64,000 bases of DNA. It comes from an uncultured Paracoccaceae bacterium. GTDB lineage: Bacteria > Pseudomonadota > Alphaproteobacteria > Rhodobacterales > Rhodobacteraceae. The stretch is from assembly GCA_937924905.1 (NCBI GenBank), contig CALDUK010000001.1, positions 1 to 64,000 on the forward strand, in the 5' to 3' direction. Under the pieces are notes generated by a model. That model searched no databases. It was given only the letters and a program-made list of their open reading frames with translations, and had not been told where the DNA came from. The position numbers and the translations under genes are program-made. This document shows, piece after piece, positions 1 through 64,000 of this stretch. Each line of letters begins with the position of its first letter. Within the stretch, counting starts at the first letter, position 1.

Positions 1-7122
<7,122 letters not shown>

Positions 7123-7174
7123 GCCGATTCCTCTGTCTTCCTCTGATGACAGCGTACGGGGCAAGTCAGAAAAG

Positions 7175-7192
7175 TGTCAATCTAAACTTACA
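7175..7192. promoter_or_regulatory. PpsR/CrtJ operator upstream of bchF
   Basis: TGTCAATCTAAACTTACA matches TGT-N12-ACA; in the bchF/ppaA divergent intergenic region. Confidence 0.8.
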
Positions 7193-7307
7193 TTTTAGAG
7201 TCTGACACTCTGTGGGGCGGCGCGCGGGGCTTGAAAATTCTCAAGCCTATGAATTAACGCGACTTTCTTAAGGTTGATCCGTTGTTTCAACGGCAAATTT
7301 CCGATGA

Positions 7308-8192
7308 ATGTCTATTCTCTTTGACAATTTGTGCCATGTCACTGACACTGCGCCCACCCGTGAGAGAGTCGCACGCGGGGTTGTCCTGCAAAGCACGCGG
7401 CTTAACACGGTGATGCTTATGACGGTGAGAAAGGGCAGTGGCGGACTTACGGCCAGTAATGGTTCGTTGGTCGATGTGCTGGCCAAATCTGTCATTTCGC
7501 ATGTCAATTCGTTTCCGCATCAACGCCGCAACAGGCGGATGGAGGTTGGATCGAAGATCCTGCTGGCGGCCGTTCTGGACACAAACGGGTTTGACGAACC
7601 GGCTGTGATTGCCGATTTGGCCACGCTTCGGATTTCGCCCACAGATATCGTTGACTATTGCATTCGCGATGTTGCTATCGCGCTGGGCGGTGACTGGGTA
7701 GACGACCGGCTGAGCTTTGCCGAAGTCACCGTGGCAAGCGCACGGCTGTTCGGGCTTTGCAAGGCGATTGGCCAAAGCTGGAACAATGCACATCCCAATT
7801 TGAACGCCCGCGCCCTGCTTTTGGTGACTGTCGGGCGCGAAGATCACATTCTGGGCCCCGCCGTTCTGGCGGATCAGCTGCGGCGACGCGGTCATTCGGT
7901 GCGGTTGCATTCGAATGCATCGGCGGCCAGCCTTGCGGAAAAATTGCAGAAAAACGCCTATGACGCCGTTCTTGTATCGGTTGCCACGACCCATTCGCTT
8001 GAAAAAGCGAAAGGAGTCATTCAAGAAACAAAAAAAGCATTCCCAAACGTGCATGTGGTGCTGGGCGGGGCGGCTTTGACATTGGCAAATCTACGGCAAG
8101 ACACGACGGGCGCAGACTTGGTGACGAACAATATCGACGAAGCGCTCGATGCCATGACCGGGAATGATATTGATCTTCGGGTGGCTGAATGA
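7308..8192 (+). CDS. ppaA: PpaA/AerR-type cobalamin-binding photopigment regulator
   Basis: 294 aa, SLSFAEV..ARLFGLCKAIGQSW..VGREDHILGPAVLADQLRRRGHSVRLHSNASA, B12-binding-like C-terminus; adjacent to ppsR. Confidence 0.88.
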   Translation: MSILFDNLCHVTDTAPTRERVARGVVLQSTRLNTVMLMTVRKGSGGLTASNGSLVDVLAKSVISHVNSFPHQRRNRRMEVGSKILLAAVLDTNGFDEPAVIADLATLRISPTDIVDYCIRDVAIALGGDWVDDRLSFAEVTVASARLFGLCKAIGQSWNNAHPNLNARALLLVTVGREDHILGPAVLADQLRRRGHSVRLHSNASAASLAEKLQKNAYDAVLVSVATTHSLEKAKGVIQETKKAFPNVHVVLGGAALTLANLRQDTTGADLVTNNIDEALDAMTGNDIDLRVAE

Positions 8193-9613
8193 AGGCGGGT
8201 GGCAAGGCAAATTGGGTCGAAGGCCCAATGCCGATGATCGAGCCGGAGTATCTGACCGGCATACTGGCCTCGGCCTGCGATCTGGCCTTTATGGTATCGG
8301 GTGACGGCGTTGTCCGTTCGATCCTGATTGATGGCGAGACCAAAGGTCAAACGCGCCTGACCCATTGGGCCGGTCGGCCGATGCAGGATTTTTTGACCCT
8401 GGAAAGCGTGCCCAAGTTTGAAGCTGCGCTGAAGGCGATTGCCGAGAACCAACAGACCCTGCGTCCGGTCGAGCTGAACCACACCGACAAGGCCGAATGG
8501 GAATATCCCGTGCGCTATTCGTTGCACCGGGTCGGCCCGGACGCATCTGTTTTGATGCTGGGCCATGATTTGCGCATCGTCGCCGAAACTCAACAGCAGC
8601 TTGTGCAGGCGCAATTCGCGCTGGAACGCGGGTATGAGGAACGGCGTGAATACGACGCGCGGTATCGGATGCTGATGGCATCGACCCATGAAGCGTTTTT
8701 GTTCGTCTCGGCCAGCGATGGTCGGATCAAGGATATCAATGCAACGGCGTCCAGCCTGCTTGGGTCCGACCGCGAAGAATTGGTCGGTTCGCCCATCGCG
8801 CAGGAATTCAAACATCGCCGCCGGGGCGAGTTTGTGGAAAAGCTTTTGTCGGTCGCATCGTCTGACTTTGAGAACGATGTTGAAGCCCAGACCACGCGAG
8901 GCCGCCGCGAGATCAGGATCACGCCCAAAGTATTTCGCGCCGCGGGCGAACGGATGATTGTCTGCCGCCTGCAATCCGAAACAAGCTTGCCGACGGGCGA
9001 TAGCCGTCTGGCAGATAACCTGTTGCAATTGTTCCGGAAAAGCACAGATGCGATTGTGATTTGTGACCAGCGCGGCATCGTCCATGACGTGAACGAAGCG
9101 TTTTTGGAAATTGCCGATGTGGCCAGTTTAAGCGAAGTCACATCGCGCAGTCTGGCTGAGTTTCTGCAACGCGGGCAGATTGATCTAAGTGTGATGCTGG
9201 AAAACGCGATCCGATCGGGTCACATGCGGGTTTATGCGACTAAGCTGGCGAATGCCTTTGGCCCGCGCGCTTCGGTCGAGATATCGGTTGTGTCGATCAC
9301 CGATCAGGATCAGGCGATGGTTGGTTTCATCATTCGCGATGCCGGTCGGGCCGAGGCTGTGCGCAGCACGCCGAAAGCCGGCACCAGACCCGAAAGCGGG
9401 AACCACAACGTGGTCGAACTGGTCGGGTCGGCCCCGCTGAAAGAGATCGTCGCTGAAACGAACGAAGTGATCGAGCGGATGTGCATCGAGACTGCCGTCG
9501 AGCTGACGCGCAACAATCGCGCCGCCGCCGCCGAGATGCTGGGCCTGTCGCGGCAAAGCCTTTATGTAAAGCTTCGTAAATACGGGCTTTTGAAGCGCGA
9601 CGACAAGAGCTGA
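8189..9613 (+). CDS. ppsR: Photosynthesis gene transcriptional repressor PpsR/CrtJ
   Basis: 474 aa, PAS repeats and C-terminal Fis-type HTH (RNNRAAAAEMLGLSRQSLYVKLRKYGLLKRDDKS); ATGA overlap with ppaA. Confidence 0.94.
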   Translation: MKAGGKANWVEGPMPMIEPEYLTGILASACDLAFMVSGDGVVRSILIDGETKGQTRLTHWAGRPMQDFLTLESVPKFEAALKAIAENQQTLRPVELNHTDKAEWEYPVRYSLHRVGPDASVLMLGHDLRIVAETQQQLVQAQFALERGYEERREYDARYRMLMASTHEAFLFVSASDGRIKDINATASSLLGSDREELVGSPIAQEFKHRRRGEFVEKLLSVASSDFENDVEAQTTRGRREIRITPKVFRAAGERMIVCRLQSETSLPTGDSRLADNLLQLFRKSTDAIVICDQRGIVHDVNEAFLEIADVASLSEVTSRSLAEFLQRGQIDLSVMLENAIRSGHMRVYATKLANAFGPRASVEISVVSITDQDQAMVGFIIRDAGRAEAVRSTPKAGTRPESGNHNVVELVGSAPLKEIVAETNEVIERMCIETAVELTRNNRAAAAEMLGLSRQSLYVKLRKYGLLKRDDKS

Positions 9614-9735
9614 CGCATTTTTCCCGATTCTTTTGAAGGTTTGCCGCAGCTGGCCGGACCAAGGCTTTAGTCAGTTGATTTTATTGCGCCTTTTGGCGGT
9701 GATTTTCGTCTGCTTTTCCTTGCGAAAACCCTGAC

Positions 9736-9753
9736 TGTCATGCAAAGTTGACA
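9736..9753. promoter_or_regulatory. PpsR/CrtJ operator immediately upstream of bchG
   Basis: TGTCATGCAAAGTTGACA = TGT-N12-ACA; ends 1 nt before the bchG ATG. Confidence 0.75.
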
Positions 9754-9754
9754 T

Positions 9755-10654
9755 ATGCCTGTCTCGTCCGAGATACAGTCGCGCGCTTTGCCTGATCCGG
9801 CGGCCATGGTGACCCTGATTAAGCCGGTCACATGGTTTCCTCCGATGTGGGCCTATCTGTGCGGCGCAGTCGCTGCCGGGGTTGATCCTGCCGGGCAGTG
9901 GGGCCTGGTTGTTTTGGGTGTTCTTCTTGCCGGGCCGATTGTCTGCGGCATGAGCCAGGCGGCCAATGACTGGTGCGACCGGCATGTGGATGCGATCAAT
10001 GAACCGAACCGACCTATTCCATCGGGACGCATTCCCGGCAGGTGGGGTTTGTGGATTGCACTGGCCATGTCTGGTCTTTCCCTGTTGATCGGGTGGCAGT
10101 TGGGTCCCTGGGGCTTCGGCGCAACCGTTTTCGGCGTGCTGGCGGCCTGGGCCTATTCGGCGGAACCTTTGCGGCTGAAGCGTTCGGGCATTTTGGGGCC
10201 AGGCCTTGTTGGGCTGAGCTATGAGACATTGCCGTGGTTCACCGGCGCCGCCGTTCTGGCATCGGGCGCGCCTGCGGTGGAGGTTGTGATCATCGCCGTT
10301 CTTTATGGGCTTGGCGCGCATGGGATTATGACGCTGAACGACTTTAAGGCGTTGGAGGGCGACCGGCAGACGGGTGTAAATTCACTTCCTGTGACACTGG
10401 GGCCTGAACGGGCCGCACGCGTTGCGTGCTGGGTCATGGCCGTGCCACAGGTCGCCGTGGTCGCTTTGTTGCTTTTGTGGGACCGGCCCTTTCATGCGCT
10501 TGGGGTTTTCGCGGTGCTGATCGGTCAGGGATTTGCGATGCGGGTGATGCTGCGCGATCCGAAAGAGCGCGCGCCCTGGTATAACGGCACCGGCGTGTTG
10601 CTGTATGTCAGCGGCATGATGATTGCGGCGTTTGCCTTAAGGGGGCTGACATGA
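9755..10654 (+). CDS. bchG: Chlorophyll/bacteriochlorophyll synthase (UbiA prenyltransferase family)
   Basis: 299 aa, MVTLIKPVTWFPPMWAYLCGAV, NDWCDRHVDAINEPNRPIPSGR. Confidence 0.95.
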   Translation: MPVSSEIQSRALPDPAAMVTLIKPVTWFPPMWAYLCGAVAAGVDPAGQWGLVVLGVLLAGPIVCGMSQAANDWCDRHVDAINEPNRPIPSGRIPGRWGLWIALAMSGLSLLIGWQLGPWGFGATVFGVLAAWAYSAEPLRLKRSGILGPGLVGLSYETLPWFTGAAVLASGAPAVEVVIIAVLYGLGAHGIMTLNDFKALEGDRQTGVNSLPVTLGPERAARVACWVMAVPQVAVVALLLLWDRPFHALGVFAVLIGQGFAMRVMLRDPKERAPWYNGTGVLLYVSGMMIAAFALRGLT

Positions 10655-11892
10655 CGCTGGGATGGGGTGGCATTTTGCGGCTTTGTCTGGTCAACGCGGC
10701 GATCGGCGGCATGTCCGCCCTGCCGGTCAATCTGTTCAACCGTTTGATGACCGTTGAACTGGCCCTGCCCGCCTTGCTGCCCGGCTTGTTGGTGGCCTTG
10801 CATTATGCGGTGCAGATCACGCGGCCTGTCTGGGGGCATCGTTCCGATGCGAAAGGTGGGCGGACCCCGTTTATTCTGGGCGGTCTGGCCTGCGTTGGGT
10901 TGGGACTGGTGATGACCGCCTGGGGCATTGCGCAGGCCGGTGGGGCGATGGCGATGATCATCTGGGTTCTGGCCTATGTGCTGATCGGTTTTGGCATTGG
11001 CGCGGCGGGCACATCTTTTCTGGCACTTCTGGCGACCGCTGCACCCGATGACCGAAAAGGGGCGGCTGCGACGATTGCCTGGTTGATGTTGATTGCAGGC
11101 GCGATTTTTGCATCGATTGGCACCGGCGTGGCGTTGAAGCCTTATTCGCCCGAACGGTTGATGCTGGTCGTCCCGATTGTGGCAGGGCTTGCCTGGGTTT
11201 TGGCCTGCGTGGCCACCTGGGGTGTCGAAAAACGACTGGGCGACGTGCCGCAACCGGACGAGCCGTCTCTGGGCGCTGCCTTACGCGCAACCTGGGCGGA
11301 CCCGGCGGCGAAGGCTTTCACCGGTTTTGTGTTTCTGTCGATCTTTGCATTTTACTTGAGCGAGCTGATCCTTGAACCCTTTGCCGGGCATATTCATGGA
11401 TTGACCCCGGACGCGTCGACAAAGCTGTCAGGCGGCAAGGATGGCGCTGCTTTGGCGGGGATGATCGGGGCCGGTATTCTGTCGACCTTCGGGGTGGGTA
11501 GTCTGCGCGGCTGGGCAGTTCTGGGCTGTATCGTTTCGGCCATCGGTCTGGTTGGGCTGGGGGCCGCATTGCCGCTGGTGCCGTTCACCGTGATCCTGGG
11601 CTTTGGCAACGGGTTGTTCGTTGTCGGCGCGATTGGGTCGATGATGCGGCTGGCGGCCGAACGCGCGGGTGCCACTGGCACGCGCATGGGTGTTTTTGGG
11701 GCCGCGCAGGCGATTGCTGCGGGCCTTGCCGGGCTGGTCGCCACCGGCACCTTGGATTTGGCGCGGATCGCGTTCAGCGATGCCGCCGCTTACGGTCTGG
11801 TTTTTGGGTTAGAGGCCGTTTTGTTCCTGGCCGCAGCGTTGGTGGCGCTGCGGCTTTTGAAACCCGCACCGATTTTGCAACCGGGAGAGTAA
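10651..11892 (+). CDS. BCH/PucC-family MFS transporter (bch2-type)
   Basis: 413 aa multi-pass protein, LHYAVQITRPVWGHRSDAKGGRTPFILGG; between bchG and bchP as in other PGCs. Confidence 0.88.
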   Translation: MTLGWGGILRLCLVNAAIGGMSALPVNLFNRLMTVELALPALLPGLLVALHYAVQITRPVWGHRSDAKGGRTPFILGGLACVGLGLVMTAWGIAQAGGAMAMIIWVLAYVLIGFGIGAAGTSFLALLATAAPDDRKGAAATIAWLMLIAGAIFASIGTGVALKPYSPERLMLVVPIVAGLAWVLACVATWGVEKRLGDVPQPDEPSLGAALRATWADPAAKAFTGFVFLSIFAFYLSELILEPFAGHIHGLTPDASTKLSGGKDGAALAGMIGAGILSTFGVGSLRGWAVLGCIVSAIGLVGLGAALPLVPFTVILGFGNGLFVVGAIGSMMRLAAERAGATGTRMGVFGAAQAIAAGLAGLVATGTLDLARIAFSDAAAYGLVFGLEAVLFLAAALVALRLLKPAPILQPGE

Positions 11893-11895
11893 GTG

Positions 11896-13077
11896 ATGCG
11901 ATATGATGTTGTTGTGGTTGGCGGCGGCCCTGCGGGCGCGACGGCGGCAGAAGACCTTGCTCGGAGCGGTGCACGCGTGGCGATGCTGGACCGGGCCGGA
12001 CGGATCAAACCCTGTGGCGGCGCTATTCCACCGCGTTTGATGGCGGACTTTGATATTGGCGACGAACAATTGCTGACCAAAGTGAACACCGCACGGATGA
12101 TTTCACCCACCGGGCGAAAGGTAGATATACCGATCGAGAACGGCTTTGTTGGCATGGTCGACCGAAAGGATTTTGATCCTTTTCTGCGCGCGCGCGCCGA
12201 AAAGGCCGGGGCGGACGCGTTTGAGGGGACATTTTTGAAGATCACCCGCGCAGACGGGCACCCGCGTGTTTACTATCGGGAAAAGGCAACCGGCGAGACC
12301 GAGCACCTGGACGCCACGCTTGTTATTGGGGCCGATGGGGCCAAGTCGCGGGTCGCTTTGGCCGAGGTGGAGGGCGCTGAAAAAGTGCCTTTGGTTTTTG
12401 CCTATCACGAGATTATTGCCGCACCGCCTGCGAATGATGTCTATGACCCTTTGCGCTGCGACGTGGTTTACGACGGAGCGATTTCGCCCGATTTCTATGG
12501 CTGGGTTTTCCCCCATGGCAATACAACCAGCGTGGGCATGGGAACCGAGAACCCCGATGTAAGTTTGAAAGACGCCACCGCCGCGTTGCGGAAGGCCAGC
12601 GGTCTCGAAGGCTGCGAAACCCTTCGTAAAGAAGGTGCGCCCATTCCACTGCGTCCTATGGACCGTTGGGACAACGGCAAAGATGTTGTTCTGGCCGGGG
12701 ATGCGGCGGGCGTGGTTGCGCCGTCTTCGGGCGAAGGCATTTATTATGCGATGATGGGGGGCCGCGTGGCTGCGACTGCGGCGGCGGCTTGTCTGGCCTC
12801 GGGGCGCGTAAAAGACCTTCAATTGGCGCGCAAGCTGTTCATGGGCGAGCACAAAATGGTGTTCCGTGTTCTGCGTTCGATGCAGGACGCCTATTACAAG
12901 TCGGACGAACGCCGCGAACGCTTTGTGTCGCTGTGCCACGATACCGATGTGCAACGGTTGACGTTTGAAGCCTATATGAACAAGAAGCTGGTGCGCGCCC
13001 GCCCGATGGCGCATCTGAAAATCGGCATCAAAAACCTTGCGCATTTGACCGGGATGGTCCGGCCGGAGCACGTATGA
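11896..13077 (+). CDS. bchP: Geranylgeranyl diphosphate/bacteriochlorophyll reductase
   Basis: MRYDVVVVGGGPAGATAAEDLARSGARVAMLDRAGRIKPCGGAIPPRLM; ChlP/BchP family FAD protein. Confidence 0.95.
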   Translation: MRYDVVVVGGGPAGATAAEDLARSGARVAMLDRAGRIKPCGGAIPPRLMADFDIGDEQLLTKVNTARMISPTGRKVDIPIENGFVGMVDRKDFDPFLRARAEKAGADAFEGTFLKITRADGHPRVYYREKATGETEHLDATLVIGADGAKSRVALAEVEGAEKVPLVFAYHEIIAAPPANDVYDPLRCDVVYDGAISPDFYGWVFPHGNTTSVGMGTENPDVSLKDATAALRKASGLEGCETLRKEGAPIPLRPMDRWDNGKDVVLAGDAAGVVAPSSGEGIYYAMMGGRVAATAAAACLASGRVKDLQLARKLFMGEHKMVFRVLRSMQDAYYKSDERRERFVSLCHDTDVQRLTFEAYMNKKLVRARPMAHLKIGIKNLAHLTGMVRPEHV

Positions 13078-13604
13078 CAATTATGATCCCTACCTGGGTC
13101 GATGGCAAATTGACCCCTGTTGAAAAACTGGAAGCCCACGAACGCGGGCTGCGGCACAAAGCGGTGTCGGTATTTGTTCTGCGCGGCGCTGAGGTGCTGT
13201 TGCAACGCCGGGCGATGGGAAAATACCATACACCGGGGCTATGGGCGAATACCTGTTGCACGCATCCGGAATGGGATGAATCCGCGCCCGATTGTGCTGT
13301 CCGGCGGTTGGGCGAAGAATTGGGGATCACCGGTTTGACCCCAATCCACTGCGACACGATTGAGTACCGGGCGGATGTCGGGAACAATTTGGTCGAGCAT
13401 GAGGTTGTCGATCTGTTCACTGCCGAAGCGCCCGCCAATCTAGTGGTTGCACCGAACCCGGACGAGGTGATGGAAACCCGCTGGATGGCGTTTCGTGAAT
13501 TGAATCAGGCGGTGGCAAATTTTCCAAACCGGTTCACGCCGTGGCTGCGGATCTATCTTGAGAAGCACAGCGCCAAGATTTTCGACGCGTCACTGGTGTC
13601 TTAA
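13074..13604 (+). CDS. idi: Isopentenyl-diphosphate delta-isomerase (type I)
   Basis: 176 aa Nudix-like, YHTPGLWANTCCTHPEWDESAPDCAVRRLGEELGI. Confidence 0.93.
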   Translation: MTIMIPTWVDGKLTPVEKLEAHERGLRHKAVSVFVLRGAEVLLQRRAMGKYHTPGLWANTCCTHPEWDESAPDCAVRRLGEELGITGLTPIHCDTIEYRADVGNNLVEHEVVDLFTAEAPANLVVAPNPDEVMETRWMAFRELNQAVANFPNRFTPWLRIYLEKHSAKIFDASLVS

Positions 13605-13656
13605 CGTCTGCGCAAATCGCGACGTCGTCGCGGCAGCGTCCCAGAATTCTGTCCCG

Positions 13657-15573
13657 TCACGCGCCGCGCGCGTTGAAATCAACGACGGTTTGATCCGGGC
13701 GGAGGATGGATTGCGCCGTACGGCAAATGTCATCGACCGCAAGGCCTGCATCGGCATACATCTCGGCCGGGCTGGCCTGATGGATGAAGCGGTCTGGCAA
13801 GGTCATGGGCCGCATGGCCAGACCTTTGTCCAACAATCCGCGCCGCGCCAGATGATGCAGGACAACTGACCCAAAGCCACCTTCGGCCCCTTGTTCCAGC
13901 GTGATGAGCCCTGCGTGATCGCGCGCCAGACGTTCGACCAGATCGGTGTCCAGTGGTTTGGCAAAACGCGCGTCTGCGACGGTGACGCTTATGCCTTGCG
14001 CATCCAACAGTTCGGCCGCGGTCAGCGCGTCGGTCAGTTGCGTGCCAAACGACAGGATAGCAAGGTCGGTGCCTTCGCGGATAATGCGGCCCTTGCCGAT
14101 GTCAAGAAGCTGGCCCTGTTCGGGCATTTGTACACCGACGCCATTGCCGCGCGGATAGCGGAAGGCGCAAGGACCGTCGTCATACGCAGCAGCGGTGGCA
14201 ACCATGTGAACCAGTTCAGCCTCGTCCGCGGCGGCCATGACAGTGAAGCCCGGCAGGTTGGTCAGAAACGCGATGTCGAAGGCACCTGCATGGGTGGCCC
14301 CGTCGGCCCCCACCAGCCCGGCGCGGTCAATGGCGAACCGCACGGGCAAGCCCTGAAGCGCCACGTCATGGACAATCTGATCGTAGCCCCGTTGCAGAAA
14401 AGTGGAATAAATGGCGCAGAACGGTTTCAACCCGCTGGCTGCCATGCCCGCCGCAAAGGTCACGCCGTGTTGTTCGGCAATGCCCACATCAAAGACGCGG
14501 GATGGAAAGCGATCCGCCAGAATGTTGACGCCTGTTCCCGACGGCATGGCGGCTGTGACCGCAACTATGCGCGGGTCACGCGCCGCTTCGTCGGTCAGTG
14601 CCTGACCAAAGACACCGGTATAGCTGGGGGCGTTCGGCTTGGATTTTGCCTGTGCGCCGGTCGCCACGTCGAATTTCGAGACGCCGTGGTATTTGTCAGA
14701 GCTTTGCTCGGCCGGTGCATAGCCTTTGCCCTTGATCGTGCAACAATGGATCAGGACCGGGCCTTCGCCACGCGCTTTGACGCTGCGCAAGACGGGCAGA
14801 AGCTGGTGCATGTCATGGCCGTTGATCGGGCCGATATAATCGAAGCCCAGTTCTTCGAACAACGTGCCGGACAGACCTTGGCCGGTTACCAGCTGACGCG
14901 CGCGTTTGGCCCCTTCACGGACGGGTGGCGGCATCAGTGCCTCCATTCCTTCGGCAAGCGCTTTCATGGGTGCCGGGGTGGCGGCATAGAGGCCGGACAG
15001 ATAAGCCGACATCGCGCCGACCGGCGGAGCAATGGACATTTCGTTGTCGTTTAAAATGACGATCAGGCGACGGCCTTCTGCACCTGCGTTATTCAAAGCT
15101 TCGTACGCCATGCCCGCGCTGATCGAGCCATCGCCGATCACAGCGATTGCGTCGCCCGTGGGGCGTCCCATGTCGCGCCCGACGGCAAAACCCAATGCGG
15201 CAGAGATTGAGGTCGAGCTGTGGGCCGCGCCGAACGGATCAAATTCGCTTTCATCGCGTTTTGTGAAGCCCGACAGCCCGTCTTTCTGGCGTAGGGTCCG
15301 CATCCGGTCGCGTCTGCCGGTCAGGACTTTGTGTGGGTAACATTGATGACCCACATCCCAGATCAGCTTGTCCATGGGCGTGTTAAATACCGCGTGCAGG
15401 GCAACGGTAAGTTCGACAACGCCCAGCGACGAGCCTAGGTGTCCGCCGGTTTCCGAAACCGCTGAGATCACTTCGGACCGCAGTTCGTCGGCAAGCATTG
15501 ACAGCTTGTCGTCCGTCAGTCCTTTCAGATCGAACGGTCCTGCGATCGTGTCCAAGATTGGTGATTTGGTCAT
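13657..15573 (-). CDS. dxs: 1-deoxy-D-xylulose-5-phosphate synthase
   Basis: 638 aa, [52 protein letters not shown]-dependent transketolase family. Confidence 0.96.
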
Positions 15574-15611
15574 ATGGACGGCTCCCTGTTGTTCCCTGGC
15601 TGGGCGGGTAT

Positions 15612-15690
15612 GGCGGCGCGTTCAGGGAACGGAGAACGCGCCGCCTTTTCCTGGTGACCCAGGAAAGGGAACACGGGATGGTGTGTTCCC
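15612..15690. repeat. Array of three contiguous perfect hairpins between pufC and dxs
   Basis: GGCGGCGCGTTC-(10)-GAACGCGCCGCC (15612-15645); TTTCCTGG-TGAC-CCAGGAAA (15647-15666); GGGAACAC-(8)-GTGTTCCC (15667-15690). Confidence 0.85.
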
Positions 15691-15737
15691 GGATGTTCGA
15701 TCTCTGTTGCCCGCGAGACCGAACCTCGTGAGGCGAG

Positions 15738-16763
15738 CTAGGGCAGGTCCACCACTTCTTCGGTGGACTGAAGCTGCGGCCAGTCGCCAATTACGTTCGT
15801 GCCTTGCAACGGTTGCTGATAGCCTTTGTGGCAAGTTGCGCAGGCCACCTTGGGTTCGTCGCCATTGCGAGGACCCAGACGGTTTTCGGGCAGAAGACCG
15901 CCAGCCGGCACGATGTAGTCATTGTTAAGTTCCTGAACCATCAGGATGCCCAGGGATGCCGTCGCCCATTGCGGTGTCACCTGTCCCGCGTCGTAGAACG
16001 CGCGCGAGTTGTGGCAAAACACGCAATTCACATCGAGCGAATTGGCAAAATAGTTCATCAGCGAAAACGTGCGTTCGGCATTCTGAATGCCGGGATGGCC
16101 GTCTTGGCCGGGGATACCGGCCGCGCGGCTTTCCAGATCGTGAACACCGATGGTCTGGCTATCCAACAGATAGCTTTCCAGCGCATCCGATGGCAGCGAT
16201 GTCGATTGCGACAGCGACGTGGCCCGGTTCTGGTTTGCGGACCACCCAGCGGTGCGTTCGGTGACTGGCATCAAAGAGAACCAGATTTCCGACGGCACCG
16301 GCTGGCCGCGGTGACAGGTGTAACAGGTTACCCCAACTTCACCGTTGGCATTCACATGGCCGGCCCAGTTTTCGTTTATGTTCTGGGTCATGCTGATCAT
16401 CATCGAACCGACCGCGTATTGATAGCTGTCGGGATCTTCGAAGAGGTTCGGGATACCTGTCCAGGCCTGCATCGCCGCGATCAGGTCGCCGTCAAGATTG
16501 CCGATGGCATCCAGTTCGGCGATGGTCGGGTCCGGCTTGGCGAGGTCGGACTTAAATTCGGGCACCGACATGCCGATACCGCGCGGTCCGGTTTGCAAGC
16601 TGTCTGTCGCAAAGGGTTGCCCAAAGGAAAACAACGCGATGACAACAAGGACTGCGCCCCCGAGGCCACCCATCACAATGACGGGACCATAGATATCGGT
16701 CGGATTGTTCTTGTTCCAATCGCCGAACCACTTCGGGAAGTTCATGAGTTTTTCAAGATTCAT
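15738..16763 (-). CDS. pufC: Photosynthetic reaction center cytochrome c subunit
   Basis: ~341 aa, MNLEKLMNFPKWFGDWNKNNPTDIYGP; three CxxCH motifs (CYTCH, CVFCH, CATCH); N-terminal hydrophobic anchor. Confidence 0.93.
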   Translation of the reverse strand: MNLEKLMNFPKWFGDWNKNNPTDIYGPVIVMGGLGGAVLVVIALFSFGQPFATDSLQTGPRGIGMSVPEFKSDLAKPDPTIAELDAIGNLDGDLIAAMQAWTGIPNLFEDPDSYQYAVGSMMISMTQNINENWAGHVNANGEVGVTCYTCHRGQPVPSEIWFSLMPVTERTAGWSANQNRATSLSQSTSLPSDALESYLLDSQTIGVHDLESRAAGIPGQDGHPGIQNAERTFSLMNYFANSLDVNCVFCHNSRAFYDAGQVTPQWATASLGILMVQELNNDYIVPAGGLLPENRLGPRNGDEPKVACATCHKGYQQPLQGTNVIGDWPQLQSTEEVVDLP

Positions 16764-16767
16764 GGTC

Positions 16768-17754
16768 TCATTCCTTCCCGATGAAGTCTTCATAGGTACG
16801 GTAGGCTTCGTAGCCGTATTCGCCGTCATAGGTCGGGGCGAAATAGTGTTCCTGCGCCCAGATGAACCAGTTGTCGACGACGGTGCCGGTCAGAAGGATA
16901 CCGATACCGCCCGTGATCGGGGTCAGAACCGCAAACCACCACGCCCAGCGGTGAATGCCTTCCATTGTGGCGTTGAAACCCATGGTCCAGCGCCAGAACA
17001 ATGCGGCGCGTTCTGTGGCTGTGCCCCGGTCAACGATCTGTTCAAGCTCGCGGTCGCCACCGTAACGGGTAACCGCCAGGATGGTTCCGCCATGCATTGC
17101 GAACAAAAGGCACGAGCCATAGAGAAAGACGATGCTGAGACAATGGAACGGGTTGTAGTAAAGGTTGCCATAGCGGATCGAAAACGCCGTGGTCCAGTCG
17201 AGGTGCGGGAAGATGCCGTAAGGCACAGCCTCGGACCAGGCCCCCATCAGGACAGGACGGAAGAGACCAAGCACCAGGAACAGCCAGATGGCCGAGCCAA
17301 AGGCCCAGAAGACGTGTTTGCCCATCTTCTGTTCCGCCGCCAGTTGGTAAGCGCGATACCACCACGCCATGACCGAAAAGAGCAGAAAGAAACTGGCAAT
17401 GATGTACCATCCACCGTCATTCAGGGGCGGGATGGACAAGCCGTATTCCGGCGAAGGCGGTTCCAGCGCCAACCAAAAGAGTTGACGGATGAATTCAGGG
17501 ATCGACCAGCCGACTTGCGCTAGCATGTTGAAGCCCACGATGTTCAGCCAGATCAAACCGGAGGCCAGCGAAACGACGCCTGCCATGCCCAGGTTGATCG
17601 GGCCAAGCTGCGCGTTCGCAAACCACCCGAACAAACTGGAAAACGTGGCGCTCTTGGTCCGATCTTCCGTCAGGGTCCCGTAGTCGTCGGTCCCCATTTC
17701 AGCCGGTCCGCGGACCTGTAGCTGGTTAAAGATGTTCTGATATTCTGTAATCAT
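16768..17754 (-). CDS. pufM: Photosynthetic reaction center subunit M
   Basis: 328 aa, [20 protein letters not shown]; typical PufM. Confidence 0.97.
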
Positions 17755-17757
17755 GTC

Positions 17758-18597
17758 CTAGAACCCCACCTGGCTGCCCCAGATCGGCAGCTCGAGCCAC
17801 CAGTTCCACCATTCAGGCCAACCCTTTGTCCAAACGGGTCCCGAGATAATGATGCAAACCGCGCTCCAGAAGACGGCGCTGATGGCCAGAAGAAAGCCCA
17901 GACGGTGGATGCCGAGGGGGCCGATCGAATAGCCGATGAAATCGCGGAAGAACGTGTCTTCGTGATCCGGCGTCTTCATCGTCTCGCCCTTTTCAGGGTT
18001 CGCTGCGGAAAGGATCAGCGCCCCGTGAAGCGCAAGCGCCAGTGTCACGGTGAAGAACAGCGTCACCGCCAGCATATGCGCCGGATTGTAGTGGAAGTGC
18101 AGATAGGCGTAGCCCGTGTTCGACACCCAGTCGAGATGGCTGAATATACCATAGGGAAAACCGTGCCCCCACGCGCCCATCAGAATCGGGCGAAACACGA
18201 CCAGCGTGACATAGGCGAAGATCGCGAAGCTGAAGGCAAAGGGAACGTGATAGCCCATACCCAGCTTGCGGCAGATCTCGACCTCGCGCAGCGCCCAACT
18301 GACAAAGGCCCCGATGGCGCAGATTGTGATGATTTGCCAGAGACCGCCTTCAAGAAGCGGCGCGGCGGCAAGCCCGTAGCTAAGATCCGGTGGTTCGATG
18401 CTGACCAACCATGGGTTCCAAACGCCTTGGACGGATGCGCCGTAGAAGATCAGGATAGTGCCCAGAAGCGCAAAGAACGCGCCGGTGACCCCAAAAAAAC
18501 CGACGTAGAACGGTCCAACCCAGAAGTCGAACAGATCACCACCGATGATCGTCCCACCGCGGACCCTGTATTTTCTTTCGAAGCTGAGCAATGCCAT
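17758..18597 (-). CDS. pufL: Photosynthetic reaction center subunit L
   Basis: 279 aa, [37 protein letters not shown]. Confidence 0.97.
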
Positions 18598-18652
18598 CTT
18601 CTTACTCTCCGTTCAGCGGATCCCAGTGGGAACCGCTCTGTTCGTTTTGTTT

Positions 18653-18684
18653 GTCGTGGGCGACGGTGACCCACCGCCCACGAC
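18653..18684 (-). repeat. pufA-pufL intercistronic stem-loop
   Basis: GTCGTGGGC-(14 nt)-GCCCACGAC perfect 9-bp stem between pufA and pufL; the usual position of the puf mRNA-stabilising hairpin. Confidence 0.75.
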
Positions 18685-18707
18685 GATATCGAGCAAGCGA
18701 CCCGTGG

Positions 18708-18875
18708 TTACTCGGCCGAGGCGGAGCGAGACGCAGCAGCGTTTTCGAACCAGTTCACACCGTTCGAAAGCACCACCAGGTGGATCATCACCGCCAGGAG
18801 GAAGAGGAAGACACCTTGTGCGACAAACACACGGCGCGGATCAAAGATAAGCCAAATCTTGTAGAATTTTGCCAT
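18708..18875 (-). CDS. pufA: Light-harvesting complex 1 alpha chain
   Basis: 55 aa [55 protein letters not shown]; single TM with BChl-ligand His. Confidence 0.96.
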
Positions 18876-18885
18876 TTCAATCCCC

Positions 18886-19035
18886 TCAGAACCACGGAGC
18901 CCAGATGTAAGTCGCCAGGTGGGCGACAACTGCAACGATCACGAACAGCCAAAGGCCGCCCATATAGACCGAATGCAGCTCCTGAGCCTGCTCGTCGGTA
19001 AGACCTGTGAATGACAGGTCATGATTATCAGCCAT
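18886..19035 (-). CDS. pufB: Light-harvesting complex 1 beta chain (not in supplied ORF track)
   Basis: 49 aa [49 protein letters not shown]; upstream SD-like CGGAGGAAAG. Confidence 0.96.
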
Positions 19036-19063
19036 GAACTTTCCTCCGGAACGTTATGCTGAC

Positions 19064-19082
19064 GCCGCAAGACCCTTGCGGC
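19064..19082 (-). repeat. Stem-loop in the pufB 5' leader
   Basis: GCCGCAAG-ACC-CTTGCGGC, perfect 8-bp stem, 3-nt loop, ~29 nt upstream of the pufB start. Confidence 0.7.
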
Positions 19083-19087
19083 AGGGA

Positions 19088-19109
19088 CCCTTGGGGTTGC
19101 CCCCTAGGG
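19088..19109 (-). repeat. Second stem-loop in the pufQ-pufB intergenic region
   Basis: CCCT-T-GGGG-TTGC-CCCC-T-AGGG (one T:T mismatch). Confidence 0.55.
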
Positions 19110-19131
19110 ATCTGGTATTCGGCGTGCGGGC

Positions 19132-19356
19132 TCATGCCGAGAAAATGAGCGGGGTGACACGGTCGGCGTCGGCCCAGGCGCGGGCCAGAGGCCCCCGCGT
19201 ATCGAGCGAACGCTTGCGCACCACATTGGCAATCCACCGTTCCGTTCCAACGGGGATGGCCAGGATGAAAATGAGGGTGAAATAGAGCTTGAATTCGAGC
19301 CCGCGTTTCTGGCGATTGGCCGTGCGTGGCATCGGTGTATTTGTCATATCGGTCAT
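19132..19356 (-). CDS. pufQ: PufQ, puf operon bacteriochlorophyll-related protein
   Basis: 74 aa with one TM ([27 protein letters not shown]), between bchZ and pufB, ATGA overlap with bchZ. Confidence 0.85.
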
Positions 19357-20831
19357 GTTTGACCCTCCCTCATGTCGTCGGCCGTGGCAGGGGCCAGGCC
19401 TTTGACAGTTTCGATGACGACCCGTTCCGCACCCTGTTCAAGGGTCGCGTTTTCAGCTGCATCGCGCAGCGTTTTCGCAGCAGAAATGCGGGTCAGAATG
19501 GGGTGTGTTGCGACGATGCGGTCCAGTTCGGCCTGGGCGTCTGCATCCCAAGGCATATCGCGACGAAGATTGGTTGGCGTGGCCGCCGCATCATCCATAT
19601 CGGACGCCAGCGGCAGGATGTGGAAGAGCGCATCGAAAAGACCGTTGCACACTTCTTGCATCAAATAGGTCGCGCCGGCGTAGCCCATGAACGGTGTCCC
19701 GGTGGCGCGGCGGATAGCGGCGCCCGGGAAGCTGGCTGGGATAAAAGCGGGGCTTGGCCCGTGGCCCGCCTTTGTTTCGGCCAGATACATTTTTTCGTTG
19801 ATCGAGCCCATAACGATAAGCGGCTTTTTCTGCGCAATGAAGGCGCGGACTTCTTCGTTGTTGGTTTTCCGACCAGCTTCGCGCGCGACCGCAAAGGCGC
19901 ATGGAAAGCCAAGATCGTTTTCCATGAAATTGCGCACGCCGCGTGCATAAGTTTCGTTCGCGACGATGCCAAAGCTGGCGGTTGCGAAGAAATCCTGCGT
20001 GACCGAACGCCAGAGATCCCAGATTGGTTTGATCGTCGAATGCTTTTCGCGTTCGATGAAAGGTTCGGGATCCAACCCAAGCAGATCGCCAAGTTTGCGT
20101 AAAAAGCGTGTTGTGCTGTCAAGGCCGATGGGGGCTTGCAGATAAGGCTTGGCCAGAACTTCGCAAAGACCGCGGCCAAATTCGCGATACATACAGACAT
20201 TGACGTCGGCGTTCACAAGGTTGCGCATTTCGGCCAGATGCGCGCCCAGCGGCATGACCATATTGACCTCGGCCCCGATGCCTTCGACAAGGCGCCGGAT
20301 TTCTGCCAGATCGCTGGGCATGTTGAACGTGCCGTACATTGGCCCAAGGATGTTCACGCGCGGCTTGGCGTCGTCTTCGCGGGCCTTTTCGCGCGGCATT
20401 CGACCTTTTGTCATGCCAAATTCGGTAAAGATCCAGGTCATCGCGCGGTCGGCGGCTTCCCATTGATCTTCGTCGATGGTGCGCGGCAAGAACCGCTGGA
20501 TAGACGTTCCCTCGGGTGTCACACCACCACCGATCATTTCAGCGATGGATCCCGTCACAACAACGGCGGGGAGAGCAGGGTCAAGCGTTTCCCAAGCGCG
20601 CTTCATCGCGCCTTCGGTCCCATCGCGACCCAATTCTTCCTCGCCGAGGCCGGTGACCACGATTGGCAGCTCGTGGGGGGGCAAGGCGTCCGTATAGTGC
20701 AGGACGCTTGTCACCGGCAGGTTCTCGCAACCCACTGGACCGTCGATTACAACTTGCAGACCTTTGACGGCGCAGAACGCATAGATCGCGCCCCAATATC
20801 CCCCAGCCCTGTCATGGTCTTGTATCAGCAT
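19353..20831 (-). CDS. bchZ: Chlorophyllide a reductase subunit Z
   Basis: 492 aa, [68 protein letters not shown]. Confidence 0.96.
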
Positions 20832-20925
20832 GCGACATCCCCCTGGATCGAGGGTGGCAACATTTGCGCAAGTGTCGTGCCGTTTTCAGCGCGGACAACG
20901 GCGGGCGTGATATGGCGGTGCTGGC

Positions 20926-22491
20926 TCAAATCATCGCCTCCGCCGCTTTGGCGCGCGCTTGTTTGTCGAGCTTCTTTTGATGCGCCGCGCGGAAATCCGG
21001 ACGCAGATTTGGGTCGCCTTCCCAGACACCGGCCGTGTCGCCGTGTCCAACACCGTCAAAAAACGCATTCATCTTGTCCATCCGGTCTTTGCCCGCAATG
21101 GCCGCGTTGATGATTTCGGCCAACGAACCAGCGCCCGCGGGCCCCATCAGAGGGCGCGCCGAGATCAGGTTGGTGAAATACAGTGCCGGGATGGCAAGTT
21201 CTTTGGCCTTTTGGACGACAGGCGTGGTCCCGATTGCGAGATCGGGTTTGATTGCTTCGACTGCCGCGCAATCGTCTTCAAGTGACGCGCGGTATTTGAT
21301 CGTCGCGCCGTGTGCTTCGAGCCATTCGGCATCAGCGGTGTTCCAGGGGGTTTTCGGACAGGCCGTGCCGACATAGGGCACATGCGCACCGCTTTCGATC
21401 AAAAGGCGGGCGACGAGAAGCTCGCTGCCTTCGTAGCCCGAGAGCGTGATTGTGCCGTTGATCGCTGCCTGCGAAAGCGCGCCTTTGATCGCAGGCAGGA
21501 ACGCATTCTGTGACGCTGCAACCAGATCGGACGACAGCCCAAACGTGTCACCAATCTGGGACAACCATGCGGCTGTGCCATCATATCCGACTGGGGCGGA
21601 CCCGACGACAGGGCGACCTGCTGCCTGAAATTCACGAACGGCTGAGGTATAGAAGGGATGGATGGCTGCAACCGCGCCGCAATCCAGCGCTGCATATAAT
21701 TCGCGCCATTCGCGACACGGCACCACTGGCCCTGCCGCAAGCCCCATCGGGGCAAGCATAGCACCGATCATCATTGGATCAGCGGGGAACATTTCGCCCA
21801 GAAGCGTGACGGTTGGCCGGTCTTCTGCGGTGCCATCGGGGCGGGCGACTGGACCCGCTTTGATTTCCTGGCGCGCATAATTCAGCATGGCACCCGCCAG
21901 CACGTCTTTGGCTTCGGCATGGGTGGGGACGCCGAAACCCGGCACATCGATGCCGACGATACGGACACCGTTTATTTCATCCGGCAAAAGGCGAAGCGGA
22001 ACACCGGATGCGGTCGGCACGCAAAGGTTGGTGACGATGATCGCGTCATACCGGTCTGGGTCAGCCATCTCATGGACACTGTCGCGGATGTCTTCGAACA
22101 ACTTGCCGGTGACCAGTGTTTCCGAGCTGAACGGCACATAGCCAACCGAGCGGCGCGCGCCGTAGAAATGCGACACAAAAGTCAGGCCGTATACGCAGCA
22201 GGCCGACCCCGACAGGATGGTGCCGACGCGGCGCATACGCAGCCCTGTGCGCAACGATCCAAAGGCGGGACACATGGATTGCGGTTTGTCATGCGGGCCT
22301 TTGGGATAGTCGGCCGCGAACTTATCAAGCAATTCCGATTGCCCAGCCTGACGCGCCGCATCAGCCATGGTCGCGCCCGCGTGGCATCCCGTGCCGGCCT
22401 CGCCCACGCTTTGAGGCATAGGTTCATCCCGCGCGTCACCGCGGATCACCTCAGCCTCGTCGGCTTTGTCGTATTTGACTTCGTCGTTCAC
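20926..22491 (-). CDS. bchY: Chlorophyllide a reductase subunit Y
   Basis: 521 aa, TMADAARQAGQSELLDKFAADYPKGPHDKPQSMCPAFGSLRTGLRMRRVGTILSGSACCVYGLTFVSHFYGARR; GTG start. Confidence 0.96.
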   Translation of the reverse strand: MNDEVKYDKADEAEVIRGDARDEPMPQSVGEAGTGCHAGATMADAARQAGQSELLDKFAADYPKGPHDKPQSMCPAFGSLRTGLRMRRVGTILSGSACCVYGLTFVSHFYGARRSVGYVPFSSETLVTGKLFEDIRDSVHEMADPDRYDAIIVTNLCVPTASGVPLRLLPDEINGVRIVGIDVPGFGVPTHAEAKDVLAGAMLNYARQEIKAGPVARPDGTAEDRPTVTLLGEMFPADPMMIGAMLAPMGLAAGPVVPCREWRELYAALDCGAVAAIHPFYTSAVREFQAAGRPVVGSAPVGYDGTAAWLSQIGDTFGLSSDLVAASQNAFLPAIKGALSQAAINGTITLSGYEGSELLVARLLIESGAHVPYVGTACPKTPWNTADAEWLEAHGATIKYRASLEDDCAAVEAIKPDLAIGTTPVVQKAKELAIPALYFTNLISARPLMGPAGAGSLAEIINAAIAGKDRMDKMNAFFDGVGHGDTAGVWEGDPNLRPDFRAAHQKKLDKQARAKAAEAMI

Positions 22492-22525
22492 TGAACTTCA
22501 GCTTCCTTATGACAGGCCGGGTTGG

Positions 22526-22717
22526 TCATGCATGGTCTCTCAGAAATTGATCGGGCACCTGCAGGCGGGCGAACCGTTTTCTGGTCGATGCAGTTTCGAC
22601 AAGGATCGCGCGTGTTTCCTCAAGTCGTTTGTCCAGCAAGGACATCAGTTCCCGCAGTTCCATGGTAAGCGACACGGGATCGTCCGCCGACGTTCCGGGT
22701 GCATCAAACTTCGTCAT
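22526..22717 (-). CDS. Uncharacterised 63-aa protein encoded between bchX and bchY
   Basis: [66 protein letters not shown] overlaps the bchX 3' end by 14 nt; same strand; 34 nt before bchY. Confidence 0.6.
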   Translation of the reverse strand: MTKFDAPGTSADDPVSLTMELRELMSLLDKRLEETRAILVETASTRKRFARLQVPDQFLRDHA

Positions 22718-23705
22718 AGATCACCTCCAGGCTTTCCTTAGGCTTGGCGTTCTTGCCGCGCATGTCGGTGTCTGTGGCCGGTTCCAGCACGACGCCAGCG
22801 CCGGTTTCAGACCCGTCGAACAAATCCAAAAGCTGATCCTGGTTCAGGGCGACCGGCCGCAAAGGCGGGGCTTCGGCGACGTTCACGCCCAGTTCGGCAA
22901 AAAGCTGGCCCCAAGGGCCTGCGGCGGTGCCGACAATCTGATAGTTGGCCGATTTCTTGCGCAGGTCTTCATCCGCCGGAATGCTGGCAAGGACCGGGAT
23001 GTTCACCGCGTTGGCAAAAGCCTGCGCTTCGCCTGTGCCGTCATCTTTGTTGATCACCAGCCCCGCGACGCCGACGTTGCCGCCCAGTTTGCGGAAATAC
23101 TCAACCGCCGAGCAGACGTTGTTTGCCACATAAAGCGATTGCAAATCGTTCGATCCGACCAGGATGACCTTTTGCGCCATGTCACGGGCAATCGGCAGAC
23201 CGAAACCACCGCAGACCACATCGCCCAAAAAGTCGAGCAGAACAAAATCAAAATCCCAATCGTGGAATCCCAGCTTTTCCAGCAATTCAAACCCGTGGAT
23301 GATGCCGCGCCCACCACAGCCGCGCCCTACTTCGGGTCCGCCAAGTTCCATTGCAAAAACGCCGTTCCGCTTGAAGCAGACATCGCCGATGCTGACTTCT
23401 TCGCCAGCCAGCTTTTTCTTGGTCGAGGTTTCGATGATGGTCGGGCATGCCTTGCCGCCGAACAGCAGGCTGGTGGTGTCAGATTTGGGATCACAGCCAA
23501 TCAGCAGGACACGCTTGCCTTGTTCGGCCATCATGTGGCTTAGGTTCGCAAGCGTGAAAGATTTTCCGATCCCGCCTTTACCGTAAATCGCGATGATCTG
23601 CGTTTTCTTCGTGGGCTCGCCCTGCGGGACTTCCAGCGTTGGTTCCGAAGCTTCGTCACGCAGACGATCGTCGTATTCGGACAGGTTTGGTATTTCGTCC
23701 TTCAC
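22704..23705 (-). CDS. bchX: Chlorophyllide a reductase iron protein subunit X
   Basis: [58 protein letters not shown]; likely GTG start overlapping the bchC stop (ORF extends to 23720). Confidence 0.95.
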
Positions 23706-24643
23706 GCCGTTCCCTCCCAATTCAGGATCATTTTGAGGCAGGCCGGATCATCGAAGGCCGTGCGATAGGCTTCCGGCGCGTCGTCCACCGGTGCAGTGTG
23801 TGTAATGAGACCCGAGAGCGACAGCAGACCACCTTCGACCAGCGCGCGTGTTGCGACCAGATCATCGGGTGTCCATTCCGCCGAAACCCGGAAACGGGCT
23901 TCTTTCATAAAAGCAGGCGGGAAGGCGAAGCTGAGCGGTTCGGTATAGAACCCGGCCAATACGATTTCGCCGCCTTTTCCGATGCGCCCAACGAGGTCGT
24001 TCAACAAAGCGCCATTGCCCGAGGCATCGTAGATTGCTTGGTAATTGCGACGGTCGTCACCATCGGGGTGAATGACGTCATATCCTTCGGCTCCGTCCTG
24101 GCGCGATGGGTCGATTTCCCAAACTGTAGGTGCAGGCGCACCAGCTGCGATGGTCAAACGGGCCAGCAAGCGCCCAAGGACACCGTGACCAACGATAAGG
24201 TCCGGTACGCGTTTTTGAAGACCGGCCATGGCATGCCGCGCGGTGGCGGCTAGCGCCAGCAATGCGCCTTCGGGGCCGAAACTTTTGTCGATGGATGTCA
24301 CGCGATCTGCGCTTGTTACGACACGGCGGGCCGCCCCGCCGAACAGTCCATGCGCACCTTCGAAACAGTTTGCGCCAGGAACAAAGACACGGTCGCCAAC
24401 GGACAATCCTGAAAGCTGACCGGCTTCGACAACTTCGCCCACCGCTTCGTAACCCGGAACAAGGGGATAACCCATGCCGGGGAACGGTGGCATCTTTCCG
24501 GACCAGAACAGTTTCTCGGTGCCGGTGGAAATGCCGGAATGACTGATCTGGACAACAAGGTCCTGTGGACCCGGGGCGGCAAGGCCCAGCGTATCCAGCG
24601 TCAGGTCTTTCGGACCAGTCAAGAGGACAGCACGCGTGTCCAT
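23702..24643 (-). CDS. bchC: 3-hydroxyethyl bacteriochlorophyllide a dehydrogenase
   Basis: [71 protein letters not shown]; first gene after paired PpsR sites. Confidence 0.95.
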
Positions 24644-24704
24644 TCCAACCTCATCTCTCCCTGCGTCAGGCCAAGCGACTCTCGCCAAAAGGACTGCGAC
24701 TGAC

Positions 24705-24722
24705 TGTCACCTTAACCTGACA
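24705..24722. promoter_or_regulatory. PpsR/CrtJ operator 1 upstream of bchC
   Basis: TGTCACCTTAACCTGACA = TGT-N12-ACA. Confidence 0.85.
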
Positions 24723-24730
24723 GTACAAAG

Positions 24731-24748
24731 TGTCAATCTAAATGGACA
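24731..24748. promoter_or_regulatory. PpsR/CrtJ operator 2 upstream of bchC
   Basis: TGTCAATCTAAATGGACA = TGT-N12-ACA; 8-bp spacer from operator 1. Confidence 0.85.
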
Positions 24749-24765
24749 TGTATTGCGGATGGCTG

Positions 24766-25890
24766 TCAGCCGGGCTTTACGGCTGTCACAACAGACGTCA
24801 CATAGCCCCGGCGGGGCTTGGGCGTTGCCACCTGATTAAATCCGGCCGTTTTGCAAATGCGCGCGATTTCCGCCGCAGATCGGGTGCGCCCTGTCCGCAT
24901 GGCAAGCGTGTAAAAGGCAAAATAGACGTCTGTAATTGGGTCAGGGGATGCGCCCCCCGACATTGGCTCCGAGATCAAAAGACGCCCACCCGCAGGCAAT
25001 GCCGCAAATATTTTTGTGATCAGCGCATCAACACTTGCGTCGTCGTGATCATAAAGAACGCGGATCAAGGAGATGCAATCGGCGTTTCCGGGTAAGGGAT
25101 CTTTGCGGAAAGACCCACCGATTCGCGCAATGCGATCTGACAGACCCACACGGCTCAGGCGCTCGTCAGCCGAGGCCATGACTTGCGGCAGATCGAATAA
25201 GGTCAGCGCCATCTCGGGATAGTCTTTTGCGACTTCGGCCAAGAACGCCCCCGAGCCGCCGCCGATGTCAGCCAGATGTGTTACGCCGTCCAGCCGAACC
25301 GTCGCCAGCGTATCGCGTGCGACCATCCGTTGACTGTCGGCCATCAGGTCGGAATAGGTGCGGGTCACGCCCGGGTCGATGTCACCTTTCGCGCCAAAAA
25401 CATATGGCCAAAACCCCGCAAGTTCAGTTTCTGTTTCGCCCTTCAAAAGCGCGACTGGATCCTGCATGTCGCGATAAAACACATCATGGTGCAGGATCAT
25501 CTGCTTAAGGCCCGGGACACCAACAAGCGCGGCGCCTTTGCGTGTCAGCGCAAAGGTGCGGTTGCGACGACGCTTTAGAAGGCCAATGCCTGCACCCCCT
25601 TGCAACAGCAATTCTGTTCGGCGCGCATCAATGCCCAACCCAAGTGACAGACTGTCAACTGAAACGGGTCCGTCCATCAGGCGTTCAGGGATGTCGAGCG
25701 AAACAAGCGCGAACAAAACCTGACTTTGAACGAAGCCCTGGACGATGTCGAAAATTTGCGCCCCATCGCGGTGCGCGAAACCGCGCAGGATGGGCCATCT
25801 GTTCGCAAAATCCTGAAACGAGGGCCGTGCAATCTGACGGTTCAGCCAACCGGCAGGCGTTCTTCCGCCCCGTCCCGAGACGAAGGCCAT
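24766..25890 (-). CDS. crtF: Hydroxyneurosporene O-methyltransferase
   Basis: SAM-methyltransferase (HLADIGGGSGAFLAEVAKDYPEMALTLFDLPQVM); downstream of crtE with overlap. Confidence 0.92.
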   Translation of the reverse strand: MAFVSGRGGRTPAGWLNRQIARPSFQDFANRWPILRGFAHRDGAQIFDIVQGFVQSQVLFALVSLDIPERLMDGPVSVDSLSLGLGIDARRTELLLQGGAGIGLLKRRRNRTFALTRKGAALVGVPGLKQMILHHDVFYRDMQDPVALLKGETETELAGFWPYVFGAKGDIDPGVTRTYSDLMADSQRMVARDTLATVRLDGVTHLADIGGGSGAFLAEVAKDYPEMALTLFDLPQVMASADERLSRVGLSDRIARIGGSFRKDPLPGNADCISLIRVLYDHDDASVDALITKIFAALPAGGRLLISEPMSGGASPDPITDVYFAFYTLAMRTGRTRSAAEIARICKTAGFNQVATPKPRRGYVTSVVTAVKPG

Positions 25891-26759
25891 CAGGCTTCGG
25901 ATGTTGTTGGCGTTGGGGTCAGCGCACGGGCTTGCATATTGACCATTTTTGCCAACATCGCCTCGCCCGGGCATGACGGGATAGACGCAATCGCACCGCT
26001 GAGAATGTCATGGTAGCGCGCCGTCGCGCCCTCGATCCCCAGTTCAGACACAGCACTGGGACGACCGTGCCGGTCATCTTGCCCGGCCGGTTTGCCCAGC
26101 GTTTCTTCGTCAAAGACCGCATCCCGCAGATCATCGGCCACTTGAAACGCTTCGCCGATGCGATCGCCAAGTTCGGCCCACGGTTCGGGTTCCTGCCCCG
26201 CAGCAATCGCGCCCATCTGCGTCGCCGCAACAAAAAGCGCGCCCGTCTTGGCGCGGTGATAGGCACGCATGTCAATCTTGTCTTCGCTTTCCCAACCCTG
26301 CCCGGCGCAAATGCCACCCGGCATTCCAGATTGGCGCGCCAGTGTAAGGACCAGCGATGCGCTGCGTTCGGCGTCTTCGCCAGCAGCATGGGCCAGCACT
26401 TCGAAGGCCAGCATGATCAGGCTGTCGCCTGCCAACACCGCAAGAGGTTCAGAAAACGCGTGATGCACCGAAGGTTTACCACGCCGCATATCGGCATCGT
26501 CGAAACTGGGCAGGTCGTCATGCACAAGCGATGCGCAATGCAAAAGCTCCAGCGCCGCGGCGGCAGCATTGGCAACCTTGGGCTTGTCGTCACCGCATGC
26601 CATTGTCACCGACAAAAGGATTGTTGGTCGGATACGCGCGCCACCGGGCGTCGTCGCATACTCCAGTGCCGCAGCCAGCTTGGCCGGGGCCGGTGGTTTT
26701 TGCCCCAGGGCGACGGCTTCGCGCACAGCGCTGTTGATGCGGGCTTTCAGGTCCAACAC
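25890..26759 (-). CDS. crtE: Geranylgeranyl diphosphate synthase
   Basis: 289 aa, HCASLVHDDLPSFDDADMRRGKPSVHHAFSEPLAVLAGDSLIMLAFEVLA (DDxxxxD region). Confidence 0.95.
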   Translation of the reverse strand: MLDLKARINSAVREAVALGQKPPAPAKLAAALEYATTPGGARIRPTILLSVTMACGDDKPKVANAAAAALELLHCASLVHDDLPSFDDADMRRGKPSVHHAFSEPLAVLAGDSLIMLAFEVLAHAAGEDAERSASLVLTLARQSGMPGGICAGQGWESEDKIDMRAYHRAKTGALFVAATQMGAIAAGQEPEPWAELGDRIGEAFQVADDLRDAVFDEETLGKPAGQDDRHGRPSAVSELGIEGATARYHDILSGAIASIPSCPGEAMLAKMVNMQARALTPTPTTSEA

Positions 26760-26775
26760 TTTCTCCCCTGCGTTA

Positions 26776-26793
26776 TGTCAGCTTATAGCGACA
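26776..26793. promoter_or_regulatory. PpsR/CrtJ operator 1 in crtE-crtD divergent promoter
   Basis: TGTCAGCTTATAGCGACA = TGT-N12-ACA. Confidence 0.85.
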
Positions 26794-26800
26794 CATTAAG

Positions 26801-26818
26801 TGTCAATTATACTGGACA
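26801..26818. promoter_or_regulatory. PpsR/CrtJ operator 2 in crtE-crtD divergent promoter
   Basis: TGTCAATTATACTGGACA = TGT-N12-ACA; 7-bp spacer. Confidence 0.85.
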
Positions 26819-26847
26819 GTTTGATGGATCGAGTCAACAATTCAGGC

Positions 26848-28359
26848 ATGTACGATGTAGATCCAAATGCGCGGTCCGAGCGGCGGGTCATTGTCGTCGG
26901 CGCTGGCATGGGTGGCCTGGCGACCGCACTGCGTCTTCGGGCAAGAGGGTTTCACGTAACCCTTTTGGACAGCCACCCTTGGGTTGGCGGCAAGATGCGC
27001 ACCGTCCCGTCCGGCGCCGGCCCTGTGGATGCCGGGCCAACTGTTTTGACGATGAAGCCTGTGTTTGACGATCTTTTTGCATCGACAGGTGCGCTGCTTG
27101 ATGACCAAGTTACGCTGATTGAAGAACCCTTGTTGGCGCGCCATTTCTGGCCAGATGGCAGCACGCTGGATCTGACGTCGAACCGCGATCAGAATATCGC
27201 GGCCATAGAAAACTTTTCGAATGCAAAGTCCGCGTCTGAATTTGCTGCGTTTTCAAATAAGACGCGCGAGCTGTTCGAGATGTTCGAAGCGCCCATGATG
27301 CAAACGGCTGAACCGCGCGTGTCGCAGTTGGCAAAAGGTGTCCTGCGTTCGCCCCAGCATTTGGCCACCGTTTCGCCCTTTGCGACGCTGGCGTCGCTGT
27401 TGCGGCGTCAATTTTCAGACCCGCGCTTGCGTCAGCTTTTCGGTCGCTATGCCACTTATGTGGGCGGGTCGCCGACGCACGCCCCGGCCCTGCTGGCCCT
27501 GATCTGGCAAGCCGAGGCAAATGGGGTCTGGCGTGTGTCCGGCGGTATGCATCATCTGGCCGAGGCTTTGGCAGACCGGTTTCAGGCCATTGGAGGACGG
27601 ATGCGTCTGAATACGCCCGTCGACGAAATAATGATCGGGTCAAATGGCGTCGATGGTGTTCGGCTGAAAACCGGCGAAACGTTGGACGCGGAATGCGTCG
27701 TCTATTGCGGGGACCCGCGCGCCTTGGCCAACGGTCACCTTGGCGGCAGCGTATCGGGCGTAGCTGCGAAAACCCGAACCGCACCGCGCAGCCTGTCTGC
27801 CCACGTCTGGAGCTTTGCGGCACAGGTTGAACCCCCACTGCCCCTTGCGCATCACAACGTGTTCTTCGCCCAGGACCCAACAGCCGAGTTCGAAGATTTG
27901 GCGGGCGGTGCCATCCCGACTGACCCAACAATTTACATCTGCGCTGAGGATCGCGGCACGTTTCAATCCGTGCCGTCCGGGGCCGAGCGGTTCGAGATTA
28001 TTCTGAACGCGCCCCCGCTGACCGATGCTTTCGCCGGACACAACGAGGAAGAGATATGTCGCCAAACGACCTTTCAGACCCTGAAGCGCTTCGGCCTGAC
28101 GTTCGATCCTCTGCCAGCGGACAACGCGTTGAGCACGCCAACGACATACAACACGCTGTTTCCGGCAAGCGCGGGATCGCTTTACGGACAAAGCCCGCAC
28201 GGCATGACAGCGGCGTTGAAGCGCCCACGCGCACGGACGGCGATCAACGGGCTGTATCTGGCGGGCGGCGGGACGCATCCGGGGGCGGGTGTGCCGATGG
28301 CAGCGCTTTCCGGCAAGCACGCGGCCGAGGCGATCATGCGGGACCACGCTTTGACCTGA
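26848..28359 (+). CDS. crtD: Carotenoid 3,4-desaturase (methoxyneurosporene dehydrogenase)
   Basis: ~503 aa; RRVIVVGAGMGGLATALRLRARGFHVTLLDSHPWVGGKMRTVPSGAGPVDAGPTVLTM; next to crtC; start could be 26824. Confidence 0.93.
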   Translation: MYDVDPNARSERRVIVVGAGMGGLATALRLRARGFHVTLLDSHPWVGGKMRTVPSGAGPVDAGPTVLTMKPVFDDLFASTGALLDDQVTLIEEPLLARHFWPDGSTLDLTSNRDQNIAAIENFSNAKSASEFAAFSNKTRELFEMFEAPMMQTAEPRVSQLAKGVLRSPQHLATVSPFATLASLLRRQFSDPRLRQLFGRYATYVGGSPTHAPALLALIWQAEANGVWRVSGGMHHLAEALADRFQAIGGRMRLNTPVDEIMIGSNGVDGVRLKTGETLDAECVVYCGDPRALANGHLGGSVSGVAAKTRTAPRSLSAHVWSFAAQVEPPLPLAHHNVFFAQDPTAEFEDLAGGAIPTDPTIYICAEDRGTFQSVPSGAERFEIILNAPPLTDAFAGHNEEEICRQTTFQTLKRFGLTFDPLPADNALSTPTTYNTLFPASAGSLYGQSPHGMTAALKRPRARTAINGLYLAGGGTHPGAGVPMAALSGKHAAEAIMRDHALT

Positions 28360-29270
28360 CAGTTGGGCCTGATGGCTATGCCTGGTGGTATATCGACGGA
28401 ATCAGCCACGACGGAACACGCGCAATTTCGATCATTGCATTTATCGGTTCAGTCTTTTCGCCGTGGTATCGGTGGTCGGGGCGGCGTGATCCGCACAACC
28501 ACGTTTGCATCAATGTCGCCACATACGGGCCGGGCGGACGGTTCACTATGACCGACCGCGGACGGTCTGCGTTACGACAGACCGAGCATAGCTTCACGGT
28601 TGGACCATCCTCACTTACTTGGCACGGTGATCGATTGGTCATCAATGTCGACGAAATTGGTGCGCCACCAATGGTAAGCCGGGTGCGCGGTCAGATTGTG
28701 CTGACCCCGGCTGCTGTAACAGATATCGACGTGGCCCTGACCCCGGATGAAGCGCATATTTGGCGACCATTCGCACCTGTAGCCGACATCGACGTTTCAC
28801 TGGATGCAAAAGGTTGGCAATGGTCGGGGCACGGGTATTTCGACGCTAATTTCGGGACACGGTCGTTGGAAGCGGATTTCGACACGTGGACTTGGGGGCG
28901 TTACCCGACTGCAGATGGCGCGACTTGTTTTTACGACGCCCAGCGCCGCGATGGCACGGAACTTAACACAGCCATTGCCTTCGGCAAAGATGGGACGCCC
29001 CGGGCGATAGACGCGCCGTCAAAGGTTACGTTTCGACGCTCGCTTTGGGCTGTGGCGCGGGAAACCCGCGCCGATGCAGGGTATGGGCCAAAGCAGGTAA
29101 AGGCGATGCTGGATGCGCCTTTTTATTCACGTGCAATGGTCAGGACGAAATTGGACGGGCAAGAAACGGTTGGCGTGCATGAGGCACTGGATCTTCGCCG
29201 CTATCGATGGCCCTGGCTTATGCCCATGATTGCCGTTCGGGTGCCCCGCCGGGCTGGCTGGCGCTTTTAG
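28356..29270 (+). CDS. crtC: Hydroxyneurosporene synthase (carotenoid 1,2-hydratase)
   Basis: CrtC-like sequence begins near ..GPRFDLTVGPDGYAWWYIDGISHDGTRAISIIAFIGSVFSPWYRWSGRRDPHNHVCINVATYG; 5' limit unresolved (only ATG/GTG/TTG in frame is ATG 28056 inside crtD). Confidence 0.88.
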   Translation: MTVGPDGYAWWYIDGISHDGTRAISIIAFIGSVFSPWYRWSGRRDPHNHVCINVATYGPGGRFTMTDRGRSALRQTEHSFTVGPSSLTWHGDRLVINVDEIGAPPMVSRVRGQIVLTPAAVTDIDVALTPDEAHIWRPFAPVADIDVSLDAKGWQWSGHGYFDANFGTRSLEADFDTWTWGRYPTADGATCFYDAQRRDGTELNTAIAFGKDGTPRAIDAPSKVTFRRSLWAVARETRADAGYGPKQVKAMLDAPFYSRAMVRTKLDGQETVGVHEALDLRRYRWPWLMPMIAVRVPRRAGWRF

Positions 29271-29272
29271 AA

Positions 29273-29728
29273 TTACTGTCCGGGATTGAGGCGCATGACC
29301 TGAATGTTCAACGCGCCTGCGATCGAGACCCAGATCAGGTAGGGCACGAACAACAGACCCGCCACCGTATCAAGCTGGAACAACGCGATCATGCAAGCCG
29401 CGACCGACAACCAAAGCGCGGTCAAGACAATCAGGCCGCCTTTGATGCGTTGCAGCCCAAAAAAGATTGGGGTCCAAAGCGTGTTGAACGCGATTTGCAG
29501 CGCCCAAAGCGCCAGGGCCAGACTGCTTGCCGGCAAAACGGCCGCCCGTGCCGCAGCAGCTGCCATGCAAAGGTAAAGAAGCGACCATGCGACAGGGAAA
29601 AGCCAATCGGGTGGTGTCCAGCTGGGCTTTTCAAGATCCCGGTACCATTGCCCCGGGGGGAAAACACCACCGGTCACGCCTGCCGCTGCACAAGCGCAAA
29701 GAAAGATTGCAAAAAACATCCAGATCAT
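29273..29728 (-). CDS. tspO: Tryptophan-rich sensory protein TspO
   Basis: MIWMFFAIFLCACAAAGVTGGVFPPGQWYRDLEKPSWTPPDWLFPVAW; TspO/MBR family; overlaps crtB stop. Confidence 0.93.
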   Translation of the reverse strand: MIWMFFAIFLCACAAAGVTGGVFPPGQWYRDLEKPSWTPPDWLFPVAWSLLYLCMAAAAARAAVLPASSLALALWALQIAFNTLWTPIFFGLQRIKGGLIVLTALWLSVAACMIALFQLDTVAGLLFVPYLIWVSIAGALNIQVMRLNPGQ

Positions 29729-30759
29729 AGGTTCGAACCTGCCCCAGCGGTGATCAAATCGGCACGAGCCGCGTCTTGACGCTTTAGCTGCGTAAGGGCG
29801 TCGGTTATCTTGTCGCTCCAATGATCGGGTTCAGCATGGGCGGTGGCGTCGATCAAAAAGGCGGTTTCCGGTAACGGCCGCGCGTGGATCATCGGCGATA
29901 CCGGCATGGCGACGGTGCCTGCCGTTCGGGCCAGTGACCAGCCCGCCAACCCGATCTTATGCGCCTTGGTCGTAATGGCGCGCTTGGCAATGGAATTGTG
30001 ACCCATGGTCCGAATGCGCGTGCCGATTGCCGCATAGATGAACCGCGCGGCAAAAATGCCGGGGCGTGTGCGTAAGGGCAGTGCGCCGATGCCAGCCTCG
30101 GACCGGACATAAAGCCGTTCGGCTTCGATCAACAGTTGGCGCACCATAGCGCGCACCGCTTTGGTCGGTTGCGGGTTGGCCAGAAACGCATCCCCTTCGA
30201 TGCCTGAACGTTCCAGCCAAGCAAGGGGCAGATAAAGACGGCCTTCCAACGCATCTTCGCCCACGTCGCGTGCGATATTTGTCAATTGCATCGCGATACC
30301 CAGATCAGCCGCACGGGCCAGTGCATGGCGGTCACGAATGCGCATCAGGACACACATCATCACGCCCACAGCGCTGGCAACGCGCGCGCTATAACCGACA
30401 AGATCCGATAGCGTCCGGTATTGGCGAACGTCCGCGTCCCACGCCAGCCCTTCAAGCAGCGCCTCGGGCAACGCGCGCGGCATGTCGAAATCTTCAACAA
30501 CCGATGCAAACGCCCGGTCGGGCGCGGCGTTGCGGGGACAGCCTGCATAGACGAGTTCAAGGCGTTCCGAGAGGTCTTCGACAGCCGCACGTTTTTTGTT
30601 GGACAAATCAACTTCGTCATCTGCCAGGCGGCAAAAGGCGTAAAGCGCAAGCGACGGGTCCCGCACTTTGCGCGGCAAAAGACGCGAAGCGGCGTGAAAT
30701 GAAAGCGATCCGTGTCGGATCGCCTCGCGGCAGTGTTCCAGATCAGCGGCGTCGATCAT
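29725..30759 (-). CDS. crtB: Phytoene synthase
   Basis: 344 aa, ALYAFCRLADDEVDL..LGIAMQLTNIARDVGEDALEGRLYLPLAWL. Confidence 0.95.
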   Translation of the reverse strand: MIDAADLEHCREAIRHGSLSFHAASRLLPRKVRDPSLALYAFCRLADDEVDLSNKKRAAVEDLSERLELVYAGCPRNAAPDRAFASVVEDFDMPRALPEALLEGLAWDADVRQYRTLSDLVGYSARVASAVGVMMCVLMRIRDRHALARAADLGIAMQLTNIARDVGEDALEGRLYLPLAWLERSGIEGDAFLANPQPTKAVRAMVRQLLIEAERLYVRSEAGIGALPLRTRPGIFAARFIYAAIGTRIRTMGHNSIAKRAITTKAHKIGLAGWSLARTAGTVAMPVSPMIHARPLPETAFLIDATAHAEPDHWSDKITDALTQLKRQDAARADLITAGAGSNL

Positions 30760-32300
30760 GTCACGTGCTCCGGATCAGGGACAAGACTTGCCAAAACCTC
30801 GGCACTGGCGACAACACCCGGCAGGCCAGCACCGGGATGCGTGCCAGCGCCTGTCAGATACAAACCCGACGCCTCTTCGCTTACGTTGTGCGGGCGGAAC
30901 CACGCGCTTTGGAAAATGCGCGGCTCCATCGAAAAGCCGGTGCCCATGGGCGACAAATAGCGGTCGCGGAACGTATTTGGCGTAAAGACTTCGGACGCGG
31001 TGACGTGCTGACCAAGCCCCGGCAAAAGCTGATCTTCAAGCATTGTTTGAACTTTCTGGCGGTATGTTTCGCCCATAGCATTCCAATCGACAGGATCGTC
31101 ATGGCCCAGATGCGGCACCGGGCTGAGTGCATAGAATGTGTCATCGCCGTCGGGCGCGGCCGATGGATCGGTGACCGTTGGCCGGTGGACATAAAGGCTC
31201 ATGTCATCGGCTAGCTTACCTTTGATAAAAATGTCATTGACCAGCCCTGTGTAACGGGGGCCGTTCAGGATGGTGTGGTGCCCTACATCCGGCCAAAGAT
31301 CGCGGGTGCCCTTCGTCCCAAAGTACCAGACGAACAACCCCATGGACCAACGTGACCTTTTCAGACGCGCGGGCGTCCAGCGACGTTTTTTGTGGTTTCG
31401 AAGCAGCCGGTTATAGGTGTGGCCGCTGTCTGCGTTTGAAACGACAATATCCGCTGTCAGGATTTCGCCACTGGTCAGACGAACCGCACGCACGCGACCT
31501 TTTTCAACCAGAATTTCGTCCGCTTCCGTTTCATATCGGACCAAACCGCCCTGATCCTGAACAACGTCGGCCATGGCTTTGGCAATCGCTTCGACCCCGC
31601 CCATGGCGTAATGAACACCAAACTCCTTTTCGAGATGGCTGACCAATATATACATCGATGTGACGTTGAACGGGTCGCCACCAATGAAAAGTGGATGGAA
31701 CGAAAATGCCATTTGCAAGCGCGGGTCTTTGAACCGTCGTTCAGCGTGCCGCGCGACGGAACGGTCGGCGCGCAACCATGCAAATCTTGGCAGCACCTCG
31801 ATCAGATCCCAGAGCCGGTGCATGGATCGGCGCCCAAGGTCTTCGAACCCGAACCGATAGCGCGCTTCGCTGTCTTTCAGAAAACGGTCGTAACTTTTTG
31901 TGTCTTGCGGTGACAGACGCGCAATTTCGGCGCGCATGGCGTCAGTTGATTGATGCGCTGCAAATTTCGAACCATCGGGCCAGCGGATTTCATAGAACGG
32001 ATCCAATGGGCGTAGATCAACATCTGCATCAAAATCGCGCCCGCACGCTGCCCAAAGTTCGCGAAAGACCTTTGGTACCGTGACAATCGTTGGCCCCAAA
32101 TCAAACCGGTGCCCATCTTGCCAAAGTGCCGAACCGCGACCACCTGGCCCTTCCAGCCGGTCGATCAGCGTGACGCGGTATCCTTTGGCCCCCAGCCGCA
32201 TGGCGGATGCAAGGCCGCCCAACCCGGCGCCGATGACAATAGCCTTGGGGGCTGTATGAGATTGCGCAAGGGCGGACAGGTTGGGATCGGACCGAGTCAT
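30756..32300 (-). CDS. crtI: Phytoene desaturase
   Basis: 514 aa, KAIVIGAGLGGLASAMRLGAKGYRVTLIDRLEGPGGRGSALWQDGHRFDLGPTIVTVP. Confidence 0.95.
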   Translation of the reverse strand: MTRSDPNLSALAQSHTAPKAIVIGAGLGGLASAMRLGAKGYRVTLIDRLEGPGGRGSALWQDGHRFDLGPTIVTVPKVFRELWAACGRDFDADVDLRPLDPFYEIRWPDGSKFAAHQSTDAMRAEIARLSPQDTKSYDRFLKDSEARYRFGFEDLGRRSMHRLWDLIEVLPRFAWLRADRSVARHAERRFKDPRLQMAFSFHPLFIGGDPFNVTSMYILVSHLEKEFGVHYAMGGVEAIAKAMADVVQDQGGLVRYETEADEILVEKGRVRAVRLTSGEILTADIVVSNADSGHTYNRLLRNHKKRRWTPARLKRSRWSMGLFVWYFGTKGTRDLWPDVGHHTILNGPRYTGLVNDIFIKGKLADDMSLYVHRPTVTDPSAAPDGDDTFYALSPVPHLGHDDPVDWNAMGETYRQKVQTMLEDQLLPGLGQHVTASEVFTPNTFRDRYLSPMGTGFSMEPRIFQSAWFRPHNVSEEASGLYLTGAGTHPGAGLPGVVASAEVLASLVPDPEHVT

Positions 32301-32316
32301 AAGGAAATGGTATATG

Positions 32317-32334
32317 TGTCAGTTTGAATTGACA
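32317..32334. promoter_or_regulatory. PpsR/CrtJ operator 1 in crtI-crtA divergent promoter
   Basis: TGTCAGTTTGAATTGACA = TGT-N12-ACA. Confidence 0.85.
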
Positions 32335-32357
32335 ATCTTCCTGTTATTCGTCGAGAA

Positions 32358-32375
32358 TGTAACTCTGGATTGACA
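32358..32375. promoter_or_regulatory. PpsR/CrtJ operator 2 in crtI-crtA divergent promoter
   Basis: TGTAACTCTGGATTGACA = TGT-N12-ACA; 23-bp spacer from site 1. Confidence 0.75.
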
Positions 32376-32379
32376 GTGT

Positions 32380-33102
32380 ATGGGAGAGCCCGCCATCCAA
32401 ATCGTCACGCTCAGTTTCTTTCGTTTCGATACTCTGTCGGCGCGCTTGTGGGCGTTTGCCATGATGGGACTTGCGCGGGGAACCATGACGCGCATGCCGG
32501 ATCTGGCGTTTTGGAAGCTTTGCGGATCGGGAACCGGCGAAGGGTTTACGCCAAAGCCGAACACCCGCGTTTATGCCATCCTATGTGTTTGGCCTGACGA
32601 AGAAACCGCGCGGGCACGATTGGCCGACGAAACCATATTTGCGCGATACCGAGCGCGATCCGTTGAAGACTGGACTGTGCTGATGACCCCGGTTTCAACC
32701 TGGGGCGCATGGGATGGGGTCACGCCATTTTCAACAAAGAAACCCGGGTATCAGGGACCTTTGGCCGCTTTGACACGCGCTTCTCTTCGGCCAAGCGCAC
32801 TGCTTCGGTTTTGGCGCCGGGTGCCGGATATCAGCAGCGTGATTGGATCGGATCCGAATGTGGCGTTCAAGATCGGGATTGGCGAGGTGCCTCTGTTGCA
32901 CCAAGTGACGTTTTCAATTTGGCCCGACACCACGACCATGGCGGCATTCGCACGCGATAAAAGTGGGCCGCACGCGCATGCCATCCAGGCTGTGCGCGAC
33001 GGCGACTGGTTTCGCGAAGAACTGTACGCTCGTTTTCAGATCATTGGCGACATAGGAACATGGCGGGGCGAAAGCCCGCTAAAGGCACTTTCACTGACAT
33101 GA
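32380..33102 (+). CDS. crtA: Spheroidene monooxygenase
   Basis: 240 aa, IVTLSFFRFDTLSARLWAFAMMGLARGTMTRMPDLAFWKLCGSGTGEGFTPKPNTRVYAILCVWPD. Confidence 0.94.
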   Translation: MGEPAIQIVTLSFFRFDTLSARLWAFAMMGLARGTMTRMPDLAFWKLCGSGTGEGFTPKPNTRVYAILCVWPDEETARARLADETIFARYRARSVEDWTVLMTPVSTWGAWDGVTPFSTKKPGYQGPLAALTRASLRPSALLRFWRRVPDISSVIGSDPNVAFKIGIGEVPLLHQVTFSIWPDTTTMAAFARDKSGPHAHAIQAVRDGDWFREELYARFQIIGDIGTWRGESPLKALSLT

Positions 33103-34103
33103 CACAAGCTTTCCCCTTTTCCGCAATCGTCGGCCAGGACGATATGAAACGTGCGATGATCCTGACGGCCATCGACCCCAAACTAGGGGGTGTATTGGTC
33201 TTTGGAGACAGGGGCACAGGCAAAAGCACCGCCGTACGCGCCTTGGCGGCTTTGCTGCCCGAGATAAGCGCGATCAAAGGTTGCCCGATCAATTCGGAAA
33301 CCGCCAAGGAGGTTCCGGATTGGGCCGAATTGAAAACCCGCACGCCTGTCACACGCCCCACACCGGTGGTTGATCTTCCACTGGGCGTGACGGAAGACAG
33401 GGTGACCGGCGCGCTGGACATCGAACGGGCTTTGACACGCGGCGAGAAAGCGTTTCAATCCGGACTGCTGGCACAAGCGAACCGGGGCTATCTTTACATT
33501 GACGAAGTGAATCTGCTGGAGGACCACATCGTCGATCTTTTGCTGGATGTGGCGCAATCCGGCGAAAACGTAGTCGAACGTGAAGGCCTGTCTATCCGGC
33601 ACCCGGCCCGTTTTGTCTTGGTTGGGTCGGGCAATCCCGAAGAAGGCGAGTTGCGACCGCAGCTTCTGGACCGGTTCGGATTGTCGGTCGAAGTGCGGTC
33701 GCCCACTGATATTGACGAACGGATCGAAGTCATCAAACGGCGCGACGCTTTTGAAAGCAACCCAAAGAATTTCCTGCGTCGGTTCCGTCCGAAAGACGCC
33801 GAAATTCGGGACCGCATCCTGACAGCTCGTGAGAAATTGCCGGGTATAGAGACGAAAAGGCCGGTTTTGAAAGACTGCGCACAGCTATGTGTGACACTTG
33901 GCGCCGACGGGTTGCGGGGTGAATTGACGCTTCTGCGGGCCGGACGCGCATTGGCAGCTTTCGAAGGCGATGATGCCCTGCACCGCGACCACTTGCGCAC
34001 AGTGGCCCCGTTGGCTTTGTCGCATCGATTGCGGCGTGACCCGCTGGACGAAGCCGGGTCTGCTGCGCGGGTTGCGCGCACGGTCAAAGACGTTTTGGGA
34101 TGA
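33099..34103 (+). CDS. bchI: Magnesium chelatase ATPase subunit I
   Basis: MTQAFPFSAIVGQDDMKRAMILTAIDPKLGGVLVFGDRGTGKSTAVRALAALLP; AAA+; ATGA overlap with crtA. Confidence 0.96.
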   Translation: MTQAFPFSAIVGQDDMKRAMILTAIDPKLGGVLVFGDRGTGKSTAVRALAALLPEISAIKGCPINSETAKEVPDWAELKTRTPVTRPTPVVDLPLGVTEDRVTGALDIERALTRGEKAFQSGLLAQANRGYLYIDEVNLLEDHIVDLLLDVAQSGENVVEREGLSIRHPARFVLVGSGNPEEGELRPQLLDRFGLSVEVRSPTDIDERIEVIKRRDAFESNPKNFLRRFRPKDAEIRDRILTAREKLPGIETKRPVLKDCAQLCVTLGADGLRGELTLLRAGRALAAFEGDDALHRDHLRTVAPLALSHRLRRDPLDEAGSAARVARTVKDVLG

Positions 34104-35755
34104 CAGCTGGGAGCCAGGTCTGGGCACGCGCGCAATTGGCGCTAGAGCTCTTTGCTTTGGACCCGGCGCGTCTGCGCGGTGTCACGGTGAAAGCGCGGGC
34201 CGGACCTGTCAGGGACGTGTTTCTTGAAGCGGTGGCGGGACTACCGGGCCCGGTGCGCAAAGTGCATTCGGGCATGGGGTTTGATGCGCTTTTGGGTGGT
34301 TTGGACCTGAGCCAAACCTTGGCAAGTGGGCAGGTTCGGTTGCGCGCCGGCCTGCTGGATCAGCCAGGGACGGTTGTCTTGGCAATGGCCGAACGATGCC
34401 CGCCGGATATCGCCGCCATTTTGGCCGCCAAACTGGATACAAATCCGGACCTGTCGCTGATCATGCTTGATGAAGGGGCCGACCCCGACGAACAGGCTCC
34501 GCAAACGTTGCGCGACCGATTGGCGTTTCATGTTGAACTGGACGGGATTGGTCGGCTTGAAGCCAAACCGTTTCGATTGGCGGCACATCCCGTCCCTAGA
34601 CACGGGTCACGGTCGGCGAAAGATGTGGCGCACGCGATCCGCGATCTTACGATATTGGCCCAGCGACTGGGCATAGACACATTGCGCGCGCCCACATTTG
34701 CCGTTGAAACGGCAAAGGCGCTTGCCCACATGGACCGGCGGACAGTGCCAAATGACGCAGATATCCAATCAGCGGCAGAATTGGTTTTGGCGCCTCGCGC
34801 GACCCGATTGCCCGAACCGGAACCGGCAGAAGAAGAACAGCCCGAGGCCCCGGCGCCGCAGCAAACACAAGCGCAAGACGACCGTTTGCCCGACGATATG
34901 CTGATAGACGCGGTGCGCGCTGTTTTGCCTTTGGATTTGCTGGACACGCTTGCCACAGGTGGCACGCCACAAGCCAAAGGGTCGGGCGCGGGTCAGAAAA
35001 AGCGCAGCAATCGGCGCGGTCGTCCGATCCCGTCGCAGCCGGGGCGGTTGGACGGGCAATCAAGATTGGATTTGATTGCAACTTTACGAGCGGCTGCACC
35101 TTGGCAAAAGCTGCGTGGCCGGACGGGCGCGCGCTTGTGTGTGTATCCGTCCGATATCCGCTTGAAACGATTTGAAGAGAAATCTGACCGCATTCTTGTC
35201 TTTGCGGTCGATGCTTCTGGTTCGGCCGCTTTGGCGCGGTTGGGCGAAGCAAAGGGCGCTGTCGAGTTATTGCTGGCGCGGGCCTATGCTGCGCGGGATC
35301 ATGTGGCATTGATTGCGTTTCGGGGGGACAAGGCAGACGTACTTTTGCCGCCGACACGGTCGTTGGTGCAAACAAAACGACGTCTGGCATCCTTACCGGG
35401 CGGGGGCGGCACCCCTTTGGCCCATGGTTTGAAAACCGCCGCCGAACTTGCGCTGCACAGCCAATCGCAAGGGATGTCTCCGACCTTGGCTATTCTGACC
35501 GATGGGCGCGCGAATATTGCGCTGGATGGATCCCGCAATCGCGCCAAAGCAGGCGAAGACGCCAGCCAGATGGCCCGCTGGATAAGGGCGCGTGGCCTGC
35601 CGGCCATTGTTCTCGACTTAGGCACACGCCCGCAACCGGCACTGGCCGGTCTGGCGCGGGATATGGCCGGAACTTATCTGCCGCTGCCGCGCGCTGATGC
35701 GCACCGGTTAAGCGATGCATTGGAACAGGCGTTGGACCATGGACTGGGCGCGTGA
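34100..35755 (+). CDS. bchD: Magnesium chelatase subunit D
   Basis: 551 aa, AAA-like N-terminus, acidic/Pro-rich linker, C-terminal VWA domain (RILVFAVDASGSAALARL). Confidence 0.95.
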   Translation: MTAGSQVWARAQLALELFALDPARLRGVTVKARAGPVRDVFLEAVAGLPGPVRKVHSGMGFDALLGGLDLSQTLASGQVRLRAGLLDQPGTVVLAMAERCPPDIAAILAAKLDTNPDLSLIMLDEGADPDEQAPQTLRDRLAFHVELDGIGRLEAKPFRLAAHPVPRHGSRSAKDVAHAIRDLTILAQRLGIDTLRAPTFAVETAKALAHMDRRTVPNDADIQSAAELVLAPRATRLPEPEPAEEEQPEAPAPQQTQAQDDRLPDDMLIDAVRAVLPLDLLDTLATGGTPQAKGSGAGQKKRSNRRGRPIPSQPGRLDGQSRLDLIATLRAAAPWQKLRGRTGARLCVYPSDIRLKRFEEKSDRILVFAVDASGSAALARLGEAKGAVELLLARAYAARDHVALIAFRGDKADVLLPPTRSLVQTKRRLASLPGGGGTPLAHGLKTAAELALHSQSQGMSPTLAILTDGRANIALDGSRNRAKAGEDASQMARWIRARGLPAIVLDLGTRPQPALAGLARDMAGTYLPLPRADAHRLSDALEQALDHGLGA

Positions 35756-36587
35756 TCTTCCGGGCTGGAGCCTGCATGAACAATCCAGCCGGATAGTCTG
35801 TGGCCCGCATCGGTGGCATGTCCAAACGATGGGGGCTGGGCCCCAATTGCTGCTGTTGCCGGGGGCCGGATCGTCCACACATACCTGGCGCGCGCTTATC
35901 CCTGTTCTCGCCAAGCGTTTCTTGGTGCGTTCCATCGATCTGCCCGGGCAGGGGTTCACGCAATCGCCGGCGTCTGGGCGTTCGGGGTTGGATGAAATGG
36001 CCTTCGACATTGCTGAACTGTCCCGTCAAGAAGCTTGGGACACCCACGCCGTGATTGGTCATTCTGCAGGCACCGCGATTGCCTTGCGGCTAAGCCAGTC
36101 TTTGAACATCAAACAGGTCGTCGGCATCAATCCTGCTTTGGACAATTTCGACGGTGTTGCGGGCTGGCTTTTTCCCATTCTGGCGCGGTTTCTGGCGGCA
36201 AGCCCATTCACCGCCAGTCTTTTTACGATGGGGGCGTCGAAAGCGCGCGCGCGGCGTTTGATCGAAGGCACGGGGTCGATCATCTCAGACGAAGGGCTCA
36301 CGTTTTACACGCGCCTGATCAGTGATCGCACGCATGTCAACGGGGCGTTGCAGATGATGGCGCGGTGGCAGCTGGATCAGCTATTGGCCGACCTGCCCAC
36401 AATCAAAGCCAAAACTTTGTTTCTGACCGGGGCCAAGGATACGGCCGTGCCGCCCCGCGTCGCCCAAGACGCCGCCAAGCGGATGCAGAATGCAACGACT
36501 GTTCAGTTTGACGGTCTGGGACATCTTGCGCATGAAGAAGACCCAGACAGGGTGCTTGAACACATTCTGGGGTTCTTAAAAACCTAA
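35739..36587 (+). CDS. bchO: Alpha/beta hydrolase BchO, putative Mg chelatase accessory protein
   Basis: MDWARDLPGWSLHEQSSRIVCGPHRWHVQTMGAGPQLLLLPGAGSSTHTW; VIGHSAGTAIAL nucleophile elbow; overlaps bchD. Confidence 0.92.
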   Translation: MDWARDLPGWSLHEQSSRIVCGPHRWHVQTMGAGPQLLLLPGAGSSTHTWRALIPVLAKRFLVRSIDLPGQGFTQSPASGRSGLDEMAFDIAELSRQEAWDTHAVIGHSAGTAIALRLSQSLNIKQVVGINPALDNFDGVAGWLFPILARFLAASPFTASLFTMGASKARARRLIEGTGSIISDEGLTFYTRLISDRTHVNGALQMMARWQLDQLLADLPTIKAKTLFLTGAKDTAVPPRVAQDAAKRMQNATTVQFDGLGHLAHEEDPDRVLEHILGFLKT

Positions 36588-36590
36588 CCA

Positions 36591-38675
<2,085 letters not shown>

Positions 38676-38681
38676 TCAGAT

Positions 38682-41600
38682 TCACTCGGCCGGAATAGCC
38701 TCTTGAATGCCTTCGACGGGTACGTCCAGCTTGTTCAGCATCTCTTTTGGCACAACCTGCAGGAAGTGACCCCGTTCGTCATCCCAGTGTTGAAGGATCC
38801 CAGCAGCTTTGGCCGAGCCGGTTTCTTCAAGATGACGTTCAAGAAGCGCTTCGAGTTCGCCCATATAGTGACCTTCGTTCACCGGCACCGTGACCAGTGT
38901 CTCCAGGTTCATCATCGTGTGGGCCGTGCCCTGCGGGTCATAAAGATACGCCATGCCGCCGGTCATTCCGGCGCCAAAGTTGGCACCAATGTCCCCAAGG
39001 ATCACCGCGACCCCCCCGGTCATGTATTCGCAACCGTTCGAGCCACAGCCTTCGACAACGACTTTTGCGCCCGAATTTCGAACCGCAAAGCGTTCACCCG
39101 CGCGCCCGGCGGCAAACAGACAACCATCTGTTGCACCGTAAAGCACGGTATTGCCGATGATAACGTTGTCTTCCGCGATCAAGGGTGATGCCATCGGCGG
39201 GCGTACAACAATTGTGCCGCCCGACAGGCCCTTTCCGACATAGTCATTCGCATCCCCGGCCACTTCAAGCCGCAGACCCGGAGCCGCAAAGGCGCCCAGC
39301 GACTGGCCCGCGCTGCCTTGCAGCTTTACTGTAAGGTGGTCGCGCTGAAGCGTGTTGCGCATGCCAAAGCGTTTCACGATATGGGATGATGTGCGTGTGC
39401 CAATGGTCCGGTGCGTATTTTGAACCGCATAGGACAATTGCATTTTTTCACCGTCTTGCAGAAAGCGCGCAGCGTCCTTGACGATTTCTGCATCCAGCGT
39501 ATCCGGCACGGCATTCCGTGGACGGTCGCGGTCATACGTGATGTCATGCGCACCATCGACCGTGATCAGAAGCGGGTTGAGATCAAGATCATCAAGATGT
39601 GCCGAACCACGTGAAACCTGGCTAAGCAGGTCGGCGCGGCCGATGACATCATCAAGGGATCGCGCGCCGATACTGGCAAGAATTTCACGAACTTCCTGTG
39701 CGTAGAAGGTAATCAGGTTGACCACTTTGTCCGCTGAACCGGTGAATTTTTCGCGCAGACGTTCATCCTGCGTACAGACCCCAACCGGGCAAGTGTTCGA
39801 CTGGCATTGGCGTACCATAATGCAGCCCATGGCAATCAGTGCCGCAGTGCCGATGCCGTATTCTTCGGCCCCCATCATGGCGGCCATCACAATGTCACGG
39901 CCCGTGCGCAAACCGCCATCGGTTCTGAGTGTCACGCGGTCACGAAGGTTATTCATGGCAAGCACCTGATGTGCTTCGGTCAAACCCATTTCCCAAGGCA
40001 GGCCTGCGTATTTGATCGAGGTCGCAGGCGAAGCACCCGTACCGCCATTGTGACCCGAGATCAGAATAACATCCGCTTTCGCTTTGGCGACACCGGCTGC
40101 AATGGTGCCAACGCCCGAAGCAGCGACAAGTTTCACCGTCACTTTGCAACGAGGGTTGATCTGTTTCAGGTCGTAAATAAGCTGCGCCAGATCCTCGATC
40201 GAATAGATGTCGTGATGTGGCGGTGGGCTGATCAGCGTGACCCCCGGGGTCGAATGTCGCAGCCGTGCGATCAGTTCCGTCACTTTCATGCCGGGCAACT
40301 GGCCTCCCTCGCCAGGTTTCGCGCCCTGAGCGACCTTGATTTCAAGCTCTTCGCATTGGTTCAGATACTCGGCCGTTACCCCAAAGCGACCGGACGCCAC
40401 CTGCTTGATCTTGGCTGACGGGTTATCGCCATTTGGTTCAGGGACGAAATGCGCCGGGTCTTCGCCGCCTTCGCCTGAATCTGATTTGGCCCCAATCCGG
40501 TTCATGGCAACGTTCAGCGTCTTATGCGCCTCGGGGCTGAGTGCACCCAGAGACATGCCCGGCGTGACAAAGCGCTTGCGAATAGAGGTGATGCTTTCCA
40601 CCTCATCCAGCGAAATAGCCTCGCCCAAAGGCTTGATCGCCAAAAGATCACGCAAATGGATCGGCGGCATGGATTGCATTTTGCTGCTGTATTGCTGCCA
40701 CATGGCATAGGATGCCTTTTGACATGCCGCTTGCAGCATATGCATAGATGTCGCTTCCCATGCATGGGTTTCGCCTGTGTTGCGCGCTTTATAGAATCCG
40801 CCGATCGGCAGGACCGCGTCCGTCAGGAAGCCTTTGGAATGGACGTCTTCGCATTTGTGCTGGATGCCCGCGATGCCAATGCCCGAAATCCGACTGTGCA
40901 TGCCGGGGAAGTATTCGTTCACCATGGCCCGCGACAGGCCAACTGCTTCAAAGTTCAGACCGCCGCGATAGGATGAAACGACGCTGATCCCCATCTTTGA
41001 CATGATTTTCAAAAGCCCGGCGTCAATCGCGGCACGATAGCGCGCGACCGCCTCGGTCAGCGTGCCGTCAATCAGGCCACGGTCAATCCGGTCGGCAATT
41101 GAATCCTCGGCCAGATACGCGTTCACGATTGTCGCGCCACAGCCAATCAGAACCGCGAAATAATGCGGATCAATACATTCAGCCGAGCGCACATTGAGGC
41201 TGCAGAACGTACGCAACCCCTTCCGCGTCAGCCAGCTGTGAACGGCGCTGGTCGCCAGGATCATCGGCATGGCAACCCAGTCTGGACCCTGATGCTGGTC
41301 GGTCAGAACGATATGTCCCGCGCCCGAGCGAACCGCGTCTTCAGCTTCTGAACGGACGCGTTCAAGCGCAGCTTGCAACGCGCCGGGGCCGGCGTTGACG
41401 GCGAAGGTGCAGTCGATTTCGACCATCGAAGTGTCAAACCCTTCGCACAGCCGTTCGAACTGCGCATTGCCGACAAACGGGCTGTCGAGCACGATGATCT
41501 CGGTCTGCGACGAATCCTGATCCAGCACGTTCTTCAGGTTACCGAACCGCGTCTTAAGGCTCATCACGCGGTATTCGCGCAGGCTGTCGATCGGTGGGTT

Positions 41601-43217
41601 TGTAACCTGGCTGAAGTTTTGCCGGAAGAAATGGCTAAGCGGTCTGTTGCGTTTTGAGAGAACCGCCGATGGCGTGTCATCGCCCATCGAGGCAAGCGCC
41701 TCTTTCCCATCCTCTGCCATTGGGGCGAGGATTTGCTCAAGTTCTTCTACCGAATACCCAGCCGCGATCTGACGGCGGCGCAGATCATCCTCGCGGAACA
41801 GCGCCTTTCCGGTCAAACCAGACAGCTCTTCGTCCAGCTCGGTGATTTTGCCCACCCATTCGCCGAAAGGGGCCGACGCGGCCAGCGCATTCTTGATTTC
41901 GGTGTCGTGGAACAGTTTGCCTTCAGCCATGTCGACGGCAATCATCTGACCCGGACCCAACGCACCTTTTTCAAGGATTGTCGTTTCATCGACCGGCACC
42001 ATACCGGTTTCAGACCCAGCGATCAGCAAACCGTCCCCTGTCACGGTATAGCGCATCGGGCGCAGACCGTTCCGATCAAGGCCGGCACAGACCCAACGTC
42101 CATCCGTCATGGCAAGCGCTGCAGGACCATCCCAAGGTTCCATGACGGCGTTGCAATACGAATACATGTCGCGCCAGCTTTGCGGCAGCTCAATCGCTTG
42201 TTTGGACCAGCTTTCCGGAACCATCATCGTTTTCGCCATCGGCGCGTTGCGGCCCGCGCGCACCAGCACTTCAAACACAGCATCCAGCGCCGACGAATCC
42301 GATGCCCCGTTCGGGATGATCGGTTTTATATCGTCCGCTGTATCGCCAAATGTGGAGGACGCCATGCGGATCTCATGGCTTTTCATCCAGTTGACGTTGC
42401 CTTTCAGCGTGTTGATTTCGCCGTTATGAGCCAACATGCGGAAGGGCTGGGCCAACCACCATTGTGGGAATGTATTGGTCGAATAGCGCTGATGATAAAT
42501 CGCGAACGCGCTTTCAAACCGGTCGTCTTTCAGATCGGGATAGAATTCGGCAACCTGCTCGGCCAGCATCATGCCTTTGTAGATGATGGAGCGGCAGGAT
42601 AAGCTGGCAAGATACAGCTCGTTTACCTGCGCGGCGGCGGCCGCCTTTTCAATGCGGCGACGGATAACATAAAGTTCGCGTTCAAACGTTTCTTCATCAA
42701 CGCCCTTCGCGTTCGAGATCAGGATCTGCTCAATTTCTGGCCGCGTGGCATTGGCCTTTTCACCCAAAACGCTGACATCGACGGGCACGTGACGCCAGCC
42801 ATAAATATAATACCCCATCCGCAGAATTTCAGTTTCGACAATCGTACGGCAGGTTTCCTGGGCGCTGAAATCGGTACGCGGCAAAAAGACCTGGCCGACT
42901 GCCAAAAGTTCGTCCTGTTTCGGCTCGTGTCCGGTTCTTTCGACCTGATCATAAAAGAACGGCACGGGGATCTGCACGTGAATGCCGGCACCGTCGCCGG
43001 TTTTGCCGTCAGCATCGACCGCGCCACGGTGCCAAACAGCTTTCAACGCGTCGATGCCGTTTTCGACAACCTTGCGGGTTGGCTTGCCGTCAATTGCAAC
43101 GACAAGGCCAACACCACACGAGGCATGTTCCATGTCTTCGGAATAGAGACTGTTTTCAGCCATCCAAGTGCGGCGGTTTTCTTCAGCCTTGGCCCAATCT
43201 GTGTCGAACGTGGTCAT
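38682..43217 (-). CDS. gltB: Glutamate synthase large subunit
   Basis: ~1511 aa, glutaminase N-terminus (ASCGVGLVVAIDGKPTRKVVENGIDALKAVWHRGAVDADGKTGDGAGIHVQIP) and FMN domain. Confidence 0.97.
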   Translation of the reverse strand: MTTFDTDWAKAEENRRTWMAENSLYSEDMEHASCGVGLVVAIDGKPTRKVVENGIDALKAVWHRGAVDADGKTGDGAGIHVQIPVPFFYDQVERTGHEPKQDELLAVGQVFLPRTDFSAQETCRTIVETEILRMGYYIYGWRHVPVDVSVLGEKANATRPEIEQILISNAKGVDEETFERELYVIRRRIEKAAAAAQVNELYLASLSCRSIIYKGMMLAEQVAEFYPDLKDDRFESAFAIYHQRYSTNTFPQWWLAQPFRMLAHNGEINTLKGNVNWMKSHEIRMASSTFGDTADDIKPIIPNGASDSSALDAVFEVLVRAGRNAPMAKTMMVPESWSKQAIELPQSWRDMYSYCNAVMEPWDGPAALAMTDGRWVCAGLDRNGLRPMRYTVTGDGLLIAGSETGMVPVDETTILEKGALGPGQMIAVDMAEGKLFHDTEIKNALAASAPFGEWVGKITELDEELSGLTGKALFREDDLRRRQIAAGYSVEELEQILAPMAEDGKEALASMGDDTPSAVLSKRNRPLSHFFRQNFSQVTNPPIDSLREYRVMSLKTRFGNLKNVLDQDSSQTEIIVLDSPFVGNAQFERLCEGFDTSMVEIDCTFAVNAGPGALQAALERVRSEAEDAVRSGAGHIVLTDQHQGPDWVAMPMILATSAVHSWLTRKGLRTFCSLNVRSAECIDPHYFAVLIGCGATIVNAYLAEDSIADRIDRGLIDGTLTEAVARYRAAIDAGLLKIMSKMGISVVSSYRGGLNFEAVGLSRAMVNEYFPGMHSRISGIGIAGIQHKCEDVHSKGFLTDAVLPIGGFYKARNTGETHAWEATSMHMLQAACQKASYAMWQQYSSKMQSMPPIHLRDLLAIKPLGEAISLDEVESITSIRKRFVTPGMSLGALSPEAHKTLNVAMNRIGAKSDSGEGGEDPAHFVPEPNGDNPSAKIKQVASGRFGVTAEYLNQCEELEIKVAQGAKPGEGGQLPGMKVTELIARLRHSTPGVTLISPPPHHDIYSIEDLAQLIYDLKQINPRCKVTVKLVAASGVGTIAAGVAKAKADVILISGHNGGTGASPATSIKYAGLPWEMGLTEAHQVLAMNNLRDRVTLRTDGGLRTGRDIVMAAMMGAEEYGIGTAALIAMGCIMVRQCQSNTCPVGVCTQDERLREKFTGSADKVVNLITFYAQEVREILASIGARSLDDVIGRADLLSQVSRGSAHLDDLDLNPLLITVDGAHDITYDRDRPRNAVPDTLDAEIVKDAARFLQDGEKMQLSYAVQNTHRTIGTRTSSHIVKRFGMRNTLQRDHLTVKLQGSAGQSLGAFAAPGLRLEVAGDANDYVGKGLSGGTIVVRPPMASPLIAEDNVIIGNTVLYGATDGCLFAAGRAGERFAVRNSGAKVVVEGCGSNGCEYMTGGVAVILGDIGANFGAGMTGGMAYLYDPQGTAHTMMNLETLVTVPVNEGHYMGELEALLERHLEETGSAKAAGILQHWDDERGHFLQVVPKEMLNKLDVPVEGIQEAIPAE

Positions 43218-43645
43218 TGCTGATCCCCTTCCATCTGGTCCGGTGCAAAGAACGCGATGCACTCGGCTTCCGTCATTTCTTTTGTTTCGGCCGCAAGTTC
43301 AAAACCGGCAGGCCGTTTGTCGATATAAAACTGGATGCGCGGGCTAAGGCCCGCCGTGTCATCCAGGCTTCCAAACGCGACGCTCAGGTAGCCCGCCTCG
43401 GTCGCGTGATAGTACAGGTTCGCGCCGCATTTCCGGCAGAACCCACGTTCGGCCCAGTCGGAAGATTTTGTGATCCCCAAATGTTCCGCCCCGTCTGACA
43501 CGTCAAAACTGTGGGTTTCGACGCCCATAAAGACACCTGACGCCCAGCGCTGGCACATTTTGCAATAGCAAACGCTGACACGTTCGCCGACGTCCGCCCG
43601 ATACGTCACCTGTCCGCACATGCACTGGCCTGTTCTTAAGGACAT
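43214..43645 (-). CDS. GFA-domain (CENP-V/GFA family) protein
   Basis: MSLRTGQCMCGQVTYRADVGERVSVCYCKMCQRWASGVFMGVETHSFDV..GFCRKCGANLYYH; zinc-type cysteines; overlaps gltB start. Confidence 0.85.
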   Translation of the reverse strand: MSLRTGQCMCGQVTYRADVGERVSVCYCKMCQRWASGVFMGVETHSFDVSDGAEHLGITKSSDWAERGFCRKCGANLYYHATEAGYLSVAFGSLDDTAGLSPRIQFYIDKRPAGFELAAETKEMTEAECIAFFAPDQMEGDQQ

Positions 43646-43683
43646 GGCCGACCCTGATATTTGTTTGACACGCACATAAATGA

Positions 43684-45093
43684 CTATTCCGCCGCGATCT
43701 GTGCCAATGCGAAGCGTTCCAGAATGGCGTCCGCCGCTTCGCGCCCGTCTCGGATAGCCCAGACAACCAAAGACGCCCCGCGCACGATGTCGCCAACGGC
43801 ATAGACGCCGTCCAGCGCGGTTTGGTGGTGCTTCGCGCGGATTGTGCCCCAACCGGTCACTTCCAAACCGTCCACACCCCAAAGTTTGGGCAGGTCTTCC
43901 GGTTCAAACCCAAGCGCCTTTATCACAAGATCAGCGCCTTCGGTATAGTCCGAACCTGCGATCACTTCGGGCACTTGGCGCCCCGTGGCATCCGGCGCGC
44001 CAAGGCGCATCTTCTGTGCAATCACGCCTTTCTCGCTGACGCCAACGGGCGCGGTCAGCCAGACAAATTCGACGCCTTCTTCCTCTGCGTTCGCCACTTC
44101 GCGCTGCGAACCGGGCATATTTGCGCGATCCCGGCGATACAGACATTTGACGCTGGTTGCACCTTGCCGGATGGCGGTGCGCACGCAATCCATCGCTGTG
44201 TCGCCGCCACCAATGACAACAACGCGCTTGCCTTCAGCATTCAACTCGCCGTTTTCGAAGGCGTTCACCTTGTCGCCAAAGCTTTTTCGATTGGAAGCGG
44301 TCAAATAATCTAGCGCGCGAACCGCACTGCCACCGTCAGGACCGGGCAAATCACGGCTTTTGTAGACACCCGTGGCGATCAGAACCGCCTGATGTTTCTG
44401 GCGAATATCCGCGAACGAGATATCGTCGCCGACATTGCAGTTCAGTACAAATTCGACACCGCCCTGTTCAAGTTGACCGATCCGCTTCATCACCACGTCT
44501 TTTTCCAGTTTGAAGCCAGGAATGCCATAGGTCAGCAGACCCCCTGCGCGGTCATACCGGTCGTAGACGGTGACCTGAATGCCGGCGCGGCGAAGATGAT
44601 CGGCGGCGGCAAGACCACCGGGCCCGGCGCCGATGATACCAACGCTTTCCGCGCGCTCGGATGTGGGAACGATCGGCTTGACCCACCCTTTGTCCCAAGC
44701 GGTATCGGTAATGTACTTTTCAACAGACCCAATTGTGACCGTGCCATGACCTGATTGTTCGATGACGCAGTTGCCTTCGCACAAGCGATCTTGCGGACAG
44801 ATACGTCCGCAAATTTCCGGGAACGTATTGGTAGCCTGACTGACCTCGTAAGCTTCCTGTAACCGGCCCTCGGCTGTCAGTTTCAACCAGTCGGGAATAT
44901 TGTTGTGCAACGGGCAATGTGACTGGCAGTAAGGCACCCCACACTGGCTGCACCGGCTGGATTGTTCTGCTGCTTTCGCCGTTGCGTAGTCAGCGTAGAT
45001 TTCGTCGAAATCTTCCTTGCGAACCTGCGCGTCACGCTTTTCTGGCATGTCACGATCAACGGTGACAAATTTCAGCATTGGGTTCTCTGCCAT
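43684..45093 (-). CDS. gltD: Glutamate synthase small subunit
   Basis: 469 aa, SRCSQCGVPYCQSHCPLHNNIPDWLKLTAEGRLQEAYEVSQATNTFPEICGRICPQDRLCEGNCV. Confidence 0.96.
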   Translation of the reverse strand: MAENPMLKFVTVDRDMPEKRDAQVRKEDFDEIYADYATAKAAEQSSRCSQCGVPYCQSHCPLHNNIPDWLKLTAEGRLQEAYEVSQATNTFPEICGRICPQDRLCEGNCVIEQSGHGTVTIGSVEKYITDTAWDKGWVKPIVPTSERAESVGIIGAGPGGLAAADHLRRAGIQVTVYDRYDRAGGLLTYGIPGFKLEKDVVMKRIGQLEQGGVEFVLNCNVGDDISFADIRQKHQAVLIATGVYKSRDLPGPDGGSAVRALDYLTASNRKSFGDKVNAFENGELNAEGKRVVVIGGGDTAMDCVRTAIRQGATSVKCLYRRDRANMPGSQREVANAEEEGVEFVWLTAPVGVSEKGVIAQKMRLGAPDATGRQVPEVIAGSDYTEGADLVIKALGFEPEDLPKLWGVDGLEVTGWGTIRAKHHQTALDGVYAVGDIVRGASLVVWAIRDGREAADAILERFALAQIAAE

Positions 45094-45305
45094 GTGACCC
45101 TCCCGGAAAACAGACTGTCGGTTTAACGAATTGTTCGGGAAATAAAAGTCATTCTTTCTGACCTAAATGCGAATAAATATCTTGACGCCTTGCAGATTAT
45201 CTGGATTTTTGGCTGACTTTAGGTCCGTTTCGGCTATTTTTTTCTGCTTTTCCAAATTTCTCAATGCGTTAGGGTGTGGACAATTCAAGCAAGCACATCG
45301 AGCAC

Positions 45306-46103
45306 ATGCCTCTCTTCCAACTTATCCTTGTCGCCATTGTTCAGGGCATCACTGAGTTTCTGCCGGTTTCGTCCTCGGGGCATTTGATCCTTTTACCGAA
45401 TCTGACCGGACTTGCGGATCAAGGGCTGGTCATAGACGTCGCAGTTCATGTTGGCACATTGGGAGCCGTCGTTCTGTATTTCTGGTCGGATGTGAAACGG
45501 GCGTTTTGGGGTCTGTTCAAGCTGTCAGATTTGACTGACCCCGATGCGCGTCTGGCCCTTGGGTTGGTGGTTGCGACTGTGCCGGTTGTCATCGCAGGAC
45601 TGTTGTTGAAGCTTAGCGGATACGACCAAGCGCTTCGATCCATCACCGTTGTAGGCTGGTCGACATTGGTTTTTGGCATTGTACTTTATTGGTCCGATCA
45701 GCGCGGCGCGGTGACCAAAACGGCGCAGGACTGGAACCTGAAAGACGCCGTCATCATGGGGCTGTGGCAAGTTCTGGCGTTGATCCCCGGAACCTCGCGT
45801 TCGGGCATCACGATTACCGGGGCGCGTCAGCTTGGATATGATCGTGGCGATGCAGCGCGGTTGGCCATGCTGATGTCTATCCCGACCATTCTGGCCTCAG
45901 GCGTCCTCTTAAGCTTCGACGTCTTGTCTGACATGGACATGGGCGCGGCGCGCGACAGTGCCATCGCGGCCGCATTCGCCTTTGTTGCCGCCTTGGTCGC
46001 GCTGCACTTCATGATGCGTCTTTTGCAATCGGTCAGCTTCACACCGTATGTGATCTACCGAATTGCCTTGGGTCTGCTGCTTTTGGCGATTGCCTATACC
46101 TAG
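45306..46103 (+). CDS. uppP: Undecaprenyl-diphosphate phosphatase
   Basis: MPLFQLILVAIVQGITEFLPVSSSGHLILLPN; BacA/UppP motif; alternative GTG start at 45276. Confidence 0.95.
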   Translation: MPLFQLILVAIVQGITEFLPVSSSGHLILLPNLTGLADQGLVIDVAVHVGTLGAVVLYFWSDVKRAFWGLFKLSDLTDPDARLALGLVVATVPVVIAGLLLKLSGYDQALRSITVVGWSTLVFGIVLYWSDQRGAVTKTAQDWNLKDAVIMGLWQVLALIPGTSRSGITITGARQLGYDRGDAARLAMLMSIPTILASGVLLSFDVLSDMDMGAARDSAIAAAFAFVAALVALHFMMRLLQSVSFTPYVIYRIALGLLLLAIAYT

Positions 46104-47077
46104 CGCAAGTTGCGCGCGCTTTCCTTAAGTTCGGCATATTGGCCCGATGGGCGGAACTGCCAAAGGTAAGACGACAAAACAGCTTCAATCGCAGTCGGTT
46201 CGATATCCAGGTCAGCGAATGTCTTGACGCCGTCGCCGACAACATTGTCGCGGCGCAGGCTTTTAACCTGATCAGATGTGATCGGTTGCGGGACAAGCCC
46301 GCCAGTCACATATGAAACCAACCCTGTCACGCCGCCCATCAGTGAGCCCAGCCTAAACGGCAAGCCAATCACCAGCCGTTTTCTGCGAATGGTTTCAAGC
46401 ATCACCTGGATAAGACCGCGGAAACTTGCAATATCCGGCCCGCCCAATTCGTAAATGCCAGGGGTTGCTTCACCAAGCACAGCGCGTTCGGCTGCTTGGG
46501 CAAGATCATCAACGTAGACAGGCTGAAACTTTGTATCTGCGCCAACCAATGGAATGATGGGCGACATCCGTGCCATGCCTGCAAAGCGATTGAAAAATTG
46601 ATCTTCGGGACCGAAAACAACCGAAGGCCGCAGGATGACGGCATTTGGCATATGTTCCAGAACCTGTGCTTCACCTTCGCCTTTGGTCTGGGCATAGCGG
46701 CTGGCCCCGTCAACATCAGCGCCGATCGCCGAGATATGAACCGTGCGTGCCACGCCTTCTTCTGACGCAATCCGCGCTATGCGGGACGCGCCTTCGACCT
46801 GGACGGCGTCAAAATTGTTCTTTCCACGTGCATCGAAAGTGCCCACGCAGTTCACGACAACATCGGCGCCCGTCGTGACCGAACGCACACTGTTATCATT
46901 GCGGATGTTGCAAAGCACGGGTTCCACCTGCCCAACCCGACCATAGGGTTTAACGAAATGCGCTTCGTTCGGGCGGCGCACTGCGACGCGTACGCGCCAA
47001 CCTTGCCGCGCCATGCGTTGTGCGATGTACCGACCAACGAAACCGGACCCACCGAAAATCGTGACAAGTTTTGTCAT
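46100..47077 (-). CDS. Complex I NDUFA9-like NAD(P)-binding protein
   Basis: 325 aa, MTKLVTIFGGSGFVGRYIAQRMARQGWRVRVAVRRPNEAHFVKPYGRVGQVEPVLCNIRND. Confidence 0.85.
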   Translation of the reverse strand: MTKLVTIFGGSGFVGRYIAQRMARQGWRVRVAVRRPNEAHFVKPYGRVGQVEPVLCNIRNDNSVRSVTTGADVVVNCVGTFDARGKNNFDAVQVEGASRIARIASEEGVARTVHISAIGADVDGASRYAQTKGEGEAQVLEHMPNAVILRPSVVFGPEDQFFNRFAGMARMSPIIPLVGADTKFQPVYVDDLAQAAERAVLGEATPGIYELGGPDIASFRGLIQVMLETIRRKRLVIGLPFRLGSLMGGVTGLVSYVTGGLVPQPITSDQVKSLRRDNVVGDGVKTFADLDIEPTAIEAVLSSYLWQFRPSGQYAELKESARNLR

Positions 47078-47193
47078 AACAGTCGCCTTTGCATTCCCTG
47101 CGCGAGACTTAGACCCGGCCTTTCATTGCGGCAAGGCGCAAATCGCCGCGATTTGAACAGAACCAGCCCTAAGTAGATCCTTTGCACTAGGCC

Positions 47194-49404
47194 TTAATGC
47201 CCAAAAATAGCGTTAAGCGTTTGGCTGGGACGCATAACGGCCGCCAGTTTTACAGGATCAGGGTTATAGTAGCCACCCGTGTCTGCGGCCGAGCCACGCG
47301 CCGCTGCAAATTCGCCGATTATTGTATCTGCTTTCTCGCGCATTTTGGTCGCCATTGGCGCGAAATGTGCTGCAAGATCGGCATCGTCCGATTGCGCCGC
47401 CAAAGCCTCGGCCCAGTATAGGGCGAACCAAAAATGGCTGTCGCGGTTGTCTGGCTGACCCAGCTTGCGGCCCGGGCTTCGATCTTCGTCCAACACACCC
47501 TGGGTCGCCGCTTCAATTGCCCGCGCCATGATTGCAGCCTTTTTGTTGCCGGTCGAATCAGCCAAAAAGTCAAAGCTTTCGCCCAAGGCGCAAAACTCGC
47601 CCAAACTGTCCCAGCGCAGGTGGTTTTCGTCCTGCAACTGCTGCACATGTTTTGGGGCAGACCCGCCAGCCCCGGTTTCGAACATACCGCCGCCGTTCAT
47701 TAGTTTGACGATGGAAAGCATCTTGGCGCTGGTGCCCAGTTCGAGGATTGGGAAAAGATCGGTCAGATAGTCGCGCAACACATTTCCAGTGATCGCTATG
47801 GAATCCTTGCCTTCACGGATCGTCTGAAGCGTCAGTCGGGTCGCCGCGCGAGGGGCCATAATCTGGAAGTTGTTTTCCAGCCCCTCGGCCGCAAGGATCG
47901 GCTGAACGTATTTGATAAGTTCAGCGTCATGCGCCCGGTTTGCATCCAACCAAAAGATCGCCTGCGCTCCAGTGGCTTTCTGTCGCGAAATCGCCAGCTT
48001 CACCCAGTCTTCAATCGGGGCTTTTTTGGCGGTCGCTGAACGCCAGATATCGCCGGTTTCGACTTTGTGCGCATGCAAAACATCGCCGCTGGCCAATACA
48101 TAGCGGATGGTGCCGTCAGAAGGTGCTTCAAACGTTGTCGGGTGCGAGCCGTATTCTTCGGCTTTCTGCGCCATCAAACCAATGTTCTGAACCGCGCCGC
48201 TGGTTGTTGGATCAAGCGCACCAGTTTCTTTGAAGTACTTGATCGTCTCATCATAGACCGGCGCATAAGAATTGTCTGGAATGACGCAGTTGCTGTCCGC
48301 TTCGTTGCCGTCCGGACCCCAACCTTTTCCGCCCGCGCGGATCAGAGCCGGCATAGATGCGTCGATAATTACGTCCGACGACACGTGCAGATTGGTGATG
48401 CCCTTGTCGGAGTTCACCATATACAGCGGTGGGTTTGCGTCATAGGCGGCTTGAATATCGGCTTGGATCTCTGCCGCTTTGTCGGCAGGCAAGTCTGCAA
48501 TTTTGTCTTCCAAATCGCCGATGCCAAAGTTGGGGTTCACACCCAGATCAGCGAATGTGTCGGCGTGTTTTTCGAAAACGTCTTTCAGAAAAATCTCGAC
48601 CGCATGACCGAAAAGGATAGGGTCAGACACTTTCATCATGGTCGCTTTCAGGTGAAGCGAGAACAACGTGCCATCGGATTTCGTGGCCGCAACTTGTTCT
48701 GCCAAAAACCGGCGAAGCGCTTTGACCGACATGAACGTTGCGTCGACGACGGTGCCTTCTTCCACTTTTAGGCCATCTTTCAAAACCGTTACCGATCCGT
48801 CCGATGCCTCAAATTCGATCTTTGCGCTGCCCGCCTGTGTCGCTGTGATCGTGGCTGAAACTTCGTTCGAGAAGAAGTCACTGCCGCTCATCGAAGATAC
48901 GCGGGTCTGACTGGTCTTTTCCCAGACGCCCATACTGTGCGGATTGGCCATGGCATAGTTCTTGACGGCCTTAGCGGCACGGCGGTCTGAATTGCCTTCG
49001 CGAAGAACCGGGTTCACAACCGAGCCCTTGATCGCGTCATATTTTTCGCGGATCGCACGTTCTTCGTCGGTTGACGGGTCTTCGGGATAGTCCGGTATGG
49101 CGTGGCCTTGTGTTTGCAGTTCAGCAATAGCGCCCTTCAATTGCGGCACCGACGCCGAGATGTTGGGCAACTTGATGACATTGGCCTCGGGGGTTTTCAC
49201 CAACTGACCCAGTTCTGCCAGATCGTCGGGATGATCTGTGAACGCGGCAAGAAGGCGACCGGCCAGCGAAATATCTTTGGTTCCAATCGAAATTCCGGCA
49301 GCGGACGCAAACGCCTGAATGATCGGTAGAAGCGAGGCACTGGCAAGCTCGGGTGCTTCGTCTACCTTGGTATACAATATGTCGGCTCGACCTGTATCGC
49401 TCAT
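47194..49404 (-). CDS. icd: NADP-dependent isocitrate dehydrogenase, monomeric type
   Basis: ~736 aa, [72 protein letters not shown]. Confidence 0.94.
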
Positions 49405-49629
49405 TGGGTTTCGTCCTTTTGAAATTCTGGAAAGTTGCGCGGCACGCTTTGGCGTTCGAATAGTGGATGAAGTACGAAGGCGCAAGAATAGAGGCCTGTG
49501 CTGTGTCAGGCCGTCGTCGCGCGGCTTTGCCGTTGGCCTTACACGGCGACACTTGACAGAACACCAACAACTAAGTCCTTCTTTGAAAATGAATGAGCGG
49601 GAACAACCGCCAATCTAAGGGAGGAATCT

Positions 49630-50595
49630 ATGACAAAACGTCTTTTAAGGGCGCTGGCGACCAGTGCCGTATTGGGTCTGGGCGCCACGGCAACCTACGC
49701 CGCTGAATGTATCGCTCCGGCGAATCCGGGCGGCGGCTGGGACTTTACCTGCCGTCAGATCGGTAAAATTCTGTTTGATATTGGACAGGTCGACAAACCT
49801 GTACAGGTGTCGAATATGGCGGGCGGCGGGGGCGGTCTGGCGTTCAGCCACGTTGTCAACGAACGCGCTGATGACAATGAACTGATCGTGGCGGCCTCAC
49901 AGGCCACGGCGACACGTTTGGCGCAGAACGCTTACGCTGGCATGACGGCCGATCAAGTGCGCTTTGTTGGCGCCATCGGCGCAGACCCCGGTGTGATCGT
50001 GGTGGCCGCCGACAGCCCTTACCAATCGCTGGGTGATATGGTTGACGCAATCAAGGCCGACCCTGGTTCGGTTGCGTTTGCAGGCGGTTCAGCTGCGGGT
50101 GGATTTGACCATCTGAAGGTGCTTATGGTTCTGAAAGATGCCGATTTCACCGACATCACATCGGTCAAATATATCGGTGTGGACGGCGGCGCTGACGCGA
50201 TCACCCAGACCATCGGCGGCTTTACCCAAGGCATGACCGGCGACATGTCGGAAGTCGTGGGCTTTCTGCAATCGGGCGAAGTGCGCGCATTGGCGGTTCT
50301 GACCGAAGAACGCGTGCCGGGCTTTGAAGATGTGCCAACCGCGAAAGAGCAAGGCTTTGACGTCGTGGCCGTGAACTGGCGTGGGCTATACGTGCCAAAA
50401 GACATCAGCGACGCGGACTTCGAAGCTTGGGGCGCAAAACTGCAAGCTGTTGCCGATAGCGACGAATGGAAAGAAGCGATGGCTGCAAACGGCCTGGCGC
50501 CATTCACCAAAGTCGGTGGCGATTTCCAAAGCTGGGTTGATGGCGTGATTGCCGATACCGTCGATCTTTCGAAAGAAATCGGCGTGATCCAGTGA
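49630..50595 (+). CDS. tctC: Tripartite tricarboxylate transporter substrate-binding protein (TctC/Bug family)
   Basis: 321 aa secreted, CIAPANPGGGWDFTCRQIGKILFDIGQVDKPVQVSNMAGGGGGLAFSHVV. Confidence 0.9.
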   Translation: MTKRLLRALATSAVLGLGATATYAAECIAPANPGGGWDFTCRQIGKILFDIGQVDKPVQVSNMAGGGGGLAFSHVVNERADDNELIVAASQATATRLAQNAYAGMTADQVRFVGAIGADPGVIVVAADSPYQSLGDMVDAIKADPGSVAFAGGSAAGGFDHLKVLMVLKDADFTDITSVKYIGVDGGADAITQTIGGFTQGMTGDMSEVVGFLQSGEVRALAVLTEERVPGFEDVPTAKEQGFDVVAVNWRGLYVPKDISDADFEAWGAKLQAVADSDEWKEAMAANGLAPFTKVGGDFQSWVDGVIADTVDLSKEIGVIQ

Positions 50596-51032
50596 TGAAC
50601 AGCGACCGTCTCTTCGGAGTGGTCGTCATTCTCGGAGCGCTCGCCTATGCGGCGGGCGCTCTACAGATACAGACCAGTTTCATGTCTGATCCCGTTGGAT
50701 CCAAGACCTTTCCCCTGGTGCTGGCCGGTGTGGCTGTGATTTGCGGGCTGATTATGATTTTCCGCCCCGAAGCCGACCCGGATTGGCCGGGGCTGGCCAC
50801 TTTGGGTAGTCTCGCCATCTCAGTGATTGTCATGGTTGGTTATGCTTATGCGATCAAGCCGTTGGGCTTTATGCTACCAACAGCCCTCTGCGCCGCGATT
50901 TTGAGTTTCCAAATTTCACCGCGCGCTGTCCCTTCGGCCCTGACCGGTGTCGGCCTATCGGTTGGCCTGTTCATTGTCTTCAAATTTGCATTGGGGCTTG
51001 GACTGCAGCCTTTTCCGAAAGGATGGTTCTGA
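50592..51032 (+). CDS. tctB: Tripartite tricarboxylate transporter TctB family protein
   Basis: 146 aa, four predicted TMs, between tctC and tctA. Confidence 0.85.
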   Translation: MMNSDRLFGVVVILGALAYAAGALQIQTSFMSDPVGSKTFPLVLAGVAVICGLIMIFRPEADPDWPGLATLGSLAISVIVMVGYAYAIKPLGFMLPTALCAAILSFQISPRAVPSALTGVGLSVGLFIVFKFALGLGLQPFPKGWF

Positions 51033-52541
51033 ATGGATCTTTTGGCCAACCTCGCGCTGGGCTTTAGCGTTGCTTTGTCACCTTTCACGCTTTTCCTGGC
51101 GGTGGTCGGCTGCTTTCTGGGCACGATTATCGGGGCATTGCCAGGTCTTGGGCCGTCGAACGGTGTCGCAATCCTTATCCCACTGGCCTTTTCGCTGGGG
51201 TTGGATGCCACATCGTCTCTGGTCCTGATGACGTCTGTTTACTACGGCGCAATGTATGGCGGGCGTATCTCGTCCATCCTGCTGAACATTCCGGGCGACG
51301 AGCCAGCCTTGATGACCACGCTTGACGGGTACCCAATGGCCAAAGCCGGACGCGCTGGCGACGCGCTGGTGCTTTCTGGTTTTGCCAGTTTTTTCGGCGC
51401 GCTTTTCGCCACGATTGGTTTGATGCTTTTGGCCCCGATCCTTTCGCGTATCGCCTATCAATTTGGCCCTGCCGAATATTTCGCACTTTACCTGCTGGCG
51501 TTTTCGACCTTGGGTGGCATTGCATCCAGCAATCAAGCGAAGGCGGCTCTGGCGTCCTGCATCGGGCTGGGGATCGCAATGATCGGACTGGACAATCAGA
51601 CCGGCATGCCGCGCCTGACAGGCGGCAACCTGCATTTGTTGGATGGCATTGATTTTCTGGTGGCGATCGTCGGACTTTTTGCTGTGGCCGAGGTCTTTAT
51701 TTTCATTGAAAGTCACGGGCGCGGGTCATCAATTGGTGTAAAACTGGACAAGGTGACTTTGCCTGTGCGCGAACTGGTGCGTGGCATTGGTACGATGATT
51801 CGGTGCAGCGTCATCGGTTTCATTGCCGGCGTGTTGCCGGGGGCCGGCGCTTCGCTTGGGTCTTTTTTGGCTTATGTCGCAGAAAAGAAATGGCGCGGCG
51901 GCGAAAGCAGCGGGTTCGGCAAAGGCAATCCGCAAGGTGTCATCGCACCTGAGGCGGGCAATAATTCGGCCGCCGGTGGCGCGCTGGTCCCCATGCTGAC
52001 GCTTGGCGTGCCGGGATCAGGCACAACCGCTGTTCTGTTGGCGTTGCTGATGACACTGAACATCACACCGGGGCCAACATTGTTCACCGACCGACCAGAG
52101 GTGGTTTGGGGACTGATCGCGTCACTGCTGATTGCAAACTTCGTTTTGTTGGCAATGAACGTGCCATTGGTGAAGATATTCGTCAAAATCCTGACCGTGC
52201 CCGCATGGGTTCTGTTGCCGGGCGTCATGATGATTTCCTTCGTCGGTATATTCTCTTTGACGGGCAGCTATTTTGATCTGCTTTTGATGATTGTCTTCGG
52301 CATCATCGGCTGGCTTTTTCGCAAACTGAACATCCCGACAGTTCCCATCATACTTGGCATCCTTCTTGGCAAGCATATGGAAGATGCTTTGCGCCGCGCG
52401 ATGATCCTATCGGATGGGGACTGGACCTATCTCTTTTCATCGGGCATCGCGATTGGGCTTTGGGCCTTTGCTGTACTGGGGTTCGTCGCGCCGTTATTCC
52501 TGCGGCACCTAATCAAGAAACCACAAGCGGTCAGCGACTGA
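51033..52541 (+). CDS. tctA: Tripartite tricarboxylate transporter permease
   Basis: 502 aa, GTIIGALPGLGPSNGVAILIPLAFSLGLDATSSLVLMTSVYYGAMYGGRISSILLNIPGDEPALMTTLDGYPMAK. Confidence 0.93.
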   Translation: MDLLANLALGFSVALSPFTLFLAVVGCFLGTIIGALPGLGPSNGVAILIPLAFSLGLDATSSLVLMTSVYYGAMYGGRISSILLNIPGDEPALMTTLDGYPMAKAGRAGDALVLSGFASFFGALFATIGLMLLAPILSRIAYQFGPAEYFALYLLAFSTLGGIASSNQAKAALASCIGLGIAMIGLDNQTGMPRLTGGNLHLLDGIDFLVAIVGLFAVAEVFIFIESHGRGSSIGVKLDKVTLPVRELVRGIGTMIRCSVIGFIAGVLPGAGASLGSFLAYVAEKKWRGGESSGFGKGNPQGVIAPEAGNNSAAGGALVPMLTLGVPGSGTTAVLLALLMTLNITPGPTLFTDRPEVVWGLIASLLIANFVLLAMNVPLVKIFVKILTVPAWVLLPGVMMISFVGIFSLTGSYFDLLLMIVFGIIGWLFRKLNIPTVPIILGILLGKHMEDALRRAMILSDGDWTYLFSSGIAIGLWAFAVLGFVAPLFLRHLIKKPQAVSD

Positions 52542-53893
52542 TGACCCGCGTTCTTATCCCATCCGGCGCGTTGGGTCTCGACTACGACAAGGCTGCCCTT
52601 GCGCGGGGCGTCGCGATGAAGCCAGATTTGATTGCAATTGACGGCGGGTCCACAGATAGCGGCCCGTCTTATCTGGGTCGTGGCGTATCAAAATACGCGC
52701 GGACGTCGACCAAAATTGAATGGAAAGGTCTGATCGAAGCGGCGCGGGACGCAGGGTGCCCTTTGGTGATCGGGACTGCGGGCACATGTGGGACCGATGA
52801 TACAGTCGATTGGCTGGTTGAGATCACCAAAGAATGTCTGGCGGAGTTGGACATGAACGCCAAGATCACCACGTTGAAGTCCAGTCAGGATCCGGACGCG
52901 ATTGCCAATGCCTTCGAAAACGGCAAGGTTTCCGCGCTTCCCGCCGCCCCAGAAATTGGCCGCGCCACAATTGAAAATTGCGCAAACATTGTCGCCCTTG
53001 CAGGAGCCGAACAGATTGCAGCCGCGCTGAACACAGGCGCGGACATTGTTATCGCCGGACGCACAACCGACACCGCAACAATTGCTGCGTTGCCCTTGCT
53101 GCGCGGCGACCATGCAGGCGCGGCGTGGCATGGGGCAAAAATCGGTGAGTGTGGCGCACTTTGCGCAACAAATCCGCAGTCAGGCGTCTTGATGGTCGAC
53201 TTTGACCAAACGGGGTTTCTCGTCACGCCCTTGGCAGACGGCGCGCGTTCGACACCGCAAACCGTTTTCGCACATATGCTGTATGAGAATTCAGACCCGT
53301 TCATATTGCACGAACCTGGCGGGCATCTTGACGTCACTTCGGCGACATATGTGGCCCTGGACGAGACAAGCGTGCGTGTCGAAGGCTCAACCTGGAACGA
53401 AAGCACGCAATACACCGTAAAGCTGGAAGGCGCGCGGGTCGCAGGGTATCAGACCCTGTTGATGGCAACATTGCGGGATCGACGCTATGTCGAGAATGCA
53501 AAAACATGGATTGCCGATATTTCGGAAAAGCATGCTGCCAAAGTCGCCGACCGGATGGGTCTTTCCACAGGCGACTATGTCTGCGATCTGCGGCTTGTCG
53601 GCATCGACAGTACGCTTGGGGACATCGAACGTGGCAATAGCGTCCCGAACGAAATCGGTGTGGTCTGCGTCATCACAAGTGACACGCAAGAACGCGCGAA
53701 CGAAATCGGCAAGTTGATGAACCCGTATCTGTTGCACCATCCGTTGACGAAACAGGAAGAACAGCCGACTTTTTCATTTCCCTTTTCGCCGGCCGAAATT
53801 GATCGTGGCCCGTGTTTTGAATTTTGCCTGCACCACGTACTTGTACTGGACGATCCGATGGACGCTTTTCGCTTAGAGGTCATGGATGCCTGA
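52541..53893 (+). CDS. AtuA-family (DUF1446) protein
   Basis: MTRVLIPSGALGLDYDKAALARGVAMKPDLIAIDGGSTDSGPSYLGRGVSKY..PLVIGTAGTCGTDDTVDW; acyclic-terpene-utilisation AtuA-like. Confidence 0.82.
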   Translation: MTRVLIPSGALGLDYDKAALARGVAMKPDLIAIDGGSTDSGPSYLGRGVSKYARTSTKIEWKGLIEAARDAGCPLVIGTAGTCGTDDTVDWLVEITKECLAELDMNAKITTLKSSQDPDAIANAFENGKVSALPAAPEIGRATIENCANIVALAGAEQIAAALNTGADIVIAGRTTDTATIAALPLLRGDHAGAAWHGAKIGECGALCATNPQSGVLMVDFDQTGFLVTPLADGARSTPQTVFAHMLYENSDPFILHEPGGHLDVTSATYVALDETSVRVEGSTWNESTQYTVKLEGARVAGYQTLLMATLRDRRYVENAKTWIADISEKHAAKVADRMGLSTGDYVCDLRLVGIDSTLGDIERGNSVPNEIGVVCVITSDTQERANEIGKLMNPYLLHHPLTKQEEQPTFSFPFSPAEIDRGPCFEFCLHHVLVLDDPMDAFRLEVMDA

Positions 53894-54188
53894 TGTCGGA
53901 CAGCTCGCGTCCAAGGTAAGGTCAAAGAATGCCGGACCATTCTGGCTGACGATTGATATCTTTTGCTGCACTGCATCCTCCTACCGGCAAATCACCACCG
54001 GACTTTCTACCGCCCGTGTTGCCGATGCTCTTGGGGTGCTGGAAACTGAGATTAAGCGTTTTGATATCGACGCTTTGCATGTCATCAAGATCAGCCTGCC
54101 CAGACCCGTTATTCAAGGAAGCCTGGACGATCGCGACATGCATGGCGCCGCATGGGCCAGCGTTATTGCCGAGTTGGACATCAACTGA
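53886..54188 (+). CDS. DUF4387-type small protein
   Basis: 100 aa MPDVGQLASKVRSKNAGPFWLTIDIFCCTASSYRQI..IKISLPRPVIQGSLDDRDMHGAAWASVIAELDIN; 8-nt overlap with AtuA-family gene. Confidence 0.78.
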   Translation: MPDVGQLASKVRSKNAGPFWLTIDIFCCTASSYRQITTGLSTARVADALGVLETEIKRFDIDALHVIKISLPRPVIQGSLDDRDMHGAAWASVIAELDIN

Positions 54189-54290
54189 CGGTCCCCGTGA
54201 CCCATCACAATGCCAGTTTCAGACAGAAAAGGCATTTTCAAGCAGACACAAGAACTGCATGATGTTGTTTGAAAATAAGGGAGGAAGACC

Positions 54291-55301
54291 ATGAATAAGT
54301 ATATCAGCCGCTCGGCCATAGCTGCCGTCATTTTCGCCTTTGGTGGCGAAGCCATGGCAACCGAATGGAATGTCTCGCTTTGGGGAAAACGCCGCGCGTT
54401 TACCGAGCATGTTGAAAAACTTGCCGAGCTTGTATCCGAAAAAACTGATGGCGAGTTCACTTTGAACATCAGCTATGGTGGCCTGTCGAAGAACCGCGAG
54501 AACCTGGATGGCATCTCAATCGGAGCATTCGAAATGGCTCAGTTCTGCGCTGGCTATCACCGCGACAAGAACCCTTCGATCACCGTGCTGGAATTGCCGT
54601 TTCTGGGTGTGACGTCACTGGAACAGGAAATCGACCTGTCGATGGCGGTCTACAAACACCCTGCCACCATAGCTGATCTAGGACGCTGGAACGCAACACT
54701 GCTGATGCCGTCACCTTTGCCACAGTATAATATCGCAGGCGTTGGCGAAGCGCCTTCCAGCTTGGCCGATTTCGAAGGCCTTAGCGTTCGTGCCACGGGT
54801 GGAATTGGTCAGGCCATGGAAGCCGTTGGTGCAGTGCCAACATCAATGTCGGCCACAGAAGTGCGTCAGGCAATGGACAGCGGTGTCGTCAAAGCGGTCA
54901 GCTTTGCGCCGCACGCGCATATGTCCTTTGGCACCATCGAAAATGCAACCTGGTGGACAACCAACCTTAACCCCGGAACGGTCAATTGCCCGGTGGTCGC
55001 AAACTCGGACGCGCTGAACAGCCTGTCGGACGCACATCGCGAGGCACTTTTGGGATCGATCGACGAAGCGCTTGATCACTATGTCGCCAACTACAACGGT
55101 GCGACCATGGACGCTTGGGGACCCGCCCTGGAAGAACGCGGCATCCAAAAAGTGACCTTCGCAGACAGTGAAATCGCAGCCTTCAAAGAAGCCGCCGCCA
55201 CGCCAGCAGCCGCCAGTTGGATTGAAGCCAACACAGCAGCCGGTCTGCCCGCGCAGGAGTTGTATGACATGGTCATAGGCATGATCGCCGACGGCAGCTG
55301 A
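54291..55301 (+). CDS. TRAP transporter substrate-binding protein (DctP family)
   Basis: 336 aa with signal peptide, EWNVSLWGKRRAFTEHVEKLAELVSEKTDGEFTLNISYGGLSKNRENLDGISIGAFEMAQFC. Confidence 0.88.
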   Translation: MNKYISRSAIAAVIFAFGGEAMATEWNVSLWGKRRAFTEHVEKLAELVSEKTDGEFTLNISYGGLSKNRENLDGISIGAFEMAQFCAGYHRDKNPSITVLELPFLGVTSLEQEIDLSMAVYKHPATIADLGRWNATLLMPSPLPQYNIAGVGEAPSSLADFEGLSVRATGGIGQAMEAVGAVPTSMSATEVRQAMDSGVVKAVSFAPHAHMSFGTIENATWWTTNLNPGTVNCPVVANSDALNSLSDAHREALLGSIDEALDHYVANYNGATMDAWGPALEERGIQKVTFADSEIAAFKEAAATPAAASWIEANTAAGLPAQELYDMVIGMIADGS

Positions 55302-55362
55302 CGCAAAACCGTTGCCCCGCTGTTTCGGCGCGGGGCAACATCCTTCCGATTGGGGTGGTCAC

Positions 55363-55986
55363 ATGGCAACCGGTTCTCTGGTGTTAAGCGACGACAGTAC
55401 GCTTAGCAGGATCGACCGATCCTTCCTGAAGCTGGAGAAGATTTTTGCGCTTATCAGCGGCATTGCTGTGTTTTCACTGATGGTTCTGGCCGTTGTTTCG
55501 GTTACTGGCCGGAACGGTTTCAACCGACCCCTGCCCGGCTATGTTGATTATATTGAACAGGTCATGCCGTTGATTGCGTTTATGGGCGCGTCTTATGTGA
55601 TGCGCGAAGGCGCGCATATCCGCATGGATATTGTCGTCGGACAGTTGCGCGGACGTTTGCTTTACTCGGTCGAACTGATAACCACCCTGGCTGTGCTGGC
55701 CTTAATGATCCTGTTGGTTTGGGGCACGTGGTCGCATTTCCAGCGCAGCTTTGATTTTGCTGCCCCGTTGTGGAGCAGAGACAGCTCGATGGATATCGCA
55801 TTGCCAATCTGGCCGGCGAAGCTTTTGGTCCCCGTTGCGTTTTCGGTGCTTTGCGTGAGGCTTTGTCTGCAAGCCTTGGCCTTTGGGCGCGCCATATTTA
55901 CGGGCAAAGCGGTTGCCGTGCCGACAGTGATTGATGCGGCAAAACAGGCCAGCCTGGAAGCCGAGCAATTGCAGGGCGAAACCTGA
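55363..55986 (+). CDS. TRAP transporter small permease (DctQ family)
   Basis: four-TM protein, VSVTGRNGFNRPLPGYVDYIEQVMPLIAFMGASYVMREGAHIRMDIV. Confidence 0.87.
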   Translation: MATGSLVLSDDSTLSRIDRSFLKLEKIFALISGIAVFSLMVLAVVSVTGRNGFNRPLPGYVDYIEQVMPLIAFMGASYVMREGAHIRMDIVVGQLRGRLLYSVELITTLAVLALMILLVWGTWSHFQRSFDFAAPLWSRDSSMDIALPIWPAKLLVPVAFSVLCVRLCLQALAFGRAIFTGKAVAVPTVIDAAKQASLEAEQLQGET

Positions 55987-57386
55987 TGGAGCCAATCGAC
56001 ATCGGCTTGTGGGTCACCGGCGGGCTTTTGGTTCTGGTCGTTCTGGGAATGCGCGTGGCGTTCGCGGCTGCCTTGGCGGGGCTGATCGGGCTGATCTGGA
56101 TATTCTGGGCCAAGAAAGGCTATGACCCGTCCGAATTTGGCTGGGCGCTGGGCGTCGCCGTCAAAACTGCCGGCCAAGTGCCGCATTCAAAAGTGACAAG
56201 TCAGGCTTTGAGCCTGATACCGACCTTCATCCTCATCGGCTATCTGGCGTATTACGCAGGTCTGACGCGCGCACTTTTCGAAGCTGCGAAACGTTGGATC
56301 GCATGGGTTCCGGGGGGGCTTGCGGTCTCAACCATTTTTGCGACCGCCGGGTTCGCCGCCGTTTCGGGCGCCTCTGTCGCGACCTCGGCCGTCTTTGCCA
56401 GAATAGCCATCCCCGAGATGTTGAAAATTGGATATGACAAACGCTTTGCCGCCGGGGTTGTTGCAGCGGGCGGCACTTTGGCCAGCTTGATCCCGCCTTC
56501 GGCCATTCTTGTGATCTATGCCATCATCGTCGAGCAAGATGTCGGAAAATTGCTGCTTGCCGGGTTCATACCCGGTGCGTTTTCAGCCCTGATCTATGGC
56601 ATTCTGATTGTCGGGATGGCGCTGACGATAAAGAACTTTGGCCCCCCGGTCGGCGGCTTTACCTGGCGCGAACGATTTGTATCCTTGCCTCCTGCGCTGC
56701 CAATCATCTTTGTCGTGCTGACGATTATCTGTTTTGTCTACAATCCGTTTGGCGGTGATGCCTGGGGAACGCCAACGGAAGGCGGCGCCATAGGTGCTTT
56801 CGTTGTTTTCCTGATGGCGGTTTACCGCGGCATGCGATGGCCGCAGTTGAAAGATGCCCTTTTGGAAACCGCCAAGCTGAGCGTCATGATCTTTACGATC
56901 ATCTGGGGCGTTCTGATCTATGTCCGCTTCCTTGGGTTCGCGGATTTGCCCGGTGCGTTTTCAGATTGGATTACGTCACTGACGATGTCGCCTATGCTGA
57001 TCCTTGTGTGCATCCTGCTGGCTTACGCGGTACTTGGCATGTTCATGGACGCAATTGGCATGCTGCTGCTTACACTGCCGGTCGTTTACCCTGCTGTCAT
57101 GGCCCTGAACGGGGGCGAGCTTGTCAGCGCGGCCGACAGCACCTTTGGCATGTCAGGCCCGATGTGCGCCATCTGGTTCGGTATTCTCGTCGTGAAAATG
57201 GCCGAGTTCTGTTTGATCACACCGCCTATCGGTTTGAACTGTTTCGTCGTGGCAGGGGTGCGCGACGACCTGACGGTGCAGGATGTATTTAAAGGCGTCA
57301 CACCGTTTTTCATTGCAGATGCTATCACCATTGCCCTTTTGGTTGCCTTTCCTGCAATTGTACTTTGGTTGCCCAGCCTGGCCTAA
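55986..57386 (+). CDS. TRAP transporter large permease (DctM family)
   Basis: 466 aa multi-TM, GGTLASLIPPSAILVIYAIIVEQDVGKLLLAGFIPG. Confidence 0.92.
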   Translation: MEPIDIGLWVTGGLLVLVVLGMRVAFAAALAGLIGLIWIFWAKKGYDPSEFGWALGVAVKTAGQVPHSKVTSQALSLIPTFILIGYLAYYAGLTRALFEAAKRWIAWVPGGLAVSTIFATAGFAAVSGASVATSAVFARIAIPEMLKIGYDKRFAAGVVAAGGTLASLIPPSAILVIYAIIVEQDVGKLLLAGFIPGAFSALIYGILIVGMALTIKNFGPPVGGFTWRERFVSLPPALPIIFVVLTIICFVYNPFGGDAWGTPTEGGAIGAFVVFLMAVYRGMRWPQLKDALLETAKLSVMIFTIIWGVLIYVRFLGFADLPGAFSDWITSLTMSPMLILVCILLAYAVLGMFMDAIGMLLLTLPVVYPAVMALNGGELVSAADSTFGMSGPMCAIWFGILVVKMAEFCLITPPIGLNCFVVAGVRDDLTVQDVFKGVTPFFIADAITIALLVAFPAIVLWLPSLA

Positions 57387-57426
57387 ATGTCTTGTTTTCA
57401 CGCGGCCTTTCGGTACATGACAGGCC

Positions 57427-58038
57427 ATGGTCAATCACCTGTATCAAAACGACCTGCCAGACGGGTTGGATTTCGGAACCTCTGTCGCAATTGATTGCGA
57501 AACAATGGGGCTTGTCCCCGGACGCGACAGGCTTTGTCTTGTGCAACTTTCCGCAGGCGATGGCGACGCGCATCTGGTTCAAATCGCGAAAGGCCAAACC
57601 TCGGCGCCAAATTTGGAACGGTTGGTGTCTGACCCGAATGTGTTGAAGCTTTTCCATTTTGGAAGATTTGACATCGCCGCTTTGTTGAATGCCTTCGGCG
57701 CACTTGCCACCCCGGTCTATTGCACCAAGATAGCGTCAAAACTGACGCGTACCTATACGGACCGGCACGGCCTTAAGAATCTGCTGGATGAGCTGCTTGG
57801 CGTTGATATTTCCAAGTTGCAACAGATGAGCGATTGGGGTGCGGCTGAACTGACCGAAGCGCAATTGGCTTATGCGGCAAGCGATGTTCTGTACCTGCAT
57901 CAGATGAAAGAACAGCTGGACGAACGCTTGGCGCGTGAAGGCCGGGCAGACCTTGCCAAAGCGGCGTTTGACTTTCTGCCCACCCGTGCTCGGCTGGATC
58001 TTGCCGGTTGGCCCGATGTGGACATCTTCGCGCATTAG
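57427..58038 (+). CDS. Ribonuclease D-like 3'-5' exonuclease
   Basis: 203 aa, AIDCETMGLVPGRDRLCLVQLSAGDGDAHLVQI; DEDD-type; KNLLDELLGVDISKLQQMSDW. Confidence 0.9.
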   Translation: MVNHLYQNDLPDGLDFGTSVAIDCETMGLVPGRDRLCLVQLSAGDGDAHLVQIAKGQTSAPNLERLVSDPNVLKLFHFGRFDIAALLNAFGALATPVYCTKIASKLTRTYTDRHGLKNLLDELLGVDISKLQQMSDWGAAELTEAQLAYAASDVLYLHQMKEQLDERLAREGRADLAKAAFDFLPTRARLDLAGWPDVDIFAH

Positions 58039-58056
58039 CGAATTGCACCTATATAA

Positions 58057-58668
58057 ATGTTGATGGCCACCGCCGACAGATACTCGCGTCTTGTCTTTTG
58101 GATGAAGGTTGCATTGCCGCTTGCGGCTCTGGCAATTCTGTCGACGCTGTTCTTTGTTGCCGAAACTTTGGACCCGGAAGCTGCCATTCCCTATGCCGAG
58201 GTCGACGTTGCGCGTATCCTTCGCGACCAAGGCATTACGGCACCCGCATTTGGCGGGGTCACAGCGGGCGGGGTCACTGTTTCGCTGAAAGCCGATGCAA
58301 TCCGGCCGGATGAAAACGACCGTGACCGATGGACCGCCACAGCGCTTAGGTTGGTGTTGGAACAGGACGATGGAACGGATGTGCTCATTGAAAGCCCGGA
58401 AGGCACCATTGATTCCGCGCGTCAAACAGCCGAGCTTGCAGGTGGCGCGCGGCTGACAAGTTCGACCGGATACGTGATCACAACATCTTCAATCGTGGCT
58501 TCAATCGAAGATGCGACAGTATTTGCTAACGCCGGTGTCCAAGCGTCCGGGCCTGCAGGGATGATCAGTGCCGGCAAAGTTATGCTTAGACGCATAGACA
58601 CAGAGCCTTTGAACCATCATCTTGTCTTTCAAGACGGTGTTCGGTTGATCATTCAACCGCCCCGCTAA
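58057..58668 (+). CDS. lptC: LPS export system periplasmic protein LptC
   Basis: 203 aa, N-terminal TM, position upstream of lptA-lptB. Confidence 0.82.
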   Translation: MLMATADRYSRLVFWMKVALPLAALAILSTLFFVAETLDPEAAIPYAEVDVARILRDQGITAPAFGGVTAGGVTVSLKADAIRPDENDRDRWTATALRLVLEQDDGTDVLIESPEGTIDSARQTAELAGGARLTSSTGYVITTSSIVASIEDATVFANAGVQASGPAGMISAGKVMLRRIDTEPLNHHLVFQDGVRLIIQPPR

Positions 58669-58678
58669 AGGAACCGAT

Positions 58679-59179
58679 ATGTTGCGCAGTGCTATTCTTT
58701 GTCTCACACTTGCCGTCAGTTCAGGTATGGTCCTGGCGCAGGGTGCAAGCGTGGCATTGGGCACTGGCACCGTAGACACATCCCTGCCTGTGGAAGTCTC
58801 TGCTGATGAACTTCGCGTGGATCAGTCCAGCGGACAGGCTGTGCTTGATGGCAATGTGCTGATCGTTCAGGGCCAGGTCCGGATATCGGCCAGCAAAGTG
58901 ACGATTGAATACGCCACCGACGATGGCTCGCCGTCGGGCGTGTCGCGCTTGTTGGCTACCGGAGGCGTGACCTTCGTGACCACAACCGATGCAGCCGAAG
59001 CCGAAACCGCAATCTACTCGGTCGAAAACGGAACCGTGACGCTAGACGGAAATGTTTTGCTGACCCAAGGCCAAAGCGCCATCTCGGGCGACCGACTGGT
59101 AATGAACTTGGGGGCGGGCAGTGGGCGCATGGAAGGACGCGTGCGCACGGTGATTACACCAGCAGGGAATGACAACTGA
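58679..59179 (+). CDS. lptA: LPS transport periplasmic protein LptA (OstA-like)
   Basis: 166 aa, signal peptide, LPVEVSADELRVDQSSGQAVLDGNVLIVQGQVRISASKVTIEY. Confidence 0.88.
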   Translation: MLRSAILCLTLAVSSGMVLAQGASVALGTGTVDTSLPVEVSADELRVDQSSGQAVLDGNVLIVQGQVRISASKVTIEYATDDGSPSGVSRLLATGGVTFVTTTDAAEAETAIYSVENGTVTLDGNVLLTQGQSAISGDRLVMNLGAGSGRMEGRVRTVITPAGNDN

Positions 59180-59937
59180 TGGGTACGCCTGAGCTATCAG
59201 TTTCAGACGGTGATCAAGGCCTGAAAATCCGCAATCTTCGCAAGTCGTATCGCAAGCGGATGATTATTCGCGACGTCAGCATGGATGTAACCCGGGGCGA
59301 AGTGGTGGCACTGCTTGGACCGAACGGATCAGGCAAGACCACCTGCTTTTACTCAATTGCCGGTCTAGCGATGCCGGATGCAGGGCAGATCAAGATCGAT
59401 GGGCGCGATGTCACAAACTATCCGATGTACCGCCGCGCAAAACTGGGAATCGGGTACCTGCCTCAGGAACGTTCGATTTTTCAGGGTTTGAATGTTGAAG
59501 ACAATATACTCGCAATCCTAGAGATTGTTGAAAAAGACAGAACAAAGCGCCGTGAGCGTCTAGAAGAACTTTTAAACGAGTTTTCCATTTCACACCTGCG
59601 CCGGACGCCATCAGTCGCTCTGTCTGGCGGCGAACGTCGGCGTTGCGAAATCGCGCGCAGTCTGGCCGCCAATCCCAAGTACCTTTTGTTGGACGAACCC
59701 TTTCCCGGCATCGACCCTATTGCCGTCGGTGACATCCGTGACCTTGTCACCGATCTGAAACACCGGGGCATCGGTGTCCTGATTACGGATCATAATGTTC
59801 GCGAGACATTGGAAATCGTTGATCGCGCCTACATCCTGCACGATGGCGGTGTTTTGATGAGCGGAACAGCCGAAGAAGTTGTCCATGACGAGAATGTGCG
59901 CCGTGTTTACCTGGGCGACAGTTTCCGAATTTCCTGA
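59179..59937 (+). CDS. lptB: LPS export ABC transporter ATP-binding protein
   Basis: 252 aa, Walker A GPNGSGKTT, signature LSGGERRRCEIARSL, D-loop DEPFPGIDPIAV. Confidence 0.95.
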   Translation: MGTPELSVSDGDQGLKIRNLRKSYRKRMIIRDVSMDVTRGEVVALLGPNGSGKTTCFYSIAGLAMPDAGQIKIDGRDVTNYPMYRRAKLGIGYLPQERSIFQGLNVEDNILAILEIVEKDRTKRRERLEELLNEFSISHLRRTPSVALSGGERRRCEIARSLAANPKYLLLDEPFPGIDPIAVGDIRDLVTDLKHRGIGVLITDHNVRETLEIVDRAYILHDGGVLMSGTAEEVVHDENVRRVYLGDSFRIS

Positions 59938-60123
59938 CCATACTTAGGTTTTGTTTGACAGACCCTAACTCTTTGTCGCCAAATAGGAATGATGGAACGA
60001 CCCGTTTTGAAAACAAAACTGTCCGGCCAGAAAAAGTTGCCTTACGGCGCATCACGATCAGCGTGACGACATCAAAGGCCATCGCTTTATCGCGAGGCTT
60101 TGCAACCCTGTCAGGAGAAGCCC

Positions 60124-60687
60124 ATGCAATACCAGATCACCGGCAAACAAATCGACATCGGGGACGCGCTACAGACCCATGTCAAAGACGGGCTGGGCGA
60201 TATGGTTGCAAAATACTCTGGCCGACCGACGGACGCCAATGTCGTGTTCTCCAAAAGCGGGCATGAATTTGTCTGCGAAGTTGTTATTCATCTTTCGACC
60301 GGTTTGACGGTTCAAGCAAAGGGCCATGATCACGAGATTTATGCAGCTTTTGAAAAGTGCCAGGACAAGATGGACAAGCAGCTTCGCCGCTACAAGCGTC
60401 GTCTGAAAGACCACCACCGTGAACGACCTGTTGAACTTAGCGTAGCAGCCTCATATATCCTCGCTTCAAACGAAGATCATGGGGAATCAGAGCCTGACAC
60501 GCTGCAACCGATGATCATCGCCGAGACGGAATCGAAGATTCCGCTGCTCTCGGTCGGTGAAGCGGTGATGCAAATGGAGCTGGCAGGCGCACCGGTTTTG
60601 GTCTTCCGGAATGAGAAAAGCGGCGATGGCCTAAACATCGTTTATCGCCGCGACGACGGGAACATTGGCTGGATCGATCCGAAGTAG
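60124..60687 (+). CDS. hpf: Ribosome hibernation-promoting factor (long form)
   Basis: MQYQITGKQIDIGDALQTHVKDGLGDMVAKYSGRPTDANVVFSKSGHEFVCEVVIHLSTGLTVQAKG; C-terminal LSVGEAVMQMELAGAPVLVFRNEKSG. Confidence 0.93.
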   Translation: MQYQITGKQIDIGDALQTHVKDGLGDMVAKYSGRPTDANVVFSKSGHEFVCEVVIHLSTGLTVQAKGHDHEIYAAFEKCQDKMDKQLRRYKRRLKDHHRERPVELSVAASYILASNEDHGESEPDTLQPMIIAETESKIPLLSVGEAVMQMELAGAPVLVFRNEKSGDGLNIVYRRDDGNIGWIDPK

Positions 60688-60729
60688 TAACGGTACGACC
60701 CGCTTGTTTTTACTGGGGACACGGTAAAC

Positions 60730-61197
60730 GTGATGGAACTTTCGACGATCCTCTGTGTTGAGGCGGTCAAAACGCTTTCGACTGCAACCAGCAAAAAGCG
60801 GCTTCTGCAAGAGGTCAGCGATATCGCTGGTTCCGCTTATGGATTGAAGTCTGGCGAAGTTTGCAACGCGTTGCAGGATCGCGAAACCTTGGGCCCGACA
60901 GGCGTTGGGCAGGGCATTGCTTTGCCACACGCGCGCTTGCCCGGACTGGAACGCGTACACGGCGCGTTTGTTCGCATCGACAAAGCGCTAGATTTCGATT
61001 CAGTCGACCGTCAGCCTGTCGATTTGGTGTTTGCGCTTCTGGCACCGCTGGATGCAGGCGTTGACCATCTGAAAGCGCTGGCAATGGTGTCGCGCACTAT
61101 GCGCGATGGCGGCCTGTGCGCAAAACTGCGCGCCAATTCAGACCCGACCACGTTGCACACCTTGCTGACCGAAGCACCCAGCATGCGGGCGGCCTGA
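60730..61197 (+). CDS. ptsN: PTS IIA-like nitrogen regulatory protein PtsN
   Basis: 155 aa, LPHARLPGLERVHGAFVRIDKALDFDSVDRQPVDLVFALLAP. Confidence 0.92.
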   Translation: MMELSTILCVEAVKTLSTATSKKRLLQEVSDIAGSAYGLKSGEVCNALQDRETLGPTGVGQGIALPHARLPGLERVHGAFVRIDKALDFDSVDRQPVDLVFALLAPLDAGVDHLKALAMVSRTMRDGGLCAKLRANSDPTTLHTLLTEAPSMRAA

Positions 61198-61200
61198 TCG

Positions 61201-62628
61201 TTACGCACGCCAGGCGTTAAAGCCAAACATGATATAGTCGCGCCGGTAAGCCAGTTCGCAGGCTTTCTCGATCTCTGGTGAATAAATCGCGTCCAGCGAA
61301 AATGGCGCTGTTGTTTCGGTATCCGTGTCAACTTTAGGCGCATCGTACCCAACCTCTTCGGCAATTTTGGGCAATTCGTCGGCCAGTCGGTCTTCGCGAA
61401 TGACCCGGTCTGGCACCACAAATTGCCCAATCGCATGCACCAACGCATTCTGGCTGGCCCAAGTGCTGTCCACCCTAAGCGATGTTTGACCGCCCAGGTT
61501 GCCCGCCAGAAACTTGAGAAACGCAAGAAACGCATCCCGGTGCCGTTCGATGTCGTAAAGATCATCTGGAAACACTTCGGGCAGCGGCAGATTGTACTGT
61601 GTCATCAGCGTGTCGCGAATATCGGCATAGGTTTCAATATTCAGCGGCAGGATGAATCGGCAAAACGCGTCATATACCCTTGGCAGCGGGTGGCGCAAAA
61701 CTGTGAACGACCGATGCCCCGGATGCTGGCGCTTCCATCTCCGCAGGTCCTTTTGTGTCATGCCGGTATCGACTTGTTGATCGGGGTCGATCGCTTTCAG
61801 CCATTCTGGCACAGGGTCAATCCACGCCCCCCGAATGGGCATGTAAATCAGCGGCACGGTCCGCCCAACACGGAAAAACTTGAGACCCGGCCCACGATCC
61901 GGTTCATAGCTGAACATGCGCCCCAAATCAGGCGTCGACATGCGGTTCAAAGCCTCTTCCGCGACCTTGGGGTTGGTCAGTCGGTCTTCTACAGGCGTTG
62001 GATTTTGCACCTTTGCCATGATCTTGTTCTGATCAGGCGGTCCATCAGCGCCAAGAAATTTCCCCAGACCTTCGATCACAGCCGCGTCCGACAGATCATC
62101 GTAAGAGATATAAAACGCCGTCTGCCCACTGACTTGCAACGCATGGGCGATTCGTTTCTGGAAATCTGAAAGTTCGTTCAGGAAATCCGAATATTCCTCA
62201 GCAACAAATGACACTCGGGCCGCACGGGCCGACGTTAGGTCGCCAAGCCACCACTGCCCCGTCTTGCGCGCGATTTTAAGCGAGACATAGCTGTCTATCG
62301 GGCGACGGGTCAGAATGATCTTGGCCGCAAGCGGATCTTCCAAGACATGGTCAATCGCGCGTTTGTCGTGATCGTGAAACAGACGAAACCCCGGCAACTT
62401 CTCGGCCGCTCGTTTCATAAGCCCGATCATGCGAATTGGATCGGCATCCCGGTCTTTCGTCGACAATCCCCAAGACGTCTTGGTCTCGGGCTTGCCGATG
62501 AAATGCGGATTGAAAAGCTCGCCATGGGATTCGATGCCCCCCATCGCCGCAAGCTGTTCTTCCAAAAGGTTTGACCCTGTTCGCATGCCGGCCAAAACAA
62601 CAAAGTAATCAAATTTCTTTTCAGTCAT
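61201..62628 (-). CDS. Stf0/NodH-like sulfotransferase family protein
   Basis: 475 aa; FVVLAGMRTGSNLLEEQLAAMGGIESHGELFNPHFIGK resembles a 5'-phosphosulfate-binding motif; AKIILTRRPIDSYVSLKIARKTGQWW. Confidence 0.78.
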   Translation of the reverse strand: MTEKKFDYFVVLAGMRTGSNLLEEQLAAMGGIESHGELFNPHFIGKPETKTSWGLSTKDRDADPIRMIGLMKRAAEKLPGFRLFHDHDKRAIDHVLEDPLAAKIILTRRPIDSYVSLKIARKTGQWWLGDLTSARAARVSFVAEEYSDFLNELSDFQKRIAHALQVSGQTAFYISYDDLSDAAVIEGLGKFLGADGPPDQNKIMAKVQNPTPVEDRLTNPKVAEEALNRMSTPDLGRMFSYEPDRGPGLKFFRVGRTVPLIYMPIRGAWIDPVPEWLKAIDPDQQVDTGMTQKDLRRWKRQHPGHRSFTVLRHPLPRVYDAFCRFILPLNIETYADIRDTLMTQYNLPLPEVFPDDLYDIERHRDAFLAFLKFLAGNLGGQTSLRVDSTWASQNALVHAIGQFVVPDRVIREDRLADELPKIAEEVGYDAPKVDTDTETTAPFSLDAIYSPEIEKACELAYRRDYIMFGFNAWRA

Positions 62629-63992
62629 TACCCAAAACCGGTTGTTCGACTTTGCGTCGAAAGATCTTCTGAAATTTCACCAATCTCGCCCGCCAAATAG
62701 GGGTTCATACCCGAATTTCGGAGCGACTGCAGGAAATCAGCCAAACCGATCAAAGGTTTGGCCTCGGGCATGTCGACCAGCATATTGGAATCGACACCAG
62801 ACAAACTGTCGACCGTTTCCTGCAACGGATCCAAGGGGCGTTCCAGAAATTCGGCCAGGGTCCACATTCGCGTCCGGGCGCGGGCGCGGCGTTCGCCCAA
62901 CAATTCAATAAAATCCGCTTCGCGCTTTTGCAGTCGGGCTGCTTCCTTGCGAATAACGTCTATCGGTTGCTTGGATCGCAACAGCGGCAGAACCCACGCG
63001 CCAGATATGATCGCGATGGTCGCGTTGGAATCGCGCGCAAGGAAGGATCCGATCTTTTGCGTGTCGCGCGGACTGTTCAGGAATGATTGGTGTTCGCCGC
63101 GCGTATTCCAGATCAGGTTTCTCAGAAACTGGTCCGGGTCATAGTCTCGCAAAGCGGCACCGTCCGAAAGCGCCCCGGCATAGCCCGTCTGGCCACCGAA
63201 AAACTCGACCCGGTCTTTGCAAAACAAATGCCCATGCGCACGGCTGCCCGTATGTCGGCGGACCCATTTTGGAAATTCGGCAAAAATATCGCTGAACCCG
63301 TGAAACACAGAATAGGGCGCAGCAGTTGGCACGGTTTCGTGCTCCAGGCTGGGAAAACGGCTGGCCATGACCATACCCGGTCGCCCTTTTGTGCGCCGCG
63401 TTGTGGCTTGGGCGAATGTCCGTTCGATATGAGCCGGTGTTGTCAAAGCGACTTGCGGCGGCACACGTCGGCTTTCCAGAAAAACGCGGTAAAGACGATT
63501 GGCACCTGGCCAGATTTTGCGTGCAAAAAACGCCGAGCTTTGCCGCAACAGCACCAGATGATCATCGTAAAACACATGCGGTTTGCCCTGAAAATCGAAC
63601 TTTGACAGGGTCAGCGACCGGCTTTCAACCTTAGACCCATAAAGCCGCACCAGCGTCTGGAAATAGCTTTCATCAGGAATCCAAACGCGTTTGAAATAGC
63701 GATCCAACTGGCCCCGACGCGGGTCTTCAATAATCTTTTGCAGGGTCGCGCGGGTCAGGCACCACCACTGCGATCCCATGTGAGGCGTTAAACCTTGGGG
63801 GATACGTCGCTTGCGGCGCACAAGACGTTGCGTTTCGACCCAAATGTCAAAAAGCCGTCTGTGACGTCGCCAGGCAAACGGGAAAGTCAGCGAAAACCGT
63901 TCCTCGCTAAGGCCGCCCTTGGTCCAGGGCACGTCTTCTATGGTTACGCTTTCGATGAAGTCAGTATCCGGATGATTCCCAAGAAATTCCAC
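62628..63992 (-). CDS. Core-2/I-branching (beta-1,6-N-acetylglucosaminyltransferase)-like glycosyltransferase; 5' end probably beyond window
   Basis: GSQWWCLTRATLQKIIEDPRRGQLDRYFKRVWIPDESYFQTLV typical of the family; TAATG overlap with the sulfotransferase start. Confidence 0.75.
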   Translation of the reverse strand: MEFLGNHPDTDFIESVTIEDVPWTKGGLSEERFSLTFPFAWRRHRRLFDIWVETQRLVRRKRRIPQGLTPHMGSQWWCLTRATLQKIIEDPRRGQLDRYFKRVWIPDESYFQTLVRLYGSKVESRSLTLSKFDFQGKPHVFYDDHLVLLRQSSAFFARKIWPGANRLYRVFLESRRVPPQVALTTPAHIERTFAQATTRRTKGRPGMVMASRFPSLEHETVPTAAPYSVFHGFSDIFAEFPKWVRRHTGSRAHGHLFCKDRVEFFGGQTGYAGALSDGAALRDYDPDQFLRNLIWNTRGEHQSFLNSPRDTQKIGSFLARDSNATIAIISGAWVLPLLRSKQPIDVIRKEAARLQKREADFIELLGERRARARTRMWTLAEFLERPLDPLQETVDSLSGVDSNMLVDMPEAKPLIGLADFLQSLRNSGMNPYLAGEIGEISEDLSTQSRTTGFG

Positions 63993-64000
63993 AAGCTTTG

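Follow-up and report, generated by a model that had tools for sequence, protein, structure and literature searches.

What does an AtuA-DUF4387 gene pair do when it lies between a TTT importer and a TRAP importer, and do both importers serve it? The question is raised by a locus in an uncultured marine Paracoccaceae bacterium; by the window we mean the whole stretch of its DNA analysed here, 64,000 nucleotides long. The answer that we prefer, at a probability of roughly 60%, is a self-sufficient TTT-plus-lyase cassette, in which an imported hydroxy acid would be cleaved to acetate and a 2-oxo acid, with the TRAP genes a separate module. The grouping of tctCBA, AtuA and DUF4387 as one co-inherited catabolic cassette is part of that reading and shares its probability. 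Current annotation labels the pair only as terpene utilisation and DUF4387, and the terpene name is misleading. Seen instead as a lyase of the CmlAB type that comes with a dedicated importer, the pair yields a concrete, testable prediction of how marine bacteria use organic acids; this view also sets the actual functional unit apart from the TRAP genes, which are most likely there by coincidence.

Layout of the locus

The eight genes from tctC to DctM lie on one strand in the order originally predicted, on the evidence of open reading frames, Pfam and the sequence (Table 1), and all eight score over the Pfam cut-offs. Since TctC, TctB and TctA are all present, the TTT is complete by Pfam. The genes had been described as mostly overlapping, which holds from tctC to DUF4387: the tctB start, a GTG, overlaps the tctC stop, and tctA abuts tctB; the predicted AtuA start within the tctA stop (TGATG) is there, its ATG sharing one base, and ORF coordinates confirm the 8-nt overlap of AtuA and DUF4387. 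The description fails where the modules meet, at a break of 102 nt. This gap has some fold potential (z=-2.2), and a scan of its 102 nt for a consensus promoter or terminator found none and is uninformative.

Table 1. Features of the locus, in window coordinates
Feature	Coordinates	Strand	Assignment
tctC	49630..50595	+	PF03401, E=6.8e-23; periplasmic solute-binding protein of TTT importer
tctB	50592..51032	+	PF07331, E=7.5e-16; small TTT membrane subunit
tctA	51033..52541	+	PF01970, E=2.9e-146; large TTT permease
AtuA (CmlA-like)	52541..53893	+	PF07287; homologue of 9erq/9evf chain A; putative C-C lyase large subunit
DUF4387 (CmlB-like)	53886..54188	+	PF14330, E=2.4e-21; 9erq chain B, E=8e-10; putative lyase small subunit
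Intermodule gap	54189..54290		102 nt; contains the TRAP genes' own ribosome-binding site, GGGAGGA
TRAP DctP	54291..55301	+	PF03480, E=2.3e-23; solute-binding protein of neighbouring module
TRAP DctQ	about 55312..55986	+	PF04290, E=3.8e-21; small permease; start codon uncertain
TRAP DctM	55986..57386	+	PF06808, E=1.3e-66; large permease
rnd	57427..58038	+	start of rnd-lptCAB flank

Homology of the pair to citramalate lyase

AtuA matches chain A of PDB entries 9erq and 9evf over its full length (E=3.2e-72, 34% identity), and DUF4387 is a full-length homologue of 9erq chain B. The deposits name these chains as the citramalate lyase subunits CmlA and CmlB, and 9evf bears the title 'Citramalate lyase - ADP - pyruvate complex'. 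An AlphaFold model of AtuA (pLDDT 83) has a single significant match in the PDB, 9evf_A (TM 0.87, E=2.4e-45). By homology of both chains and by the modelled AtuA fold, the pair is a predicted two-subunit lyase homologous to CmlAB. The original prediction of an unknown activity was too pessimistic, since the solved homologue is named citramalate lyase for both subunits.

A literature search found no paper describing the 9erq/9evf structures; the CmlAB reaction as used here comes from the deposit titles and from enterobacterial gene context, a footing that counts against our preferred reading. The solved CmlA is ~94% identical to the AtuA of an enterobacterial glutamate-to-mesaconate cluster, glmS-glmL-glmE-mal-AtuA-DUF4387-symporter-glsA-class I fumarase (locus L139). 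The route encoded there leads from glutamate through methylaspartate and mesaconate to citramalate. Cleavage of citramalate is then the step left missing. The unexplained DUF1446 gene downstream of mal had already been flagged (PMC4682846). The window and the enterobacterial cluster share an adjacent AtuA-DUF4387 pair at a presumed acetate-releasing step; the latter produces its substrate intracellularly, whereas in the window it would be imported. Likewise, the window pair resembles CmlAB in having two chains, full-length homology, the same predicted AtuA fold and the family-invariant residues, but it is linked to a TTT, while CmlAB is linked to glutamate mutase and methylaspartase genes.

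In a tree, the window AtuA groups apart from the CmlA clade, in a clade whose members are mostly TTT-linked. It carries the conserved letter at 34/34 family-invariant positions (those conserved in at least 95% of 107 proteins). Another 27 positions differ cladewise between the window clade and the CmlA group, and several of these adjoin invariant motifs (T176/Y179, T178/P181, E258/G262); K51, T82 and W196 also belong to the 27. At several of the 27, the window residue is the commonest one in other clades, so that on this residue comparison CmlA may be the specialised member. With an identity of 34%, a separate clade and 27 cladewise differences, transfer of the exact substrate from CmlA is unsafe.

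The same three facts weigh against the preferred reading in general and against a narrower form of it, a plain citramalate pathway, in which TctCBA would import citramalate and the lyase would yield acetate and pyruvate. We regard that form as possible but on the unlikely side, considering that CmlAB is the only characterised relative, with homology over the full length and a matching fold, that no further enzymes would be needed, and that one paper (PMC8307300) discusses citramalate chemistry in purple bacteria of this group. A second view of the clade is that it forms a lyase in its own right, with a substrate different from that of CmlA; it might be a citrate lyase free of acyl carrier or a lyase of another imported hydroxy-polycarboxylate. 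This we hold tentatively, at odds short of even; if true, it would give marine Alphaproteobacteria a complete five-gene pathway for import and cleavage.

Inheritance of the TTT importer with the pair

The sample for this comparison was 199 genomes of the family, searched with TctC alone. Hits fell into two groups, 50 genomes with 66-100% identity and 23 with 52-57%. Window-type DUF4387 was found in 56 of the 199 genomes; 48 have both it and a TctC orthologue, 8 have DUF4387 only, 2 have TctC only and 141 have neither, an association with an odds ratio of 423 (uncorrected for ancestry). The TctC orthologue (at least 66% identity) is adjacent to and upstream of window-type DUF4387 in 43/50 cases, in fixed order and with a spacing of 3.3-3.4 kb in 42 of the 43 and 5.8 kb in the other. 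One genome (G189) keeps both genes about 170 kb apart; in one of the two with TctC only (G143), a contig end cuts the locus, and AtuA is present. The five-gene cassette as a whole occurs in about a quarter of the sampled family. These figures support the original prediction that the pair works with carboxylate uptake, as far as TctCBA is concerned.

Within the window's AtuA clade, an orthologous tctA lies within 1 kb of the pair in 39 of the 57 loci with enough flank. The others have a different TTT or none, notably SAR116, where clade members lack a TTT next to the pair, a point against the preferred reading.

The cassette is also present in Thioalkalivibrio sp. HK1, a gammaproteobacterium by its label (L171:5988-6995). 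Its TctC is 82% identical to that of the window and its AtuA only 58%, and either transfer or a mislabelled contig may be involved.

Sister cassettes, regulators and the citrate reading

Genomes with the more distant TctC (52-57%) carry sister TTT cassettes, and window-type DUF4387 was found in 0/23 of them (p=0.0003, uncorrected for ancestry). The neighbourhoods of 13 sister cassettes, one of them unreadable, lacked AtuA and any enzyme common to them all, and mostly had the same regulator layout. That layout is a divergent set of response regulator, kinase and periplasmic binding protein, which stands beside tctC in 27/57 relatives of the window locus. In the window itself no regulator is nearby, as the original prediction had it. 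Nor does the rest of the genome offer a clear regulator orthologue, since the best response-regulator match reached only 112 bits and 35% identity.

In the characterised cases, complete TctCBA systems are mostly citrate importers, often with an adjacent two-component regulator (PMC5812351). The window shares a complete TTT with the citrate systems TctCBA/TctDE and BctCBA/BctDE, and its relatives also carry a divergent two-component regulator; the window differs in lacking the adjacent regulator and in adding a lyase pair, and its ligand is putative. The other narrower form of the preferred reading follows this likeness: a citrate-type TTT would feed a two-subunit citrate lyase without acyl-carrier protein, giving oxaloacetate and acetate. 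The regulator beside tctC in those 27 relatives fits it, and so does the mutual exclusion just described, as if a sister cassette without AtuA did the same job. That exclusivity could instead be lineage history, and a cell with a TCA cycle needs no special citrate lyase, so we rate this form as unlikely. The AlphaFold model of TctC is poor (pLDDT 42) and was not used to predict the ligand, and the nearest solved relative, 25hk, is listed under a name that carries no ligand.

The TRAP importer

The original prediction placed the TRAP importer in the same pathway, and here it was not borne out. In Silicimonas loci and in a genome of the bacterium's own genus, DUF4387 is followed by rnd after about 50 nt (47-54 nt in Silicimonas); the window has a 3.2-kb TRAP segment at this very site. 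One of these TRAP-free loci carries an identical AtuA. Of 149 genomes sampled here, 39 carry the window-type pair and 79 the TRAP protein; the 19 that carry both amount to co-occurrence at the level of chance (odds ratio 0.79, p=0.58). TRAP orthologues are unlinked to AtuA in 19/19 other family genomes that hold both, and orthologues up to 84% identical are located elsewhere in other genera.

The sole exception is the nearest relative, the metagenome-assembled genome (MAG) L158, with the same gene order and TRAP at the same site. The juxtaposition is thus common to two lineages, the window and L158, and is not a general feature. On such grounds one might still take all eight genes, which share a strand, as a single pathway in which AtuA-DUF4387 is fed by two importers. 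We consider this very improbable in view of the TRAP-free sites, the unlinked orthologues, the chance co-occurrence and the 102-nt gap, and because DctP of L158 shares only 67% identity with that of the window, less than the figure of up to 84% reached by unlinked orthologues in other genera. The idea of two importers for one pathway was accordingly rejected. The TRAP genes are probably a separate module outside the cassette and probably separately transcribed; the importer seems to have arrived later, as an unrelated neighbour, and is most likely a bystander. Judged from sequence comparison, the cassette is a predicted TTT-coupled variant of the CmlAB-type lyase. As a guide to the TRAP ligand, the nearest solved relatives of DctP are weak matches (E about 1e-14).

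Two details of L158 may be recorded. The 67% figure refers to its DctP at L158:4103-5173, for which unlinked orthologues in other genera are closer to the window's, and an extra small ORF precedes its DctQ. Replacement or separate arrival of the L158 TRAP is possible.

Proposed pathway

In the preferred cassette reading, the substrate imported by TctCBA would be a di- or tricarboxylic acid with a hydroxyl group, in the citramalate/citrate class, and AtuA-DUF4387, by analogy with its solved homologue, would cleave a C-C bond of that acid to give acetate and a 2-oxo acid. Use of a nucleotide or ATP is conceivable, the sole hint being the ADP named in the title of 9evf. The products would feed central metabolism directly, and acetate could be activated by an acetyl-CoA synthetase of the AcsA type, for which the genome has a gene. 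The predicted lack of a nearby CoA ligase, which was confirmed, is expected of a lyase whose products are acetate and a 2-oxo acid.

That lack also bears on whether the pair acts on a CoA ester, as proposed for AtuA of acyclic terpene utilisation, rather than as a lyase of free acids. The terpene protein belongs to the same Pfam family and has been assigned the acetate-releasing cleavage of its pathway (PMC4847356), which adds to the wider support for the lyase reading. That assignment was made by homology, and another study assigns the acetate-releasing step to LiuE (PMC4097962). In the terpene pathway the substrate is a CoA ester and the partners are atuCF, atuE and atuH, none of which is adjacent in the window; genes for a geranyl-CoA carboxylase, a hydratase or an acyl-CoA synthetase were likewise not apparent among the adjacent genes. 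With no CoA ligase, carboxylase or hydratase beside the pair, action on a CoA ester is improbable, and the terpene (Atu) pathway itself was rejected for want of adjacent partner genes.

Related pairs in other contexts

Beyond the window's clade, one related pair adjoins CitMHS, aconitase and PrpD (L130), and a fused AtuA-DUF4387 lies beside a 2HCT transporter (L129). Hydroxycarboxylate-type transporters next to related pairs lend wider support to the lyase reading. Other related clades adjoin unlike genes such as hydantoinases and acyltransferases, which makes the AtuA family functionally mixed and counts against that reading.

Natural AtuA-DUF4387 fusions of about 700 aa occur at L128:8119-10266 and L129:8169-10247, the latter adjoining a LysR regulator as well as the 2-hydroxycarboxylate transporter. 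In Variovorax and Cupriavidus (L133, L136), the neighbours of the pair are hydantoinase A/B and a gene resembling those of 2-hydroxyacid dehydrogenases. Within the same family, a third AtuA-DUF4387 clade (L101, L105) is accompanied by a penicillin-acyltransferase-like (AAT) gene and peptide/solute transport genes, which suggests a quite different role.
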